The position numbers and the translations under genes were made by a program. Positions 1-64,000 of a stretch of DNA of 64,000 bases are shown in pieces (the first letter of the stretch is position 1; each line of letters opens with the position of its first letter). Below the pieces are notes generated by a model. That model saw only the letters and a list, made by a program, of their open reading frames with translations. It did not search any database and was not told where the DNA came from. Source of the stretch: Roseivivax halodurans JCM 10272 (GTDB taxonomy: Bacteria > Pseudomonadota > Alphaproteobacteria > Rhodobacterales > Rhodobacteraceae); NCBI RefSeq assembly GCF_000521785.1, contig NZ_JALZ01000009.1:1-64000 (forward strand), in the 5' to 3' direction.

Positions 1-404
1 AGCGCCTTCGGCAGGCGGTCGAGGTAAGGTTCCAGTTGCAGCATCTTCGCCGCCTTGCTGACCGAGGCCTCGATCTCCTCCTTCGACTTCTTGGCGATCT
101 TGAGCGCGAAGCTCATGTTGTCGCGCACGGTCATGTGCGGGTAGAGCGCGTAGGACTGGAAGACCATGGCGATCCCGCGCTGCGCGGGCGGCACGTCGTT
201 CACCACCTGCCCGTCGATCTCGAGCGTGCCGCCGGTGATCTTCTCGAGCCCGGCGATCATCCGCAGCAACGTGGACTTGCCGCAGCCCGAGGGCCCGACG
301 AAGACGACGAGCTCGCCCTTCTCGATCTCGAGATCGATGTTCTTGAGAACCTCCACGGTCCCGCCGTAGGTCTTCTCCACATCCGTCAGCTTCAGGTTCG
401 CCAT
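1..404 (-). CDS. aglK: Alpha-glucoside ABC transporter ATP-binding subunit (partial)
   Basis: Only the first 134 residues are present; the gene runs off the left edge. It should energise import of alpha-glucosides (maltose, sucrose, trehalose type sugars) through the AglF/AglG permease pair. The N-terminus reads [15 protein letters not shown], with Walker [10 protein letters not shown] at residues 37-45 and the Q-loop glutamine near 83 ([12 protein letters not shown]), as in MalK/UgpC-type ATPases. The signature motif and C-terminal regulatory domain lie outside the window. It starts 24 bases after the aglA stop and is the last visible gene of the agl operon. Confidence 0.93.
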
Positions 405-428
405 GGCCGGTTTCCTCCCATTATTCCG

Positions 429-2081
429 TCACGCGGCCTTCATCAGCAAAGCGGGCTGCCACGGCCCGAGATGCAGCTTGCCGTCGGGCGCAGGACCCGC
501 GGAGCCGAGTTCTATCCCGATCTGGCGCCAGGTACCCTCGGGCATCTCCGTCACCCCGGGCTCGCCCGACAGGTTGAAGGCGCAGAAGATCGTCTGATCC
601 CCGAGACTGCGTTCGAACCGCAGGATGTCGCCGTCCGCCACCATGGCCGTCTGCGCGCCTTTCCTGAGCGCCTCGTGCGCATGGCGGAACGCGATCGACC
701 GGCGGTAATGGTGCAGGATCGCGGCCGGATCCTGTTCCTGCGTCGACACGGCCCGATTGAGGTGCTCGTGACTGACCGGCAGCCAGGGCATGCCCGAAGA
801 AAACCCCCCGTTCTGGTTCGAGGGCTCCCACACCATCGGCGTGCGGCACCCGTCCCGCCCCTTGAACGACGGCCAGAACTTGATTCCGTAAGGGTCCTGA
901 AGGTCGTCGAAGGCGATGTCCGCTTCCGAGAGCGCCAGCTCCTCGCCCTGGTAGAGGCAGCAGGAGCCGCGCAGACACATCATCAGCGAGTTGAAGCAGC
1001 GTGCAGCCGCGTCCGACAGCTTCCAGCGCGTGAGGTGCCGCGGCACATCGTGGTTGGAATAGGCCCAGCAGGCCCAGCCCTGCGCCGCGACGGCCTCGAC
1101 CTTGTCGAAGACCGTTGCGATGTATTTCGCGCTCGGACATTCGCCGGACAGCAGCTCGAAGGCGTAGCTCATCTGGATCTTGTCGTCGCCGCCCGTATAT
1201 TCGCCCAGGATCTCGAGCCCGCGCTGATCCTCGCCGACCTCGCCAACGGCGGCGGCGTTGTATTCGTTCATCAGCGTCCGAAGCTTCTGCAGGAAGAGCA
1301 GGTTCTCGGGCTGGGTCTTGTCGTAGAGGTGGTTCTGCCAGGTATAGGGGTTGACCGCCGGCGCCGTGATCGGGTTGCGCTCTGCCGGGTCGAGCGGCGG
1401 GTTGTCCCGAAGCTGGGCGTCGTGGACGTAGAAGTTGATCGTGTCGAGCCGGAAGCCGTCGACGCCCCGCCCGAGCCAGAACCGCGCGACGTTGAGCAGC
1501 GCCTCCTGAACCTTCGGCTCATGGAAATTGAGGTCCGGCTGCTCGGTCAGGAAGTTGTGCATGTAATATTGCATGCGCGTGCCGTCCCACTGCCACGCGG
1601 GTCCGCCGAAGATCGACAGCCAGTTGTTGGGCGGCGTTCCGTCCGGCTTGGGATCGGCCCAGACGTACCACTTGGCCTTCTCGTTGTCGCGCGAGCTGCG
1701 GCTGAGCTTGAACCAGGGATGTTCCTCGGAGGTGTGCGAGAGCACGAGATCGATGAAGACCTTGAGACCGAGCCGGTGCGCGGTCGAGATCAGGATGTCG
1801 AAATCGGCAAGGCTGCCGAACATCGGATCGACGTCGCAGTAATCGCTAACGTCGTAGCCGAAATCCTTCATCGGCGAGGTGAAGAACGGAGAGATCCACA
1901 CCGCATCCACGCCGAGCGACGCCACATGCGGCAGCCGCTGCGCGATGCCGAGCAGATCGCCGATCCCGTCCCCGTTCGAATCCTGGAAACTCCGCGGATA
2001 GATCTGATAGATCACCGCGCCGCGCCACCAATCGTTGTTCTGTTCATCGCGGGTGGGCTGAACCGCCGAAGCCACATTCAT
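429..2081 (-). CDS. aglA: Alpha-glucosidase (GH13)
   Basis: A 550-residue cytoplasmic exo-alpha-glucosidase that would hydrolyse the disaccharides brought in by AglEFGK. The N-terminus has WWRGAVIYQIYPRSF, typical of oligo-1,6-glucosidase-like GH13 enzymes. Catalytic motifs are GFRLDTINF near residue 207 (nucleophile Asp), AVGEVGED near 275 (acid/base Glu) and NHDVPRH near 341 (transition-state Asp). The frame stays open upstream to 2366, but ATG at 2081 is preceded by AAGGA at 8-base spacing, whereas the ATG at 2090 overlaps that ribosome site. No signal peptide is seen. It lies between aglG and aglK, as in the described Sinorhizobium aglEFGAK operon. Confidence 0.93.
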   Translation of the reverse strand: MNVASAVQPTRDEQNNDWWRGAVIYQIYPRSFQDSNGDGIGDLLGIAQRLPHVASLGVDAVWISPFFTSPMKDFGYDVSDYCDVDPMFGSLADFDILISTAHRLGLKVFIDLVLSHTSEEHPWFKLSRSSRDNEKAKWYVWADPKPDGTPPNNWLSIFGGPAWQWDGTRMQYYMHNFLTEQPDLNFHEPKVQEALLNVARFWLGRGVDGFRLDTINFYVHDAQLRDNPPLDPAERNPITAPAVNPYTWQNHLYDKTQPENLLFLQKLRTLMNEYNAAAVGEVGEDQRGLEILGEYTGGDDKIQMSYAFELLSGECPSAKYIATVFDKVEAVAAQGWACWAYSNHDVPRHLTRWKLSDAAARCFNSLMMCLRGSCCLYQGEELALSEADIAFDDLQDPYGIKFWPSFKGRDGCRTPMVWEPSNQNGGFSSGMPWLPVSHEHLNRAVSTQEQDPAAILHHYRRSIAFRHAHEALRKGAQTAMVADGDILRFERSLGDQTIFCAFNLSGEPGVTEMPEGTWRQIGIELGSAGPAPDGKLHLGPWQPALLMKAA

Positions 2082-2226
2082 CCGCGTCATCCTTCGTGTC
2101 TGGGCGCAACTCCGGCGCCATCGTTTCAGGTCTCGCCGCCTCCGCGCCGTATCTGGCGCCCTCCCTATCGGCGTCGTGTCCTCCGGTCCCTCGCAAGGGG
2201 CCGGCCGTCCATCCTCCCGTCGTGCG

Positions 2227-3519
2227 CTACTTGACCGAACCGGCCAGAAGACCGCGCACCAGATATTTCTGCATTGCGAAGAAGACCAGCAGCGGCACGG
2301 CGATCGATACGAATGCGGCCGCCGCGAGGATGCCCCAGTCGCCGCCGCGGCTGCCGAGCAGGTCATCGGCGATCTTGACCGTCATCACCCAGCTTTCGGA
2401 TTGCGACGGCAGGAACACCTTGGCGACAAGCAGATCGTTCCACGTCCAGAGGAACTGGAAGATCGCGAAGGACGCCAGCGCCGGGAACGACAGCGGCAGG
2501 ACGATCTTCGTGAAGATCTGGAAATCCGTCGCCCCGTCCACCTTGGCGCATTCGATGATGTCGCGCGGCAGGCCGATCATGTAGTTCCGCAAGAGGTATA
2601 TCGCGAGCGGCATGCCGAAAGCCGTATGCGCAAGCCACACCCCCAGGAAGCTCTGCCCGATCCCGATGGCGTTGTGCAGCGTCAGGAGCGGCACGAGCGC
2701 GATCTGCAATGGCACCACGAGCAGGCCCACCACCATCGCGATCATGAAGCCGCGCGCGGCAAAATCCATCCAGGCGAGCGCGTAGGCCGCGAAGGCCGCC
2801 ACGACGATGGGAATGATCGTCGCCGGGATCGCCACCGTGAGCGTGTTGATGAAGGCCTGATCCATGTTGTCCGAGGTCAGGATCTGCTCGTAATTGCCCA
2901 TCGTGAACTCGGGCGGCTGCGGCGCGGTGATGTAGACCGAGGGCGCGCGGTCGATCTCGTCGATGTCGACATATCTGAAATCGCCGTTGGCCTCGACGGT
3001 CAGCGAGCGCTCGAAGATCGGCGCGGGGTCGAGCAGGATCTCGTTTCCGTCCTCGTCGGTTGCGGGGAAGGACGGCTCCTCACCCGCGGGATAGGCGATC
3101 TCGAGATTGGTGTCGTCCTGTTCGCCGCCCTCCTCGATCACCTGCACCTCGTAGCGGGCATAGGTCTGGCCGGGCTCAGCGGCGCCGGGATCACGCGACG
3201 TAAGGCCGAAGCCGGTGACCGTGCCCGAGCCGTGCCCCGCCGCCTCGACATCTTCGTCCTGCGCGGCGTTGAAGAGGTTGCCTTCGAGCACGTAGAGGTC
3301 TCCGTCCTGCACCGCGCCCTCCGCCGGCGGGGAGACGCGGTAGGCCTGGCTCACCGAGAAGGCCGCGCGCCACCAGCCGCTCTCCGAGATCTGCTCTCGA
3401 TCCCGGAACGAGGAGACGAGAAGGCCCACGGTGGGGATCAGCCAGATCAGAACCAGCGCGATGACGCTGAGATTGGTGGCTATGGAAAGGCCCGACTTCT
3501 GTCCTGCGATGTTGTCCAT
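2227..3519 (-). CDS. aglG: Alpha-glucoside ABC transporter permease AglG
   Basis: A 430-residue inner-membrane permease of the MalG/CUT1 type. One membrane segment lies near residues 17-37, with a cluster of further segments from about 235 to the C-terminus. The EAA loop that docks on the ATPase is visible as IIECAKVDGATDFQIF followed by KIVLPLS. Between the first segment and the rest is a hydrophilic stretch of about 180 residues (roughly 45-225), rich in Asp, Glu and Gly and presumably periplasmic. It makes the protein much longer than the usual 280-residue MalG homologue. Sits 15 bases after aglF in the operon. Confidence 0.92.
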   Translation of the reverse strand: MDNIAGQKSGLSIATNLSVIALVLIWLIPTVGLLVSSFRDREQISESGWWRAAFSVSQAYRVSPPAEGAVQDGDLYVLEGNLFNAAQDEDVEAAGHGSGTVTGFGLTSRDPGAAEPGQTYARYEVQVIEEGGEQDDTNLEIAYPAGEEPSFPATDEDGNEILLDPAPIFERSLTVEANGDFRYVDIDEIDRAPSVYITAPQPPEFTMGNYEQILTSDNMDQAFINTLTVAIPATIIPIVVAAFAAYALAWMDFAARGFMIAMVVGLLVVPLQIALVPLLTLHNAIGIGQSFLGVWLAHTAFGMPLAIYLLRNYMIGLPRDIIECAKVDGATDFQIFTKIVLPLSFPALASFAIFQFLWTWNDLLVAKVFLPSQSESWVMTVKIADDLLGSRGGDWGILAAAAFVSIAVPLLVFFAMQKYLVRGLLAGSVK

Positions 3520-3534
3520 GTCTCTGACCCTTCC

Positions 3535-4512
3535 TCAGCGCATTTCCCGGCGGGCCTGGACGATGTTCCAGATCATCACCGGCGTCACCACGATCATGAT
3601 GACGAAGGCCACCGCGGTCGCGCGTCCGTCGTCGCGGAACATGTAATCCATCATGTAACTCGGCAGGATCTCGGTATCGAAGTTGCCGCCGGTCATGGCG
3701 TAGACGATGTCGAAGACCTTGAGCACGAGGATCGTGATCGTCGTCCAGACGACGAGGATCGTCGGCAGGATCTGCGGGATCTTGATCTTGAAGAAGATCT
3801 GGAACGGGTTCGCCCCGTCGATGATCGCCGCCTCGATCGTCTCCTCGGGGATGCCGCGCAGCGCCGCCGACAGGATCACCATGGCGAACCCGGTCTGGAT
3901 CCAGACGAGGATGAACATGATGAAGAAGTTATTCCAGAAGGGGATCTGCAGCACGTCGACGGGCTCCATCCCGAAGGTGTCGCGCACGGCGTTGATGATG
4001 CCGATGTCGGGATCGTTGGCGTAGACGAACTTCCAGATCAGCGAGGCGCCGACGAAGGAGATCGCCATGGGCATGAAGATCAACGATTTGGCGACGTTCC
4101 CCCATTTCAACCGGTCGGTGAGCTGGGCGACGAGGAGGCCGAGGAAGGTGGAGGCCGCCGGCACGAAGATCACCCAGAGGATGTTGTTGAAGAAGGCGAC
4201 GCGGAACCCTTCCTCAGAGAACATCTGGACGTAGTTGCCGAGCCCGATGAACTCCTGCCCCGAGCGGTTGAAGAGCGAGCGCCAGAAGGAGCCGACCACC
4301 GGATAGATCAGGTAGATCGACAGGAAGAACGCCGCCGGAAAGATGAAGAGCCAGGGGCGGATCTTGGTGGCACGTCGGATGTTACGCCCCTGATCGTCCG
4401 TGCGCGGCGGGAAGATGACCCGGTCCACCACCCAGTTCGAGGCGTAGAAATACGCGGCGCACCCCGCGACCGCGACCGCGATCGTGATCAGGCCCGTGAT
4501 GATCGGCGACAT
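3535..4512 (-). CDS. aglF: Alpha-glucoside ABC transporter permease AglF
   Basis: A 325-residue inner-membrane permease of the MalF/CUT1 family, partner of AglG. Hydrophobic segments occur near the N-terminus, at LFIFPAAFFLSIYLIYPVVG, and repeatedly through to residue 320. The EAA docking loop reads EAAIIDGANPFQIFFKIKIP. It begins with ATG at 4512 and ends 15 bases before aglG, so the two permeases are almost certainly co-translated. It is separated from the upstream binding-protein gene by about 100 bases that hold a strong hairpin. Confidence 0.92.
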   Translation of the reverse strand: MSPIITGLITIAVAVAGCAAYFYASNWVVDRVIFPPRTDDQGRNIRRATKIRPWLFIFPAAFFLSIYLIYPVVGSFWRSLFNRSGQEFIGLGNYVQMFSEEGFRVAFFNNILWVIFVPAASTFLGLLVAQLTDRLKWGNVAKSLIFMPMAISFVGASLIWKFVYANDPDIGIINAVRDTFGMEPVDVLQIPFWNNFFIMFILVWIQTGFAMVILSAALRGIPEETIEAAIIDGANPFQIFFKIKIPQILPTILVVWTTITILVLKVFDIVYAMTGGNFDTEILPSYMMDYMFRDDGRATAVAFVIMIVVTPVMIWNIVQARREMR

Positions 4513-4571
4513 TGGGCTCTCCTCCCCGGATGATTGCCCGGCGGTCCTTGTCCCGGACCGTCCGGTGCAGC

Positions 4572-4595
4572 GCGCGGCCCGTCCCCGGGCCGCGC
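4572..4595 (-). promoter_or_regulatory. Intercistronic hairpin between aglE and aglF
   Basis: A perfect 10-bp GC stem (4572-4581 paired with 4586-4595) with a 4-base loop lies just after the aglE stop. There is no T-run after it on the minus strand, so it looks like an mRNA-protecting or partial-readthrough structure rather than a full terminator. Such hairpins after the binding-protein gene of ABC importers (for example malE-malF) keep the binding protein in excess over the permeases. Confidence 0.55.
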
Positions 4596-4610
4596 AATCG
4601 TGTCAGACGG

Positions 4611-5963
4611 TCAGTTGAGCGAATCCCAGCGGGACTGGATGTCTGCCGCGACGGCATCGGCCTCCGCACCGGTCACGAAATCGATCATGCCGGTCCAGAA
4701 CGCGCCCGCACCGATCTCGGACGGCATCAGGTCGGACGCGTCGAACCGGAACGTGGTCGCTTCCTGCAGGATCTCTCCCTGCTGCTTCAGCGCGTCGTTG
4801 GCATAGACGTCGGTGTTCACCCCGAGATGCGCCGTCAAAAAGGCGTCCTGCGCCATCCAGATCTCGTGCGCGATCGGCAGCTTGAGGAATTCGAACATCG
4901 CGTTCGTCGCGTCAGACGGATTGGTGATCGCGAAAAGAGTCCCCGCCCCCAGCAGGGGCTGGCCGAGATCCTTCTCCTCGAATGACGGCAGATAGAAGAA
5001 GTCGACATTCTCGCCCTGCTCCGCGTCCTCGGGGAAGAAGGCCGGGATGAACGAGGCCTGGCGATGCATCGCGCATTCCGGCGGGATCGTGAAGAGTCCG
5101 CCGGGGCTGTCGCGGAAATCCGTCGTCGCCGCGTTCTCGGCACCGCCCGAGACGAAGTCGTCGTTCTTGGCGTACCAACCGAACTCCTCGATCGCCTCGA
5201 CCACCTGCGGATCGTCGAACGGGATCTCGTTTGAGACCCACTGGTCGTAGACTTCGGGCGCATGCAGGCGCAGCATCATGTCCTCGACCCAGTCGGTTGC
5301 GGGCCAGCCGGTCGCTGCGCCGGACCCGAGGCCGATGCACCAAGGCGTGATGCCCTCGTCGGCCATGTCCTCGGTCAGTTCCTTCAGCTCCTCCATCGTC
5401 TCGGGCACGTCGAAGCCGTATTCGTCGAAGGTGATAGGATTGTACCAGACGAGCGATTTGACATCGATCCGGTAGAACATGCCGAAGAGGTCCTCCTCGC
5501 CATCCTCGCCCTCGTAGGTGCCGAGATCGACGAGGCTGTCGCCGGCGGCGTAGTTCTCGGCCACCCACTCCCCGATCCCGTCGGGCAGCGGCGTCAGGTA
5601 GCCCTGCCGCGCCATGTCGGCGGCAAGACCGGGCTGCGGGAAGACCGCGATATTGGGGGCCGAACCGGACCGGGCGGAGATGACGATGTCCTGCTCGAAG
5701 CTGTCGGAGCCCGAGTAGTTCACGGACGCGCCGGTGGCCTCGGCGAAGTACTGGAAGACCTTGTCGACCTTTTCCTTCTCGTTACCAGTCCAGGGCCCGG
5801 TCAACGTGACCGTCTGGCCGGAGAAGTCGTAGGCATCGGCGAATTCCTGATAGCCGTCCCAGGTGAAATCTCCCTCGCCGACCGGAACCAGCAAGTCCTG
5901 AGCCGCAGCCGCGCCCGCGCAGAGCGCCAGCGTCGCCACGCTTGCGGTCAATGTGCGTACCAT
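4611..5963 (-). CDS. aglE: Alpha-glucoside ABC transporter substrate-binding protein
   Basis: A 450-residue periplasmic solute-binding protein, first gene of the agl operon. It has a classical Sec signal peptide (MVRTLTASVATLALCAGAAAA, cleavage probably before Gln22) and the family-1 extracellular solute-binding fold. A segment like SGSDSFEQDIVISARSGSAP followed by NIAVFPQPG is typical of AglE proteins. ATG at 5963 is preceded by a good GGGAGGA ribosome site. It captures alpha-glucosides for AglF/AglG/AglK. Its promoter region faces aglR and carries a palindrome at 6031-6042. Confidence 0.93.
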   Translation of the reverse strand: MVRTLTASVATLALCAGAAAAQDLLVPVGEGDFTWDGYQEFADAYDFSGQTVTLTGPWTGNEKEKVDKVFQYFAEATGASVNYSGSDSFEQDIVISARSGSAPNIAVFPQPGLAADMARQGYLTPLPDGIGEWVAENYAAGDSLVDLGTYEGEDGEEDLFGMFYRIDVKSLVWYNPITFDEYGFDVPETMEELKELTEDMADEGITPWCIGLGSGAATGWPATDWVEDMMLRLHAPEVYDQWVSNEIPFDDPQVVEAIEEFGWYAKNDDFVSGGAENAATTDFRDSPGGLFTIPPECAMHRQASFIPAFFPEDAEQGENVDFFYLPSFEEKDLGQPLLGAGTLFAITNPSDATNAMFEFLKLPIAHEIWMAQDAFLTAHLGVNTDVYANDALKQQGEILQEATTFRFDASDLMPSEIGAGAFWTGMIDFVTGAEADAVAADIQSRWDSLN

Positions 5964-6030
5964 ATGTCGCGATCCTCCCGTGATCCATCCTGACAGCCGC
6001 TGAAATGACGGCCTTCCCGCGCTCTTCGTC

Positions 6031-6042
6031 CAAAGCGCTTTG
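6031..6042. promoter_or_regulatory. Probable AglR operator (aglE side)
   Basis: A perfect 12-bp palindrome CAAAGCGCTTTG, the centre-CG type of site bound by LacI-family regulators. A TTGACA hexamer on the minus strand at 6079-6074 could be the aglE -35 box. The -10 position is poor, but the palindrome would then fall around the transcription start, a position suited to repression. The same core occurs again at 6190-6199 in front of aglR. Confidence 0.7.
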
Positions 6043-6188
6043 ACGAGGTCACGCTCACGTAGAACGTGCAGCCTGTCAATGGCGGGGTCCTGAAACCTTC
6101 ATGAATTCCCGTGCCGCATTGCGGCAAGATCAGAGTTGTCCCGGGCCCTTCCTTCGGGGCGCACATCTGCCTATCCTGCCGTGGAATT

Positions 6189-6200
6189 GAAAGCGCTTTG
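6189..6200. promoter_or_regulatory. Probable AglR operator (aglR side)
   Basis: GAAAGCGCTTTG carries the same 10-bp palindromic core AAAGCGCTTT as the site at 6031-6042, about 158 bases away. It ends ten bases before the chosen aglR start codon, so binding here could repress aglR itself. Two operators bracketing the intergenic region would also allow looping. Confidence 0.65.
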
Positions 6201-6209
6201 GACCGCCTG

Positions 6210-7235
6210 ATGAACCTCAAGGAGCTCGCGCAGCACCTCAATCTCTCTCCGACGACCGTGAGCCGGGCGCTGAACGGCTACCCGGAGGTGAAAGAGACGA
6301 CCCGCCGCCGCGTGGAAGAGGCGGCGCGCGAATTCAACTACATGCCGAATGCCTGGGCCAAGGGGCTTGCGACCGGGCGGTCGATGTCGATTGGACACGT
6401 GATGCCGACGTCCAAGATGCACGAGATGGTCAATCCCGTCTTCGGCGACTTCATCACCGGCGCTTCGGAGACCTACGTCAAGGAAGGCTACGACCTGAAA
6501 CTGACCCCCGTCGACGACGGCGACGAGGCGCAGCGCTACCGCGCCCTGCGGACCCGCGGCAATGTCGACGGGTTCATCGTGCACGGACCGCATCTGACCG
6601 ACGGACGCATCGCGCTTCTGCGCGAGATCGGCCTCCCCTTCGTCGTGCACGGCCGGGCATCCAACATGCCGGCCGATTATCCCTGGATCGACATGAACAA
6701 CCGCCGCGCCTTCGAGCGCGCGACCGCGCTGCTGATCGAGCTTGGGCACCGGCGCATCGCGTTGGTCAACGGGCTCGAGCACATGGACTTCGCCCACCGG
6801 CGGCGCGAGGGCTTCCTGGCTGCTCTCGCGTCCCACGGGCTCGTTCCCGATCCCGCGCTCATGCGGGGCGGCGAGATGACCGAGCGGCTGGGATACCGGG
6901 CGGCAGCGGACATGCTCGACGGAACCTCGCCGCCGACCGCCTTCCTCGTTTCGTCCATGGTCACCGCGATCGGCGTGCGCCGCGCGCTGCACGAGCGCGG
7001 GCTTGAGCTTGGGCGGGACGTGTCGGTGATCATCCATGACGACGATCTGGGCTACCTGCGAAATGGCGACGATGTACCGATCTTCACTGCGACGCGCGCC
7101 TCGGTGCGCGAGGCGGGTCGCCGCGCGGCCGAGATGCTCCTGCGGATGATCCGCGATCCGGCTTGCGCCCCGTTGCAAAGCCTGATGGAAGCTGAACTGA
7201 TACTCGGACGATCGACCGGCCCCGCGCCGCGCTAG
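6210..7235 (+). CDS. aglR: LacI-family regulator of alpha-glucoside use
   Basis: A 341-residue DNA-binding repressor. The LacI helix-turn-helix begins at residue 2 (NLKELAQHLNLSPTTVSRAL), followed by the hinge and a periplasmic-binding-protein-like sugar-sensing domain. The frame is open back to a GTG at 6111, but ATG at 6210 matches the start position of LacI proteins and leaves the operator palindrome outside the gene. Divergent from aglE; the ligand is presumably an imported alpha-glucoside or glucose. The regulatory assignment is by position and family. Confidence 0.85.
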   Translation: MNLKELAQHLNLSPTTVSRALNGYPEVKETTRRRVEEAAREFNYMPNAWAKGLATGRSMSIGHVMPTSKMHEMVNPVFGDFITGASETYVKEGYDLKLTPVDDGDEAQRYRALRTRGNVDGFIVHGPHLTDGRIALLREIGLPFVVHGRASNMPADYPWIDMNNRRAFERATALLIELGHRRIALVNGLEHMDFAHRRREGFLAALASHGLVPDPALMRGGEMTERLGYRAAADMLDGTSPPTAFLVSSMVTAIGVRRALHERGLELGRDVSVIIHDDDLGYLRNGDDVPIFTATRASVREAGRRAAEMLLRMIRDPACAPLQSLMEAELILGRSTGPAPR

Positions 7236-7254
7236 ACCCCGGAGTTTTCCACAC

Positions 7255-8586
7255 ATGCGCCATGCCCGCACCGATTTCCCCGACGGTTTCCTCTTCGGAA
7301 CCGCGACCTCGAGCTACCAGATCGAGGGTCACGCCTTCGGCGGGGCCGGCCCGACGCATTGGGACACGTTCGCGGCGACCCCCGGCAACGTGGTGCGGGC
7401 CGAGAACGGCGACCGGGCCTGCGACCATTACCATCTCTGGGAACAGGATCTCGACCTCGTCGCGGCGGCGGGCTTCGACGCCTATCGCTTCTCTACCTCC
7501 TGGGCGCGCGTGATGCCCGAGGGCACCGGCCAGGCCAATCCCGAGGGGCTCGACTTCTACGACCGGCTCGTCGACGGGATGCTGCAGCGCGGCCTCAAGC
7601 CCTGCGCGACGCTCTATCACTGGGAGCTCCCATCGGCGCTGGCCGACCGCGGCGGCTGGACCAACCGGGACGTGGCAAGCTGGTTCACCGAGTTCACCGA
7701 GACCGTCATGGAGCGGATCGGCGACCGCGTTTTCTCGGTCGCCCCGATCAACGAGCCCTGGTGCGTCGGCTGGATGAGCCATTTCCTGGGCCTGCACGCG
7801 CCCGGACTGCGCGACATCCGCGCGACCGCCCGGGCCATGCACCACGTCCTTCTGGCGCACGGAAAATCCATCGAGGCGATGCGCGCGATGGGCGTGCAGA
7901 ACCTCGGCGGCGTCTTCAACATGGAATGGCCCGAACCGGTCGACGACAGCGACGCCGCCGCGCGCGCTGCCTGGACATATGACGGCTATTACAACCGCTT
8001 CTTCCTCGACGGGATCTTCAAGGGCGCCTATCCCGACAGCGTCCTCGAAGGCTTCGCGCCGCACCTGCCCAAGGGCTACGCGGACGATTTCCCGACCATC
8101 GGCCAGAAGCTCGACTGGTGCGGGATCAACTATTACACCCGCAAGGTGCTCGCTCCGAACGACGGGCCGTGGCCCTCGCTCGACGAGGTCGAAGGGCCGT
8201 TGCCGAAGACCTTCATGGGCTGGGAAATCTATCCCGACGGGCTCTATGAGTTTCTTAAGCGCACCGCCCGGGAATACACGGGCGACATCCCGCTCTATGT
8301 CACCGAAAACGGAATGGCCGCACCGGACGCGATCCAAAGCGGGATCGTCGACGATCCGGACCGCATCGCGTATCTCGAGGACCACATGGACGCCGTTCGA
8401 CGCGCCGTCGCGGAGGGCGTGCCGGTGTCGGGCTACTTCATCTGGTCCCTCCTCGACAATTACGAATGGGCGCTCGGCTACGAGAAGCGTTTCGGCCTCG
8501 TACATGTCGATTTCGACACGCTGGTTCGCACGCCCAAGGCGTCGTACCACGCTCTCAAATCCGCACTCGGAGGCGGCAATGCCTGA
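7255..8586 (+). CDS. Beta-glucosidase (GH1)
   Basis: A 443-residue cytoplasmic retaining glycosidase that releases glucose from cellobiose-like beta-glucosides. The N-terminus FPDGFLFGTATSSYQIEG is typical of GH1. The acid/base Glu is in INEPW near residue 167 and the nucleophile Glu in VTENG near 350. No signal peptide. It starts 19 bases after aglR and overlaps glk by 8 bases, so aglR, this gene and glk probably form one transcript, giving the cell a route from beta- as well as alpha-linked glucose to glucose 6-phosphate. Confidence 0.93.
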   Translation: MRHARTDFPDGFLFGTATSSYQIEGHAFGGAGPTHWDTFAATPGNVVRAENGDRACDHYHLWEQDLDLVAAAGFDAYRFSTSWARVMPEGTGQANPEGLDFYDRLVDGMLQRGLKPCATLYHWELPSALADRGGWTNRDVASWFTEFTETVMERIGDRVFSVAPINEPWCVGWMSHFLGLHAPGLRDIRATARAMHHVLLAHGKSIEAMRAMGVQNLGGVFNMEWPEPVDDSDAAARAAWTYDGYYNRFFLDGIFKGAYPDSVLEGFAPHLPKGYADDFPTIGQKLDWCGINYYTRKVLAPNDGPWPSLDEVEGPLPKTFMGWEIYPDGLYEFLKRTAREYTGDIPLYVTENGMAAPDAIQSGIVDDPDRIAYLEDHMDAVRRAVAEGVPVSGYFIWSLLDNYEWALGYEKRFGLVHVDFDTLVRTPKASYHALKSALGGGNA

Positions 8587-9535
8587 TCTTGCCGTAGTCG
8601 CCGATATCGGCGGCACGAACACCCGCGTCGCCCTCGCCGAAGGGACCGCTGTCGATCCGTCCAGCATCGAACGCTTCCGGAACTCCGACCATTCGGGACT
8701 GCCCGAGGTGCTTGAGCGTTACCTGCGCAATCGCAACATATCGCCCGCGGCGGCCTGCGTCGCCATGGCCGGCCCGGTGCGCGACGGGATCGGCACGCTC
8801 ACGAATCTCGATTGGAGCGTCGACCGCGACGTCGTTGCCGAAGCGACCGGTGCCGGCATCGTCGCCGTGCTGAATGATCTGCAGGCGCAGGGTCACGCCG
8901 TCGACCATCTGACGGCCGACACCCTGACCGAGATCCTGCCGGGACAGACCGACCGCCCGCATGCGGCCAAGCTAGTCATCGGGGTTGGCACCGGCCTCAA
9001 CGCCGCCCCGGTCTTCCGCCTCGGCGGGCAGACGCTCGTGCCGCCGTCGGAATCGGGCCATGTCAGCCTGCCCGTCCACACCGAGGAAGAGTTGCGCCTG
9101 CGCGACTGGCTGGTCCGCGTGCACGGAACCGCCGGCGCCGAAGAGGCGCTCTCGGGACGCGGGTTCGAGCGTATCCACGCCTTTCTCTGCGAGGAGACCG
9201 GCGCATCTCCGCTCGACGCAGAGGCGATTATGGCAGCCTATGCCGCGGGAGATCCGCTGGCGCGCAGGGCCATGGAAATCTTCGCGCGGCTTCTCGGGCA
9301 AATGGCCGGCAACCTCGCCCTGACCCTCCTGCCCTTCGGCGGCATCTACATGTGCGGCGGCGTCGCGCGTCATTTCGGGCCTCACCTCGTTGATCTCGGC
9401 TTCGGCGAGGCGTTCCGCGACAAGGGGCGGTTCTCGGGCTTCATGGACCAGTTCTCGGTGCAGCTCGTCACCGACGATTACGCAGCGCTGACGGGGTCCG
9501 CCGCCCACCTCGCCGAGCGCATGGGGCAGGCCTGA
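8579..9535 (+). CDS. glk: Glucokinase
   Basis: A 318-residue ATP-dependent hexokinase of the bacterial Glk family that phosphorylates free glucose. The phosphate-1 motif VADIGGTNTRVAL is at the N-terminus and the second phosphate loop VIGVGTGLN in the middle. The sugar-contact segment reads SESGHVSLP where enterobacterial Glk has EGGH. The ATG at 8579 overlaps the end of the beta-glucosidase gene by 8 bases, indicating translational coupling. Length matches the family. It supplies glucose 6-phosphate to Pgm and the glycogen genes downstream. Confidence 0.92.
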   Translation: MPDLAVVADIGGTNTRVALAEGTAVDPSSIERFRNSDHSGLPEVLERYLRNRNISPAAACVAMAGPVRDGIGTLTNLDWSVDRDVVAEATGAGIVAVLNDLQAQGHAVDHLTADTLTEILPGQTDRPHAAKLVIGVGTGLNAAPVFRLGGQTLVPPSESGHVSLPVHTEEELRLRDWLVRVHGTAGAEEALSGRGFERIHAFLCEETGASPLDAEAIMAAYAAGDPLARRAMEIFARLLGQMAGNLALTLLPFGGIYMCGGVARHFGPHLVDLGFGEAFRDKGRFSGFMDQFSVQLVTDDYAALTGSAAHLAERMGQA

Positions 9536-9665
9536 GATCCTGCCCAACCTTCAGGCGAGCGGCACATTCCATGGCTTTTTCGGCATACGACGCTTGCCAA
9601 ACGCGCGCGTTCACGCTTGATGACGGAGGGGAGGAGGTTCCGCCGGCCATCCAAAGGAGCTCGAC

Positions 9666-12062
9666 ATGAACATTGCCACGCTGCGCACCGTCTCGAGTGA
9701 CAATCTTCGCGACGCGATCCTGAGCCATCTGGCCTACAGCTTCGGCAAGACCCCCGAGGCGGCGCATCTCGAGGATTGGCGGATGGCGCTCTCCTATGCC
9801 GTACGCGACCGCATGGTCGAGGCGTGGTTCGACGCCACCCGGCGCACGTACGACGCGGGTGCAAAGCGGGTCTACTACCTCTCGATGGAATTCCTGATCG
9901 GGCGTCTCCTCGAGGACGGGATCGTGAACCTCCGTCTTGTCGATCAGGCCCGCGCGGCGCTGACCGAGCTCGGCCTCGACTACCACACCGTACTCGAGAA
10001 CGAGCCAGACGCCGCCCTCGGCAATGGCGGGCTCGGACGGCTGGCCGCGTGTTTCCTCGAATCCCTCTCGACGCTCGGCGTCCCGGCGATGGGCTACGGC
10101 ATCCGTTACGAGCACGGCCTCTTCCGCCAGTCCTTTGCGGACGGACGCCAGATGGAAGCGCCGGAGACCTGGCTGCTGCAACGCCACGCCTGGGAGTTCG
10201 AGCGTCCCGAGACGCGCTACACGATCGGCTTCGGCGGCGAGGTGCGCGACGAGGCCGGCAGAATGGTCTGGACCCCCGACGAACAGGTCTGCGCCGAGGC
10301 GTTCGATACGCCGATCGCAGGCTGGAAGGGCCGCTGGGTGAACACGCTCAGGCTCTGGTCTGCCCAGTCCGTACGTCCGTTCGACCTCGACAGCTTCAAC
10401 CGCGGCGATTTCGAAGGTGCCGCTCAGCCCGAGGCGCTCGCCCGCACGATCTCCCGCGTGCTCTATCCCGACGACACCACAGAGCAGGGAAAGAAACTGC
10501 GGCTGAAGCAGGAATTCTTCTTCACCGCGGCCGCGCTGCGCGACATCCTGCGCCGGTTCGACAGCGAATACAATGACGTCGCGCTCCTGCCCTCGAAGGT
10601 CGCCATCCAGCTCAACGACACGCACCCTGCGATCGCGGGTCCGGAACTGGTGCGGCTCCTCCACGACGAACGGGGCCTGCCTTTCGAGGAGGCGCAGAAA
10701 ATCGCGCAAGGCTGCCTCAATTACACCAACCACACGCTTCTGCCCGAAGCGCTGGAGAGCTGGAACGAGGGCATTTTCGGCCAGCTCCTGCCGCGCCATA
10801 TCCAGATCGTCGACCGGATCGACGACGCGCACGCCAAGGCGAACCCGTCGCGTGGATTCTCGATGCGCGCCAATCACCAGGTCAGGATGGGCGAGCTCAG
10901 CTTCGTGATGGCGAACCGCGTGAACGGCGTCTCGGCGCTGCATACCGGCCTGATGAAGGAAACCGTCTTCAAGGAGCTCCACCGGCTCCATCCGGAGCGG
11001 ATCGTGAACGAGACAAACGGCGTGACGCCGCGCCGGTGGCTCCTATCCTGCAACCCGCGCCTCTCGGGCCTCGTCTCCGAAACCATCGGATCCGGCTGGA
11101 TCGACGACCTCGAGAGCCTCTCGGACCTGGAACCCCATGTCGACGATGCCGGTTGGCGCGACCTCTTTGCTGCGGCGAAGCGGTCGAACAAGTCCGAACT
11201 CGCCGCATGGATGTCGGACACTCACGGCCTGCGGGTCGATCCCGCGGCCATGTTCGATGTGCAGATCAAGCGCATGCACGAATACAAGCGCCAGCACCTC
11301 AACATCCTCGAGGCGATCGCGCACTGGCAGGAGATCAAGGACGCCCCGAACGCCGAATGGACACCGCGGGTCAAGATCTTCGCCGGCAAGGCCGCGCCCG
11401 GCTACGTATTCGCCAAGGACATCATCCGCCTGATCAACGACGTCTCGTCCGTGCTGAATGCCGACGCAGAAACCTGTGACAAGTTGCAGGTGATCTTCCT
11501 GCCGAACTACAACGTCACCTTGGCTGAGCGGCTCATTCCCGCGGCCGATCTCTCCGAGCAGATATCGACGGCCGGCAAGGAAGCCTCCGGCACCGGCAAC
11601 ATGAAATTCGCCATGAACGGCGCGCCGACGATCGGCACACTCGACGGCGCCAACGTGGAAATCCGCGAACGCGTCGGCGCCGAGAACTTCTTTCTCTTCG
11701 GCATGACCGCGGAGGAGGTGGTTGCGCGGCGCGAGGTGGAGGGCCATGCGGCCAAGGCGATCGAGGCCGATCCGCGTCTTGCCCGGGCACTCGAGGCGAT
11801 CCGCAGCGGAATGTTCTCTCCGGATGAGCCCGACCGCTACCGCCACATCGTCGAGAACCTGTCCGGCCACGACTACTTCCTCGTCTCGTCGGACTTTACC
11901 GATTACTGGCGTGCCCAGCGCGAGGTGGATCGGGCCTACGCGGACGCGGCGAGCTGGACGCGGATGGCGGCGCTCAACACGGCGCGCTCCGGCTGGTTCT
12001 CGTCCGACCGGACCATCCGCGGTTACATGGCCGATATCTGGGACGCCAAGGGCCTGATCTGA
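9666..12062 (+). CDS. glgP: Glycogen phosphorylase
   Basis: A 798-residue GT35 enzyme that removes glucose 1-phosphate from the non-reducing ends of glycogen using pyridoxal phosphate. The cofactor-lysine region EASGTGNMKFAMNGAPTIG lies around residues 637-655, and the N-terminal half carries the phosphorylase active-site segment NGGLGRLAACFLESLSTLG. Start ATG 9666 has AAAGGAG at 6-base spacing. First gene of the glycogen run; 157 bases, with no clear terminator, separate it from glgB. Length is normal for bacterial GlgP. Confidence 0.96.
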   Translation: MNIATLRTVSSDNLRDAILSHLAYSFGKTPEAAHLEDWRMALSYAVRDRMVEAWFDATRRTYDAGAKRVYYLSMEFLIGRLLEDGIVNLRLVDQARAALTELGLDYHTVLENEPDAALGNGGLGRLAACFLESLSTLGVPAMGYGIRYEHGLFRQSFADGRQMEAPETWLLQRHAWEFERPETRYTIGFGGEVRDEAGRMVWTPDEQVCAEAFDTPIAGWKGRWVNTLRLWSAQSVRPFDLDSFNRGDFEGAAQPEALARTISRVLYPDDTTEQGKKLRLKQEFFFTAAALRDILRRFDSEYNDVALLPSKVAIQLNDTHPAIAGPELVRLLHDERGLPFEEAQKIAQGCLNYTNHTLLPEALESWNEGIFGQLLPRHIQIVDRIDDAHAKANPSRGFSMRANHQVRMGELSFVMANRVNGVSALHTGLMKETVFKELHRLHPERIVNETNGVTPRRWLLSCNPRLSGLVSETIGSGWIDDLESLSDLEPHVDDAGWRDLFAAAKRSNKSELAAWMSDTHGLRVDPAAMFDVQIKRMHEYKRQHLNILEAIAHWQEIKDAPNAEWTPRVKIFAGKAAPGYVFAKDIIRLINDVSSVLNADAETCDKLQVIFLPNYNVTLAERLIPAADLSEQISTAGKEASGTGNMKFAMNGAPTIGTLDGANVEIRERVGAENFFLFGMTAEEVVARREVEGHAAKAIEADPRLARALEAIRSGMFSPDEPDRYRHIVENLSGHDYFLVSSDFTDYWRAQREVDRAYADAASWTRMAALNTARSGWFSSDRTIRGYMADIWDAKGLI

Positions 12063-12219
12063 GCGCTACGGAGCGACGTTCACCCGGTGCAGGTAAAATG
12101 GGCACCGCGACTGACCGCCCTGCCCAACAAGGCTTCTCGGCGGCTGTGAAATCCGGCGAACGCCGCTCGAGGACAAAGCCGCTATTGAAGCACTCGGGCG
12201 GTCACCTAAGCTGATCGGC

Positions 12220-14406
12220 ATGACCGCAGCACCCGCACCAACCCCGCTCGACCTCCTGAAGCGCATTCCCGAGGGCACTTGCGACGACCCCTTCGCGGTA
12301 CTCGGCCCGAAAACGAAAGACGGCGAGCGCCACGTCACCGCTTTCGACCCCGGCGCATCGAAACTCTGGGCCGTCATCGGCACAACCGCGCATGCACTGG
12401 ACCCTGTGAAGGGCGCGCCCGGTGTATTCAGCGGTTCCGTTCCGGGTTCGGAGCCTTACGGGCTGCGCGGCGCGGATGCCGCGGGCGCGACCTGGGGCAT
12501 GGAAGATCCCTACCGGTTCGGCCCTGTGATGGGCGAGCTTGACGAGTATCTCCTCGGCGAAGGCACGCACAAACGGCTCTGGCAGGTGCTCGGCGCGCAT
12601 GTGATGCACCACGAGCAGGTCTGGGGCACGACTTTCGCCGTCTGGGCTCCGAACGCGCGGCGCGTGTCGGTCGTGGGCGAGTTCAATCTCTGGGACGGGC
12701 GCCGGCACGTCATGCGGCGGCGCGGGGCCACCGGGATCTGGGAGCTCTTCGTGCCGGGCATCGGTGAAGGCACGGTCTACAAATACGAGATCATCGGCGC
12801 GAGCGGAGATCCCCTGCCCCTGAAGGCCGATCCCGTCGGCTTCGGCTCCCAGCACCCCCCCAAGAACGCAAGCGTCGTTCGCGACATCTCCGGCTATGGC
12901 TGGCATGACGACGCGTGGATGGATGCGCGCGCGCAGCGCAACAGCCGCGAGGCCCCGATCTCGGTCTACGAGGTGCATCTCGGCAGTTGGACGCGAAAGG
13001 CGAACAACCGCCGCATGTCGTATGTCGAGGCGGCCGAGGAACTCGTCTCCTACGTACGCGACATGGGCTTCACGCATATCGAGTTGATGCCGATCAGCGA
13101 GTATCCTTTCGACGGCTCATGGGGTTATCAGCCGGTCGGTCTCTTCGCACCAACCGTGCGGCACGGACCTCCCCACGAGTTCCGCGATCTCGTCGATGCA
13201 GCGCACCGGGCCGGCATCGGGATCCTTCTCGACTGGGTGCCTGGGCACTTCCCGGTTGACCCGCACGGGCTCGGACAATTCGACGGCACGGCGCTCTACG
13301 AGCATGCCGATCCGCGCGAGGGCTTCCATCAGGACTGGAACACGCTGATCTACAATTACGGGCGCCGCGAGGTGCAGAACTACCTGACCTCGAACGCGCT
13401 CTACTGGCTCGAGGAGTACCACGCCGACGGGCTGCGCGTGGATGCGGTCGCCTCGATGCTCTACCGCGACTATTCGCGCAAGGACGGCGAGTGGGTGCCC
13501 AACAAGGACGGCGGTCGCGAAAATTACGAGGCGATCGAACTGCTGCGCACCATGAACACGCAGAGCTATGGCGAGGTGCCGGGGATCATGACGGTTGCCG
13601 AGGAATCGACGTCCTATCCCAAGGTTTCGCGCCCGGTGCATGACGGCGGCCTTGGGTTCGGCTTCAAGTGGAACATGGGCTGGATGAACGACACGCTGGA
13701 ATACATGAAGGAGGACCCCGCCCATCGCAAACATCACCACGGCAAGATGACGTTCGGGCTGACCTATGCCTTCTCGGAGAACTTCGTTCTGCCGATCAGC
13801 CACGACGAGGTGGTGCACGGCAAGGGCACGATGCTCACGAGGATGCCGGGCAACGATTGGGAGCAGTTTGCGAACCTGCGGGCCTATTACGCGTTCATGT
13901 GGGGGCATCCGGGCAAGAAGCTGCTCTTCATGGGACAGGAATTTGCGCAGGCGCATGAATGGAACTACGAGACCTCGCTCGACTGGACCATGGCGTCGCT
14001 CCCCCGCCACGCAGGCGTGCAGGCACTGGTGCGCGACCTGAACCGCCTCTACGCCGAGACCCCCGCTCTCCATGTCCGCGATTGCGATCCCGATGGCTTT
14101 CAATGGATCGAGGCGGACGATGCGGAGAGATCGATCTTCGCCTGGATCCGGCGCGGCAATCCCGGTGACGCGGAAGTCGTCGTGCTGTGCAACTTCACGC
14201 CGTTCGAGCAGAACGGCTATCTCGCAGGGCTGCCGACAGCGGGCCGCTGGCGCGAGGTGCTGAACACCGACGCCGCAACATACGGCGGTAGCGGGCGCGG
14301 CAACGACGGAGCGGTGCTGGCGAAGCCGGAGCCATCCCATGGCCAGGCGGCATCCGCGAGAGTGGTGATCCCCCCACTCGCCGCGATCTATCTGGTCAAG
14401 GAGTGA
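12220..14406 (+). CDS. glgB: 1,4-alpha-glucan branching enzyme
   Basis: A 728-residue GH13 transferase that creates alpha-1,6 branches in glycogen. An N-terminal extension of about 110 residues and a CBM48 module (WGTTFAVWAPNARRVSVVG) precede the TIM barrel. Catalytic motifs are LRVDAVASM near 407 (nucleophile Asp), VAEEST near 460 (acid/base Glu) and SHDEVVHGKGTM near 526, all diagnostic of GlgB. The ribosome site is weak. Followed after about 100 bases by glgC. Confidence 0.96.
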   Translation: MTAAPAPTPLDLLKRIPEGTCDDPFAVLGPKTKDGERHVTAFDPGASKLWAVIGTTAHALDPVKGAPGVFSGSVPGSEPYGLRGADAAGATWGMEDPYRFGPVMGELDEYLLGEGTHKRLWQVLGAHVMHHEQVWGTTFAVWAPNARRVSVVGEFNLWDGRRHVMRRRGATGIWELFVPGIGEGTVYKYEIIGASGDPLPLKADPVGFGSQHPPKNASVVRDISGYGWHDDAWMDARAQRNSREAPISVYEVHLGSWTRKANNRRMSYVEAAEELVSYVRDMGFTHIELMPISEYPFDGSWGYQPVGLFAPTVRHGPPHEFRDLVDAAHRAGIGILLDWVPGHFPVDPHGLGQFDGTALYEHADPREGFHQDWNTLIYNYGRREVQNYLTSNALYWLEEYHADGLRVDAVASMLYRDYSRKDGEWVPNKDGGRENYEAIELLRTMNTQSYGEVPGIMTVAEESTSYPKVSRPVHDGGLGFGFKWNMGWMNDTLEYMKEDPAHRKHHHGKMTFGLTYAFSENFVLPISHDEVVHGKGTMLTRMPGNDWEQFANLRAYYAFMWGHPGKKLLFMGQEFAQAHEWNYETSLDWTMASLPRHAGVQALVRDLNRLYAETPALHVRDCDPDGFQWIEADDAERSIFAWIRRGNPGDAEVVVLCNFTPFEQNGYLAGLPTAGRWREVLNTDAATYGGSGRGNDGAVLAKPEPSHGQAASARVVIPPLAAIYLVKE

Positions 14407-14507
14407 GTGCTCAGTCGGATGCTGCGGCTCGTCTATGCCCCTAGCCGGACGCTGCACCGCCTGCCACAGTCCGGAAGCCGTACCGAAAAATTCAAGGGAG
14501 AAGAGAC

Positions 14508-15770
14508 ATGCCGGCCATCACGCGTCTTTCGCAGCGATCCATGGCGTTCGTACTGGCCGGGGGGCGCGGTTCGCGCCTGCGGGAGCTGACCGACCGGCGG
14601 GTCAAACCCGCAGTCTATTTCGGTGGCAAGACGCGGATCATCGACTTCGCCCTCTCGAACGCGATGAACTCGGGCATCCGCAAGATGGCGATCGCGACGC
14701 AGTACAAGGCGCATTCCCTCATCCGTCATTGCCAGCGGGGCTGGAACTTCTTCCGGGCCGAGCGCAACGAATTCCTCGACATCCTTCCGGCGTCGCAGCG
14801 AATGAACGACCAGAACTGGTATCGCGGCACGGCCGATGCCGTCGCGCAGAACATCGACATCGTCGACAGCTACGGCGTCGACTACGTGCTCATCCTCGCC
14901 GGCGACCACATCTACAAGATGGATTACGAGCTGATGATCGAGCACCACGTAGAAAGCGGTGCCGACGTCACCATCGGCTGCCTGACGGTGCCGCGCGCCG
15001 AGGCCTCGGCCTTCGGCGTGATGGCGGTGGACGACAAGGACGTGATCACCTCGTTCCTCGAAAAGCCCGCCGATCCGCCGGGGACGCCGGACGATCCGGA
15101 CGTCACGCTCGCCTCGATGGGGATCTACGTCTTCAAGTGGGACCTCCTGCGCGACATGCTGGTTCGCGACATGGACGATCCGAATTCGAGCCACGATTTC
15201 GGCAACGACCTGATCCCTGAGCTCGTCAAGAACGGCAAGGCGCAAGCGCACCGCTTCACCGACAGCTGCGTGCGCGCCAGCAACGAGGCTCCGGCCTACT
15301 GGCGCGACGTCGGCACCGTGGACGCGTTCTGGAAGGCGAATCTCGACCTGACGAATTTCGCCCCGGATCTCGATCTCTGGGACCGCAACTGGCCAATATG
15401 GTCCTATTCCGAGAACGTGCCGCCGGCTAAATTCATTCACGACGAAGAAGATCGCCGCGGGCTGGCCGTGTCTTCACTCGTATCCGGCGGCTGCATCGTA
15501 TCCGGCACCGAGATCCGGGAATCTCTGCTGTTCACCATGGTCCACACCAACTCGTTCTCTTCCCTCGAACGGGCGGTGGTGCTGCCGCGGGTCTACGTCT
15601 CGCGTCATGCGCGTCTGAAGAACGTGGTGATCGACCGCGGGGTACATATTCCCGAAGGCCTCGTGGTCGGCGAGGATCCCGAGGAGGACGCCAAGTGGTT
15701 CCGCGTCACAAGCGGTGGTGTCACACTCATCACCCAGGCCATGCTCGATGCCCGCGAGGCATCGCTCTGA
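14508..15770 (+). CDS. glgC: Glucose-1-phosphate adenylyltransferase
   Basis: A 420-residue ADP-glucose pyrophosphorylase, the committed step of glycogen synthesis. The nucleotide loop LAGGRGSRL is at residues 17-24, followed by [20 protein letters not shown]. The C-terminal part ([18 protein letters not shown]) is the left-handed beta-helix with the allosteric sites. A strong ribosome site AAGGGAGAAG precedes the start. The stop codon shares one base with the glgA start (TGATG), so the two enzymes acting on ADP-glucose are translationally coupled. Confidence 0.96.
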
Positions 15771-17167
15771 TGCGAGTTCTGTCCGTCGCCTCGGAATGCG
15801 TGCCGCTGATCAAGACCGGAGGCCTCGCCGATGTGGCGGGCGCCCTGCCCGGCGCGCTTGCGGAATGCGGGATCGACATGCGCACGCTTCTGCCGGGATA
15901 TCCCCCGGTCATAGCAGCGGCACAGGGGACGGAGCACGATATCGGTGCGCTCTTCGGCGGCCCGGCGCGGATCGTCGAAGGTCGCCTGGGCGATACGGTT
16001 CTCTACGTGCTCGACGCCCCACATCTCTTCGACCGCGCGGGAGGGATATATCTCGGCCCCGACGGGAGGGACTGGCCGGACAATGCGGAGCGCTTCGCCG
16101 CGCTGTCCTATGCCGCCGCACGGATCGGGGCCGAAGGTGCGATGGGCTGGACGCCCGACCTCCTGCATCTCCACGACTGGCAGGCCGGATTGACGCCAGT
16201 CTACCTGCACCAGCTCGACGCCGCCCCCATGAAGACGCTCATCACGGTGCACAATATCGCGTTCCAGGGTCTCGCGCCGGCCGGGAAGCTGGAGCTGCTC
16301 GGGCTGCCGGACAGCGGGTTCACCTCCGAAGGCTTCGAATACTGGGGCCAGATCAGCGCGCTGAAGGCCGGGCTTGTCTATTCGGACGCGATCAGTACCG
16401 TCAGCGCCACCTATGCAACGGAGCTGCTGACGCCGGAATACGGCATGGGTCTCGACGGCGTGCTGCGCTCGCGACGGGCGGACCTGCACGGCATCCTCAA
16501 CGGGATCGACGGAACGTCTTGGCTGCCGCCCTACAAGTCGCCGCGCGGCAAGGCCAAGCACAAGGCCGCGCTGCGCCAGGAGTTCGGCCTGCCGGAGGCG
16601 GAGGGCCCCCTCTGCATCGTCATCTCCCGGCTGACGGAGCAGAAAGGGCTCGACCTCCTGCTCGAGGCGCTTCCGGACCTCATCGAGGCCGGCGGGCAGC
16701 TTGCTCTGCTCGGGTCAGGCGATCCGCAGCTCGAAGCCGCCTTCAGGAAAGCCGCGGGCGATCCAAACGTCTCGGTCCGCATAGGTTATGACGAGCCGCT
16801 CTCGCGGCGGATGATGTCCGGGGCCGACGCGATCCTCGTTCCGTCGCGGTTCGAACCATGCGGCCTCACGCAGCTTTACGGCCTGCGCTACGGAACCCTG
16901 CCGGTCGTTGCTCTGACCGGCGGGCTCGCCGATACGGTGATCAATGCCAGCCCGGCGGCGCTTGCCGCAGGCTGCGCGACGGGCTTGCAATTCCACCCGG
17001 TGACGGCGGACGCCTTACGCATCACCCTCGCTCGGCTCTCGTCCCTCTGGCAGGATCAACCGGTCTGGCAAAGGATGATGCGCAACGCTATGGCACATCC
17101 TGTGGGCTGGGATCAGTCCGCCCGCGCCTATGCCGATCTCTACGAGAGCATCGTATCGCGTCCATGA
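15770..17167 (+). CDS. glgA: Glycogen synthase (ADP-glucose)
   Basis: A 465-residue GT5 glycosyltransferase that extends alpha-1,4-glucan chains from ADP-glucose. The ADP-glucose-binding motif KTGGLADVAGALPGAL is at residues 15-30, and the C-terminal nucleotide/phosphate region PSRFEPCGLTQLYGLRYG is intact. The frame is open upstream to 15695, but ATG at 15770 gives the standard family start MRVLSVASE. It overlaps glgC by one base and glgX by four bases (ATGA). Confidence 0.96.
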   Translation: MRVLSVASECVPLIKTGGLADVAGALPGALAECGIDMRTLLPGYPPVIAAAQGTEHDIGALFGGPARIVEGRLGDTVLYVLDAPHLFDRAGGIYLGPDGRDWPDNAERFAALSYAAARIGAEGAMGWTPDLLHLHDWQAGLTPVYLHQLDAAPMKTLITVHNIAFQGLAPAGKLELLGLPDSGFTSEGFEYWGQISALKAGLVYSDAISTVSATYATELLTPEYGMGLDGVLRSRRADLHGILNGIDGTSWLPPYKSPRGKAKHKAALRQEFGLPEAEGPLCIVISRLTEQKGLDLLLEALPDLIEAGGQLALLGSGDPQLEAAFRKAAGDPNVSVRIGYDEPLSRRMMSGADAILVPSRFEPCGLTQLYGLRYGTLPVVALTGGLADTVINASPAALAAGCATGLQFHPVTADALRITLARLSSLWQDQPVWQRMMRNAMAHPVGWDQSARAYADLYESIVSRP

Positions 17168-19257
17168 GTATCCATCCGAGCCCCGGTCCAGGCCGGGCGA
17201 CCCCACTCGGCGCAACCTTCGACGGGGCGGGCGTCAACTTCGCGGTCTTCTCGCAGAACGCCACCCGCCTCTCCCTTTGCCTCTTTTCCGACGACGGTGC
17301 GACCGAGACCGCCCGCATCCCTCTGCCCGAGCGCGACGGCGATGTCTGGCACGGATACCTGTCTGGCGTCCGGCCAGGCCAACTCTACGGCTACCGCGCC
17401 GAGGGTCCCTACGCGCCCGAGGAGGGGCACAGGTTCAATCCGCACAAACTACTGATCGACCCCTATGCCAAACGCCTGACTGGACATCTGATCTGGCATG
17501 ACAGCGTCTACGGCTACACGGTGGGTGACCCGGAGGCCGATCCCTCCTTCGACACGAGGGACTCGGCGCCTTACGTTCCGAAATGTGTGGTCGAGGATCC
17601 GTGCTTCGACTGGGGTCGCACCCGTCGCCCCGAGACCGAGATGCAGGACAGCATCATCTACGAAGCGCATGTGAAAGGTCTGACCGAGCGCTTTCCGGGA
17701 CCCGAGCCAAAGGGCGGCTTTCTCGCTCTCGCCTCGGACCCTATGCTCGATCACCTGACCGGTCTCGGCGTCACGGCGGTGGAGCTCCTGCCGGTCCATG
17801 CCTTCGTCAACGACCGTTTCCTCGTCGAGAAAGGCCTCACGAATTACTGGGGCTACCAGTCGATCGGCTTCTTCGCGCCCGATCCGCGCTACCTGACCGA
17901 AGGCCGGCTCTGGGAGTTCCAGTACATGGTTGCGCGCCTGCACGCGGCCGGGATCGAGGTCATCCTCGATGTCGTCTACAACCACACCGGCGAAAGCGAC
18001 GAGACCGGACCGACGCTCTGCTTCCGCGGGCTCGACAACAAGGCCTATTACCGTCTGAACCCGGACGATCCCCGGCGCTACGTGAACGTCACCGGCACCG
18101 GCAACACCATCAACACGCGCCATCCAATGGTGCTGCGCATGATCATGGACAGCTTGCGGTACTGGGTCGAGATGATGGGCGTCGACGGATTCCGCTTCGA
18201 TCTCTGCGCCACGCTCGGGCGCACCGACGAGGGCTTCGATCCTGATGCGGCCTTCTTCGATGCGATCCGGCAGGATCCGGTCCTTGCAGACGTAAAGTTG
18301 ATCGCAGAGCCGTGGGACATCGGCCCGGGCGGATACCAGGTCGGTGCCTTCCCGCCGCCATTCGCCGAATGGAACGACAAGTTCCGCGACGACGTCCGCG
18401 GCTACTGGAAGGGTGACCCGGGCACCACGGCTGCGCTTGCCGCCCGCATCACGGGCTCGGCCCTCCAATTCGACCATTCCGGGCGCCCCGCCACCACGTC
18501 GGTAAACCTCGTGACGGCGCATGACGGCTACACTCTCGCGGACGTCACCTCTTACGAGAGGCGTCACAACGAGGGCAACGGCGAGGGCAACCGCGACGGT
18601 CACGGCGACAACCACTCGGACAATTTCGGCGTCGAGGGGCCGACCGACGATCCGGACATCAAGGCGGCACGGGCCCAACGGCGGCGGAACATGCTGGCGA
18701 CGCTCCTGCTGAGTCAGGGAACGCCGATGCTGCTCGCCGGTGACGAAATCGGAAACACGCAAAGCGGCAACAACAACGCCTATTGCCAGGATAACGAGAT
18801 CGGCTGGCTCGACTGGGACGCGGCCGACCGGGATCTCCTCGCCTTCACCAAGCGCCTGATCACCTTCCGGAAGGCGCACCCGATCCTCCGGCAGAAACGG
18901 TTCCTCCACGCGCGCGAGCGCATGGTGGACGGGACATGCGATCTTTTCTGGTGGCGCGAGGATGGCGCCGAGATGGAGGACGCCGACTGGGAGGACCCCG
19001 ACCGCCGTCTCGTCTGCGCCGAGATGCGCATGGCCAGCGGCACACCCCCATACGCCCAGCGCGAGGAAGCGCTTCTGGTGGCCTTCAACTCGGGAGAGGC
19101 GCTCGATCTCACCCTGCCCGAGCCACCCCAGGATTTCGTCTGGGTCCGCCATATCGACACGAGCGACCCCGCGGCCGCCTACGAGATCGTTGGCGGGGCG
19201 ATCCGCGTCAATGCTGGCAGCACGATGGTCCTCGTGCTGGAGCGCGCCGATGGCTGA
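17164..19257 (+). CDS. glgX: Glycogen debranching enzyme
   Basis: A 697-residue GH13 isoamylase-type enzyme that cleaves alpha-1,6 branches left by glycogen phosphorylase. CBM48-like N-terminus (PLGATFDGAGVNFAVFSQNA), then barrel motifs DVVYNHTGES, GFRFDLCATLGR near 342 (nucleophile), LIAEPWDIGPGGYQ near 380 (acid/base) and TAHDGYTLAD near 451. The start is fixed by the ATGA overlap with glgA. The 135 bases between its stop and pgm show no gene or clear signal. Confidence 0.95.
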   Translation: MSIHPSPGPGRATPLGATFDGAGVNFAVFSQNATRLSLCLFSDDGATETARIPLPERDGDVWHGYLSGVRPGQLYGYRAEGPYAPEEGHRFNPHKLLIDPYAKRLTGHLIWHDSVYGYTVGDPEADPSFDTRDSAPYVPKCVVEDPCFDWGRTRRPETEMQDSIIYEAHVKGLTERFPGPEPKGGFLALASDPMLDHLTGLGVTAVELLPVHAFVNDRFLVEKGLTNYWGYQSIGFFAPDPRYLTEGRLWEFQYMVARLHAAGIEVILDVVYNHTGESDETGPTLCFRGLDNKAYYRLNPDDPRRYVNVTGTGNTINTRHPMVLRMIMDSLRYWVEMMGVDGFRFDLCATLGRTDEGFDPDAAFFDAIRQDPVLADVKLIAEPWDIGPGGYQVGAFPPPFAEWNDKFRDDVRGYWKGDPGTTAALAARITGSALQFDHSGRPATTSVNLVTAHDGYTLADVTSYERRHNEGNGEGNRDGHGDNHSDNFGVEGPTDDPDIKAARAQRRRNMLATLLLSQGTPMLLAGDEIGNTQSGNNNAYCQDNEIGWLDWDAADRDLLAFTKRLITFRKAHPILRQKRFLHARERMVDGTCDLFWWREDGAEMEDADWEDPDRRLVCAEMRMASGTPPYAQREEALLVAFNSGEALDLTLPEPPQDFVWVRHIDTSDPAAAYEIVGGAIRVNAGSTMVLVLERADG

Positions 19258-21024
<1,767 letters not shown>

Positions 21025-21031
21025 TCCCTGC

Positions 21032-21070
21032 CGCAGGCGCGGGCAAAGTGCGAATTTGCCCGCGCCTGCG
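21032..21070 (+). terminator. 16-bp hairpin after pgm
   Basis: A perfect 16-bp inverted repeat (21032-21047 with 21055-21070) with a 7-base loop, starting seven bases after the pgm stop. The stem ends in AAA/TTT at the loop side and no T-tract follows on the plus strand, so it is terminator-like but atypical. It probably marks the 3' end or a processing point of the glgP-pgm transcript. Confidence 0.6.
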
Positions 21071-21148
21071 AAGCCGTGACCGGGAGCTGACCTTGCCGGC
21101 CGGGACATGCCGCGTAGGTTCCCTCCGACAGCCGAACGAGGAGAGACC

Positions 21149-23536
21149 ATGTCCCTGGCCGAACGCATCACCTTCGACGACGCCGCCTCCACATCCCGCG
21201 CGGAAGCCTGTGAGCAGATCCTGACCAACGCCCCGTCGCGCTTCGAGGCGGAACAGGAGATTGCCCGTGGGCTCGGCGGGCAGGTCGATGGGGACGGACT
21301 CGCGAGCTTCGGCTTCTGGGTGCCCGAGCTTCAGGACCTGCGTGTCCCCTCGGGCGACATCTTCCTCGAAATCCTCAGCCCGACCGAACCCCTGGACCTC
21401 ACCCGAGCGCACCAGGACGTCCGGTTCGAGCGGATTTATGTGCCCGCGATCCGGCTCGAGGCACATGCATTCGCCTGCGTCCGCGGCATGAAGGCCGGCA
21501 GCCGCGAGCAGATCGGCGACTTCTACAGCCTCGTCTGGCGCGATGCCGAGGATCAGTGGCACAGGGTCCTCGATCCGCTGGCGATGTCCCTGCCCTTCGG
21601 CGCGATGGCTCCGGCAGAGCTCTATGATGTGGACGCGATGCTGGCCGCCCGCGGAGACAAGGCATACTGGCAGAGCTACTCAGGGGATGCGCCGCACAAG
21701 TTCGGCCCCTGTTCCAACATCCTGCAGATTCACATCCCGACCGCGACGGCGGGCGGCACGATCGCCTCCCTCACGCGGCAGTTCGAGCGCCTTGCCAGCC
21801 GCGTCGAGGCCGGCCTTCCGATGGATCCCGCCGACCAGATCTATCTCGGCTACGAGGCGGTCCAGCTCCTGCCGGTGGAGCCGACAACCGTCTACGAGGC
21901 AGGCCCGGACTTCTGGCAGGAAAGCGATGGTACCGAGGACGGGGTGACCGTCTCTCTGCTCCGCCCGGATACGACGAATTGGGGCTACGACAACGTCATC
22001 GCGGGCATGGCGACCGTGAACCCTGTGCTTCTGGAATCGGGACGGCCGGACGAGCTCGTCGACCTCGCGAGCGCGCTGCACAATTTTCCCGGCAAACCCA
22101 AGAAGCTGGTCTTCGACGTGGTCTATGGCCATTCCGACAACCAGGGCCTGCGCGTGCTCAACAGCCACTTCTTCGCCGGCCCGAACATGTACGGCCAGAA
22201 CCTTGCCTACCAGACACCCGCGGTCCGTGCGATCCTGCTGGAGATGCAGCGCCGCAAGGTGAATTTCGGTGCGGACGGCGTGCGGGTCGACGGCGCGCAG
22301 GACTTCAAGTGGTGGGACAGCGGCGCGCAGGTTCTGCGCCACGACGACGAGTACCTGCAGAGCATGGCGGACGTGGTCCAGGAGGTCGCCGGCACACGCT
22401 ACCGGCCCTGGTTCATCTTCGAGGACGGCCGCCCCTGGCCGAACGAGGATTGGGAGATGTCCTCAACCTACCGCGCCGTCATCGAGACGCAGCGCGACGG
22501 GGACGTGTTCCAGTGGGGTCCGCTCACCTTCGCCCACAATACGCCGTTCCTCTACACGTTCTGGCTGGGCAAGTACTGGCGGATCCGGGAATGTCTCACG
22601 AAAGGCTCGAACTGGATCTCGGGCACATCGAACCACGACACGCTCCGCCGCGGCACGCAGGTGAGCCCCAAGCTCAACATCAACACCCGCCTCGGCACCA
22701 CGCGGATGGAAATCCTCGACAAGGCCTATGACAACCCCGCCGCCCACACCCTGACCTATGTGGCGCTGCCGGGCGTGCCGATGGATTTCCTCAACGCCAT
22801 GGCCCGTGCCTCGTGGGGCTTCATCCGCAACCAGGACGACCGCTACGGGGTCAAGGTCGTGGCGGAAGAGGCGATCTCGCTGCGCTGGCAGGTGGACGAG
22901 TATTCCTATTCGATGCCCGCCAACTTCTCGCGCCTCAAGGCGCTCGGGTTCGAGACTCGTGCGGATCTCGCGCGCTTCTGCACCTTCCTGCCCGCGCTGG
23001 TCGAGGTGACGGATTACGACCTCGAGGACATCGCGCGTCTTCTGAATACAACCGAGCCGAGGCTCTCGGGGCCGCTCTACACGCCGGAAACGCTCAAGGA
23101 GGTGGCGCGCGCGTGGATGGATGACATGCACGAATACTGCAACATCGGCCACTCGCTCGGGGGTCTCGATCCGGTACAGCTCGATTTCACGCTGGCGCTC
23201 CGCGAGTTCCGTGCCGCACGCCCCTGGCTTCGCGACAATTACGGAGCGGATGACCATTTCGGCTATGTCGAGCCGACCGACGGACGCACGCTCTTCACCT
23301 CCCTGAGGCATGGCCCGGATGGCGAGCAGGTGTACTCGATCATCCACATGGAGGGGAAGGAGACCGCCGACTTCGACCCGCTCCGCCTGAAGATCCCGGG
23401 TCTCGAAGGCATGGGGTGGGAATGCGTGCTGCGCAGTCCCGGCATCGGGCGCGACTACGTGTCGGGGCCGATCGTGATGCGCGATTCCATGGCGCTCGTC
23501 TTCACTCGACCCGGACGAGGCGCTCCTTCTTCTTGA
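21149..23536 (+). CDS. GH13-like glycosidase, probable glucosylglycerol hydrolase
   Basis: A 795-residue cytoplasmic protein of the alpha-amylase superfamily with all three catalytic regions: GADGVRVDGAQDF near 374 (nucleophile Asp), FIFEDGRPWP near 423 (Glu) and SGTSNHDTLRRG near 492 (His-Asp). The rest does not resemble amylases, branching enzymes or sucrose phosphorylases. The overall sequence recalls the GghA/Slr1670 glucosylglycerol hydrolase group, which degrades the compatible solute glucosylglycerol to glucose and glycerol; this rests on recognition, not alignment. ATG 21149 has GAGGAGA upstream. The stop codon lies inside a dispersed repeat at the 3' end. Confidence 0.65.
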   Translation: MSLAERITFDDAASTSRAEACEQILTNAPSRFEAEQEIARGLGGQVDGDGLASFGFWVPELQDLRVPSGDIFLEILSPTEPLDLTRAHQDVRFERIYVPAIRLEAHAFACVRGMKAGSREQIGDFYSLVWRDAEDQWHRVLDPLAMSLPFGAMAPAELYDVDAMLAARGDKAYWQSYSGDAPHKFGPCSNILQIHIPTATAGGTIASLTRQFERLASRVEAGLPMDPADQIYLGYEAVQLLPVEPTTVYEAGPDFWQESDGTEDGVTVSLLRPDTTNWGYDNVIAGMATVNPVLLESGRPDELVDLASALHNFPGKPKKLVFDVVYGHSDNQGLRVLNSHFFAGPNMYGQNLAYQTPAVRAILLEMQRRKVNFGADGVRVDGAQDFKWWDSGAQVLRHDDEYLQSMADVVQEVAGTRYRPWFIFEDGRPWPNEDWEMSSTYRAVIETQRDGDVFQWGPLTFAHNTPFLYTFWLGKYWRIRECLTKGSNWISGTSNHDTLRRGTQVSPKLNINTRLGTTRMEILDKAYDNPAAHTLTYVALPGVPMDFLNAMARASWGFIRNQDDRYGVKVVAEEAISLRWQVDEYSYSMPANFSRLKALGFETRADLARFCTFLPALVEVTDYDLEDIARLLNTTEPRLSGPLYTPETLKEVARAWMDDMHEYCNIGHSLGGLDPVQLDFTLALREFRAARPWLRDNYGADDHFGYVEPTDGRTLFTSLRHGPDGEQVYSIIHMEGKETADFDPLRLKIPGLEGMGWECVLRSPGIGRDYVSGPIVMRDSMALVFTRPGRGAPSS

Positions 23537-23575
23537 GACAAGTATCCCGGGGTGCGCGAGGGGCTGCCCCCTCGC
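23529..23575. repeat. Dispersed 3'-end repeat, copy A
   Basis: CTTCTTG, then TATCCCG starting 14 bases after the first motif starts, then an 8-bp GC hairpin (23556-23563 with 23568-23575). The same layout with identical 14-base spacing occurs at 36147 and 62458. This copy sits between the convergent GH13 and SMP-30 genes and overlaps the GH13 stop codon, so it likely works as a terminator for either strand. Confidence 0.75.
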
Positions 23576-23595
23576 TTCGCCGCCGGCAAGACGCG

Positions 23596-24444
23596 CTAGA
23601 GTTTCACCTGGTGCTCGCGTTGCCCGACAAAGCCCATGGGCACCGAAAAGGTCTGGCCGGCGAAGGGATCGTTCGGGGCCGCGCCGTCCGCGGCGGAGGT
23701 CGCAAAGAGCGTGGTGAACCCGGTCCCGCCGAATGCCGGGCAGGTGATCTGCCCGGCGGCAAGGCCGGCGGCGGTCATGAACTTTCCCTCGGGATTGTAG
23801 CAGGCGACGCGGCCCGCGCCGTATTGCGCGTTCCAGAGGTTGCCTTGAGTGTCCACAACGGCGCCGTCCGGCTTGAGACCCTCGGGCGCCAGGTCGACGA
23901 ATGTGACCGGATCGGCGGCGGGCCAGCCGTCCCCGTCGAGCGCGACGCGCTGGATCCTGTGCGTATCGGTATCGCAGAAGTATGCGTAGGCGCCGCCAGG
24001 GGCGAAACAGATCGCGTTCGAGATGGTGATGTCGGCGTAGAGCCTCCTCAGCTCGCCCTTGAAGAACCGGTAGATCGCGCCGGCCTCTGGCTCGGCCGCC
24101 TTGCCCATCGTCCCGATCCAGAAGCCGCCCCACGGGTCCGCCCGTCCGTCATTCGACCGGGTGACCGCATTGTCCGCCTCGAGATCGACAACGTGCTCTT
24201 CGGACCCGGAATCCGTGTCGAAGAGAAAAAGGTCCCGCTCGGACGCGATCAGGAGCTTGCCGCTCTCGACCCAGCCGGCGGCCGAGACATGGCGGTCGAA
24301 CTGCCAGTGACGCTCGCCATGCGTGTCTCGGCGGTAGAGACGACTTCCGAGGATGTCGAACCAGTAGAGCGCCTCTTCCCACGGATGCCAGAGCGGTCCC
24401 TCGCCGAGCGCGCAGACCGTATCGCTGTAGATCAGATGTGACAT
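23596..24444 (-). CDS. SMP-30/gluconolactonase-family protein
   Basis: A 282-residue six-bladed beta-propeller lactonase. The metal-binding Glu is in ALGEGPLWHP near the N-terminus; other family motifs are TRSNDGRADPWGGFWIGTM, NAICFAPGG and KPDGAVVDTQGNLW, holding the metal Asn and Asp residues. Members hydrolyse sugar lactones such as gluconolactone or arabinonolactone; the substrate is not readable here. The chosen ATG at 24444 follows an AAGGGGG-type site and gives the usual start; the frame is open further upstream. About 100 bases downstream of the transglutaminase gene and possibly co-transcribed with it. Confidence 0.85.
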   Translation of the reverse strand: MSHLIYSDTVCALGEGPLWHPWEEALYWFDILGSRLYRRDTHGERHWQFDRHVSAAGWVESGKLLIASERDLFLFDTDSGSEEHVVDLEADNAVTRSNDGRADPWGGFWIGTMGKAAEPEAGAIYRFFKGELRRLYADITISNAICFAPGGAYAYFCDTDTHRIQRVALDGDGWPAADPVTFVDLAPEGLKPDGAVVDTQGNLWNAQYGAGRVACYNPEGKFMTAAGLAAGQITCPAFGGTGFTTLFATSAADGAAPNDPFAGQTFSVPMGFVGQREHQVKL

Positions 24445-24550
24445 GACGCCCCCTTCGTGCATTGCGCCACTGTGAAAGATGGGGCTCTGCTTGACCAGAG
24501 CTTTCGCCCAAAGTGAAGAAGGGCGCGCAAGCATCTGGTTTCATATGACA

Positions 24551-25432
24551 TCAGCTGTCGAGCGGAACGAGGTCGACGCTGTGTTTCGACATCTGGCGAC
24601 CCGAGGTCCGGAGACTGCCCTTCACCGGGGCTACATCCGAGTAGTCGCGCCCGACCGCCACAACGATGTGATCGACGCCGACCAGTAGATCGTTCGTCGG
24701 ATCGTACTCGACCCAACCGGCCTCGGTCCCGCACCAGGCGCGTACCCAGGCATGCATCGCATCCGCCCCCTGGAGACGCGGCCGTCCCTTGGGCGGCGTG
24801 GTGCGCAGGTATCCCGACACGTAGCCTGCGGGAATGCCGAGCGACCGGAGGCCCGCGATCATGACGTGGGTGAAATCCTGGCAGACCCCGTGGCGCGCGG
24901 CAAAGGCCTCGGATGGCGCGGTGTCAACGGTCGTCGCTGCCGCATCGAAGCGCATGTGCCCGTGGATCGCCCGTCCGAGGGCGAGGACGCTGCCGAGCAC
25001 GGTCATGTCGGGCGCCACGCTCGTCTCGGCGAAATCCGCGATGCCGGGGTCGGGCCCGACGCGCGGAGACGGGGCCCGGAAATGATGCGGCTCGTCCGGG
25101 CCGAGACCGCGCCGCGCGGCGATCTCCGAAGCGAGCCCCGCCCGGCGTGGGGTGAGGTCGAGCGTCGGCGGCCGCGCGAGACGCTCCACCCGCGCGGACA
25201 GGCGGGCGGTCAGCTTGCGAAGCGGTTCGTGGAAGGACATGCCTGCGACGGAATTGCCCCAGAAGTCGACGCGGTGCCGGATCTCGGCGGGATCCGGCGA
25301 GATCTCGAGACGCACGTTCTCGACGCTCTGCACGCCGTCGATCCGGCGCGGCGCGACGCGCAGGACGTTCCGGGCGCTTGGCGCCGCGGCGCCGTAATCG
25401 TATTCGATCCGGAGGGTCAGATCGTAACGCAT
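24551..25432 (-). CDS. Transglutaminase-like cysteine protease-fold protein
   Basis: A 293-residue protein with the bacterial transglutaminase N-terminal beta domain (MRYDLTLRIEYDY) and a papain-like core. The catalytic triad is complete: Cys184 (RHGVCQDFTHVM), His227 (DAMHAWVRAWCG) and Asp244 (EYDPTNDLL). Bacterial members are thought to be peptidases or amide-forming enzymes rather than classical cross-linkers. It starts 4 bases after the ATP-grasp/alpha-E gene, so the two are coupled. No signal peptide. Confidence 0.88.
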   Translation of the reverse strand: MRYDLTLRIEYDYGAAAPSARNVLRVAPRRIDGVQSVENVRLEISPDPAEIRHRVDFWGNSVAGMSFHEPLRKLTARLSARVERLARPPTLDLTPRRAGLASEIAARRGLGPDEPHHFRAPSPRVGPDPGIADFAETSVAPDMTVLGSVLALGRAIHGHMRFDAAATTVDTAPSEAFAARHGVCQDFTHVMIAGLRSLGIPAGYVSGYLRTTPPKGRPRLQGADAMHAWVRAWCGTEAGWVEYDPTNDLLVGVDHIVVAVGRDYSDVAPVKGSLRTSGRQMSKHSVDLVPLDS

Positions 25433-25436
25433 GGGC

Positions 25437-27833
25437 TCATACCAGATAAGCGGCGGTGATCTTCTCGCCGAGGTCCTGAAGCGATCTCCCCAGCGCCGCC
25501 AGCGCGGTGCCGTCGAGCTCGTGCGGTTCGGCGGTGGCAAGCTGCGTGTCGATGCGCAGGGCGATCCGCATCGCCTCGGACAGCGTTCCGTTGACTTCGG
25601 CCCCCGGCAGCTCGCGCGCGAGAGACTGGATCAGACAGGTCTGGAACCGCACGGAGCGAGGGTTGCGGTGGTCGAGCGCGAGCAGGTCGATCACGGTCGA
25701 GCGGTTGGTCTCGATCTGGTAGCGTCGACGGTGAGTCATCACGCTGTCGCCGACCTCGATCGCGATGTCGAAACAGCCCTCAGGAGCCTCCGGCGCGGCG
25801 AAATCGGCAAGCGTCGCCACCATGTTCTGCGCGCGTTCGAGCGCGCGCCCGATCGACAGGAAGCGCCAGCCCTGGAAGCGGTACATGTTGTCGTGGACGA
25901 GGCCCGAAAAACCGGCCGAGCCGCGCAGGAACTGCCCCAGCGCCCGGGCCGCCTCATCGCCCGGCTGCAGGTGACGGGTCTGGTCCACGATCTCTTCCCG
26001 GAGCGCGCGGAGCGCCATCCAGCCGTCGATCGAGAACCGGTCGCGAACCTTCGACGCCGACCGGATCGCCCGGTCCATCGTCGCCGTCACGGCCCCCGGG
26101 GCTGCGATGTTGCGCGGCACCCCGAGGCTGCGCAGATGCAGGTCGAGCCGCGCAACGCGCGGATCATCGAGCCGCCCCGTTTCGGCGAGACGCAGGTGAT
26201 AGGCGCGCAGGAGCCGCACCATCGTTTCGGCGCGCTCCACGTATCGCCCGAGCCAGAGAAGGTTGTCCGCCGCCCGTGAGGGAAGCAGGCTGTCGGCGGC
26301 GCGCTGAAACGTGGTGCCCGTCTCGTCGAGCGTTTCGTCCTCGACCCGCGCGCCCGACACGATCCAGACATCCGCCACCCGGCCGCCGCGGCGCAGCGCC
26401 AGGGCGGTCGCGTCCTCCGAGCGGCCGATGCGGGCGTAGCCGCCGGGCATCACCGTCCATCCCCGCGCCGTCCGCGCGGCGAAGACCCGCAGCATCACCG
26501 GCCGTGCCTTGAACGTGCCGTCTTCGTAGACCGGTGTCGTCGAGAGCGAGACCGCCTCCTGCCCGACGAGCCCGCCCGCGCCGGCCTGGATCCATTCGGC
26601 CGGATCGAGGCTTCGCCCGTCCTGGAACCGCCCACCGATCAGAGTCGCATCGTCCGTCTCGAACGGCAATTCCTGGCTCAGGGCGTCGCCAACCATCATG
26701 CGGTTGAGGTTCTGCGTGACGTAGGTGCGCTCCCGCGCCTGCCCGCACCACCAGGTCGCGATATTGGGCAGCTTGAGCCGCTGTCCGGTCAGGTACTCAG
26801 CAATTCGCGGCATGAAGGCGAGGAAGGCCCTTGTCTGCACGAGGCCGGCACCGATCGCGTTCGCCATGCAGACATTGCCCTCCCGCAGCGCCGAAACGAG
26901 ACCGGGCGTGCCGAGCTGGGAGCGGTCGTCGAGTTCGAGCGGATCGGCAAAGGCGGAGTCGAGGCGGCGCCAGAGCACGGAGATCGGTTTCAGCCCCGCC
27001 ACCGTCCTGACCATGACCCGCCCGCCAACGACGGTCAGGTCCTCGCCCTCGAGCAGCATCAATCCGAGATAGCGGGCGATATAGGCGTGTTCGAAATAGG
27101 TCTCGGTCCCGAGGCCCGGCGTCAGGATCGCCATGCGTCCGTCGAGCGATTGCGCCGAGCGTTTCAGCGCGCCGCGGAACGCCCGGAAGAACCCTGCGAG
27201 CCGGTGAATGTTGTCGTGGTCGAACGGGTCCGAGAAGGTCCGCTTGGTCGCGACACGGTTCTCGAGAGCGAACCCCGCGCCCGAAGGCGCCTCCGTCCGG
27301 TCACCGAGGACAAACCACGATCCGTCGGGGGCACGCCCAAGCTCGAAGGCCACGAAATGCAGGTAGCGCCCCGATGGCGGACGCTGACCCACCATCGGAC
27401 GCAGGAAGCCCGGGTTGCCGGCGACGAGTTCGGGCGGCAGCAGCCCCTCGCGCACCAGCCAGCCCGGCCCGTAGAGATCGGCGAGCACCTGTTCGAGCAC
27501 CTCGGCGCGCTGCTTGACTCCCTCGGCAATGCCCTGCCATTCGTCCTCCCCGAGGATCACGGGCACGTGGGAGAGCGGCCAGTCGCGCTCGGCGGGGCCG
27601 TCATCGGCATGCTGGCGGAAGAACACCCCCGCATCGCGGAGGTAGCGGTCGCCGCGGGCAAAGCGCCGGGCGATGTCCTCGGCGGAGAGATGCGCGAACC
27701 GTTCGAGGAACGGGCGCCAGACCGCGCGTACAGTACCGTCCGGGCCGAGCATCTCGTCGGCCACGCCGTCCGGCACCCTGTACCCTTCGATCAGGGCGGC
27801 GATGGCGTCCTGCGCCTCGGCTCTCTGCCCCAT
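25437..27833 (-). CDS. Circularly permuted ATP-grasp protein fused to alpha-E domain
   Basis: A 798-residue fusion. The first 470 or so residues are a circularly permuted ATP-grasp (DUF404/407 type) with segments such as GLGTETYFEHAYIARYLG, YTLRVMVRTVAGLK-like core and KLPNIATWWCGQ; the last 300 residues (from about SLLPSRAADNLLWLGRYVERAE) are the helical alpha-E domain (DUF403). ATP-grasp enzymes couple ATP hydrolysis to carboxylate-amine ligation, so a peptide-bond-forming role is inferred. In many genomes the two parts are separate neighbouring genes. ATG 27833 follows AAAGGA by 12 bases; a GTG at 27854 is the alternative. Lies between two transglutaminase genes. Confidence 0.87.
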   Translation of the reverse strand: MGQRAEAQDAIAALIEGYRVPDGVADEMLGPDGTVRAVWRPFLERFAHLSAEDIARRFARGDRYLRDAGVFFRQHADDGPAERDWPLSHVPVILGEDEWQGIAEGVKQRAEVLEQVLADLYGPGWLVREGLLPPELVAGNPGFLRPMVGQRPPSGRYLHFVAFELGRAPDGSWFVLGDRTEAPSGAGFALENRVATKRTFSDPFDHDNIHRLAGFFRAFRGALKRSAQSLDGRMAILTPGLGTETYFEHAYIARYLGLMLLEGEDLTVVGGRVMVRTVAGLKPISVLWRRLDSAFADPLELDDRSQLGTPGLVSALREGNVCMANAIGAGLVQTRAFLAFMPRIAEYLTGQRLKLPNIATWWCGQARERTYVTQNLNRMMVGDALSQELPFETDDATLIGGRFQDGRSLDPAEWIQAGAGGLVGQEAVSLSTTPVYEDGTFKARPVMLRVFAARTARGWTVMPGGYARIGRSEDATALALRRGGRVADVWIVSGARVEDETLDETGTTFQRAADSLLPSRAADNLLWLGRYVERAETMVRLLRAYHLRLAETGRLDDPRVARLDLHLRSLGVPRNIAAPGAVTATMDRAIRSASKVRDRFSIDGWMALRALREEIVDQTRHLQPGDEAARALGQFLRGSAGFSGLVHDNMYRFQGWRFLSIGRALERAQNMVATLADFAAPEAPEGCFDIAIEVGDSVMTHRRRYQIETNRSTVIDLLALDHRNPRSVRFQTCLIQSLARELPGAEVNGTLSEAMRIALRIDTQLATAEPHELDGTALAALGRSLQDLGEKITAAYLV

Positions 27834-27891
27834 GCCTGCTTGCGGTCCTTTCACCGGGGCACGAGGTCCGCGCCGCTACCGGACGTCTCTA

Positions 27892-30800
27892 TCACATCCC
27901 GGGCGGCCGGCGCAGGTCCAGCGTGAAGGGAAATTCGGGGTGCGGCAGGTCGGTCGCGGGAACGTAGGCTCCGGGCGTGTGCCCCATGGGCTCGAAGCGG
28001 GCGAGGCGCCGCGCCTCGGCCTCGTTGCCGTTCACCGGGAAAGTGTCGTAGTTCCGCCCGCCCGGATGCGCGACGTGGTAGGTGCAGCCGCCGAGCGCCC
28101 TGCCTGTCCAGGTGTCGTAGACGTCGAAGGTCAGAGGCGCGTGGACGGGAAGCGTCGGATGCAGCGCCTCGGCCGGCTGCCACGCCTTGAAGCGCACGCC
28201 GGCGACCGAGACGCCGCTTTCCTGCGTCTTTGTCATCGGCATCCGGCGGCCGTTACAGTGGATCTCGTAGCGGGCGGCGTTGGCGGTCGTCATCATCACC
28301 TGCAACCGCTCGACCGAACTGTCGGTGTAGCGCACCGTGCCCCCGATCGCGCCGCGCTCCCCGAGCACGTGCCAGGGCTCCAGCGCCTGCCGCAACTCGA
28401 GATGCACGCCCTCGTACTCGACCTGCCCGCAGAACGGGAAGCGGAACTCGGCCTGCGCCTCGAACCAGACCGGATCGAGCGCGAAGCCGTGCTCGCCAAG
28501 GTCCCGCAACACGTCGAGGAAGTCGGCCCAAAGGAAATGCGGCAGCATGAACCTGTCGTGGAGTTCGGTGCCCCACCGCACCGGGCGCCCCGAGATGGGG
28601 GTCTGCCAGCAACGCGCGATGATCGCCCGGAGGAGAACCTGCTGCGCGAGGCTCATCTTGGGGTCCGGAGGCATCTCGAAGCCGCGGAACTCCACGAGGC
28701 CGAGGCGTCCCGTCGGACCGTCCGGCGAGAAGAGCTTGTCGATGCAGATCTCGGCGCGGTGGGTGTTGCCGGTCACATCGATCAGGATGTTGCGCAGGAG
28801 CCGGTCCACGAGCCACGGCGGCGGCGCGCCCTCGCCCGGATCGGGGATGTTCGCGAGGGCGATCTCGAGCTCGTAGAGCGTGTCGTGCCGCGCCTCGTCG
28901 ATCCGCGGCGCCTGGGAGGTCGGGCCGATGAAGAGGCCCGAGAAGAGGTAGCTGAGCGAGGGATGCCGCTGCCAGAGCAGGATGAGCGACTTCAGAAGAT
29001 CGGGGCGCCGCAGGAAGGGCGAGTCGTTCGGCGTCGCGCCGCCGACGACGACGTGGTTCCCGCCCCCGGTGCCGGTGTGCCGCCCGTCGATCATGAACTT
29101 GTCGGCGCCGAGCCGGCATTGCCGCGCCTCCTCGTAGACCGCCTCGGTCGTCGCGACGCATTCCTCCCAGGAGGAGGCGGGGTGGATGTTCACCTCGATC
29201 ACGCCCGGGTCGGGCGCGACGCGGATGACATTCATGCGCGGATCATGCGGCGGGGCGTAGCCCTCGATATGCACGGGCATGCCCATCCGTTTCGCCGTGC
29301 GCTCGGCCGCCGCAACGAGATCGAGGTAATCCTCGATCGTCTCCACCGGGGGCATGAAGACGCAGAGCTTGCCCGCCCGCGGCTCGACCGAAAGCGCGGT
29401 CCGCACGTGCCCCTGGACCGGCGACAGCGATTGCTGGCGGACGTCCTGCACCGGCGGCAGCGGCACCGGGGCCGAGACCGGCTGCGCGCGGTCGCCCCGG
29501 CTTTCGGGACCGTGATCGAAGGCGGGCAGCTCGCCCCGCGGCTCCGTCGGATCGGCCGGATAGGTGTAGGGATATTGCGAGGGCGGCACGTAGGGGAGGC
29601 TGCCGAGAGGGATGCGGTAGCCGACGGGCGAGTCGCCTGGCACGAGGAATACCTTCCCGCGCCGGAGCCGCCAGCGCTCGGACACCCATTTTCGTCCGGC
29701 GGCCTTCGACTGCCACGCCTGGATCGGCAGCACGTAGCCCGTGGGCTGCGTGAGCCCGCGCTCGAAGACGCTCGCCATGCGATGGCGCTCCTCGGCATCC
29801 TCAAGCTTGTTGTTCGAGGGATCCACGTTCTCGGGAAGCATCGCCTCCTTCAGCAGCCACTCCCCAGGGTCCTCGTAGGCCGGGAGCACGTGATCGCCCT
29901 CGACGCCAAGCTCACTCGCCAAGGTCTGAAGGAAACTGCCAGCGACATCGGCATTCGCGCCCATCTGGGCGCCTTCCTGCGCGACGAGGTCCGGATCGGT
30001 CCAGATCGGCCGGCCGTCCTTTCGCCAGTAGAGCGAGAAGGTCCAGCGCGGCAGCGTCTCGCCCGGATACCACTTGCCCTGCCCGTAATGCAGAAAGCCC
30101 CCGGGCGCGAAACGGGTCCGGAGCCGGCGGATCAGCGAGTCGGCGAGAGAGCGCTTCATCGGCCCGACCGCGGCGGTGTTCCATTCGTCGCTTTCGTAAT
30201 CGTCGATCGACACGAAGGTGGGCTCGCCGCCCATGGTGAGGCGCACATCACCCGCGTTCAGGGTTGCGTCCACCTTCCGGCCGAGGGCGTTCAGATCGGC
30301 CCAAGCGTCGTCCGAGAAGGGCTTTGTGATGCGCGGATGCTCCGCGACCCGTTTCACCGTCATGTCGAAGTGGAAATCGGTCTTCACGGCGCCGGCGGCC
30401 GTGAAACCGCCCGCGATCGGCGCGGCATTGCGATAATGCGGCGTCGCGGCAAGCGGGATGTGGCTTTCTCCGGCGAGCAGGCCGGAGGTCGGATCGAGCC
30501 CGATCCATCCCGCGCCGGGGAGATAGATCTCAACCCAGGCATGCAGGTCGGTGAAGTCTACGTCCGTCCCCGAGGGGCCGTCGAGCGCCTCGAGGTCGGG
30601 TTTGAGCTGGATGAGATAGCCCGAGACGAAACGCGCGGCGAAACCCAGGTGCCGCGCCAGGTTTACCAGCAGCCACGCGGAATCCCGGCACGAGCCCGAT
30701 CCCTTGACCAGCGTCTCCTCGGGCGACTGCACCCCCGGCTCCATCCGGATGAGGTAGGTCACGTCCGACGCCACCCGCGCGTTGAGCCCGACGAGCATAT

Positions 30801-31227
30801 CCACCGTCCGCTGCTCCTCCCGCGGGATCGCCGCGAGATACTCCGCGAAACGCGGCCCGGTCTCGACCGGCTTGCGGTAGATGGTCAGGTCGTCGCCCAG
30901 GTCTTGCGGATACTCGAACGGCCAGGTCTCTGCCGCCTCCTCGACGAAGAAGTCGAACGGGTTGTAGACCGACATGTCCGCAACGAGATCGACCTCGATC
31001 CGGAACTCGCGCACAGGTTCAGGAAAGACGAACCGGGCCAGCCAGTTGCCGTAGGGATCCTGCTGGTGGTTCACGAAATGCGGGACCGGTCCGACCTTCA
31101 GCGAATGCGAGATCACCCGGGTGCGCGAATGCGGCGCGGGCCGAAGGCGCACGATCTGGGGGCCGAGGTTCACGGTCCTGTCGTAGGTGTAATGGGTGAG
31201 ATGGTGGATCGCGGCGTGAATGGCCAT
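27892..31227 (-). CDS. Transglutaminase-like protein with DUF2126 domain
   Basis: A 1111-residue protein, first gene of the ATP-grasp cluster. Residues 1-290 are a transglutaminase N-terminal domain plus core, with catalytic Cys180 ([12 protein letters not shown]), His229 ([11 protein letters not shown]) and Asp245 (GLDPTSGL). The remaining 800 residues match DUF2126, with conserved-looking [12 protein letters not shown] and [14 protein letters not shown]. The function of DUF2126 is unknown. A GC hairpin lies just upstream of the start codon. Ends 58 bases before the ATP-grasp/alpha-E gene. No signal peptide is visible. Confidence 0.9.
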
Positions 31228-31240
31228 CAGTGTGCAGGCT

Positions 31241-31259
31241 CCCGGGAGGACGTCCCGGG
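31241..31259 (-). promoter_or_regulatory. Hairpin in the leader of the DUF2126 gene
   Basis: A 7-bp GC stem (31241-31247 with 31253-31259) ends 13 bases before the start codon at 31227. The only purine-rich candidate ribosome site on the minus strand, GGGAG, overlaps its 3' arm, so folding could limit translation. No T-run follows, so it is not an obvious terminator. Confidence 0.3.
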
Positions 31260-31362
31260 CACCAAAGCAGGCCGCGGCGCGCTTTGCATCCCCCTATCTC
31301 GGCAAGCGCCGCGCAGCAGTCGGGGTCTGCGCCGACCTGCCCGCGCGCTGAGCATGCCGCGG

Positions 31363-31524
31363 TCAGACCTCGTGCAACGGCTTCTCGCAGACCGGCATCG
31401 CGACGCAGGCCGAGGCGATCTCTTCGGCTTCTCCTTTGTGGGCGAGGAAATGCCCGAGCCCGATCAACGCGGCAAGCAATGCCGCCTTGGCCAGCGTGAA
31501 GTTTCGCGGAGCGTGTGCGCGCAT
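31363..31524 (-). CDS. Hypothetical small membrane or exported protein
   Basis: A 53-residue frame MRAHAPRNFTLAKAALLAALIG... with one hydrophobic segment (about residues 12-26) and two Cys residues in the short tail (ASACVAMPVC). ATG 31524 is preceded by GAGGGAGG at 6-7 bases, which supports real translation over the longer open frame from 31596. No family recognised. It lies 135 bases upstream of the DUF2126 gene on the same strand. Confidence 0.45.
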   Translation of the reverse strand: MRAHAPRNFTLAKAALLAALIGLGHFLAHKGEAEEIASACVAMPVCEKPLHEV

Positions 31525-31645
31525 GATGGCCCTCCCTCGGGCAAGTGAACCGATACGTTCAGAGGATGCCGCAGGGGCAGGTGTCCGTCCATACACATCG
31601 CTGCAATGTTCACGCGCAGGCTCGCACAGGACATGCGCTTTCGTC

Positions 31646-31674
31646 TTGCGGGCGGCCTGCGGGCGGTGCTAGAT
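31646..31674 (+). promoter_or_regulatory. Likely promoter of tRNA-Gly
   Basis: TTGCGG (31646-31651) and CTAGAT (31669-31674) with a 17-base spacer end 13 bases before the first base of the tRNA, a housekeeping-sigma-type arrangement. Confidence 0.5.
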
Positions 31675-31687
31675 CGCGGGAAGCGCC

Positions 31688-31761
31688 GCGGGTGTAGCTC
31701 AATGGTAGAGCAGCAGCTTCCCAAGCTGACGACGAGGGTTCGATTCCCTTCACCCGCTCCA
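31688..31761 (+). tRNA. tRNA-Gly (CCC)
   Basis: A 74-base cloverleaf with the CCA end encoded. Acceptor stem GCGGGTG pairs with CACCCGC. D-arm stem GCTC/GAGC. The anticodon loop TTCCCAA gives anticodon CCC; the top pair of that stem is a G-A mismatch. The T-arm has TTCGATT in its loop. It reads GGG codons. Confidence 0.95.
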
Positions 31762-31763
31762 GC

Positions 31764-31789
31764 GTTTCGGCATGCAGTCGCGCCGAAAC
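31764..31789 (+). terminator. Hairpin after tRNA-Gly
   Basis: An 8-bp stem GTTTCGGC (31764-31771) with GCCGAAAC (31782-31789) starts two bases after the tRNA CCA end. No strong T-run follows. Likely 3' end of the tRNA transcript. The remaining bases up to 31914 show no gene. Confidence 0.5.
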
Positions 31790-31914
31790 CCGCGCTGACA
31801 ATCGAGTTTGTTGAAGCACACCCATGGTGAGCGGCCGTTCCATACCGCCTTGATCTCCGCGCGCGGAGGTTCAAGTTCCACGCGTCGCCCGTGCTCGATG
31901 ACCCGCACGGCCCG

Positions 31915-33018
31915 TCATGCCACGAACCTGCCGACCGTCCTCGCGAGCTCGCGAATTTCCGACCGCACGGGGCCCGGACGTGGCGCGTCGGCGAGCGTCG
32001 TCAGCAGCGCCTCCGACGGCCGACCCCGCCGCGACCAGTCCAGGCCGCGGAGAATGTCGCTTACCTCCGCGGGCAACCGCTCGGGGATCTCCGCTCCCGA
32101 CAATGTCGCCCAGACCCCGGACCAGAGCCGTGCGGTCGTCCATGGGTTGTAGCCGCCGCCGCCCGACACGATCATCCGGGGACTGAGCGGCCGCAGCGCC
32201 GCCACCGTCCGCCAGTGGCAGAGATTCGACAGCGCGAGCCGCGAGAGCGGATCCTCGGTTACCGCATCGGCCCCGCATTGCAGGAAGATCGCATCTGGCC
32301 GGAAGGCTTCGACCGCCGGAAGGATGACCTCGTTCAGAAGGAGGGCGAATTCGCTGTCGTTGAACCCTTTCGGCACAGGCAGGTTGATTGCTGCGCCACC
32401 GGCGTCGTCCTCGGCCGCGCCCGTGAACGGCCAGCGCCCCGCCTCGTGAACCGAGATCATCCGCACCTGCCGCGATCCCTCGAAGGCGATGGCCACGCCG
32501 TCGCAATGATGCGCGTCGATGTCGACATAGGCGATGCGCTCGAGGCCAATGGCGAGCAGCCGCTGCATCGTCAGGACCGGCTCGTTGAGATAGCAGAATC
32601 CCGATGCGCGATCCGGCAGTCCGTGATGTGTCCCGCCGCCCGGATTGTGCACGACGCCCCCGCGCGCCACGAGATCCGCCGCCAGCAGACCGCCGCCGGC
32701 CGCGGTCGCGGGGCGGCGGTACATCTCTGGGAAAACCGGGTTCGACAGCGTGCCCAGACCGTGCCGCTCGCGCACTTCCGAACTCACCGACTGTGCCGCC
32801 TCGGCCTCCTGCAGCGCGGCAACGTAGCGAACGGAGTGAAAACCGGTCAGCGCCGCGGGCTTGGCCATCGGGCTCGTGCGGTAGACCTCGGGCGGCAGCC
32901 AGCCCAGGGCGCGGCAGATGTCGATGACCGCCGGCACGCGCTCGATGGAGAGCGGGTGCAGCTTGCCGTAGCGCGAGCCGCGATAGACGTTCGATCCGAT
33001 GAAGCGCGCGCCGGTCAT
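31915..33018 (-). CDS. Histone deacetylase-like (AcuC/class II) amidohydrolase
   Basis: A 367-residue zinc-dependent deacetylase of the arginase/HDAC fold. Active-site motifs are complete: GGGTHHGLPDRASGFCYLN (His pair), YVDIDAHHCDGVA (zinc Asp and His), QCGADAVTEDPLSRLALSN (second zinc Asp) and GGGGYNP (catalytic Tyr region). Bacterial members remove acetyl groups from small amines or from lysines, as AcuC does on acetyl-CoA synthetase; the substrate here is unknown. ATG 33018 gives the normal family N-terminus. Divergent from the AbrB-family gene. Confidence 0.9.
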   Translation of the reverse strand: MTGARFIGSNVYRGSRYGKLHPLSIERVPAVIDICRALGWLPPEVYRTSPMAKPAALTGFHSVRYVAALQEAEAAQSVSSEVRERHGLGTLSNPVFPEMYRRPATAAGGGLLAADLVARGGVVHNPGGGTHHGLPDRASGFCYLNEPVLTMQRLLAIGLERIAYVDIDAHHCDGVAIAFEGSRQVRMISVHEAGRWPFTGAAEDDAGGAAINLPVPKGFNDSEFALLLNEVILPAVEAFRPDAIFLQCGADAVTEDPLSRLALSNLCHWRTVAALRPLSPRMIVSGGGGYNPWTTARLWSGVWATLSGAEIPERLPAEVSDILRGLDWSRRGRPSEALLTTLADAPRPGPVRSEIRELARTVGRFVA

Positions 33019-33103
33019 GGCTTCCGAGCTAAGCGCCGAGTCCGTGCCTGCAAGCCCGCCCGCGCATTGCCAAGCCGGCCGCCCCCGCGTAAGCCACTGG
33101 CGA

Positions 33104-34186
33104 ATGACGACCCGAGACCTTCCCCGACAGATCGCGCTCACCTGTCTCGTCCTTGCCATCGGCGCCGGCGGAGGCGTGCTCGCCGCATTCCTCGGCCTGC
33201 CGATGCCATGGCTGCTCGGCAGCCTCGCCGGAACGGCGCTGAGCGTCGCGGCCCTCCAGGAGAGCGTGCTCGATGGCTACGGATTCCCCAACGATCTGCG
33301 CGCGGGATGCGTCGCGCTCATCGGGGTGATGATCGGCACGCAGGTCTCGCCCGATCTCTTTCGAGAACTCTCGGCGCTTCCGCTGACGCTTTGCGCGCTG
33401 GTGATCTTCGTCGTACTCGCCCATGCGGGAAACACGGCCATCTTCCGCCGCATCGGGGGCATGGACCGCGCCACCGCCTTCTATTCGGGCACGCCGGGAG
33501 GGCTGATGGAGAGCATCGCGCTCGGCGAGGGTGCGGGCGCCGACATCCGAATCCTCACCATGCAGCAGTTCCTCCGCATCATCCTCGTCGTCACGGCAAT
33601 CCCGACGGCGCTTTCCGTTTGGACGGGAGAGACGGTCGGCAGCGCCGCGGGCGTCGCCCCGGGCGGCTCGAGCCCCGTCGGCCCCCTCGATCTCGTTTTC
33701 ATCATCCTTGCCGCCCTCGCGGGATTGCAGATCGCCCAGAGGATCCGGCTGCCCGCTGCGCAGATCGTGGGACCGTTGCTGCTCTCCGCCGCCCTGACGC
33801 TCACCGGCCGGGTCGATCTGCACCTGCCCTTCTGGCTGATCGCGACGGCGCAGGTGGTGGTCGGAGTCGGCCTCGGTATGAGGTTCCGCGGCGTGACCGG
33901 AAGGCTGATCACGCGCTCGATAGGCCTCTCGGTCCTGTCGGTGACCTACATGCTGGCGCTCGGCGCAATCCTGTCCGCGATCCTTTGGAAAGTGACGGGA
34001 ATGGAAATCCTGCAGCTTCTCCTGAGCTTCGCGCCGGGCGGCGTGACCGAGATGTCGCTGATCGCGCTCAGCCTTTCGGTGAATCCCGCGCTCGTGAGCC
34101 TCCACCACGTGCTGCGGATCCTGCTCACGGTGGGTGAGCTTATCGTCGCCTCGAAACTGATGAACCTCCGCCACCCGGCGGAGTGA
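33104..34186 (+). CDS. AbrB-family membrane protein (PF05145 type)
   Basis: A 360-residue inner-membrane protein with about ten hydrophobic segments arranged as two similar halves, each carrying a PMPWLLGSLAG- or PAAQIVGPLLLS-type motif. The family is often mislabelled as a transcriptional regulator or ammonia monooxygenase; it is a predicted transporter of unknown substrate. The frame is open from 32999, but ATG 33104 gives a sensible start and avoids overlap with the divergent deacetylase gene. Confidence 0.82.
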   Translation: MTTRDLPRQIALTCLVLAIGAGGGVLAAFLGLPMPWLLGSLAGTALSVAALQESVLDGYGFPNDLRAGCVALIGVMIGTQVSPDLFRELSALPLTLCALVIFVVLAHAGNTAIFRRIGGMDRATAFYSGTPGGLMESIALGEGAGADIRILTMQQFLRIILVVTAIPTALSVWTGETVGSAAGVAPGGSSPVGPLDLVFIILAALAGLQIAQRIRLPAAQIVGPLLLSAALTLTGRVDLHLPFWLIATAQVVVGVGLGMRFRGVTGRLITRSIGLSVLSVTYMLALGAILSAILWKVTGMEILQLLLSFAPGGVTEMSLIALSLSVNPALVSLHHVLRILLTVGELIVASKLMNLRHPAE

Positions 34187-34243
34187 CGGGGCCATTCTAC
34201 TCGGCGGAAATTCCGCGAACTGAAGCAACCCCAGGCCGAAAGA

Positions 34244-34260
34244 GGCAGCCCCCTGCTGCC
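34244..34260. terminator. Small hairpin between convergent genes
   Basis: A 6-bp stem GGCAGC (34244-34249) with GCTGCC (34255-34260) lies between the AbrB-family and ABC-F stops. It is short and without a T-run, so a weak bidirectional 3' signal at best. Confidence 0.35.
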
Positions 34261-34264
34261 CCGC

Positions 34265-36091
34265 TCAGCCGGCCTCGCGCTTTTCCTCGAGCGTGAGCCA
34301 TTCCTCCTCGGCAGCCGAGAGCTTCGTCTCGCGCTCGGCGAGCGCCTCGGTCGCCTTGCGGAACTTGACCGGCTCGCGGTCGAAGAGCGTTGGATCGGTC
34401 AGGAGCTCGTTGAGCTTGGCGATCTCGGCTTCGAGGCGTTCGATCACCTTCGGCAATTCCTCGAGCCTGTGCTTCTCGGTAAAGCTCAGGCCGGTCTGAT
34501 TACCGGACGTCTTTCCCGTCGGCGCGCCGCCCGTCTTCTTCGTGGCGGGCTTTGCAGGTTTCGGCGCGGCGGGCTCCATCGCCTCCCGCCGCTGCGAGCG
34601 GTAATCGGACCAGCCGCCGGCATAGACGGTGGCTTCGCCGTCGCCCTCCATCGCCACGGTCGTCGTCGCGACGCGGTCGAGGAAATCCCGATCGTGGCTG
34701 ATCAGCAGCACCGTCCCGTCATATTCGCCGATAAGATCCTGCAGGAGATCGAGCGTCTCGACGTCGAGATCGTTGGTCGGCTCGTCGAGCACCAGCAGGT
34801 TCGATTCCCGCGCCATGATCTTGGCGAGCAACAGCCGCGCCTTCTCTCCTCCCGACAGCGAGGAGACCGGCGCACGCGCGCGGCGCTCGTCGAAGAGGAA
34901 ATCCTTGAGATAGGCGACGACGTGCTTGGGCTGACCCCGCACGAGCACCTGATCCGCCTGTCCCGACACACGCATGTCGGGATCGCCGACGAGGTTCTCC
35001 CAGAGCGACATGGTTTCGTCGAGCCGCTGGCGGGACTGATCGAAGATGGCGGGCACGAGGTTCGTGCCGAGTTTCACCGTGCCGCTGTCGGGCTCCAGCT
35101 CGCCGGTCAGCATCTTGATCAGTGTCGTCTTGCCGACGCCGTTCGGGCCGACGAAGGCCACGCGGTCGCCGCGCAGCACCCGCAGCGAGAAATCGCGCAC
35201 GATGTCCTTGTCGCCGTAGCGTTTCGCAAGGCTCTCGGCCTCGATCACCCGCTTGCCCGAGCTGGGCCCCGAGGCGAGGTCCATCGCCGCCGTGCCCTGC
35301 CGCCGGATCATGCCCGCGCGCTCGGCACGCAGGTCCTGCAGCGCGCGGACCCTGCCCTGGTTACGCTTCCGGCGGGCCGAGATGCCCTCGACCGCCCATT
35401 TCGCCTCGGCCTTGATCTTGCGGTCCATCTTGTGGCGCTGCTGGTCTTCCTCGTCCCAGACCTTGTCACGCCAGGCCTCGAAATGCTCGAAGCCCTGCTC
35501 CTGCCTGCGGACCGCGCCACGGTCGATCCAGAGCGTCGCGCGCGTGAGTTCGGAGAGGAACCGGCGGTCGTGCGAGATGAGGACAAAGGCCTTGCGGGTC
35601 GATTTGAGCTCGGCCTCAAGCCAGCCGATCGCCTCGATGTCGAGATGGTTGGTCGGCTCGTCGAGCAGCAGAAGGTCCGGATCCTCGGCCATCAGCTTGG
35701 CGAGCGCCGCGCGCCTCTTCTCGCCGCCCGAGGCGGTGTCGACGCGCTTCGCGGGATCGAACTTCAGACCTTCGGAGGCCGCCTCGACTCGGTAGAGCTC
35801 GCCGGGATCGAGCGCCGAACTCGCGAAATCCCCCAGCGTCTCGAAGCCGGAGAGGTCGGGATCCTGCTCCATGTAGCCCACCGTCGCGCCCGGCGGCACC
35901 ACCCGGTCGCCGGTGTCGGACTCGACCAGGCCGGCCATCACCTTCATCAGGGTCGACTTGCCGGACCCGTTCCGCCCGACTAGCGCGACCCGGTCGCCCG
36001 GCTGCACCACGAGGCTCAGCCCGTCGAAGACCGGTGCTCCGCCGAAGGTGAGGGAAATGTCCGAAAGCTGGAGAAGAGGAGGTTGCGCCAT
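34265..36091 (-). CDS. uup: ABC-F ATPase, Uup-like
   Basis: A 608-residue soluble protein with two ABC ATPase domains and no membrane segments. First Walker [10 protein letters not shown] at 39-47 with signature SGGEKRR; second Walker [10 protein letters not shown] near 322 with signature [10 protein letters not shown] Lys/Pro/Ala-rich linker leads to a C-terminal coiled coil ([17 protein letters not shown]), the arrangement of Uup. ABC-F proteins act on ribosomes. ATG 36091 starts [18 protein letters not shown]; the longer frame would need a TTG. Confidence 0.88.
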
Positions 36092-36146
36092 GCCCGTCGC
36101 GCTATCCCGGTCCCGCCTCTTCGTCAACGGCGAGCGTTGCGGGCGT

Positions 36147-36208
36147 CTTCTTGGAATGAATATCCCGAGAGTGAGTTGGTCGCGAGGCCAAGCGAGGGCA
36201 GCGCCCTC
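36147..36208. repeat. Dispersed 3'-end repeat, copy B
   Basis: CTTCTTG at 36147 and TATCCCG at 36161 (14-base offset, as in the other two copies), then a longer insert and a 6-bp stem GAGGGC/GCCCTC (36194-36199 with 36203-36208). It abuts the olsB stop codon and lies between olsB and uup on the minus strand. This is the most diverged copy. Confidence 0.65.
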
Positions 36209-36209
36209 T

Positions 36210-36989
36210 CTACCCCGACACCGCCCTCAGAAGCCGTTTGCGGGCGGGCGGAATCCGGTCGATTTCGACCGCCGTGAAGACGTGGAGAGTGTTCAGGTGG
36301 CGATCCACCACCGCGTGATCGCCGACCCAGCCCCCCATCGTCAGGTAGCTGCGCAAAAGCGGCGGCATGCCACGATGCGCCATCTTCGCGTCGGGTGCGC
36401 CCTGCGATCCTTCGGGAAAATGAACGACCTCGCGCGCCTTGACCCCCGGCCGCCAGCGCTCCGGGCCAAGATGACGGGCCTTCAAGGCGGCGAAGGTCTC
36501 CCCATGCTCCTGCCCGTCCGTCCCGGGGAACGACGCACAGCCGAACAACATACCCATGCCGTTTCGATCCACGAACACGGTCAGCGCCCCCCAGGCGAGG
36601 CGAAGGACATCGGCGTCGTACATGTCTGGATGAATGCAGAACCGGCCCATCTCGACCATCGGCTGCCGGTACTGCGCCAGCCCCGACAGGTCGTAGGACC
36701 GCGCTGCATAGGATTGGCCCGCCTCGGACCCGTCGCGGAAAGCACGGAGCCGGAAACACCCGACGAGGCGTCCCCCTGCCCGCTCTTCGATCAGAACGTG
36801 CAGGCAAGAGGGGTCGAATTCGTCGCGGTCGAGGCCTTCCCGAGCGTGAAAGCAGAGATGCCGGAGGGCCTGGGCACGGGCGATGTCGTCGGCTCCGGAG
36901 GCGAGACGGACAGCATATCGTCCCCGCGCAAAGCCGAGCGCGGCTGCGTACAGATCCTCGCCGGTATTGCGGTTCGAGGGACGGCCCAT
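36210..36989 (-). CDS. olsB: L-ornithine N(alpha)-acyltransferase
   Basis: A 259-residue GNAT-fold acyltransferase that uses 3-hydroxyacyl-ACP to acylate ornithine, the first step to phosphorus-free ornithine lipids. Family features are QALRHLCFHAREGLDRDEFD, the acyl-carrier cleft segment VGCFRLRAF, and VEMGRFCIHP. No olsA partner is present in the window; the next gene on this strand is uup. Starts 12 bases after bamE and is likely co-transcribed with it. Confidence 0.87.
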   Translation of the reverse strand: MGRPSNRNTGEDLYAAALGFARGRYAVRLASGADDIARAQALRHLCFHAREGLDRDEFDPSCLHVLIEERAGGRLVGCFRLRAFRDGSEAGQSYAARSYDLSGLAQYRQPMVEMGRFCIHPDMYDADVLRLAWGALTVFVDRNGMGMLFGCASFPGTDGQEHGETFAALKARHLGPERWRPGVKAREVVHFPEGSQGAPDAKMAHRGMPPLLRSYLTMGGWVGDHAVVDRHLNTLHVFTAVEIDRIPPARKRLLRAVSG

Positions 36990-37001
36990 GACGGGACCGC
37001 G

Positions 37002-37469
37002 TCAGGACCCGAAATTGTCGAGCGTCAGACCGCCGATATTGCCGAAGAGCCGCCGGATGAAGCCGATATCGCCGCCGGAATTCTCCGTCACGCGGCGGCT
37101 GAGCGGAACGACGCGCCCATCCTCGAGCCCGTAGCGCTCTATTCCGCGCACGATCCCGCCCTCGTCGAACGAGATCGCCACGATCTCGCGATCGACGACC
37201 TCGGGCTCCCGCCAGGCAAAGCTGCGCATGCGGCTCGATACGTAGTAATAGCCGCCGTCGGTGCGCACGCTCGAGGTCGACGGAACGCCGACGACGTCCT
37301 CGACGGTGGCTCGTGTGTCGATGCCCGGAACGATCTGGGAAAGTTGATCCTCTCGCGGCACGTAGCCGTGATCGCGATATTGTGCCACGCAACCCGACAG
37401 GACCAATCCCGCAAGCCCTACAATCGCGACACCGCGCGTCGTGCTGCCCCGCATGTCACTGCCCTTCAT
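37002..37469 (-). CDS. bamE: Outer membrane assembly lipoprotein, BamE/SmpA/OmlA family
   Basis: A 155-residue lipoprotein. The signal peptide ends in a lipobox LSGC (Cys27), so the mature protein is lipid-anchored, probably in the outer membrane as part of the BAM complex. The SmpA/OmlA core follows (LSQIVPGIDTRATVEDVVGVP, GGYYYVSSRM). Both ATG 37469 and ATG 37454 have plausible ribosome sites; the first is used here. Divergent from the DUF177 gene with 89 bases between them. Confidence 0.85.
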   Translation of the reverse strand: MKGSDMRGSTTRGVAIVGLAGLVLSGCVAQYRDHGYVPREDQLSQIVPGIDTRATVEDVVGVPSTSSVRTDGGYYYVSSRMRSFAWREPEVVDREIVAISFDEGGIVRGIERYGLEDGRVVPLSRRVTENSGGDIGFIRRLFGNIGGLTLDNFGS

Positions 37470-37558
37470 GCCGTGCCCCTTGTCATCGGCTGTTTCCGAC
37501 TTTTATTGCCGATAGACTAGCTGGCAAGCTCAATCAAGTAAGGGAGCCTTCAGGACAG

Positions 37559-38122
37559 ATGGCAGAATCCGCAGGACAATCCGGCCCGTTCCGCACCTCG
37601 GAGCTTTCTCAGAGCCGCCCGACGCGGTTTTCCGTGGAGCCCGGAGAGGCTGCTCGTGCGGCGATTGCGGAGGAACTCGGACTTTCCGCATTGCGCAAGC
37701 TGGCCTTCTCGGGCGAGATACGTCCCGAAGGAAAGCGCGGCTTCCAGCTGACCGGAAAGCTCGGCGCCACGGTCGTGCAGCCCTGTGTGGTGACGCTCGC
37801 GCCCGTGACCACGCGGATCGAGACGCAGGTGACGCGGACCTATCTGCCCGAGGCGCAGATCGAGATGCCCGAGGCGGGAGCTGAGGTCGAGATGCCCGAG
37901 GACGAGACCGTCGAAGCCATCGGCGAGGAGATCGCTCCCGAAGCGGTGATGTTTGAGGCCCTGTCGCTGTCCGTGCCCGAATATCCCCGCGCCGCCGAAG
38001 CAGAGCTCGTGCAGACGACCGCCGAGCCCGAGGGCGCCGCCCCGATCACCGACGAGGACCTCAAGCCGTTTGCCGGACTTGCGGGCCTTCGCGACAAGAT
38101 GAGCGGCGGCTCGAACGAATGA
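37559..38122 (+). CDS. DUF177 (YceD-like) protein
   Basis: A 187-residue protein of the YceD/DUF177 family, which sits next to rpmF in most bacteria and is linked to 23S rRNA accumulation in plants and bacteria. The family signature is the Cys-containing stretch TVVQPCVVTLAPVTT, followed by an acidic region rich in Glu. The frame opens further upstream, but ATG 37559 gives a normal length. The next 198 bases to rpmF hold no gene and may carry the ribosomal-protein promoter. Confidence 0.85.
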   Translation: MAESAGQSGPFRTSELSQSRPTRFSVEPGEAARAAIAEELGLSALRKLAFSGEIRPEGKRGFQLTGKLGATVVQPCVVTLAPVTTRIETQVTRTYLPEAQIEMPEAGAEVEMPEDETVEAIGEEIAPEAVMFEALSLSVPEYPRAAEAELVQTTAEPEGAAPITDEDLKPFAGLAGLRDKMSGGSNE

Positions 38123-38320
38123 CCACACCGCACGTGGACCACGGTGCGAAAACCTGCTTGCTATCCGCAGCTTCATGCGTATGTTCGCGGCCTCATGAGA
38201 GATTCAGGGTTGTCACCACCCCTCTTGAAGCACTATGTGCGCGGTGATTTCCGACATTCACGGGACGACGACGGCATCAGCCGCATCGCGCCCTCCAGCA
38301 AGCTAGACCGAGGTTGAGAC

Positions 38321-38527
38321 ATGGCCGTCCAACAGAACAAAGTATCGAAGTCGCGCCGGAACAAGCGCCGGGCCCATGACGGCCTTGAGGGTGCGAATCC
38401 GAACGAGTGCTCCAATTGTGGCGAGCTCAAGCGTCCGCACCACGTCTGCCCTTCCTGCGGGCACTACGCCGAGCGTGAGGTCGTGGCGACGGCCGACGAG
38501 GTCGACCTGGACGACGACGCCGCATAA
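38321..38527 (+). CDS. rpmF: 50S ribosomal protein bL32
   Basis: A 68-residue large-subunit protein. The N-terminus [19 protein letters not shown] is the family signature. Four cysteines (30, 33, 43, 46) form a CxxC...CxxC zinc ribbon, so this is the zinc-binding form. Length and acidic tail ([10 protein letters not shown]) match alphaproteobacterial bL32. Located 24 bases upstream of plsX, the usual rpmF-plsX-fabH order. Confidence 0.97.
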
Positions 38528-38551
38528 AACTACCCCGGTGGGGCCGCTTCC

Positions 38552-39682
38552 ATGAGTTCTCAACCCGAGACCACCGAGGCAAGCGGCCCGGTCGTCATAT
38601 CCATCGACGCCATGGGCGGCGACCGCGGTCCGGCGGCGGTGATCGCCGGGATTGCACAGTCGGCGAAGAAGAATTCCGAGATCCGGTTCATCCTGCATGG
38701 GGACGCCGCGGAGCTGAAACGGCTTGCGGCCAAGCGTCTTTATGCGCGGCATCTCGACGGGCGCTGCGAATATCGCGACGCCGCCGAGGTCGTCTCCATG
38801 GACGACAAGCCCAGCCAGGTCATGCGGCGAGGGCAGAACACGTCGATGTGGTCTGCCCTCGAATCGGTTCGCAATCGCGAGGCGACGGTCGCGGTGAGCT
38901 GCGGTAACACCGGCGCGCTCATGGCGCTGTCGATGGTACGCCTGCGCAAGATCCCGGGAGTGAACCGCCCGGCCATCGCTGTCCTCTGGCCCTCTAGGAA
39001 CACGCAGGGCTTCAACATCATGCTCGATGTCGGTGCCGATGTGCGCGCCGATGCCGAGGACCTTCTGCAATATGCGATGATGGGTGTCTCCTACGCCCGC
39101 AACGGCCTTGCGCTGTCCCGTCCGCGTGTCGGCCTGCTGAACGTCGGCACCGAGGAGCACAAGGGCCGGGCGGAATTGCGCTCTGCCCACGAGCTGATCG
39201 AGGGCGCTGCGGAGAGCGCCCATTACGAATTCGTCGGTTTCGTCGAAGGGGGCGACATCCCGGGCGATCGCTGCGACGTGATCGTGACCGACGGCTTCAC
39301 CGGCAACGTCGCGCTCAAGACGGGCGAAGGCACCGCGAGCCTCATCGGCCAGCGGCTCAAAGAAGCCTTCGCCTACTCGCCCCTGTCGCGGTTCGCCTCG
39401 CTTCTCGCCTTCACGTCGCTGCGCCGCCTGCAGAAGCGGATCGATCCGCGCCGGGTGAACGGCGGCGTCTTCCTCGGTCTGAACGGCACGGTCGTGAAGT
39501 CTCATGGCTCGGCCGATGCGACGGGTGTATCGGCCGCGGTCAAGCTGGCCTTCCACCTCGCTCAGCAGGGCTTTTCCGATAAGCTCGCCGCACGGGTTGC
39601 ATCCGCCGCGGAGCAGGCACAGGATGCGATCGGGGCGCAAGATCAAGAAGAAGATGCGCCCAAGGAAGGCACCCACTCATGA
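38552..39682 (+). CDS. plsX: Phosphate acyltransferase PlsX
   Basis: A 376-residue peripheral-membrane enzyme converting acyl-ACP to acyl-phosphate for phospholipid synthesis. The N-terminal signature ISIDAMGGDRGPAAVIAG and the core motifs SCGNTGALMALSM and VTDGFTGNVALKTGEG are intact. Overlaps fabH by four bases (ATGA), so the two lipid enzymes are coupled. Confidence 0.96.
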   Translation: MSSQPETTEASGPVVISIDAMGGDRGPAAVIAGIAQSAKKNSEIRFILHGDAAELKRLAAKRLYARHLDGRCEYRDAAEVVSMDDKPSQVMRRGQNTSMWSALESVRNREATVAVSCGNTGALMALSMVRLRKIPGVNRPAIAVLWPSRNTQGFNIMLDVGADVRADAEDLLQYAMMGVSYARNGLALSRPRVGLLNVGTEEHKGRAELRSAHELIEGAAESAHYEFVGFVEGGDIPGDRCDVIVTDGFTGNVALKTGEGTASLIGQRLKEAFAYSPLSRFASLLAFTSLRRLQKRIDPRRVNGGVFLGLNGTVVKSHGSADATGVSAAVKLAFHLAQQGFSDKLAARVASAAEQAQDAIGAQDQEEDAPKEGTHS

Positions 39683-40650
39683 CCACGCGCGCCGTTGTTG
39701 TCGGTTGCGGCCACTACCTGCCAGAACGCATCGTCGAAAACTCGGAATTCGAAGACTCGCTCGATACGACAGATGAATGGATCCGCTCACGATCGGGAAT
39801 CGAGCGGAGGCATTTCGCCGCCGAGGGCCAGACCACGTCCGACATGGCGGCCCGCGCCGCGCGCAACGCGTTGACGCAGGCCGGGCTGGAGCCCGGCGAG
39901 ATCGACGCGATCATCGTCGCGACCTCGACGCCCGACCTCACCTTCCCCTCCGCCGCGACCATGGTGCAGGCCGATCTCGGCATGACGTCGGGCTTTGCCT
40001 TCGACGTGCAGGCGGTCTGCGCGGGCTTCGTCTATGCCCTCTCCACCGCGAATGCGCTGGTGCTGTCCGGACAGGCGCGCCGCGTGCTTGTCATCGGAGC
40101 CGAGACCTTCAGCCGGATCATGGACTGGGATGACCGGTCTACCTGCGTGCTCTTCGGCGATGGTGCCGGCGCGGTCATCCTCGAAGCGCAGGAGGACGCG
40201 GGAACGCCGCAGGATCGCGGCATTCTTGCCAGCGACCTCAACTCGGACGGCCGCCATCGCGACATCCTCTATGTCGACGGAGGCGTCTCGACCCAGAGCA
40301 CGGGCCATCTTCGGATGCAGGGGCGCGAGGTGTTCCGCCACGCGGTCGAGAAGCTGGCCGCCACCGCGGAAGCTGCGCTCGCGAAGGCCGGAGCGACGGC
40401 GGACGAGATCGACTGGGTCGTCCCGCATCAGGCCAACATCAGGATCATCCAGGGCACCGCCAAAAAGCTCGGGCTCGGCATGGACCGCGTCGTGGTCACC
40501 GTTCAGGATCATGGCAACACCTCGGCGGCCTCGATCCCGCTCGCGCTCTCCGTTGGAGAGGCCCGCGGTCAGATCAAGCGGGGCGATCTTCTGGTAACCG
40601 AGGCGATCGGCGGCGGTCTGGCCTGGGGCGCGGTCGTCCTGCGCTGGTAA
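39679..40650 (+). CDS. fabH: 3-oxoacyl-ACP synthase III (KAS III)
   Basis: A 323-residue condensing enzyme that starts fatty acid synthesis from acetyl-CoA and malonyl-ACP. The triad is visible: Cys in FDVQAVCAGFVYAL near 114, His in VPHQANIRI near 250 and Asn in HGNTSAAS near 280. The start is fixed by the ATGA overlap with plsX. Ordinary length for the family. Confidence 0.96.
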   Translation: MTTRAVVVGCGHYLPERIVENSEFEDSLDTTDEWIRSRSGIERRHFAAEGQTTSDMAARAARNALTQAGLEPGEIDAIIVATSTPDLTFPSAATMVQADLGMTSGFAFDVQAVCAGFVYALSTANALVLSGQARRVLVIGAETFSRIMDWDDRSTCVLFGDGAGAVILEAQEDAGTPQDRGILASDLNSDGRHRDILYVDGGVSTQSTGHLRMQGREVFRHAVEKLAATAEAALAKAGATADEIDWVVPHQANIRIIQGTAKKLGLGMDRVVVTVQDHGNTSAASIPLALSVGEARGQIKRGDLLVTEAIGGGLAWGAVVLRW

Positions 40651-40659
40651 CACCCTCCC

Positions 40660-40676
40660 CCCGAACACACTTCGGG
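40660..40676 (+). terminator. Small hairpin after fabH
   Basis: A 6-bp stem CCCGAA (40660-40665) with TTCGGG (40671-40676), ten bases after the fabH stop and before ihfA. No T-run; a weak candidate 3' end. The remaining AT-richer bases to 40762 probably hold the ihfA promoter. Confidence 0.35.
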
Positions 40677-40762
40677 CGACACGGCAAACGTGTTTCCCAA
40701 GCTATTGATATTGACTTTGAAAAGCCCTGACTTCAGTCTCACGCAAGCAGTGGAGGGACCGG

Positions 40763-41065
40763 ATGGGCGAGAAAACCTTAACCCGCATGGATTTGAGCGA
40801 GGCCGTCTTTCGCGAGGTCGGCCTGTCGCGCAACGAAAGCGCCGAACTGGTCGAGGCCGTGCTGACGCACATGTCCGACGCGCTCGCGGAGGGTGAGCAG
40901 GTCAAGATCTCATCCTTCGGCACGTTTTCGGTTCGTGACAAGGCCGCGCGCGTCGGCCGCAATCCCAAGACCGGCGAAGAGGTTCCGATCCAGCCGCGCC
41001 GGGTCCTCACCTTCCGCCCCTCGCACCTGATGAAGGAGCGTGTGGCGGCGGGCAACAAGGCCTGA
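40763..41065 (+). CDS. ihfA: Integration host factor alpha subunit
   Basis: A 100-residue DNA-bending protein of the HU/IHF family; it pairs with IhfB, which is not in this window. The DNA-binding arm signature [20 protein letters not shown] identifies the alpha subunit. Ribosome site GGAGGG upstream. Followed after 7 bases by the MerR-type gene, the usual alphaproteobacterial pairing. Confidence 0.95.
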
Positions 41066-41072
41066 GGCCGGC

Positions 41073-42287
41073 ATGGCAAAGTCCCCCGACGCGTTCCGCA
41101 CGATCAGCGAAGTCGCGGAATGGCTCGACACTCCCGCGCATGTCTTGCGTTTCTGGGAGAGCAAGTTCTCGCAGGTCAAACCGGTGAAGCGTGCCGGGGG
41201 GCGGCGCTACTATCGGCCCTCGGACATGGAGCTTCTCGGGGGAATCAAGAAGCTGCTCCATGACGACGGCATGACCATCAAGGGCGTGCAGAAGATGCTC
41301 TCGGAGCGCGGCATCAAGGCGGTTGCCGCCTATTCCGCGCCCGTGGAGACCGCGACGCAGCCATCCTATTCGGATGAAGAGCCGCAGCCCCAGTATGACG
41401 TCACCGCACAGGGCGACGCGAGCCACTTCGAAGACGCGCCGCTGCACGAGGATGTCGAACCTGAGACGCCGGAGCCCCCTCGTGTCGTTCCCTTCGCCCC
41501 GGTCGCACGCGACGCGCCGACAGACGACGTCGTCGATCGCACGGAGCAAGGGGCTGCAGAGGCCCCCGGCGAGCAGGTCGAGCCCGCCTTAGCGCAAAGC
41601 ACGGCCGAGCCCGAGACACCGCTTACCGAAGAGCAAACCCTCTCCGACGCGGATGCCTCCGCTAGCCCGGACGCCATCGACGACATTCCGGATGTGCCCC
41701 TGGGCGACCCGGATGATCGGCATCCGCCCGAGGCGGACGAAGCGTCGATGGCGGAAAACGTCCGTCAGGACGACGAATTGGCTCCGGCGAACCAGGGTGA
41801 GCTGTTCCCCAGAGCCGCCGGACCTGTACCCGATTTCCTGTCGACTCCGCTCGAAGTTCGCCTGAGACGCTCGGCACCCGAGGAGACCGAGCGCGAAGAA
41901 CATCGCGCTGCCTCAACTCCCGCAGCTGATGCCGAATGGGACAACGCCGAAGAGGCCGCGAGCGTGCCCTCATTCCATGTGCCTGATACAGACCCCGCCG
42001 GGTTTCCGGACGCGCCGGCGCCGGACGTTCCACATGGAAGTCGAGACCTCGCCCACGCGCCCGCCGAGCATCATGAGGCTGGAGACCTGAATGAACCGGT
42101 CGAGACCGACGCAGTCTGGGCGGTAGACTCTCCGCCCGCCGAAGCACCGGTTCCGGCAAACACGGCCGATCTCGACCTGCCCGAAAGCACCCTCACCCAT
42201 GTCTCCCGCCTCTCGCGGCTGACGCCGGCCCAGGCAGCCCGGATCGCCCCGCTCGCGGCAAAGCTGCGCGCCTTTGCCGACCGGTGA
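41073..42287 (+). CDS. MerR-family regulator with long acidic tail
   Basis: A 404-residue protein. Residues 1-90 form a MerR winged helix-turn-helix ([47 protein letters not shown]). The remaining 300 residues are low-complexity, Asp/Glu/Pro/Ala-rich and probably disordered, ending in a short more ordered segment ([19 protein letters not shown]). No metal-binding Cys cluster is seen, so it is not a metal sensor of the classic kind. Starts 7 bases after ihfA. Target genes are unknown. Confidence 0.85.
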
Positions 42288-42327
42288 GCATGCCGCCCGG
42301 GAAAGCCAATTTTCCTCCACCAAGGGG

Positions 42328-42355
42328 TTGTGCGCGGGGCCAGACCTTGTATGAC
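42328..42355 (+). promoter_or_regulatory. Likely promoter of tRNA-Pro
   Basis: TTGTGC (42328-42333) and TATGAC (42350-42355) with a 16-base spacer, ending 14 bases before the tRNA start, almost the same geometry as the tRNA-Gly promoter. Confidence 0.5.
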
Positions 42356-42369
42356 ACGCGACACCAAGT

Positions 42370-42446
42370 CGGGCTATGGCGCAGCCTGGTAGCGCGTCCG
42401 TCTGGGGGACGGAAGGTCGCAGGTTCGAGTCCTGCTAGCCCGACCA
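42370..42446 (+). tRNA. tRNA-Pro (GGG)
   Basis: A 77-base cloverleaf with encoded CCA. Acceptor CGGGCTA pairs with TAGCCCG; D stem GCGC/GCGC; anticodon stem TCCGT/ACGGA around loop CTGGGGG, giving anticodon GGG; T stem GCAGG/CCTGC with TTCGAGT loop. It reads CCC and CCU. Confidence 0.96.
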
Positions 42447-42516
42447 AATATCTCCCAACACGATCGGCCTCGGCCCGTCACCCGGCACCTTATGCCCTGA
42501 CGTCGAAAGGCATGTG

Positions 42517-43593
42517 ATGACCGGAGTCCTGCCCTCTCAGGCGATCCTCGATCTGTTCCGCACCGGAGGGCTATCCGCCGAGGCGGATCTCGTCGACGGG
42601 CAGATCCAGCCTGCGAGCCTTGATCTGCGGCTCGGGCGTGTGGCGCACCGGGTGCGCGCCTCCTTTCTCGCCGGCGAGGGACGCAGTGTCGCCGACCGCC
42701 TCTCCGAATTCGAGATGCACCGGATCGACCTCACGGCGGGCGCGGTGCTCGAGAAGGGCTGCGTCTATGTCGTTCCGCTGATGGAACGCGTGTCCCTGCC
42801 CCGCGACGTGCAGGCGGTGGCGAACGCCAAGTCCTCGACCGGTCGGCTCGATCTGCTGACCCGCACGATCACCGACGGCGGGACGGAGTTCGACCGCATC
42901 GCCATGGGCTATGACGGGCCGCTCTACGCGGAGATCTGCCCGCGCTCCTTCTCTGTCCTGGTGCGGCCGGGAATGCGTCTCAACCAGATCCGCTTCCGCC
43001 GCGGCCGTTCGGTTCTGTCCGATGCCGAGCTGACCGACCTTCACGAGGCCGAGACGCTGGTGAGCGGCGGACCCGCGGTCATCGGCGATGGGCTCGGCTT
43101 CTCCGTCGATCTCGGTCCGGGGCCGGACAATCTCGTCGGCTACAGGGCGAAGCCGCATACCGGCGTCATCGACCTCGACCGGATCGGCCATTACGATCCG
43201 GCCGAGTTCTGGGAAGAGATCCGCACCGACCGCCGACAGATCATTCTCGATCCGGACGCGTTCTATATCCTGGTCAGCCGCGAGGCGGTGCACATTCCTC
43301 CCAGATATGCCGCCGAGATGGCGCCGTATCTCGCGATGGTGGGCGAGTTTCGGGTTCATTACGCTGGCTTCTTCGATCCCGGCTTCGGTCATGCCGGTGC
43401 CGGAGGCAATGGCTCGCGCGGAGTTCTTGAAGTGCGCTGCCACGAGGCGCCCTTCGTGCTGGAGCATGGCCAGGTCGTGGGCAGGCTCGTCTACGAGCGC
43501 ATGGAGGAAGCCCCGGACACGCTCTACGGCGCAGGCCTCGCTTCCAACTACCAAGGTCAGGGCCTGAAGCTCTCCAAGCATTTCAGATCCTGA
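42517..43593 (+). CDS. dcd: 2'-deoxycytidine 5'-triphosphate deaminase, two-lobed
   Basis: A 358-residue enzyme of the dCTP deaminase/dUTPase fold, making dUTP from dCTP for thymidylate synthesis. It is nearly twice the length of E. coli Dcd (about 190), as in other alphaproteobacteria, and looks like a tandem of two such folds: QIQPASLDLRLGRVAHRV in the first half and NLVGYRAKPHTGVIDLD onward in the second. Nucleotide-site segments AKSSTGRLDLLTR and PLYAEICPRSF are present. A GTG directly precedes the chosen ATG; AAAGG at 7-base spacing supports 42517. Gene symbol by family only. Confidence 0.85.
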   Translation: MTGVLPSQAILDLFRTGGLSAEADLVDGQIQPASLDLRLGRVAHRVRASFLAGEGRSVADRLSEFEMHRIDLTAGAVLEKGCVYVVPLMERVSLPRDVQAVANAKSSTGRLDLLTRTITDGGTEFDRIAMGYDGPLYAEICPRSFSVLVRPGMRLNQIRFRRGRSVLSDAELTDLHEAETLVSGGPAVIGDGLGFSVDLGPGPDNLVGYRAKPHTGVIDLDRIGHYDPAEFWEEIRTDRRQIILDPDAFYILVSREAVHIPPRYAAEMAPYLAMVGEFRVHYAGFFDPGFGHAGAGGNGSRGVLEVRCHEAPFVLEHGQVVGRLVYERMEEAPDTLYGAGLASNYQGQGLKLSKHFRS

Positions 43594-43656
43594 GCCGAGC
43601 CGCCGGATCCCGAGAACCTACAAGCCAAATCAATCTCGAGACTGGAGCTGAACAGG

Positions 43657-43678
43657 AACCGGCGCCGATTCGCCGGTT
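43657..43678 (+). terminator. Hairpin after the dCTP deaminase gene
   Basis: An 8-bp stem AACCGGCG (43657-43664) with CGCCGGTT (43671-43678), loop of six bases, about 60 bases after the stop. Followed by TGCGTC rather than a T-run. The rest of the 219-base gap to the next gene shows no gene. Confidence 0.5.
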
Positions 43679-43812
43679 GCGTCAGATCGATGGCAGCGGA
43701 TCGCTCGAAATCTGAAATGTCGCCCCCGAGGCTGGGAACGGATCCTGGTTCTCGACGCTTAGACAGTCGCTTGGCCCGCATAGACGGGTCGTTGAAATTC
43801 AGGAGTTACGAT

Positions 43813-44484
43813 ATGACCCGTTTGCGCACCCTCGCCTTGTCGACCGCCATTGCGACCGTGGCCGCGACGCCGCTTCTGGCACAGATGTCGGCAAGCACGA
43901 CCACCGATCTCAATTTCCGCGCTGGTCCCGGCCCGCAATACGCGACGCAAGGCGTGATCCCTTCCGACACGACCGTCGACGTCACCGGCTGCCTCGAAGG
44001 GGGCGAGTGGTGTGAGGTCACGTATGACGGGCAGACGGGATACGCCTATTCGGCCTATCTGACGACCGTGGTCGAAGAGCAGCCGGTTGCTCTCTACGAG
44101 GCCCCCTCTAGCGTCGAGATCAATACGGTCACCTACGAGGATGACGACAGCGCCGAGACAGTGGGCGGAACCGCCGGCGCCGCTTGGGGCGCGGCCGCAG
44201 GCTCGCTGCTCGTCGGTGGTCCGGCAGCCGTCGCGGCAGGCGCAATCGTCGGCGCGGCGACGGGCGCAGCTGGTGCGGATGTCGAAGAGAACACCGTGAC
44301 CTACGTTCAGCAGAACCCGGTCGAGCCGGTCTACCTCAATGGCGAAGTGGCTGTGGGCGCGGGCGTGCCTCAGGACGTCGAGGTCTATTCCGTGCCCGAG
44401 GCGGATTACCAGTATCTCAACGTCAATCAGCAGACCGTGATCGTGGATCCGGAAACCCGTCGCATCGTGCAGGTCATCCGCTGA
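43813..44484 (+). CDS. Exported SH3 / glycine-zipper / DUF1236 protein
   Basis: A 223-residue secreted or envelope protein. Signal peptide at 1-24 (TVAATPLLAQ), a bacterial SH3b domain at about 26-87 (DLNFRAGPGPQYATQGVIP, GYAYSAYL, two Cys at 60 and 67), a glycine-zipper-like hydrophobic stretch at 117-155 (GGTAGAAWGAAAG...), and a C-terminal DUF1236-type segment (VPEADYQYLNVNQQTVIVDP). SH3b domains often bind peptidoglycan; the zipper suggests membrane association. Ribosome site AGGAG eight bases upstream. Role unknown. Confidence 0.82.
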   Translation: MTRLRTLALSTAIATVAATPLLAQMSASTTTDLNFRAGPGPQYATQGVIPSDTTVDVTGCLEGGEWCEVTYDGQTGYAYSAYLTTVVEEQPVALYEAPSSVEINTVTYEDDDSAETVGGTAGAAWGAAAGSLLVGGPAAVAAGAIVGAATGAAGADVEENTVTYVQQNPVEPVYLNGEVAVGAGVPQDVEVYSVPEADYQYLNVNQQTVIVDPETRRIVQVIR

Positions 44485-44502
44485 TCCAGACAAGATCTAC
44501 AC

Positions 44503-44529
44503 AAAGCCCCGGTTCTCCGGGGCTTTTTT
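44503..44529 (+). terminator. Rho-independent terminator
   Basis: A 10-bp stem AAAGCCCCGG (44503-44512) with CCGGGGCTTT (44517-44526), TTCT loop and six T in a row (44524-44529), 18 bases after the SH3 gene stop. The A-run on the other side means it can also serve the convergent scpB. Confidence 0.92.
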
Positions 44530-44554
44530 CTTTCCCGGATGCCTGGGGCGCAGG

Positions 44555-45229
44555 CTAGTCCTCGAAGAGTTCGCTCTGCCCCGCATCCGGCGCTTCCTCG
44601 GCGTCGACGTCGCCTTCGCCAGAGGTCGGCGCACCACCGGGAGGCGGGCGGCTTTCTAGAAGTCCGGCGGCGCGCAGTTCTTTCAGGCCGGGCAGATCGC
44701 GCGCGCTTTCGAGGCCGAAATGGTCGAGGAACGTCTCGGTCACCACGAAGGTCACGGGCCGCCCCGGCGTCATGCGGCGGCGCCCGAAGCGGATCCATTC
44801 CATCTCGAGCAACTGGTCCACCGTTCCGCGAGACACCGAGACGCCGCGGATCTCCTCGACCTCGGCCCGCGTGACCGGCTGGTGATAGGCGATGATCGCC
44901 AGCGTCTCGATCGCGGCCCGGCTGAGCTTGCGGGCCTCGACCGTCTCCTTTTGCATGAGAAAGCCGAGATCGGCCGCGGTGCGGATCGCCCAGCTGTCTC
45001 CGACCCGCACGATGTTGACGCCGCGCCCCTCGTAACGTTTCCGAAGCAGAGCGAGCGCCTCTGCAGCGTCGCATCCGTGGGGCATCCGGGCGTTGAGTTC
45101 CCTGACCGTCACCGGCTCCGAGGAGGCGAAGAGGATGGCCTCCACCATGCGCTCCTGCTCGGCCAGGATCGGCGCGTCGAAGAGCGGCTCCTGCGGCGCT
45201 TCGCCGGGATCGCCTTGGTCCGCACTCAT
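44555..45229 (-). CDS. scpB: Segregation and condensation protein B
   Basis: A 224-residue kite subunit of the SMC-ScpAB condensin. The winged-helix repeats are seen in ILFASSEPVTVRELNARMP and LSRAAIETLAIIAYHQPVTRAEVEEIRGV, the second being the family signature. The C-terminal tail is acidic. The start is set by an ATGA overlap with scpA. The frame is open further upstream inside scpA. Its 3' end faces the terminator at 44503-44529. Confidence 0.93.
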   Translation of the reverse strand: MSADQGDPGEAPQEPLFDAPILAEQERMVEAILFASSEPVTVRELNARMPHGCDAAEALALLRKRYEGRGVNIVRVGDSWAIRTAADLGFLMQKETVEARKLSRAAIETLAIIAYHQPVTRAEVEEIRGVSVSRGTVDQLLEMEWIRFGRRRMTPGRPVTFVVTETFLDHFGLESARDLPGLKELRAAGLLESRPPPGGAPTSGEGDVDAEEAPDAGQSELFED

Positions 45230-46020
45230 CGCGTATTTTCCGCCCGGCGGATTTCGATCGGCATGAAGGTGTCCTCCTGCCGGATGTGGACGCGACCTTC
45301 CTTCACGAGTTCGAGCGACGCAGCGAAGGTTGCAGCGGTGGCCGACCGCCGCATCTGCGGATCGTCGGACCAGCCGTCGGGAAGGTAGGATGCGATGTCG
45401 GTCCACGTGCCGGCAAACCCGATCATCCCGCGCATCCGGTCGAGAGCCTGTTCCATCGTCCAGACCTTGTCGCGATCCATCACGAAGGGGCGGAACTCGT
45501 CCCGCGTGCGGATCCGGGCATAGGCCTGCATCAGATCGAGGAGCGTGGCCGAGTAGCTCACGCGCTTCACATGCTCGACACGCTCCGGGATCCCGCGGGC
45601 AAAGATGTCGCGGCCGAGCCGGTCCCGCCCCATCAGGCGCGCCGCCATCTCGCGCATCGCCTGCAGGCGCTCGAGCTGGAAGGCGAGATGGGCTGCCATC
45701 TCCTCGCCCGACGGTCCCTCTTCCTCGGGGTCCGGCGGCAAGAGCAGGCGCGACTTGAGGAACGCGAGCCAGGCGGCCATGACGAGGTAATCGGCGGCGA
45801 GCTCGATCCGAAGCTCCTTGGCCTTGTCGACGAAGGAGAGGTACTGCCGCGCGAGCTGGAGGACGGACACCTTTCGCAGGTCGACCTTCTGCGTGCGCGA
45901 CAGCGTGAGGAGGAGGTCCAGCGGTCCCTCGAACCCGTCGACATCGACGATGAGCGCCTCGGCTTCGAGGCGCTCGGCGACGCTCAGGGCTTCGACATTG
46001 TCGGTGGGATCGTCATTCAT
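45226..46020 (-). CDS. scpA: Segregation and condensation protein A
   Basis: A 264-residue kleisin subunit of the SMC condensin. The signature FEGPLDLLLTLSRTQKVDLRKVSVLQLARQY is at residues 30-60, followed by AADYLVMAAWLAFLKSRLLLPP. The C-terminal winged helix that binds Smc lies at the end. Starts at ATG 46020, four bases after the nagZ stop, and overlaps scpB by four bases. Confidence 0.94.
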   Translation of the reverse strand: MNDDPTDNVEALSVAERLEAEALIVDVDGFEGPLDLLLTLSRTQKVDLRKVSVLQLARQYLSFVDKAKELRIELAADYLVMAAWLAFLKSRLLLPPDPEEEGPSGEEMAAHLAFQLERLQAMREMAARLMGRDRLGRDIFARGIPERVEHVKRVSYSATLLDLMQAYARIRTRDEFRPFVMDRDKVWTMEQALDRMRGMIGFAGTWTDIASYLPDGWSDDPQMRRSATAATFAASLELVKEGRVHIRQEDTFMPIEIRRAENTR

Positions 46021-46024
46021 GCGA

Positions 46025-47026
46025 TCAGGCCGGGCGTTCCACGGGCAGCGCCTCAAGCTGGTCGGCGAGGTCCGCGATGTCAACCTCACCCGACTCCCCG
46101 CGGGACGCGAGCGCGGCTTCCGCACGGCTCTGAGCGGTATCGGTCAGGGTCCCGGCCGCGTCCACGAGCGCCCGCATCTCGTCCATGTCGCCGTTGCAAT
46201 GGAGAACCACGTCGCATCCCGCGTCGAGCGACGCACGCCCCCGATCGGCCACGCTGCCCGACAGAGCCTCCATCGAGATGTCGTCGGTCATCAGGAGGCC
46301 GCCGAAACCGAGCCTGTCCCGGATCAACGAGATCATGGTGGGCGACACCGTAGCCGGTTGAGGGTCGATCTCCTCGTAGACGAGATGCGCCGTCATCCCG
46401 AGAGCGATGTCCGAGAACGGGCGGAAGGCGGCAAAGTCGGTTGCGTCGAGCTCATCCTCGGAGGCGGCGATCCGGGGAAGGTCGAGATGGCTGTCGAGCC
46501 TTGCGAGGCCGTGACCGGGCATGTGCTTGATCACCGGCAGAACGCCGCCCTCGGAGAGCCCCTGCGCCACGGCCCGGCCGATCTCGATGACGAGATCCAG
46601 CGTCTCGCCATAGCATCTGTCACGCAGGAAGCGATGCGTCTCCGGCCGCGCCACGTCGAGCATGGGCGCGCAGTTTCCGTCGATGCCGAGCGCACGGAGT
46701 TCCGCCGCGATGATGCGATACCGCAGATACATCGCGCGTCCGGCGTGGTCGCGGTACTGGCGGACATGGTCGAGCGGCGCGGGCCAGTCGCGGGCCAGCG
46801 GCGGGCGCAGGCGCTGAACCCGTCCGCCCTCCTGATCGATGAAGATCGGTGCGTCACGCCCCACCGTCTCTCGAAGGTCGGAGGTGAGGTTCCGGATCTG
46901 GTCCGCGTCGTCGATATTCCGGCCGAACAGGATAAAGCCCACCGGATCCGCATCGCGGAAAAATGCCTTTTCCTCAGCGGAGAGCCGCAGCCCTGCGCAT
47001 CCGAGGATCGCCGCGCCGAAGCTCAC
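46025..47026 (-). CDS. nagZ: Beta-N-acetylhexosaminidase
   Basis: A 333-residue cytoplasmic GH3 enzyme that removes N-acetylglucosamine from recycled muropeptides. Motifs are PIFIDQEGGRVQRLR, KHMPGHGLARLDSHLDLP (the catalytic His loop) and the nucleophile region LLMTDDISMEAL. The first codon is GTG at 47026, giving SFGAAILGCAG; it overlaps the SPOR gene stop by four bases (GTGA), which decides the start. Located between a SPOR protein and scpA. Confidence 0.92.
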   Translation of the reverse strand: MSFGAAILGCAGLRLSAEEKAFFRDADPVGFILFGRNIDDADQIRNLTSDLRETVGRDAPIFIDQEGGRVQRLRPPLARDWPAPLDHVRQYRDHAGRAMYLRYRIIAAELRALGIDGNCAPMLDVARPETHRFLRDRCYGETLDLVIEIGRAVAQGLSEGGVLPVIKHMPGHGLARLDSHLDLPRIAASEDELDATDFAAFRPFSDIALGMTAHLVYEEIDPQPATVSPTMISLIRDRLGFGGLLMTDDISMEALSGSVADRGRASLDAGCDVVLHCNGDMDEMRALVDAAGTLTDTAQSRAEAALASRGESGEVDIADLADQLEALPVERPA

Positions 47027-47982
47027 CTTACGACCACCGGAATGCAATCGGCATTCTCCGCCACGAAGGTGGCACAGAACCGCCGCGCGTCGGAGAGCGT
47101 CTCGAACCCGTGCGCGCGAAGTCGGTAGAAGGTGCTGCCGCCCGATTCCGCCTTTTCGATCACGCGGGCATGGCCTTCCATGTAGTCGCGGAACCTGCCC
47201 TCGAGCCGGGTCCATTCGCTGCGCGCGGTGTCAGCGCTGTCGAATGCACCGAGCTGCACGAGGCGCGTGCCCTTCGCAAGATCGCCGGCCGAGATCTCGC
47301 GGGTCCCGGTTTCCTTGGGACGCGACTGCGCGGCCACGGCACGGAGCACGGCGAGGTCGACCGGCCGCGTTGCCGGCCGGCGCGAGACGGCAACGCCGGG
47401 AATGTCCGGCGAGATCGTGGCGATTTCGATGCCCTCGTCACCTGCCTCTTCCGGTCCGGGCTCGATGCCGGTCTCCAGCAGCGGCTCGGTCCCCGCGACC
47501 AGCTGGTCCGCAAGCGCCTGGATGGCGTCCTCGGGACTTGCGGCATCGTCGGTCAGCTCCGAAAGGGACGGAAGCGGCTCCGTCGTGGCGGGCATCGCTG
47601 CGCTAGCCTGAACAGGTTTCATCTCGGAGAGGGTCACATCCTCGTCCGAAAGATCGGTCTCGCCCGGCGCGAGATGCAATGTGTCGGCAGGTTTCTCGGC
47701 CACGCCGAGCCCTGCCACCGCGTTCACCGCAAGCCCTTGGTGATCGGCCAGCTCCCCGCCCGGGCGCTCCGGGGCGACGCGCATCGGTCCTTCGGCGGCC
47801 ATGACCACGGGGATGCCGCTCACGTCTCGCAGGATGATCTTGGTCCCCCAGACGCCCACTCCGACGAGAAGCGCCAGCGAGGCTGCCGCGCCTGCGAAAT
47901 TGGCGAGCCGGGAGAGCCTGCGGCCCTTGCCACCGGGCTCGTCTGAAAGGGGCGCGGGCCCCGCTGCATAGAAGTCCGCCAT
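47023..47982 (-). CDS. SPOR-domain membrane protein
   Basis: A 319-residue protein with a short cytoplasmic N-terminus, one membrane segment near residues 36-54 (FAGAAASLALLVGVGVWG), a long acidic Pro/Ala/Glu-rich periplasmic stretch and a C-terminal SPOR domain (about 242-319, GTRLVQLGAFDSADTARSEW). SPOR domains bind denuded septal peptidoglycan, so a division role is likely. ATG 47982 with GAGG upstream is chosen over earlier ATGs. Overlaps nagZ. Confidence 0.88.
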   Translation of the reverse strand: MADFYAAGPAPLSDEPGGKGRRLSRLANFAGAAASLALLVGVGVWGTKIILRDVSGIPVVMAAEGPMRVAPERPGGELADHQGLAVNAVAGLGVAEKPADTLHLAPGETDLSDEDVTLSEMKPVQASAAMPATTEPLPSLSELTDDAASPEDAIQALADQLVAGTEPLLETGIEPGPEEAGDEGIEIATISPDIPGVAVSRRPATRPVDLAVLRAVAAQSRPKETGTREISAGDLAKGTRLVQLGAFDSADTARSEWTRLEGRFRDYMEGHARVIEKAESGGSTFYRLRAHGFETLSDARRFCATFVAENADCIPVVVR

Positions 47983-48066
47983 CACTGCCTCTTGTTCCGG
48001 CATCGGGCGGCATTGCGCCACCGCCGGTCACCTGCTCTGCCAAGTCACCGGCGGCGCGTTGTTTTC

Positions 48067-49812
48067 TCAGCGCATTTCTTCTGCCGGTGTCACGCCCAAG
48101 ATACCCAAACCGGCCGAAATGACAACCGAAGCGGCACGGGCGAGGGCGATTTTCGACCGGCTCGTGTCGGGATCGTCCTCCTGCAGGAATCGCAGCGACG
48201 GCTCGTCGTTGCCGCGATTCCAGAGCGCGTGAAGTTCCGACGCCAGATCATAGAGATAGAAAGCGATGCGGTGCGGCTCGGAGGTCTTGGCGGCGATCTC
48301 AACCTGCCGCGGCCATTCGGCAATCTTCCGGGCGAGCGCGAGCTCGGCCTCGTGGGTCAGGCTCGAGAGATCCGCGCCGGAGAGCGCGGCGTCCGAGACG
48401 TCGATGCCCGCGGCCTCGGCCTTTCTTTGTACAGAACGTACGCGGGCATGCGCGTATTGTACGTAAAAGACCGGGTTTTCCTTGGACTGCTCGAGCACCT
48501 TGTCGAAATCGAAATCGAGCGGCGCGTCGTTCTTGCGGGTGAGCATCACGAAGCGGGTGACGTCCGGGCCGACCTGCTCGACCACGTCGCGCAGCGTGAT
48601 GAAGGTGCCGGCGCGTTTCGACATCTTGAACGGCTCGCCGTTCTTGTAGAGTTTGACGAGCTGGCAGAGCTTGACCTCGAGCGGCACATTGCCGTCCGAG
48701 AGCGCCGAGACCGCAGCCTTCATGCGCTTGACGTAGCCGCCGTGGTCGGCTCCGAAGACATCGACCAGAAGATCGTAACCGCGGCTCACCTTGTCCCAGT
48801 GATAGGCGATGTCGGGGGCGAAATAGGTCCAGGCGCCGTCCGACTTCATGATCGGGCGGTCGACGTCGTCACCATGGGCGGTTGAACGGAAGAGCGTCTG
48901 CTCGCGCGGCTCCCAATCCTCGGGCGTCTTGCCCTTGGGGGGCTCGAGCGTGCCGCGGTAGATGAGATCCTTGCCGCGCAGCGCCTCGATGGCCTGCTCT
49001 ATGAGGCCGGTGCCGTAGAGCGACTTTTCCGAAAAGAAGCGGTCCATCTCGACGCCGAGGAGCTTCAGGTCGCCGCGGATGAGATCGAGCATCGCGTCGG
49101 TGGCGAACTCGCGCACCTCCGCCAGCCACTCCTCCTCGGGGGCGTCCACGTACGCATCGCCGACCTTGGCCTTCAGCGCCTCGCCGGTCGCGATGAGGTA
49201 TTCGCCGGGATAGGTCCCGTCCGCGAACTCGACGTCGCGGCCATGCGCTTCAATGTAGCGCAGGTAGACGGACCGCGCGAGCGTGTCGACCTGCGCGCCG
49301 CCGTCGTTGATGTAGTATTCGCGGGTCACGTCGTAGCCCGCGTAATCGTAGAGCGAGGCCAGCGCGTCCCCGAAGACCGCGCCGCGGGTGTGACCCACAT
49401 GGAGCGGCCCGGTGGGGTTGGCCGAGACGTATTCGACGTTCACCGACTGGCCCTGCCCCATGGCAGACCGCCCGTAGCGCTCACCGTCCGCCAGAACCGC
49501 CTTCGTCACCTCCTGCCAGACGCCGTCCGAGAGGCGCAGGTTGATGAAGCCCGGACCGGCGACCTCGGCGGAGGCGACGCGCGGATCGGCGGCGAGCTTC
49601 GGCACAAGCGCCTCGGCGATGTCGCGCGGCTTCTTGCCCGCGGGCTTCGCCAGCACCATGGCGACGTTGGTGGCCATGTCGCCATGGGCCGGATCGCGCG
49701 GCGGCTCGACCGTCACGGGGCCGAGGTTCAGGCCCTCGGGCAGGGTTCCGTCCGCCTGGAGCGCGCCGATCGCATCCGTGACGAGCCCACCGATATCGGT
49801 GAAGAGGTTCAT
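48067..49812 (-). CDS. argS: Arginyl-tRNA synthetase
   Basis: A 581-residue class I aminoacyl-tRNA synthetase charging tRNA-Arg. The HIGH motif is present as HVGHTRGA near 137 (preceded by SANPTGPL) and the KMSK motif as KMSKRAG near 396. The N-terminal tRNA-binding domain has [20 protein letters not shown] 49812 is preceded by AGGA at 8 bases and is preferred to ATG 49821. Starts 31 bases after the antiporter gene. Confidence 0.95.
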
Positions 49813-49843
49813 CGAGGTCATCCTGTCTGTGGTCGCGCGGGGT

Positions 49844-51712
49844 CTACCGACCGCCCTGCCCCGGGTCAATCGACCGGGACGCGCGTTCGGTCGCGGCGGT
49901 CTTCCGCTCCGACCGTTCGGGCGCGAGCGAGATGATCTTCGCTCCCGGCCCGCCGGCGGGCCCCTCCTCCTCCTCGGGCCCGAAGAAGCGCAGGGCACCG
50001 TTCTTGAGCTCGGCCACGGCTATCGCCTGCGGCATCGTCTCGCGCCAATGCGTGAGGGTGAATTCCTCGGACAGGGTCGTGACGCGGAATTCCCACCCGT
50101 CCTGGACCCGCGCATTCGCCTCGGCGAAGGTCTCGTCGGCCCCGATCGGGCGGCCGCCTAGGGTCGCGGGAAGCGCGTGCCGGCGCGACCGCGTCCGCAC
50201 GCGGCGCAGCTGGAAGACCTTCTCGCGACCGAATTCGGGACCGAGATCGGTCGTCACCAGCGTGTTGTAGGCATCGTTGTCGGTTGCCGCGATGACCGTC
50301 TCGTAGCGTACGAGATCAAGCCGATGCTCGGCCTCCTCCGCCAGAACGTCGCCGAAGAAGGTCTCGAGCCCTGCATCCCGCGCGCCGCGCAGATGCGCGA
50401 GGTTCGGATCGGCGATCATCACCGGCAGGTCGAGCTTCGCAAGAGCCTTTGCCAGCGCCACCGACCACGGCGCTCCCCCGACGATCAGAACGCCGGGGCG
50501 GTCAGCGGCAGACAATCCCAGCAGGCGCGCCAGCGGGCCGAGGGCAAATCCGTGAAGCACCACCGTCGCACCGACGAGCGCGAAGGCGAGCGGTGCCATG
50601 CGGGCGCCGTCCTCGATGCCGATCTCGGCGAGCCGCTCGCCGAAGAGACCGGCCACGGCGACGAGCACGACACCCCGGGGACCGGTCAGCGCGATCAGCG
50701 TCCGCTCCGCCCAGGGCACGTTGGACCCGGTGAGCGAGAGGAGCACCGCGACGGGACGCGCGAGGAGGATGACGACGGCAACGAAAAGCGCCGCCCGCAG
50801 GTCGAGCGAGGCGAGCGTCTCGCGGCTCATGTTGGCCGCGAGCAGGATGAAGACCCCGGAGACGAGGAGGACCGTCGCCTGCTCCTTGAACCGGCGGAGT
50901 TCCACGTAGGACGGCAGTTCGACATTGGCGATCCAGAGCCCCATGAGCGTGACTGCGAGAAGTCCCGATTCGTGCAGGACGTGATCCGACACCGCGAAGA
51001 CAGCGAGCACCGAGGCAAAGAGAACCGGCACCTTCATGTATTCCGGCACGAGCCCGCGCGAGAAGGCGCGTGCGAGCCCCCAGCCCGCCGCAAGCCCGAG
51101 CGCCGTCGCGATACCGATCCCAAGGATCAGATCGAAGAGCGCGCCTGAGGGGCCGGCCGAGGTCTCGCGCACCAGAACGATCTCGAAGGCGAGAACGGCG
51201 GCGAGCGCTCCCACGGGATCGTTGACGATGGCCTCCCATTGCAGGAGCGCGGCCGGGCGGCGCCGCAGGCGCGCCTGCCGCAGCAGCGGGGCGATGACCG
51301 TGGGCCCGGTGACGATCATGATGCCGCCGAAGACGGCGGAGGTTTCCCACGAAAGGCCCGCGACCCAGTGCAGGGCGGCTGCAGATGCCGCCCATCCGAG
51401 CGGCGCTCCCACGAAGACCAGCCGCCGCACACCCTTCGCCGCGTCCGACAGCGAATGCAGATCGAGGCTGAGCCCGCCCTCGAAGAGGATGATGGCGACC
51501 GCGATGGCCACCATCGGCTGGAGCAGATCGCCGAAATCGCGCGCGGGATCGAGCAGACCGAGCCCCGGGCCGACGAGCAGGCCCGCGGCGAGCATGAGCA
51601 CGATCGCCGGCATCCGCAGCCGCCAGGCGAGCCATTGCGAGCCGACGCCGAGCGCGCCCACGAGCGCAAAGCCGAGCACGGGAGCGAGGCCCGATTCCAC
51701 ACCGGTGGCCAT
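49844..51712 (-). CDS. CPA1-type cation:proton antiporter with TrkA-N domain
   Basis: A 622-residue inner-membrane protein. The first 400 residues hold 12 or so membrane segments with the antiporter core motifs [26 protein letters not shown] and IVNDPVGA (the transport Asp). A cytoplasmic Rossmann TrkA-N domain follows (from about [24 protein letters not shown]) that could bind a nucleotide and gate transport. Likely a Na+/H+ or K+/H+ exchanger. ATG 51712 has AAAGGA upstream. It lies between dgt and argS on the same strand. Confidence 0.88.
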
Positions 51713-51785
51713 CGATTCAGATCCTTTCGGGAGCGAGGTGTCGTCGGACGGGGTATAGCGCGGGGAGCAGCCTTGGCGAGCGCCG

Positions 51786-52946
51786 TCAGGTGGCGTCGTG
51801 CAGCACGTCGACGCCGGTCAGCCGCGCGTGGCTCTGGAGCGCGTAACGGTCGGTCATGCCGGCGATGTAGTCGGCCACGAGGCGCGCCAGCTCGGTCGTT
51901 CCGGCCGCGGCCGCGATCTCGGGCTGCCAGCGCTGGGGGAGCAGGTCGGGGCGCTCGAGATAGATTGGGAAGAGATCGTGAACCGCTGCGGTGACCCGGG
52001 TCCGCTGCTCCATCACCGAGGGCGCGCGGTACATCCGGGTGAAGAGGAAGGTGCGGATCTCGCGGATGGCGGCCCACATCTCGTCCGAGAAGGAAATCAC
52101 AGGGTGGCCGAGTTCGCGGACGGTCTGGGCATCCTGCGGAGCGGCTGCGTCCAGCGCCGCGCGGGACGTGTCGATCACGTCGCCGACCATGGCCCCGAAG
52201 ACGCGGCGCAGCGCCTCGTGACGGCGACGGGACGCGTCGGTGCCCGGGTACTTCCGATCGACCTCGGCATACGCCGCCCCGACGATCGGCAGGGCCGCGA
52301 TCTCGTCCTCGGTGAAGAGCTGGGCGCGCAAACCGTCATGGAGGTCGTGATTGTTGTAGGCGATGTCGTCGGCGAGCGCCGCGACCTGCGCCTCCGCGCT
52401 GGCATGGGTGTGGAGCTCGAGCGGGTGACGCGCGTCGTATTCGGCGAGCGCGTAAGGCAGATCGCCGGTGACCGGACCGTTGTGCTTGGCGATGCCCTCG
52501 AGCGTCTCCCAGGTCAGGTTCAGCCCGTCGAACTCGGCGTAGTGCTTCTCGAGCTGGGTGACGATGCGGATCGTCTGGGCGTTGTGATCGAAGCCGCCAT
52601 GCGGCGCCATCAGCGCGTCGAGCGCGTCCTCGCCGGTATGGCCGAAGGGCGTGTGGCCGAGATCGTGGGCCAGCGCCACCGCCTCGGTCAGGTCGGTATC
52701 GAGCCCGAGCGCGTTCGAGACCGTGCGCGCGACCTGCGCCACCTCGATCGAATGGGTGAGACGGGTGCGAAAGAAATCGCCCTCGTGCTCGACGAAGACC
52801 TGCGTCTTGTGCTTGAGTCGGCGGAAGGCTGAGGCGTGGATGATCCGGTCCCGGTCGCGCTGGAAGCAGGACCGGAAGGCGCTTTCCTCTTCGGGGAAAA
52901 GCCGCCCGCGCGAGCGCGCGGGGTCACAGGCAAAGGGCGCTCGCAT
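51786..52946 (-). CDS. dgt: dGTP triphosphohydrolase-like protein
   Basis: A 386-residue HD-superfamily dNTP triphosphohydrolase of the shorter type-2 family. Metal and substrate motifs are RLKHKTQVFVEHEGDFFRTRLTHSIEVAQ and ALAHDLGHTPFGHTGEDAL (HD pair), with ALADDIAYNNHDLHDGLR later. It cleaves dNTPs to nucleoside and triphosphate, trimming nucleotide pools. ATG 52946 gives the conserved start; the frame continues upstream. Divergent from the A-type Fe-S carrier gene. Confidence 0.9.
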   Translation of the reverse strand: MRAPFACDPARSRGRLFPEEESAFRSCFQRDRDRIIHASAFRRLKHKTQVFVEHEGDFFRTRLTHSIEVAQVARTVSNALGLDTDLTEAVALAHDLGHTPFGHTGEDALDALMAPHGGFDHNAQTIRIVTQLEKHYAEFDGLNLTWETLEGIAKHNGPVTGDLPYALAEYDARHPLELHTHASAEAQVAALADDIAYNNHDLHDGLRAQLFTEDEIAALPIVGAAYAEVDRKYPGTDASRRRHEALRRVFGAMVGDVIDTSRAALDAAAPQDAQTVRELGHPVISFSDEMWAAIREIRTFLFTRMYRAPSVMEQRTRVTAAVHDLFPIYLERPDLLPQRWQPEIAAAAGTTELARLVADYIAGMTDRYALQSHARLTGVDVLHDAT

Positions 52947-53072
52947 GGATGTGTCCGCCTCCGGGCGTCGTCTTGTGGTCAGTCGGTGCGGGCCATATAT
53001 TGCAAGGCGTTCCCGATGGGAACCGCACGCGAACCTTGCCACCTCAAGGACCGCCCGAGGAGCTGATCTGAG

Positions 53073-53396
53073 ATGAACCTGCCGCCCAAAGTCACCGACC
53101 GCGCCTTTGCCCGCCTCGCCGAGATCGGGGCCGCGAAGGACGGCCACGCCCTGCGTGTCGCCGTCGAGGGCGGCGGCTGTTCGGGGTTTCAGTATGACAT
53201 CAAGCTCGACGCGCCCGAGGATGGCGACCTCGTGCTCGAGGGACAGGGCCAGAAGGTCGTCGTCGACGAGGTGTCGCTGCCGTTCCTCGAGAACGCCGTC
53301 ATCGACTTCACCGAAGAGCTGATCGGCGCGCGTTTCACCATCGAGAACCCCAACGCGGCGAGCTCCTGCGGCTGCGGAACCAGCTTCGCGATGTAG
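53073..53396 (+). CDS. erpA: Iron-sulfur cluster insertion protein, A-type carrier (ErpA/IscA)
   Basis: A 107-residue Fe-S carrier. The three cluster cysteines are Cys36 in GGGCSGFQYD and Cys99/Cys101 in SSCGCGTSF at the C-terminus. The final pattern and length fit ErpA or IscA; which one cannot be told from sequence alone. Divergent from dgt, with 126 bases in between that must hold both promoters. Same strand as bolA and grxD, also Fe-S linked. Confidence 0.9.
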   Translation: MNLPPKVTDRAFARLAEIGAAKDGHALRVAVEGGGCSGFQYDIKLDAPEDGDLVLEGQGQKVVVDEVSLPFLENAVIDFTEELIGARFTIENPNAASSCGCGTSFAM

Positions 53397-53514
53397 TCGC
53401 CGCGGCCGTGCCTCGGCAGCGCCGGGGCGCGGGCAACCGACTTGCGCGTTCCTGGCGTCTCCGGCATCTCGAGACGAGCACCGCCTCTCGCACCACCCGC
53501 AAGGAATGCCCGTC

Positions 53515-54324
53515 ATGAAGATCGCCACGTTCAACATCAACGGCGTCAAGGCCCGTCTGCAGACGCTTCTCGACTGGCTGGAGCGGGACGCACCGGACGT
53601 GGTGCTTCTTCAGGAGATCAAGTCTGTCGACGAGGGCTTCCCCCGGGAAGCGGTCGAGGATCTCGGCTACAATGTCGAGACGCATGGGCAGAAGGGTTTC
53701 AACGGCGTCGCGATCCTGTCGAAGCTTCCGCTCGAGGACGTCACGCGCGGTCTGCCCGGAGACGAGAGCGACGAGCAGGCCCGCTGGATCGAGGCAACGG
53801 TGGTGGGCAACACCCACGCCGTGCGGGTCTGCGGGCTCTACCTGCCGAACGGGAACCCGGTGGAGTTCGGCGCGGACGGAAAGCCGCTTGCGACAGGCAA
53901 GTACGGCTACAAGCTCGGCTGGATGCAGCGGCTCGCCGACCGCGGCGCGGAACTCATCGCGAGCGAGATGCCCGCGCTGATGGCCGGCGACTACAACGTG
54001 ATCCCGCAGGCCGAGGATGCGGCCCGGCCCGAGGCGTGGGAGAATGACGCGCTCTATCTCTACGAGAGCCGCGCGGCGTTTCGGCGGGTGCTCAATCTCG
54101 GCTTCACCGAGGCGTTTCGGGCGCGGGTGCGGGGCCCCGGCCACTACAGCTTCTGGGATTACCAGGCGCGGTCCTGGGAACGCGACAACGGCATCCGCAT
54201 CGACCATGTCCTGCTGACCCCGCAGGCCGCGGACCTGATGACCGACGTGGGGATTTCGCGCGACGAACGCGGCCGCGAAAAACCTTCGGACCACGTGCCC
54301 GTCTGGGTCGATCTCGCCGCCTGA
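53515..54324 (+). CDS. xthA: Exodeoxyribonuclease III
   Basis: A 269-residue AP endonuclease and 3'-5' exonuclease for base excision repair. Motifs are MKIATFNINGVKARL, LLQEIKSVD (metal Glu), GDYNVIP and the final DHVPVWVDL (catalytic Asp-His). The AAGGA at 53501-53505 is adjacent to the ATG at 53506 but nine bases from the ATG at 53515, so the latter is chosen and gives the usual family start. Confidence 0.93.
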   Translation: MKIATFNINGVKARLQTLLDWLERDAPDVVLLQEIKSVDEGFPREAVEDLGYNVETHGQKGFNGVAILSKLPLEDVTRGLPGDESDEQARWIEATVVGNTHAVRVCGLYLPNGNPVEFGADGKPLATGKYGYKLGWMQRLADRGAELIASEMPALMAGDYNVIPQAEDAARPEAWENDALYLYESRAAFRRVLNLGFTEAFRARVRGPGHYSFWDYQARSWERDNGIRIDHVLLTPQAADLMTDVGISRDERGREKPSDHVPVWVDLAA

Positions 54325-54398
54325 CGCCCCTGCCCCTCTCTTGTGGAGCCTCTTTGCCTCGCATACATTTCCGCCAGACCAGCAAGGAGCTTTGACCT

Positions 54399-54641
54399 AT
54401 GGCCATCGAGGCGCAGGAGATCGAGAACCTGATCCGGGACAGCTTTCCGGAAGCGAAGATCACGATCACCGACCTGGCTGGAGACGGCAATCACTACGCA
54501 GCCGAGGTGATCGACGAGAGCTTCCGCGGCAAGAATCGCGTTCAGCAGCAGCGGGCCGTCTATGCCGCCCTGAAGGGAAAGATGGACGGCTCGAACGGCG
54601 AGTTGCACGCCCTCGCCCTCACGACGAAGGTGCCCGAATGA
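54399..54641 (+). CDS. bolA: BolA-family protein
   Basis: An 80-residue BolA/IbaG-type protein. Conserved features are the loop GDGNHYAAEVIDESFRGKNRVQQQRAVYAAL with the cluster-binding His. BolA proteins pair with CGFS monothiol glutaredoxins to hold a 2Fe-2S cluster, and such a glutaredoxin (grxD) is two genes downstream. Ends in an ATGA overlap with a small ORF. Confidence 0.92.
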   Translation: MAIEAQEIENLIRDSFPEAKITITDLAGDGNHYAAEVIDESFRGKNRVQQQRAVYAALKGKMDGSNGELHALALTTKVPE

Positions 54642-54778
54642 CGCAATGGCTTAAGACACTTGGCGAATGGCTCGCGGCGCTGGCGGCTCCGAAGCCGGCG
54701 CTCGTACGGGTGCCGGCGCGTGCCGAAGCGCCGCGCCGCCCCGCCTCGAACCGCGACAGGCTGACGCCCCGCCGCTGA
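54638..54778 (+). CDS. Hypothetical 46-residue protein between bolA and grxD
   Basis: A frame starting [20 protein letters not shown] with an amphipathic N-terminal helix and a basic, Arg/Pro-rich tail. Its ATG overlaps the bolA stop by four bases, typical of coupled genes, and it ends 34 bases before grxD. No family recognised. Its placement between two partner genes is the main support; an accidental open frame cannot be excluded. Confidence 0.45.
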
Positions 54779-54812
54779 CGGGCGCTGCATACCAGACAAG
54801 GAAGGTGGACGT

Positions 54813-55181
54813 ATGACCACGACCGACGCGAAGACCCAGATCGAAGAGACCGTGAAGGGCAACGACGTGGTGCTCTACATGAAGGGCACCAAGACCATGC
54901 CGCAATGCGGCTTCTCCAGCCGCGTGGCCGGTGTGCTCAACTATATGGGTGTCGAATACACCGACGTGAACGTTCTAGCTGACGACGGCATCCGCCAGGG
55001 CATCAAGGATTACTCGGAGTGGCCCACGATCCCGCAGCTCTACGTCAAGGGCGAATTCGTCGGCGGCTGCGACATCATCACCGAGATGACGCTGTCGGGC
55101 GAGCTCGACCAGCTCTTCGAGCAGAACGGCGTCTCCTACGACAAGCAGGCCGCGGAGAAGATCCGCGAAGCCAACGGCTGA
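54813..55181 (+). CDS. grxD: Monothiol glutaredoxin, CGFS type
   Basis: A 122-residue glutaredoxin with the CGFS active site at Cys32 ([13 protein letters not shown]) and the glutathione-binding segment [19 protein letters not shown]. These proteins transfer 2Fe-2S clusters and act with BolA. Ribosome site AAGGTGG precedes the ATG. Followed 24 bases later by a strong hairpin. Confidence 0.95.
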
Positions 55182-55205
55182 CGCCCGGCCAGATACGGAA
55201 CATGC

Positions 55206-55235
55206 AAAGGGCGCGTCCTGCCGGACGCGCCCTTT
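55206..55235. terminator. Bidirectional hairpin terminator
   Basis: A perfect 13-bp stem (55206-55218 with 55223-55235) with a TGCC loop, bounded by AAA and TTT and followed by GTCGTTG. It lies between convergent grxD and zapA and could stop transcription from both sides. Confidence 0.8.
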
Positions 55236-55251
55236 GTCGTTGCGCGGCGCC

Positions 55252-55655
<404 letters not shown>

Positions 55656-55656
<1 letters not shown>

Positions 55657-56201
55657 CAGGCCTCCTCCTCGTTAGCGTGTGTCGTAACGGACTGCGCCTC
55701 GATCGCGGCCTCGGCAAGCAGCGGATCGAGAGCGGCGAGGATCGCCGCGCACTCCGCCCTTTCCGTGGCGCGCGCCGCACGCATCGCCTCGAGTTCAGCC
55801 TGCATCGCCTGATTGATCAGATGCGGATCGCCGAGATCTTCGGAGAGGGCGCGCGTGAGATCCTCGTTGGTGTCCCGCAGCGTCTCATAGGCGCGGCGCA
55901 TGCGCCCCAGATCACCGTCGAGCTGGGCCAAGGCCTCGCGGCTTGCCGCCACCTGCTCGCGCAGCTCGGCCATCTCCCGCTCGCCCCTTTCGCGAAACTC
56001 TCGCAGGCGCTCCTCGAGACCGGATTTTGCGCGCCGCTCGTCCTCGAGCGCGTCGCGCAGGCGGGCGACTTCCTCCGCGTCGATCTCCGGCTCGGGGGCG
56101 ACGTCTTCGGGCGGCAGAGGGGCGTCGAGCGTTTCGACTCCCCTGGCGATGCGGTCGAGCGCGGCCGTGATCCGGCCCTGGAGCGTGTCCAGTTCGTTCA
56201 T
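55656..56201 (-). CDS. Coiled-coil protein encoded directly before zapA
   Basis: A 181-residue protein [21 protein letters not shown]... whose residues 45-140 are an almost unbroken Glu/Arg-rich coiled coil ([20 protein letters not shown]). No signal peptide or membrane segment. Its stop overlaps the zapA start by one base, so the two are made together, which suggests a division-related role analogous to ZapB; that is inference from context. Start ATG 56201 is the first sensible one; upstream frame is non-coding in character. Divergent from tkt. Confidence 0.75.
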
Positions 56202-56424
56202 GTATCTGTCCCTTCTTCGACGCGCCTCTGACGCGCCGCTTCGCGGAGCCGCCGGATGCGGGCGCACGACGAATCGCACTTCACTCCCGCGGTGCCGGTG
56301 TCGCCGCCATGATGCAAGCCCTAGGCCATGCCGTGTCAAGGCCTTGTGGCCCGCGCTTGATCTTCGCCCCCGTCTTGATAAGAGCGTCCCTACCGCCGTT
56401 TTTCGCGCAAAGGACAGGCCCCCG

Positions 56425-58440
56425 TTGGATATCGAGACGCTACGCACCCGCAATCCCGACCACTGGCAGACCGCAACCGCGATCCGGACGCTCGCCCTCG
56501 ACGCGGTGGCCGCCGCGAATTCGGGCCATTCCGGGATGCCGATGGGCATGGCCGACGTCGCGACCGTGCTTTACGGCAAGCACCTGAAATTCGACGCCGC
56601 CCGCCCCGAATGGCCGGACCGCGACCGCTTCATCCTGTCGGCGGGCCACGGGTCCATGCTGCTCTACTCGCTGCTCTACCTCACGGGTGACGCGGAGATC
56701 ACGCTCGACGAGATCAAGAACTTCCGCCAGCTTCACGGCAAGACCGCGGGCCATCCCGAAAACTTCCTCGCCAAGGGGATCGAGACCACCACCGGCCCAC
56801 TCGGCCAAGGGCTCGCGATGTCGGTTGGCTTTGCCATCGCCGAGGAATCGCTGCGTGCGCGGTTCGGTGCCAAGATCTGCGACCACCGCACCTGGGTCAT
56901 CGCCGGTGACGGCTGCCTGATGGAGGGTGTGAGCCAGGAGGCCATCGCGCTCGCCGGGCGCCAGCAGCTCGGCAAGCTCTGCGTCTTCTGGGACAACAAC
57001 GCGATCACCATCGACGGCAAGGTCGACATCGCCGATCGGACCGACCAGCCGAAGCGCTTCGAGGCGGCGGGCTGGCACGTCCAGGAGATCGACGGGCACG
57101 ATCCCGAGGAGATCGACGCGGCGATCGAGGCGGCCAAGAAAGACCCCCGTCCGTCAATGATCGCCTGCAAGACGCATATCGCGATCGGGCATGCGGCTCA
57201 GGACACGTCCAAGGGTCACGGCGCGCTCACCGACGCGCAGCAGCTGACCGACGCCAAGGACGCCTATGGCTGGTCTTACGGGCCCTTCGAGGTCCCGGCG
57301 GAGATCAAGTCGCGGTGGGAAGAATACGGCAAGCGCGGCGCCGCCGAGAGCGCGGCCTGGGACGAGCGCGTCGGCGCGCTTTCTGCCGCAAAGCAGACCG
57401 AGTACCAGCGCACGCTCGACGGCGCCGCGCCGAAGAAGCTCACGGCGACGATCAAGGCGCTGAAGAAGCAGAATTCCGAGGCGCAGCCGAAGGTCGCGAC
57501 CCGCAAGGCCTCCGAGATGGTGCTGCAGGTGGTGAACCCGATCATGCCCGAGACGCTCGGCGGATCGGCGGACCTGACCGGGTCGAACAACACCAAGACC
57601 GAGGATCTCGGCGTCTTCGACATCGAGAACCGCAAGGGTCGCTACGTCTATTACGGCATCCGCGAACACGGCATGTCGGCGGCGATGAACGGCATGGCGC
57701 TGCATGGCGGCATCCGGCCCTATGGCGGCACGTTCATGTGCTTCACCGATTATGCCCGCCCCGCGATGCGGCTCGCGGCCCTGCAGAGGGTCCCGACCGT
57801 CTTCGTGATGACGCATGACAGCATCGGCCTCGGCGAGGACGGCCCGACGCACCAGCCGGTGGAGCATCTTGCGATCAGCCGCGCGACGCCGAACATGCTC
57901 GTCTTCCGCCCCGCCGACGTGGTCGAGACCGCGGAGGCGTGGGAGATCGCGCTGACGCAATCCTCGACACCGTCGGTGCTGTCGCTGACCCGTCAGGGCG
58001 TGCCGACCGTGCGGACCGAGCACAAGACCAAGAACCTCAGCGCCCAAGGCGCCTATGTCCTCGCCGAAGCCGAGGGCAAGCGGCAGGTAATCCTGATCGC
58101 GACGGGGTCAGAGGTCTCGGTCGCCATGTCCGCGCGCGAGGCGCTGCAGGCCGAGGGGATCGGCGTGAGGGTCGTGTCGATGCCGTGCATGGAGCTTTTC
58201 GAGCAGCAGGACGAGGCCTACCGCAAGCGGGTGCTGCCGGCAGGTCCTGTCCGCGTGGGCATCGAGGCGGCCGTGCGCATGGGCTGGGATCGCTGGCTCT
58301 GCGGCGAGCGCGGCCGGGCCCAGAAGTCGGATTTCGTCGGCATGGAGGGCTTCGGCGCCTCGGGCCCTGCCGAAGAACTCTTCGAGTATTTCGGCATCAC
58401 GCCCGGCGCGGTTGTCGCGAAGGCCAAGGCGCTTCTCTGA
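56425..58440 (+). CDS. tkt: Transketolase
   Basis: A 671-residue thiamine-diphosphate enzyme of the pentose phosphate pathway. Motifs are [34 protein letters not shown], the ThDP loop [12 protein letters not shown] and [18 protein letters not shown]. The frame is open far upstream, but homologues start at [13 protein letters not shown], which here follows a TTG at 56425 with AAAGGA ten bases before it; no nearer ATG or GTG fits. Divergent from the coiled-coil/zapA pair. Confidence 0.92.
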
Positions 58441-58457
58441 GCGCAAGCATGTCCTCG

Positions 58458-58483
58458 GGTGCCCGGGCTACGCGCCGGGCACC
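58458..58483 (+). terminator. Hairpin after tkt
   Basis: A 9-bp stem GGTGCCCGG (58458-58466) with CCGGGCACC (58475-58483) and an 8-base loop, 17 bases after the tkt stop. No T-run follows. Probable transcript end. Confidence 0.6.
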
Positions 58484-58603
58484 TGCCAAGACCCTGGCTC
58501 TGCGCCTACCCGCTTGGAAGCTTGAAGATGGCTGACCGCCTTGTGATCGGCCGCCCTGGCAATCCGCACTAGCTCTCCCCTACTCGTCTTAACGGAGAGA
58601 GCC

Positions 58604-59806
58604 ATGCGCCCGACCACGTCCATCGTAGCCGCGCTCAGCGCGCTCGGCATAAGCTCCTGCGCTGAAGCGCAGAATTTCGACCGCTCACCCAAGGAAGCCA
58701 ATTTCGAGCCCGCTTTCGCCGAACAGACCCGCGCACCGCTGGTTTCTTCGGATGTCCAGACATCGATGCAGACGATCGCGGACGGCCTCGTCCATCCCTG
58801 GGGGATCGAGGTCCTGCCGGGCGATGCGGGTTATCTCGTCACCGAGCGTCCGGGGCGGTTGAGAATCGTCAGTCGCGACGGCGCGCTTTCCGATCCCATC
58901 TCTGGCGTGCCGCAAGTCGTCGCGCAAGGCCAGGGTGGCCTTCTCGACGTGGCGCTTGCGCCCGATTTCGAGACGAGCCGCCGGGTCTATCTTAGCTACG
59001 CCAAGCCCGTCGGGAACGGTCTCTCCGCGACGGCCGCCGCCTACGGAACCCTCTCCGAAGACATGTCGGCGCTCGAGAATGTCACCGACATCTTCGTGCA
59101 GGAGCCGGGCTCGCGGGTGAAGAAACATTACGGCAGTCGCATCGTCTTCGATGGCGCCGGCCATGTCTACGTAACGACGGGCGAGCATTCCTCCGACGAG
59201 ACGCGGGTCTACGCGCAGGATCTCGACAAGACGTACGGAAAGGTCGTGCGCCTGACGCTCGACGGCGAGGTGCCGCAGGGCAATCCCTTCGCGGGCCGGG
59301 ACGGCGCGATCCCGTCGATCTGGAGCTACGGGCACCGCAACCTGCAGGGCGCGATGATGCGGGATGGCGAGCTCTGGACCATCGAGCACGGACCGCGCGG
59401 CGGCGACGAGCTCAACCGGATCGAGGCGGGCGCGAATTACGGCTGGCCGGTCATCTCTTACGGTATCCGCTATTCCGGCGGGCCGATCGGATCGGGCGAA
59501 TCCAAACGCGAAGGCATGGAGCAGCCCGTCTATTACTGGGATCCCGTCATCGCACCCGGCGGCATGCTGACCTATGACGGCGACGCCTTCTCCGAATGGC
59601 AGGGCGACGTCTTCATCGGCTCGCTCTACCCCGGCGGCATCGTGCGGCTTGAGCTGTCAGGTGATCGCGTCGCGGCCGAGGAGCGCATACGGATGGAACT
59701 CGGCCGGGTGCGTGACGTCGAGATCGACAGTGACGGCGCCCTCCTCGCGATCACCGACAAGCAGAACGGGGAGCTAGTGAAGATCACGCCCGGATCGTCG
59801 AGCTGA
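58604..59806 (+). CDS. PQQ-dependent sugar (soluble glucose) dehydrogenase family protein
   Basis: A 400-residue exported six-bladed beta-propeller oxidoreductase of the GSDH family. The signal peptide ends in LGISSCAEAQ; this is either a lipobox (Cys19) or a plain Sec site after Ala22. Family motifs are LVHPWGIEVLPGDAGYLVTE, GQGGLLDVALAPDF, WSYGHRNLQGAMM and EHGPRGGDELNRIEAGANYGWP. It would oxidise aldoses in the periplasm with PQQ; no pqq synthesis genes are in the window and the real substrate is unknown. Confidence 0.87.
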   Translation: MRPTTSIVAALSALGISSCAEAQNFDRSPKEANFEPAFAEQTRAPLVSSDVQTSMQTIADGLVHPWGIEVLPGDAGYLVTERPGRLRIVSRDGALSDPISGVPQVVAQGQGGLLDVALAPDFETSRRVYLSYAKPVGNGLSATAAAYGTLSEDMSALENVTDIFVQEPGSRVKKHYGSRIVFDGAGHVYVTTGEHSSDETRVYAQDLDKTYGKVVRLTLDGEVPQGNPFAGRDGAIPSIWSYGHRNLQGAMMRDGELWTIEHGPRGGDELNRIEAGANYGWPVISYGIRYSGGPIGSGESKREGMEQPVYYWDPVIAPGGMLTYDGDAFSEWQGDVFIGSLYPGGIVRLELSGDRVAAEERIRMELGRVRDVEIDSDGALLAITDKQNGELVKITPGSSS

Positions 59807-59813
59807 CGACCTG

Positions 59814-59838
59814 GACGGCGGCTCAATGCGCCGCCGTC
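59814..59838. terminator. Hairpin between convergent genes
   Basis: A 9-bp GC stem GACGGCGGC (59814-59822) with GCCGCCGTC (59830-59838) and a 7-base loop. It follows the dehydrogenase stop by eight bases and its right arm lies inside the end of the DUF808 gene. No T-run. Confidence 0.5.
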
Positions 59839-60800
59839 TCCCCTCCGCCGAAGATGCGGCCCCAGATCGGACCGATCACCTTGGTGCCGAGCGGTATGAG
59901 CGCGAAGCCGAGCGCGATCCCGAGGATGCCGTCGCAGATCGCCGTCACGATCCATTCCGCCGTGCCGCGCGCCGCCTCGGGCAGGCCGCCGCCGATTGCC
60001 ACAGCGATGGAATGGATGATCTCCTCGGGCGCGTGCCAGCCCATCTGGGCGAGACCGTGCACGATAATCGACCCGCCGACCCAGAGCATCGCCGCCGTTC
60101 CGACAACCTGCAGCAGGCGCATCACGCCGGGCATCGCCTTGACGATCCCGCGCCCGAGGCCCCGGCCCGCGCCGGTGCGCCCCGTCTCGGCGAGGTGAAG
60201 CCCGATATCGTCCATCTTGACCAGCAGCGCGACGGATCCGTAAACGGCGACCGTGATCATCACCGCGACCGCGGCAAGCGTCGCCGCCTCGAGCCAGAAA
60301 CTGCTTTCCGGAATGGCCGAGAGCGCGATCGTCATGATCTCGGCGGAGAGGATGAAATCGGTCTTGATCGCGCCCGCCACCTTCTGCTTTTCGAGATGCT
60401 GCGCGTCGAGCGGCTTTTTCTCCTTCTCCTTCGCGTCCGTCTCGTGCGCGAAGAAGGCGTGGTAGAGCTTTTCCGCCCCTTCGAAGCAGAGATAGGCGCC
60501 GCCGAGCATCAGGAGCGGCGGGATCAGCCACGGCGCGAAGGCGGAGAGCAGGAGCCCGGCCGGCAGCAGGAACACAAGCTTGTTGATCAGACTGCCGCGC
60601 GCGATCTGGGCGACGATGGGCAGCTCGCGGGCCGGCGGGAAGCCGTGCACGTATTTCGGCGTCACCGCGGCGTCATCGATCACGGCTCCCGCGGCTTTCG
60701 TGCCGGCCTTCATGGCCTGCGCCGCGACGTCGTCGACGGAGGTCGCCGCCACCTTGGCGATGGCCGCCACGTCATCGAGTAGTGCCAGAAGTCCGCTCAT
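59823..60800 (-). CDS. DUF808 (YedI-like) inner-membrane protein
   Basis: A 325-residue integral membrane protein. The N-terminus MSGLLALLDDVAAIAKVAATSVDDVAAQ is the DUF808 signature, followed by KYVHGFPPARELPIV and about eight hydrophobic segments, with a charged cytoplasmic loop (HETDAKEKEKKPLDAQHLEKQ). Function unknown. The start is fixed by the ATGA overlap with the upstream DoxX gene. Confidence 0.87.
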   Translation of the reverse strand: MSGLLALLDDVAAIAKVAATSVDDVAAQAMKAGTKAAGAVIDDAAVTPKYVHGFPPARELPIVAQIARGSLINKLVFLLPAGLLLSAFAPWLIPPLLMLGGAYLCFEGAEKLYHAFFAHETDAKEKEKKPLDAQHLEKQKVAGAIKTDFILSAEIMTIALSAIPESSFWLEAATLAAVAVMITVAVYGSVALLVKMDDIGLHLAETGRTGAGRGLGRGIVKAMPGVMRLLQVVGTAAMLWVGGSIIVHGLAQMGWHAPEEIIHSIAVAIGGGLPEAARGTAEWIVTAICDGILGIALGFALIPLGTKVIGPIWGRIFGGGETAAH

Positions 60801-61219
60801 CGATTGCCCTCGCCGGTCTGCATTCGCCCGGAGCGTAGCGGCGGCGCGCCCCGCTGCAAGGCCGCGACCGAAAACCGGCCCGCCCCATGAGCGGAAAGAC
60901 AGAGGCATCCGCCGGCGATAGCCCAGTTCTTGACGAAGATGCTCATCTGCCAGGGATCGGAGGGCACGAGATGAAAGACGCTAGTGACCATGCAGTAGAG
61001 TGCGAGCAAAGCGGCGACGACCGGAACCCGCCATCCCGCGATCAGCGCAAGCCCGGCAGCAAGATTGAAGAGCGCCGCGGGCCAGACCGGCCAGGCCGGT
61101 AACCCCAGTCCGGTCAGAAGCGCCATGGCGGGCGCGGGATCGATCGCCTTCTGCGCCGCGCCTGCAAGGAACAGCAGCGCGATCAACGCCCGCCCGACCA
61201 GCACCGCCACATCCGCCAT
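60797..61219 (-). CDS. DoxX-family membrane protein
   Basis: A 140-residue protein with four hydrophobic segments in the DoxX/DoxD arrangement (VGRALIALLFLAGAAQKAIDP at the start, FNLAAGLALIAGW in the middle). Members are often linked to redox or quinone chemistry at the membrane, but the role of this one is not known. ATG 61219 is chosen over an ATG 33 bases upstream because it begins directly at the conserved segment. Coupled to the DUF808 gene. Confidence 0.82.
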   Translation of the reverse strand: MADVAVLVGRALIALLFLAGAAQKAIDPAPAMALLTGLGLPAWPVWPAALFNLAAGLALIAGWRVPVVAALLALYCMVTSVFHLVPSDPWQMSIFVKNWAIAGGCLCLSAHGAGRFSVAALQRGAPPLRSGRMQTGEGNR

Positions 61220-61416
61220 TCCGATTCTCCCACCCCGGAGCACGCAACCCATGCTCGCGCTAACGGTAGCGCGAACCCTGTTCCGGAGTTAGCGCCACCA
61301 CTCCCGGTGCCCACGCATTTAACGCTAACACATTGCCTCGAAAGACCTTTTGCCTTTGCGCCTGCAGCATCGCCCCACTAGGCAGTATCCGACAGTATAC
61401 GAACGAGGACAGCCCA

Positions 61417-62421
61417 ATGACCGTCACGCTCGGGATCAACGGATTCGGCCGGATCGGCCGCTGCACGCTTGCGCATATCGCAGAAAGCGCGCGCAACGAC
61501 GTCGCCGTGGTCAAGATCAACGCCTCCGGACCGATCGAGACGAACGCGCATCTTCTGCGCTACGACAGCGTGCACGGCCGCTTCGGCGGCGAGGTAAAGG
61601 TCGAGGGCGACACGATGGATCTCGGCCACGGGCCGATGAAGGTGTTCTCGACCTACGATCCCGAAGAACTCGACTGGTCGGGCTGCGACGTCGTCCTCGA
61701 ATGCACGGGCCAGTTCAACGACGGAAGCAAGGCCGACGTGCATCTGCGCCGGGGCGCCCGCAAGGTGCTCATCTCTGCGCCCGCGAAAAACGTCGACCGG
61801 ACCGTGGTTTACGGCGTCAATCACAGGGAGATGCTGGCGGAGGAGCGGATGATCTCTAACGGCTCCTGCACGACGAACTGCCTCGCGCCGCTCGCCAAGG
61901 TGCTCGACGAGAAGATCGGCATCGAGGGCGGGATCATGACGACGATCCATTCCTATACCGGCGACCAGCCGACGCTCGACCGCAGGCACGCCGACCTCTA
62001 CCGGGCGCGCGCGGCGGCGATGGCGATGATCCCCACCTCGACCGGAGCCGCCAAGGCCATCGGCGAGGTGCTGCCCGGCCTCGCCGGCAAACTCGACGGC
62101 TCGGCCATCCGGGTGCCGACGCCGAACGTGTCGGCGGTGGACCTGACCTTCGAGGCGGGGCGCGACGTGACCGTGGACGACGTGAATGCCGTGGTGCAGG
62201 ACGCGGCCGCGGGTCACATGGGCTCGGTTCTCGCCTACGATCCCGAACCTAAGGTCTCGATCGACTTCAACCACACGACCGCGAGCTCGATCTTCGCGCC
62301 CGACCAGACGAAGGTCATGGGCCGCCGCCTCGTGCGCGTTCTGGCATGGTACGACAACGAATGGGGGTTTTCCGCGCGCATGGCCGACGTCGCCGGAGCG
62401 ATGGGCCGCCTGCTCCACTGA
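61417..62421 (+). CDS. gap: Glyceraldehyde-3-phosphate dehydrogenase, GapB-like
   Basis: A 334-residue type I GAPDH. NINGFGRIGR-type dinucleotide fold at the N-terminus, catalytic Cys in ISNGSCTTNCLAP near 152 and WYDNEWGFS near the end. At residues 34-37 it has INAS where strictly NAD-dependent enzymes have an Asp after the Asn; the same INAS occurs in Bacillus GapB, which prefers NADP and works in gluconeogenesis. ATG 61417 has GAGGA seven bases upstream. Ends before a repeat that separates it from convergent dctD. Confidence 0.93.
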   Translation: MTVTLGINGFGRIGRCTLAHIAESARNDVAVVKINASGPIETNAHLLRYDSVHGRFGGEVKVEGDTMDLGHGPMKVFSTYDPEELDWSGCDVVLECTGQFNDGSKADVHLRRGARKVLISAPAKNVDRTVVYGVNHREMLAEERMISNGSCTTNCLAPLAKVLDEKIGIEGGIMTTIHSYTGDQPTLDRRHADLYRARAAAMAMIPTSTGAAKAIGEVLPGLAGKLDGSAIRVPTPNVSAVDLTFEAGRDVTVDDVNAVVQDAAAGHMGSVLAYDPEPKVSIDFNHTTASSIFAPDQTKVMGRRLVRVLAWYDNEWGFSARMADVAGAMGRLLH

Positions 62422-62457
62422 CCGCCACGCGCCGCGGCGTCGATCGGCGGCCCCCTT

Positions 62458-62502
62458 CTTCTTGACGAAAATATCCCGGGAGCGCGAGGGCAGAGCCCTC
62501 GC
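62458..62502. repeat. Dispersed 3'-end repeat, copy C
   Basis: CTTCTTG at 62458, TATCCCG at 62472 (14-base offset), then a perfect 8-bp hairpin GCGAGGGC/GCCCTCGC (62484-62491 with 62495-62502). It fills the gap between convergent gap and dctD and is the cleanest of the three copies. Confidence 0.78.
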
Positions 62503-62522
62503 CGCCGCAGGCGATCAGGCGC

Positions 62523-63857
62523 TCAGAGATAATCCGAGCGCTGCAGGCTGTACTTCGCCATCTTCTCATTGAGCGTCCGGCGCGGGAGGCAGAGTTCCTC
62601 CATCACTGCCGAGATCGACCCCTTGTGACGCCGCATGGTGTTGTCGATGAGCATGCGCTCGAACGCCTCGACATATTCCTTGAGCGGCTTGCCTTCGGTG
62701 GTCATCACCGGCTTCATCTCCTCGTGGTCGTTCATGAGGAGCGAGGCGATGGTGCCCGAGCCGCGGCGCGACTGGAGCGTGGCGCGTTCGGCGAGGTTGA
62801 TGAGCTGGCGGACATTGCCCGGCCATGGCGCCTGAAGGAGCTGTGCCGCCTCCTGCGCCGAGACCTCGGGCGCGTCGCAGCCGTATTCCTCGGCATATTG
62901 CTCGGACAGGCGCGTGAAAAGCGTCAGGATGTCCTCGCCGCGCTGGCGCAGCGGCGGCACCGTGATGCGCAGCGCCGCAAGGCGGTAGAAGAGGTCCGAG
63001 CGCAAAGCCGTCTCGCAGGTCTTGCCCTCGTCCTGAAGATTGCAGATGGCCACGATCCGCGTCTCTGGCGGGTTGCCCTGCTCGTTGATCACCGACAGCA
63101 GGCGCGCCTGCGCCTGATCGCTCAGCGCCTCGATATCCTCGAGCACCAGCGTGCCGCCGCGCGCCTCCTCCATCGCGGGGAGAACCACATCGCCCTCCTC
63201 CATCGGCCCGAAAAGCCGTTTCATCAGGGTCGGCTCGTCCATCGCGGCGCAGGGCAGCAGAACGAACTTCTTGCCGGCGCGCGAGCCGACGGCGTGAAGC
63301 GCATGCGCGACAAGCGTCTTGCCGGTGCCGGTCTCGCCGTCGATCAGGACGTGCCCGTCGGCCTGGCCGAGATCGAGAATGTCCTCGCGCAGCCGCTCCA
63401 TCGCGGGAGAGGAGCCGATCAGCTTCTGCATGATCTGCGTGCCGTCCGAGAGCTCCTTGCGAAGCTGGCGGTTGTCGAGCGTCAGGCGGCGCGCATTCGT
63501 CGCCTTCTTGGCAAGCTCGGACATACGGTCCGGGTTGAAGGGCTTCTCGAGGAAGTCGAAGGCGCCGATGCGCATCGCCTCGACCGCCATCGGCACGTCC
63601 CCGTGCCCGGTGATCATCACGACGGGAAGCGTGCTGTCGACGCCCATCAGCTTCTTGAGGAACTGGATCCCGTCCATGCCCGGCATCTTGATGTCCGAGA
63701 TGACGATGCCCGGGTAATCCGGTCCGACGGTCGCCAGCGCCTCTTCGGCGCTCGCAAAGCTTTCGGTGTCGTAGCCCGACAGTGCCAGCCACTGGCTGAT
63801 CGACTGGCGCATGTCTTTCTCGTCGTCGACGATGGCGATCTTCATGGCCTTGGCCAT
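62523..63857 (-). CDS. dctD: DctD-like response regulator lacking the GAFTGA loop
   Basis: A 444-residue NtrC-class regulator. The receiver domain has acidic residues 11-12, phospho-acceptor Asp55 (VISDIKMPGMDG), Thr83 and Lys105. The AAA+ domain has Walker A GETGTGKT (173-180), LRSDLFYRL and GNVRQLINL, and a Fis-type helix-turn-helix ends the protein. Where sigma-54 activators carry LFG...GAFTGA, this one reads LFGPMEEGDVVLP and is shorter by about six residues; Walker B is LVLEDIE instead of the usual hDE order. It likely does not remodel sigma-54 in the standard way. The dctD name follows the paired kinase and overall similarity. Confidence 0.8.
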   Translation of the reverse strand: MAKAMKIAIVDDEKDMRQSISQWLALSGYDTESFASAEEALATVGPDYPGIVISDIKMPGMDGIQFLKKLMGVDSTLPVVMITGHGDVPMAVEAMRIGAFDFLEKPFNPDRMSELAKKATNARRLTLDNRQLRKELSDGTQIMQKLIGSSPAMERLREDILDLGQADGHVLIDGETGTGKTLVAHALHAVGSRAGKKFVLLPCAAMDEPTLMKRLFGPMEEGDVVLPAMEEARGGTLVLEDIEALSDQAQARLLSVINEQGNPPETRIVAICNLQDEGKTCETALRSDLFYRLAALRITVPPLRQRGEDILTLFTRLSEQYAEEYGCDAPEVSAQEAAQLLQAPWPGNVRQLINLAERATLQSRRGSGTIASLLMNDHEEMKPVMTTEGKPLKEYVEAFERMLIDNTMRRHKGSISAVMEELCLPRRTLNEKMAKYSLQRSDYL

Positions 63858-63862
63858 AGGAG

Positions 63863-64000
63863 TTACTCCGCGGCTTGTTGGTCTTTTTCTTTGTGAATCG
63901 GCAGCTGCATCTCGAAAACCGCGCCACCCCCCTCGGCGTTCCGAGCCGTGAGGCGTCCGCCGAGATCATGCACGATCCCCGAAGAGATGGCGAGACCGAG
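63863..64000 (-). CDS. dctB: Sensor histidine kinase, C-terminal end (partial)
   Basis: Only the last 45 residues are present; the gene runs off the right edge. They read LGLAISSGIVHDLGGRLTAR..., the G2 box and final strand of a HATPase_c domain, ending in a charged tail KEKDQQAAE. The stop is five bases before the regulator start, so this is its cognate kinase. The DctB name is by context and by similarity of the tail to C4-dicarboxylate sensors; the sensing domain is not visible. Confidence 0.8.
   Translation of the reverse strand, partial: LGLAISSGIVHDLGGRLTARNAEGGGAVFEMQLPIHKEKDQQAAE

Follow-up and report, generated by a model that had tools for sequence, protein, structure and literature searches.

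Two transglutaminase (TG) genes flank a gene for an ATP-grasp domain fused to an alpha-E domain in the window, which is the whole 64,000-nucleotide stretch of DNA analysed. The question raised by this locus is whether the three genes form a self-sufficient system for making peptide or amide bonds and which of the encoded proteins could carry out the ATP-dependent step. Iyer and colleagues are said to have predicted, in 2009, a peptide-synthesis system composed of circularly permuted (CP) ATP-grasp, alpha-E, TG and COOH-NH2-ligase components. The term DUF2126 does not occur in the literature searched, which in its accessible parts names no product for a TG/ATP-grasp/alpha-E/DUF2126 system. The answer given here is a system divided between two loci and already outlined in earlier work, for which gene content, gene order, the TG triads, the loss of a predicted ATP site and the near-constant co-occurrence of a second type of ATP-grasp are read directly from aligned genes and genomes.

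Organization and conservation of the gene trio

The earlier note described three close minus-strand genes encoding DUF2126 with a TG, an ATP-grasp with alpha-E in one chain, and a second TG; coordinates and Pfam profiles agree with that description, as listed below.

27892..31227, minus strand: gene 1, TG plus DUF2126, 1111 aa, ATG start (Pfam profiles)
30979..31212, minus strand: gene 1, Bact_transglu_N domain (98.3 bits)
30490..30816, minus strand: gene 1, Transglut_core with Cys180, His229 and Asp245 (profile match and alignment)
27910..30387, minus strand: gene 1, DUF2126 domain, the likely active ligase of the cluster (1339 bits)
25437..27854, minus strand: gene 2, inactive-looking CP-ATP-grasp fused to alpha-E, 805 aa, GTG start
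26427..27563, minus strand: gene 2, CP-ATP-grasp domain, aa 98-476 (CP_ATPgrasp_2, 425 bits)
26646..26690, minus strand: gene 2, degenerate ATP-site stretch, aa 389-403, with Gly at the Lys position and no Gly-rich loop (alignment)
25443..26285, minus strand: gene 2, Alpha-E domain, aa 524-804, retaining the ER motifs E540-R541 and E673-R674 (179 bits)
24551..25432, minus strand: gene 3, stand-alone TG, 293 aa from ATG 25432 (Bact_transglu_N and Transglut_core)

All three genes are real and complete; the start of gene 3 is most likely ATG 25432, the listed TTG 25540 being probably too early. The DUF2126 gene is separated from the fused gene by 37 nt and the stop of the fused gene from the second TG by 4 nt, with no minus-strand terminator-like site in either intergenic gap of the trio. 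The order TG-DUF2126, fused gene and TG on one strand recurs at 33 of 40 family loci and 27 of 40 phylum loci, and the fused gene lies at the same locus as DUF2126 in 69 of 80 loci of one set and 72 of 80 of another. Fusion, which the earlier note had singled out as notable, is the rule for this ATP-grasp paralogue. The trio is supported as one conserved operon-like unit and, with the four domain types encoded close together and the TG-DUF2126 architecture, resembles the predicted peptide-ligase set to which it had been compared. Acquisition as a rare event in this lineage is ruled out, as DUF2126 occurs in 81 of 248 genomes of the family draw; in the phylum draw, none of the 7 other genomes from this family had it.

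The Cys-His-Asp triads reported for both TG cores are indeed present. In gene 1, each of the three residues is kept in 161 of 161 aligned sequences, and in gene 3, Cys and His are kept in 143 of 143 and Asp in 142 of 143 aligned loci, with one gap; judged from these alignments, both triads are intact and conserved across loci.

The surroundings of the trio are less constant. An SMP-30 lactonase does follow the trio, as had been observed, but it is no stand-in for Anbu and is ruled out as a functional part, since a relative was found at only one other locus among 80 (L091, upstream and on the opposite strand) and none in the second set of 80. The initial clustering of neighbouring ORFs (90 aa or longer) was obscured by shadow ORFs and by a single merged cluster with 730 members, and ten representatives were Pfam-scanned; after removal of core-overlapping ORFs, no further constant neighbour was found, the widest cluster covering 9 of 81 loci (the window and 80 others). 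When small ORFs (20-90 aa) near 161 loci were clustered, a crude test in which the region overlapped the coding start, no evidence of a precursor peptide emerged. The large small-ORF clusters resemble shadow ORFs, judged from their shared position.

Loss of the predicted ATP site in the fused protein

The full set of Lys, Gly-rich loop, Asp and Asn is found in 0 of 144 fused-type sequences (the window included; 142 are actually fused) and in 42 of 42 split-type sequences. These positions presumably form the ATP/Mg site, an assignment based on their conservation and on the known motifs of ATP-grasp enzymes. Lys, Asp/Glu and Asn are all missing from 136 of the 144, and the substituted positions vary freely; smaller, earlier alignments show the site lost in 71 fused-type and kept in 41 split-type sequences, with the lysine retained in 6 of the 71. 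The earlier note had implied that the ATP-grasp too was active and had named loss of its catalytic residues as evidence against the proposal; judged by sequence alignments and not by a ligand-bound structure, the predicted site is lost in 144 of 144 fused-type sequences, and the fused ATP-grasp looks inactive.

Overall conservation also differs, with 15 of 510 positions invariant in the fused ATP-grasp (142 sequences) versus 105 of 474 in the split type (42 sequences). D185, P190, G192, N199, R200 and R456 (window numbering) are common to both types, and the few fully invariant polar residues left in the fused type are D126, R200, D272, D304, N332 and R456. The fold itself is preserved: the ATP-grasp half of gene 2 matches 3n6x, a putative glutathionylspermidine synthase from Methylobacillus flagellatus (E 1.5e-62, 28% identity, structural TMt 0.86), although in the alignment 3n6x retains the Lys and a GSGGYG loop and gene 2 lacks both. 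The alpha-E domain scores 179 bits against a cut-off of 20.8, and its E540-R541 and E673-R674 motifs are at least 98% conserved among 142 sequences. The fused type forms a single clade (130 sequences after dropping those more than 90% identical, support 0.907). Long open frames in the 142 locus sequences, together with a confident model of the 805-aa protein (pLDDT 87), argue for a maintained pseudoenzyme and not for decay. The Pfam description of PF04174 is reported to mention frequent alpha-E fusions of inactive ATP-grasps and a TG joined to a circularly permuted COOH-NH2 ligase. The fused copy was not seen in 12 of 80 family DUF2126 genomes, some of which are incomplete assemblies, suggesting that the dead subunit is dispensable somewhere.

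DUF2126 as the predicted ligase

The earlier note overlooked that DUF2126 is itself a predicted amidoligase. This prediction comes from its Pfam name, and the likeness of its model to glutamine synthetase is weak: the best Foldseek matches are glutamine synthetases at E 0.055 and TM of at most 0.3, for a model of pLDDT 73.5. Of the 50 matches listed, 34 are chains of glutamine synthetase or of gamma-glutamylmethylamide synthetase, with many chains sharing an entry, and the remaining 16 are unrelated proteins; none of the 50 reaches E<=0.001, a score that circular permutation would depress. Invariant positions number 128 of 831 among 161 sequences, many of them E, D, H, R or K, compared with the 15 of 510 in the fused ATP-grasp. 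DUF2126 is likely the ATP-dependent ligase active in the trio.

A second module with a split-type ATP-grasp

Absence of Anbu was confirmed for the vicinity of the trio but not for the genome: the only proteasome-family matches are HslV (contig C7) and Anbu (contig C31), none near the trio on C9. The C31 locus (L007:6553-10621), which is divergent from the urtABC urea-transport genes, is a full Anbu operon made up of Anbu, alpha-E, TG and an ATP-grasp of the split type. An Anbu gene elsewhere, proposed in the earlier note as a sign of a split system, was thus found, but its operon has its own ATP-grasp, alpha-E and TG; the two loci look like paralogous, co-occurring modules and not like a single system lacking a part.

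The split-type ATP-grasp is present in 80 of 81 family DUF2126 genomes (79 of 80 relatives plus the genome of the window) and in 63 of 63 phylum genomes with DUF2126 versus 48 of 137 without it (Fisher p 9e-22, uncorrected for phylogeny). Such co-occurrence is in itself no proof of interaction. DUF2126 without it was encountered in only 1 of 143 genomes (G440, which showed the fused copy alone); the 42 sequences in which the split-copy ATP site was inspected are a subset of the copies counted here. Anbu was found in 76 of 81 family and only 35 of 63 phylum DUF2126 genomes, and it is ruled out as the obligate partner of the DUF2126 module in favour of the split ATP-grasp. Within the retrieved stretch around DUF2126, the split ATP-grasp lies at 4 of 40 family and 18 of 40 phylum loci, and on a Caballeronia plasmid the two modules are adjacent.

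Comparison with known systems

The trio differs from the Iyer-type system in being an Anbu-free module with an inactive-looking fused copy, the split copy and Anbu lying on another contig. The Anbu operons studied in Yersinia, Pseudomonas and Hyphomicrobium contain paralogous ATP-grasp, alpha-E and TG genes; the trio carries DUF2126, and its ATP-grasp is fused and looks inactive. As it lacks Anbu, it is not an Anbu operon. In the accessible portion of one Anbu-operon study, specific interactions among the operon proteins were not found, and in that of another, co-expression gave no altered form of Anbu. Similar in content is I35_5080-83 of B. cenocepacia (PMC5491218, excerpt), which shares ATP-grasp (DUF404/407), alpha-E (DUF403) and TG with the trio and whose large TG protein is, from its description, probably a DUF2126 protein; its ATP-grasp and alpha-E are separate genes. 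As far as their excerpts go, PMC12096838 and PMC12239564 deal with a different system containing an inactive membrane transglutaminase, PMC10318531 merely cites Iyer, and PMC13082335 concerns DUF4047.

Probable link to nitrogen limitation

Excerpts of several studies connect related genes with nitrogen. I35_5080-83 is strongly NtrC-dependent (PMC5491218), a dependence demonstrated for that cluster; PP_2685 and PP_2688 of P. putida are raised on nitrate versus ammonium (PMC8050072), PP2685-2687 are raised under nitrogen limitation (PMC3325844), and marine metagenomes (PMC3597751) show a correlation with domains of urea metabolism. The nitrogen expression data come from relatives in other classes. 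An excerpt of PMC13207237 lists a candidate RpoN site close to an ATP-grasp gene whose type is not given.

No sign of sigma-54 control of the window operon was found, no site lying upstream of gene 1 (the best has 5 mismatches; the scan gave 44 matches versus 51.8 expected). Elsewhere, sites with no more than 2 mismatches are enriched upstream of the split ATP-grasp, with 7 of 39 cases versus 5 of 195 control stretches (p 0.0009), and the excess before DUF2126 is marginal, with 13 of 142 versus 33 of 710 (p 0.04), the test covering loci with a recognisable start and enough upstream sequence. Adjacency to urea transporters as a general rule is ruled out, being seen at 4 of 21 Anbu loci (20 hand-picked from 173).

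Proposed mechanism and alternative explanations

The explanation preferred here, which is considered reasonably probable as a whole, is that the trio would be one module of a widespread two-module system for amide or peptide bonds. DUF2126, as a glutamine-synthetase-like COOH-NH2 ligase, would perform the ATP-dependent step, and the two TGs may form, exchange or hydrolyse amide bonds at side chains of the glutamine type. The fused protein would be a paralogue that has lost catalysis and is retained as a subunit with a structural or regulatory role, and the working ATP-grasp would be the split-type copy of the C31 operon, on which the trio would depend in trans. Most likely, the system would work when nitrogen is limiting, first building an amide-linked peptide or protein modification and later recycling it. 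We infer catalysis by DUF2126, the activity of the split copy, its physical partnership with the trio, the nitrogen role in this organism and the substrate. A more specific version, in which the fused pseudoenzyme couples the DUF2126 ligase-TG to the split ATP-grasp/alpha-E in a heteromeric two-ligase nitrogen-limitation machine with Anbu as an optional eraser, is put forward tentatively and is rather doubtful. For experimenters, the ATP-site census and the near-constant split ATP-grasp, which in this family usually lies at another locus of the same genome, show which genes to express or delete together; the ATP-hydrolysis assay suggested in the earlier note would be likely to come out falsely negative if run on the fused protein by itself.

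That the two modules co-occur merely through ancestry or lifestyle, DUF2126 alone making the product of the trio, is unlikely, even though they are unlinked in the genome of the window (C9 and C31), at 36 of 40 family loci the retrieved stretch contains no split ATP-grasp, and the split type also occurs in those 48 phylum genomes without DUF2126. Such independence is hard to square with the single exception in 143 genomes and with the physical clustering of the modules that recurs outside the family. It is very unlikely that the fused ATP-grasp is active through divergent ATP-binding residues, making the cluster self-sufficient for peptide synthesis: its fold fits glutathione synthetases well, six residues are common to both types and the lysine survives in a few sequences, but the full set is found in none of the 144, most of which lack Lys, Asp/Glu and Asn, the replaced positions vary freely and few invariant polar residues are left.

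The most improbable reading is that the TGs act as proteases and that the cluster serves degradation, a role claimed for Rv2569c, the putative mycobacterial counterpart of gene 3. Rv2569c has been reported as an E-cadherin-cleaving protease (PMC11081392), yet the accessible main text of that paper assigns it to the YebA superfamily and nowhere uses the word transglutaminase, and the two ligase-fold partners in the trio fit pure degradation poorly.

Probable catalytic roles in the gene trio

The trio of genes in the window belongs to a system that is already known and still unexplained. The useful result of the analysis is an indication of which of its proteins can be catalytic, with the partner ATP-grasp to be sought at a second locus; what concerns mechanism beyond that, notably the substrate and physical partnership, we infer. 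The three minus-strand genes described in the earlier note were confirmed in their position, all intact, with the following domain content (TG, transglutaminase):

27892-31227, minus strand: gene 1, TG-DUF2126; Pfam Bact_transglu_N, Transglut_core and DUF2126 ("putative amidoligase enzyme")
25437-27854, minus strand: gene 2, fused ATP-grasp/alpha-E; Pfam CP_ATPgrasp_2/1 and Alpha-E
24551-25432, minus strand: gene 3, stand-alone TG, likely start ATG 25432; Pfam Bact_transglu_N and Transglut_core

A gap of 37 bases separates genes 1 and 2, and one of 4 bases lies between the gene 2 stop and ATG 25432, the most likely start of gene 3. No terminator-like sites were found on the minus strand between the trio genes, and an NCBIfam search of them gave no match at E<=0.01.

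The catalytic triads are kept in the TG domains of both the gene 1 and gene 3 products, as had been noted. The ATP-grasp of gene 2 had likewise been taken as active, which the alignments do not bear out. Split-type ATP-grasps, encoded separately from alpha-E, retain the Lys, the Gly-rich loop, the DxR and the NSSQGGG motif, whereas in the fused type the Lys, loop, Asp and Asn positions are free to vary and flanking anchors such as Arg456 are preserved. This residue set is kept in 0 of 144 fused-type versus 42 of 42 split-type sequences, and 136 of the 144 keep none of Lys, Asp/Glu and Asn; fusion to alpha-E is present in 142/144 and 0/42, respectively. Some of these sequences are close relatives, and removal of those more than 90% identical leaves 130 fused-type sequences, which form one clade, and 40 split-type sequences. 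The same loss is evident when the gene 2 product is aligned to 3n6x, the solved structure of a putative glutathionylspermidine synthase from Methylobacillus flagellatus. Judging from split-type conservation and from known ATP-grasp motifs, these positions presumably bind ATP and Mg. For the fused protein, structure prediction gave a confident model (pLDDT 87) that matches both 3n6x and glutathione synthetases; with such a fold and the predicted ATP site lost, the protein would be a maintained fold without an ATP site, that is, a putative pseudoenzyme. Since the Pfam text for PF04174 already describes fusion to alpha-E as frequent among inactive forms, this loss is more a correction of the first reading than a discovery.

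DUF2126 is the likely ligase of the trio. Invariant positions number 128 of 831 in DUF2126 (161 sequences), 15 of 510 in the fused ATP-grasp (142) and 105 of 474 in the split type (42). The best structural matches of the DUF2126 model (pLDDT 73.5), and 34 of the 50 matches listed, are glutamine synthetases, at E 0.055 or worse and with low TM-scores, unrelated proteins appearing at similar E-values. The model is thus consistent with the earlier prediction that DUF2126 is a circularly permuted glutamine-synthetase-like ligase, without proving it.

Gene order across relatives

DUF2126 was found in 81 of 248 same-family genomes (one per genus) and in 63 of 200 phylum genomes sampled, and 40 family and 40 phylum loci were picked by hand from the matches. 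Because the fused gene is present in 33/40 family loci, 36/40 phylum loci and 72 of 80 named loci (the best 80 of 591, biased to close relatives and nearly all Alphaproteobacteria), fusion is the usual state and not the notable feature that it had seemed. Of the 11 hand-picked loci without it, L075 is cut off by the contig edge and L079 has both halves in separate frames; in four of the eight named loci that lack it, the contig ends no more than 4.5 kb away. DUF2126, directly followed by the fused gene and then a second TG, occurs on one strand in 33/40 family and 27/40 phylum loci, and the fused gene lies upstream of DUF2126 on the same strand in two further phylum loci. In the set of 80 named loci, the sequences closest to gene 1 come from both Rhodobacteraceae and Rhizobiales (70-77% identity), which places the window in the Alphaproteobacteria and makes Rhodobacteraceae likely. 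Once the core genes are set aside, every other neighbouring family is confined to at most 9 of 81 loci; the SMP-30 lactonase, earlier seen as standing in place of the proteasome-like peptidase Anbu, is no conserved neighbour.

A complete Anbu operon at a second locus

Anbu is absent beside the trio, as the earlier note held, and present on contig C31 (L007) of the same genome:

6553-7977, plus strand: split-type ATP-grasp
7979-8938, plus strand: alpha-E
about 8935-9777, plus strand: TG
9893-10621, plus strand: Anbu, matching solved Anbu proteins with E down to 1e-77

The full gene set is on C31; therefore, the Anbu system of R. halodurans is complete and separate from the trio, not missing. 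The operon is divergent from the urea transporter genes UrtA, UrtB and UrtC (scores above NCBIfam cut-offs; L007:1347-10621), an arrangement seen in 4 of 21 Anbu loci, namely R. halodurans and three others with an Anbu that shares 75-78% identity with its own. The genome holds four Bact_transglu_N genes. Besides the TG of the operon, C31 carries a TG-like gene (Bact_transglu_N and Transglut_core; L007:15723-16775, minus strand) about 5 kb from Anbu, with no ATP-grasp or alpha-E seen beside it in 20 kb.

Co-occurrence of DUF2126, Anbu and split ATP-grasp

With shared ancestry ignored, Anbu is present in 76/81 family genomes with DUF2126 versus 97/167 others (Fisher p 1.2e-9), and in 35/63 versus 34/137 in the phylum (p 5e-5). 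Split-type ATP-grasp, whose ATP site was inspected in the 42 fetched copies, is more constant: it occurs in 79 of 80 family DUF2126 genomes (at least 53% identity) in addition to R. halodurans, and in 63/63 phylum DUF2126 genomes versus 48/137 others (shared ancestry again ignored). The sole family exception, with a fused copy alone, is a genome (G440) that is 95% complete.

No fused copy appears in 12 of the 80 family DUF2126 genomes. In three loci from such genomes (L103, L104 and L105), DUF2126 is next to the genes for split ATP-grasp, alpha-E and Anbu; it adjoins Anbu in L106 and stands alone in L067. The core thus appears to be DUF2126 plus the split ATP-grasp, with the fused gene and gene 3 as an add-on. 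In seven compact loci (L103-L106, L113, L117 and L146), DUF2126 lies beside Anbu without a fused gene, five of them with split ATP-grasp; this arrangement is possibly the older form. On a Caballeronia plasmid, 11 kb hold an ATP-grasp of 490 aa, alpha-E, TG-DUF2126, a second ATP-grasp of 860 aa (to go by its size, a fused one) and a TG, interrupted by one opposite-strand peptidase gene.

Nitrogen physiology and biochemistry of relatives

Published studies associate related genes with nitrogen supply. Burkholderia cenocepacia I35_5080-83 figure in a list of the 150 genes most dependent on NtrC when nitrogen is limiting (log2 -6.0 to -9.4; PMC5491218); in Pseudomonas putida, PP_2685 (proteasome-like) and PP_2688 (ATP-grasp) are up by log2 4.4 and 4.0 on nitrate versus ammonium (PMC8050072), and PP2685-2687 are up under nitrogen limitation (PMC3325844). 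Urea use has been tied to these domains in marine metagenomes (PMC3597751). As no sigma-54 site was found in a search upstream of the window operon, a nitrogen role for the R. halodurans trio would be by analogy with these relatives. The Yersinia bercovieri ATP-grasp releases phosphate from ATP; for Anbu, the same study found neither peptidase activity nor specific partners (PMC6376114). Co-expression of Anbu with operon proteins likewise yielded no other Anbu form (PMC5666114).

Sequence surrounding the trio

A tRNA-Gly gene (anticodon CCC; 31688-31761) lies just upstream of the trio, and between it and gene 1 an ORF of 53 aa that includes a hydrophobic segment was noted by eye (31363-31524, minus strand). 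Closer to gene 1 is an inverted repeat of 7 bp, CCCGGGA/TCCCGGG, with a 5-nt loop (31241-31259, minus strand). This repeat stops about 13 nt short of the start of gene 1, on the upstream side, and is a possible operator or translation-control hairpin. A tRNA-Pro gene is located at 42370-42446. The plus strand carries, at 19393-23536, a gene for phosphoglucomutase and after it one for a hypothetical glycoside hydrolase of GHL5 (PF14872), which suggests a sugar-polymer metabolism locus adjoining the trio.
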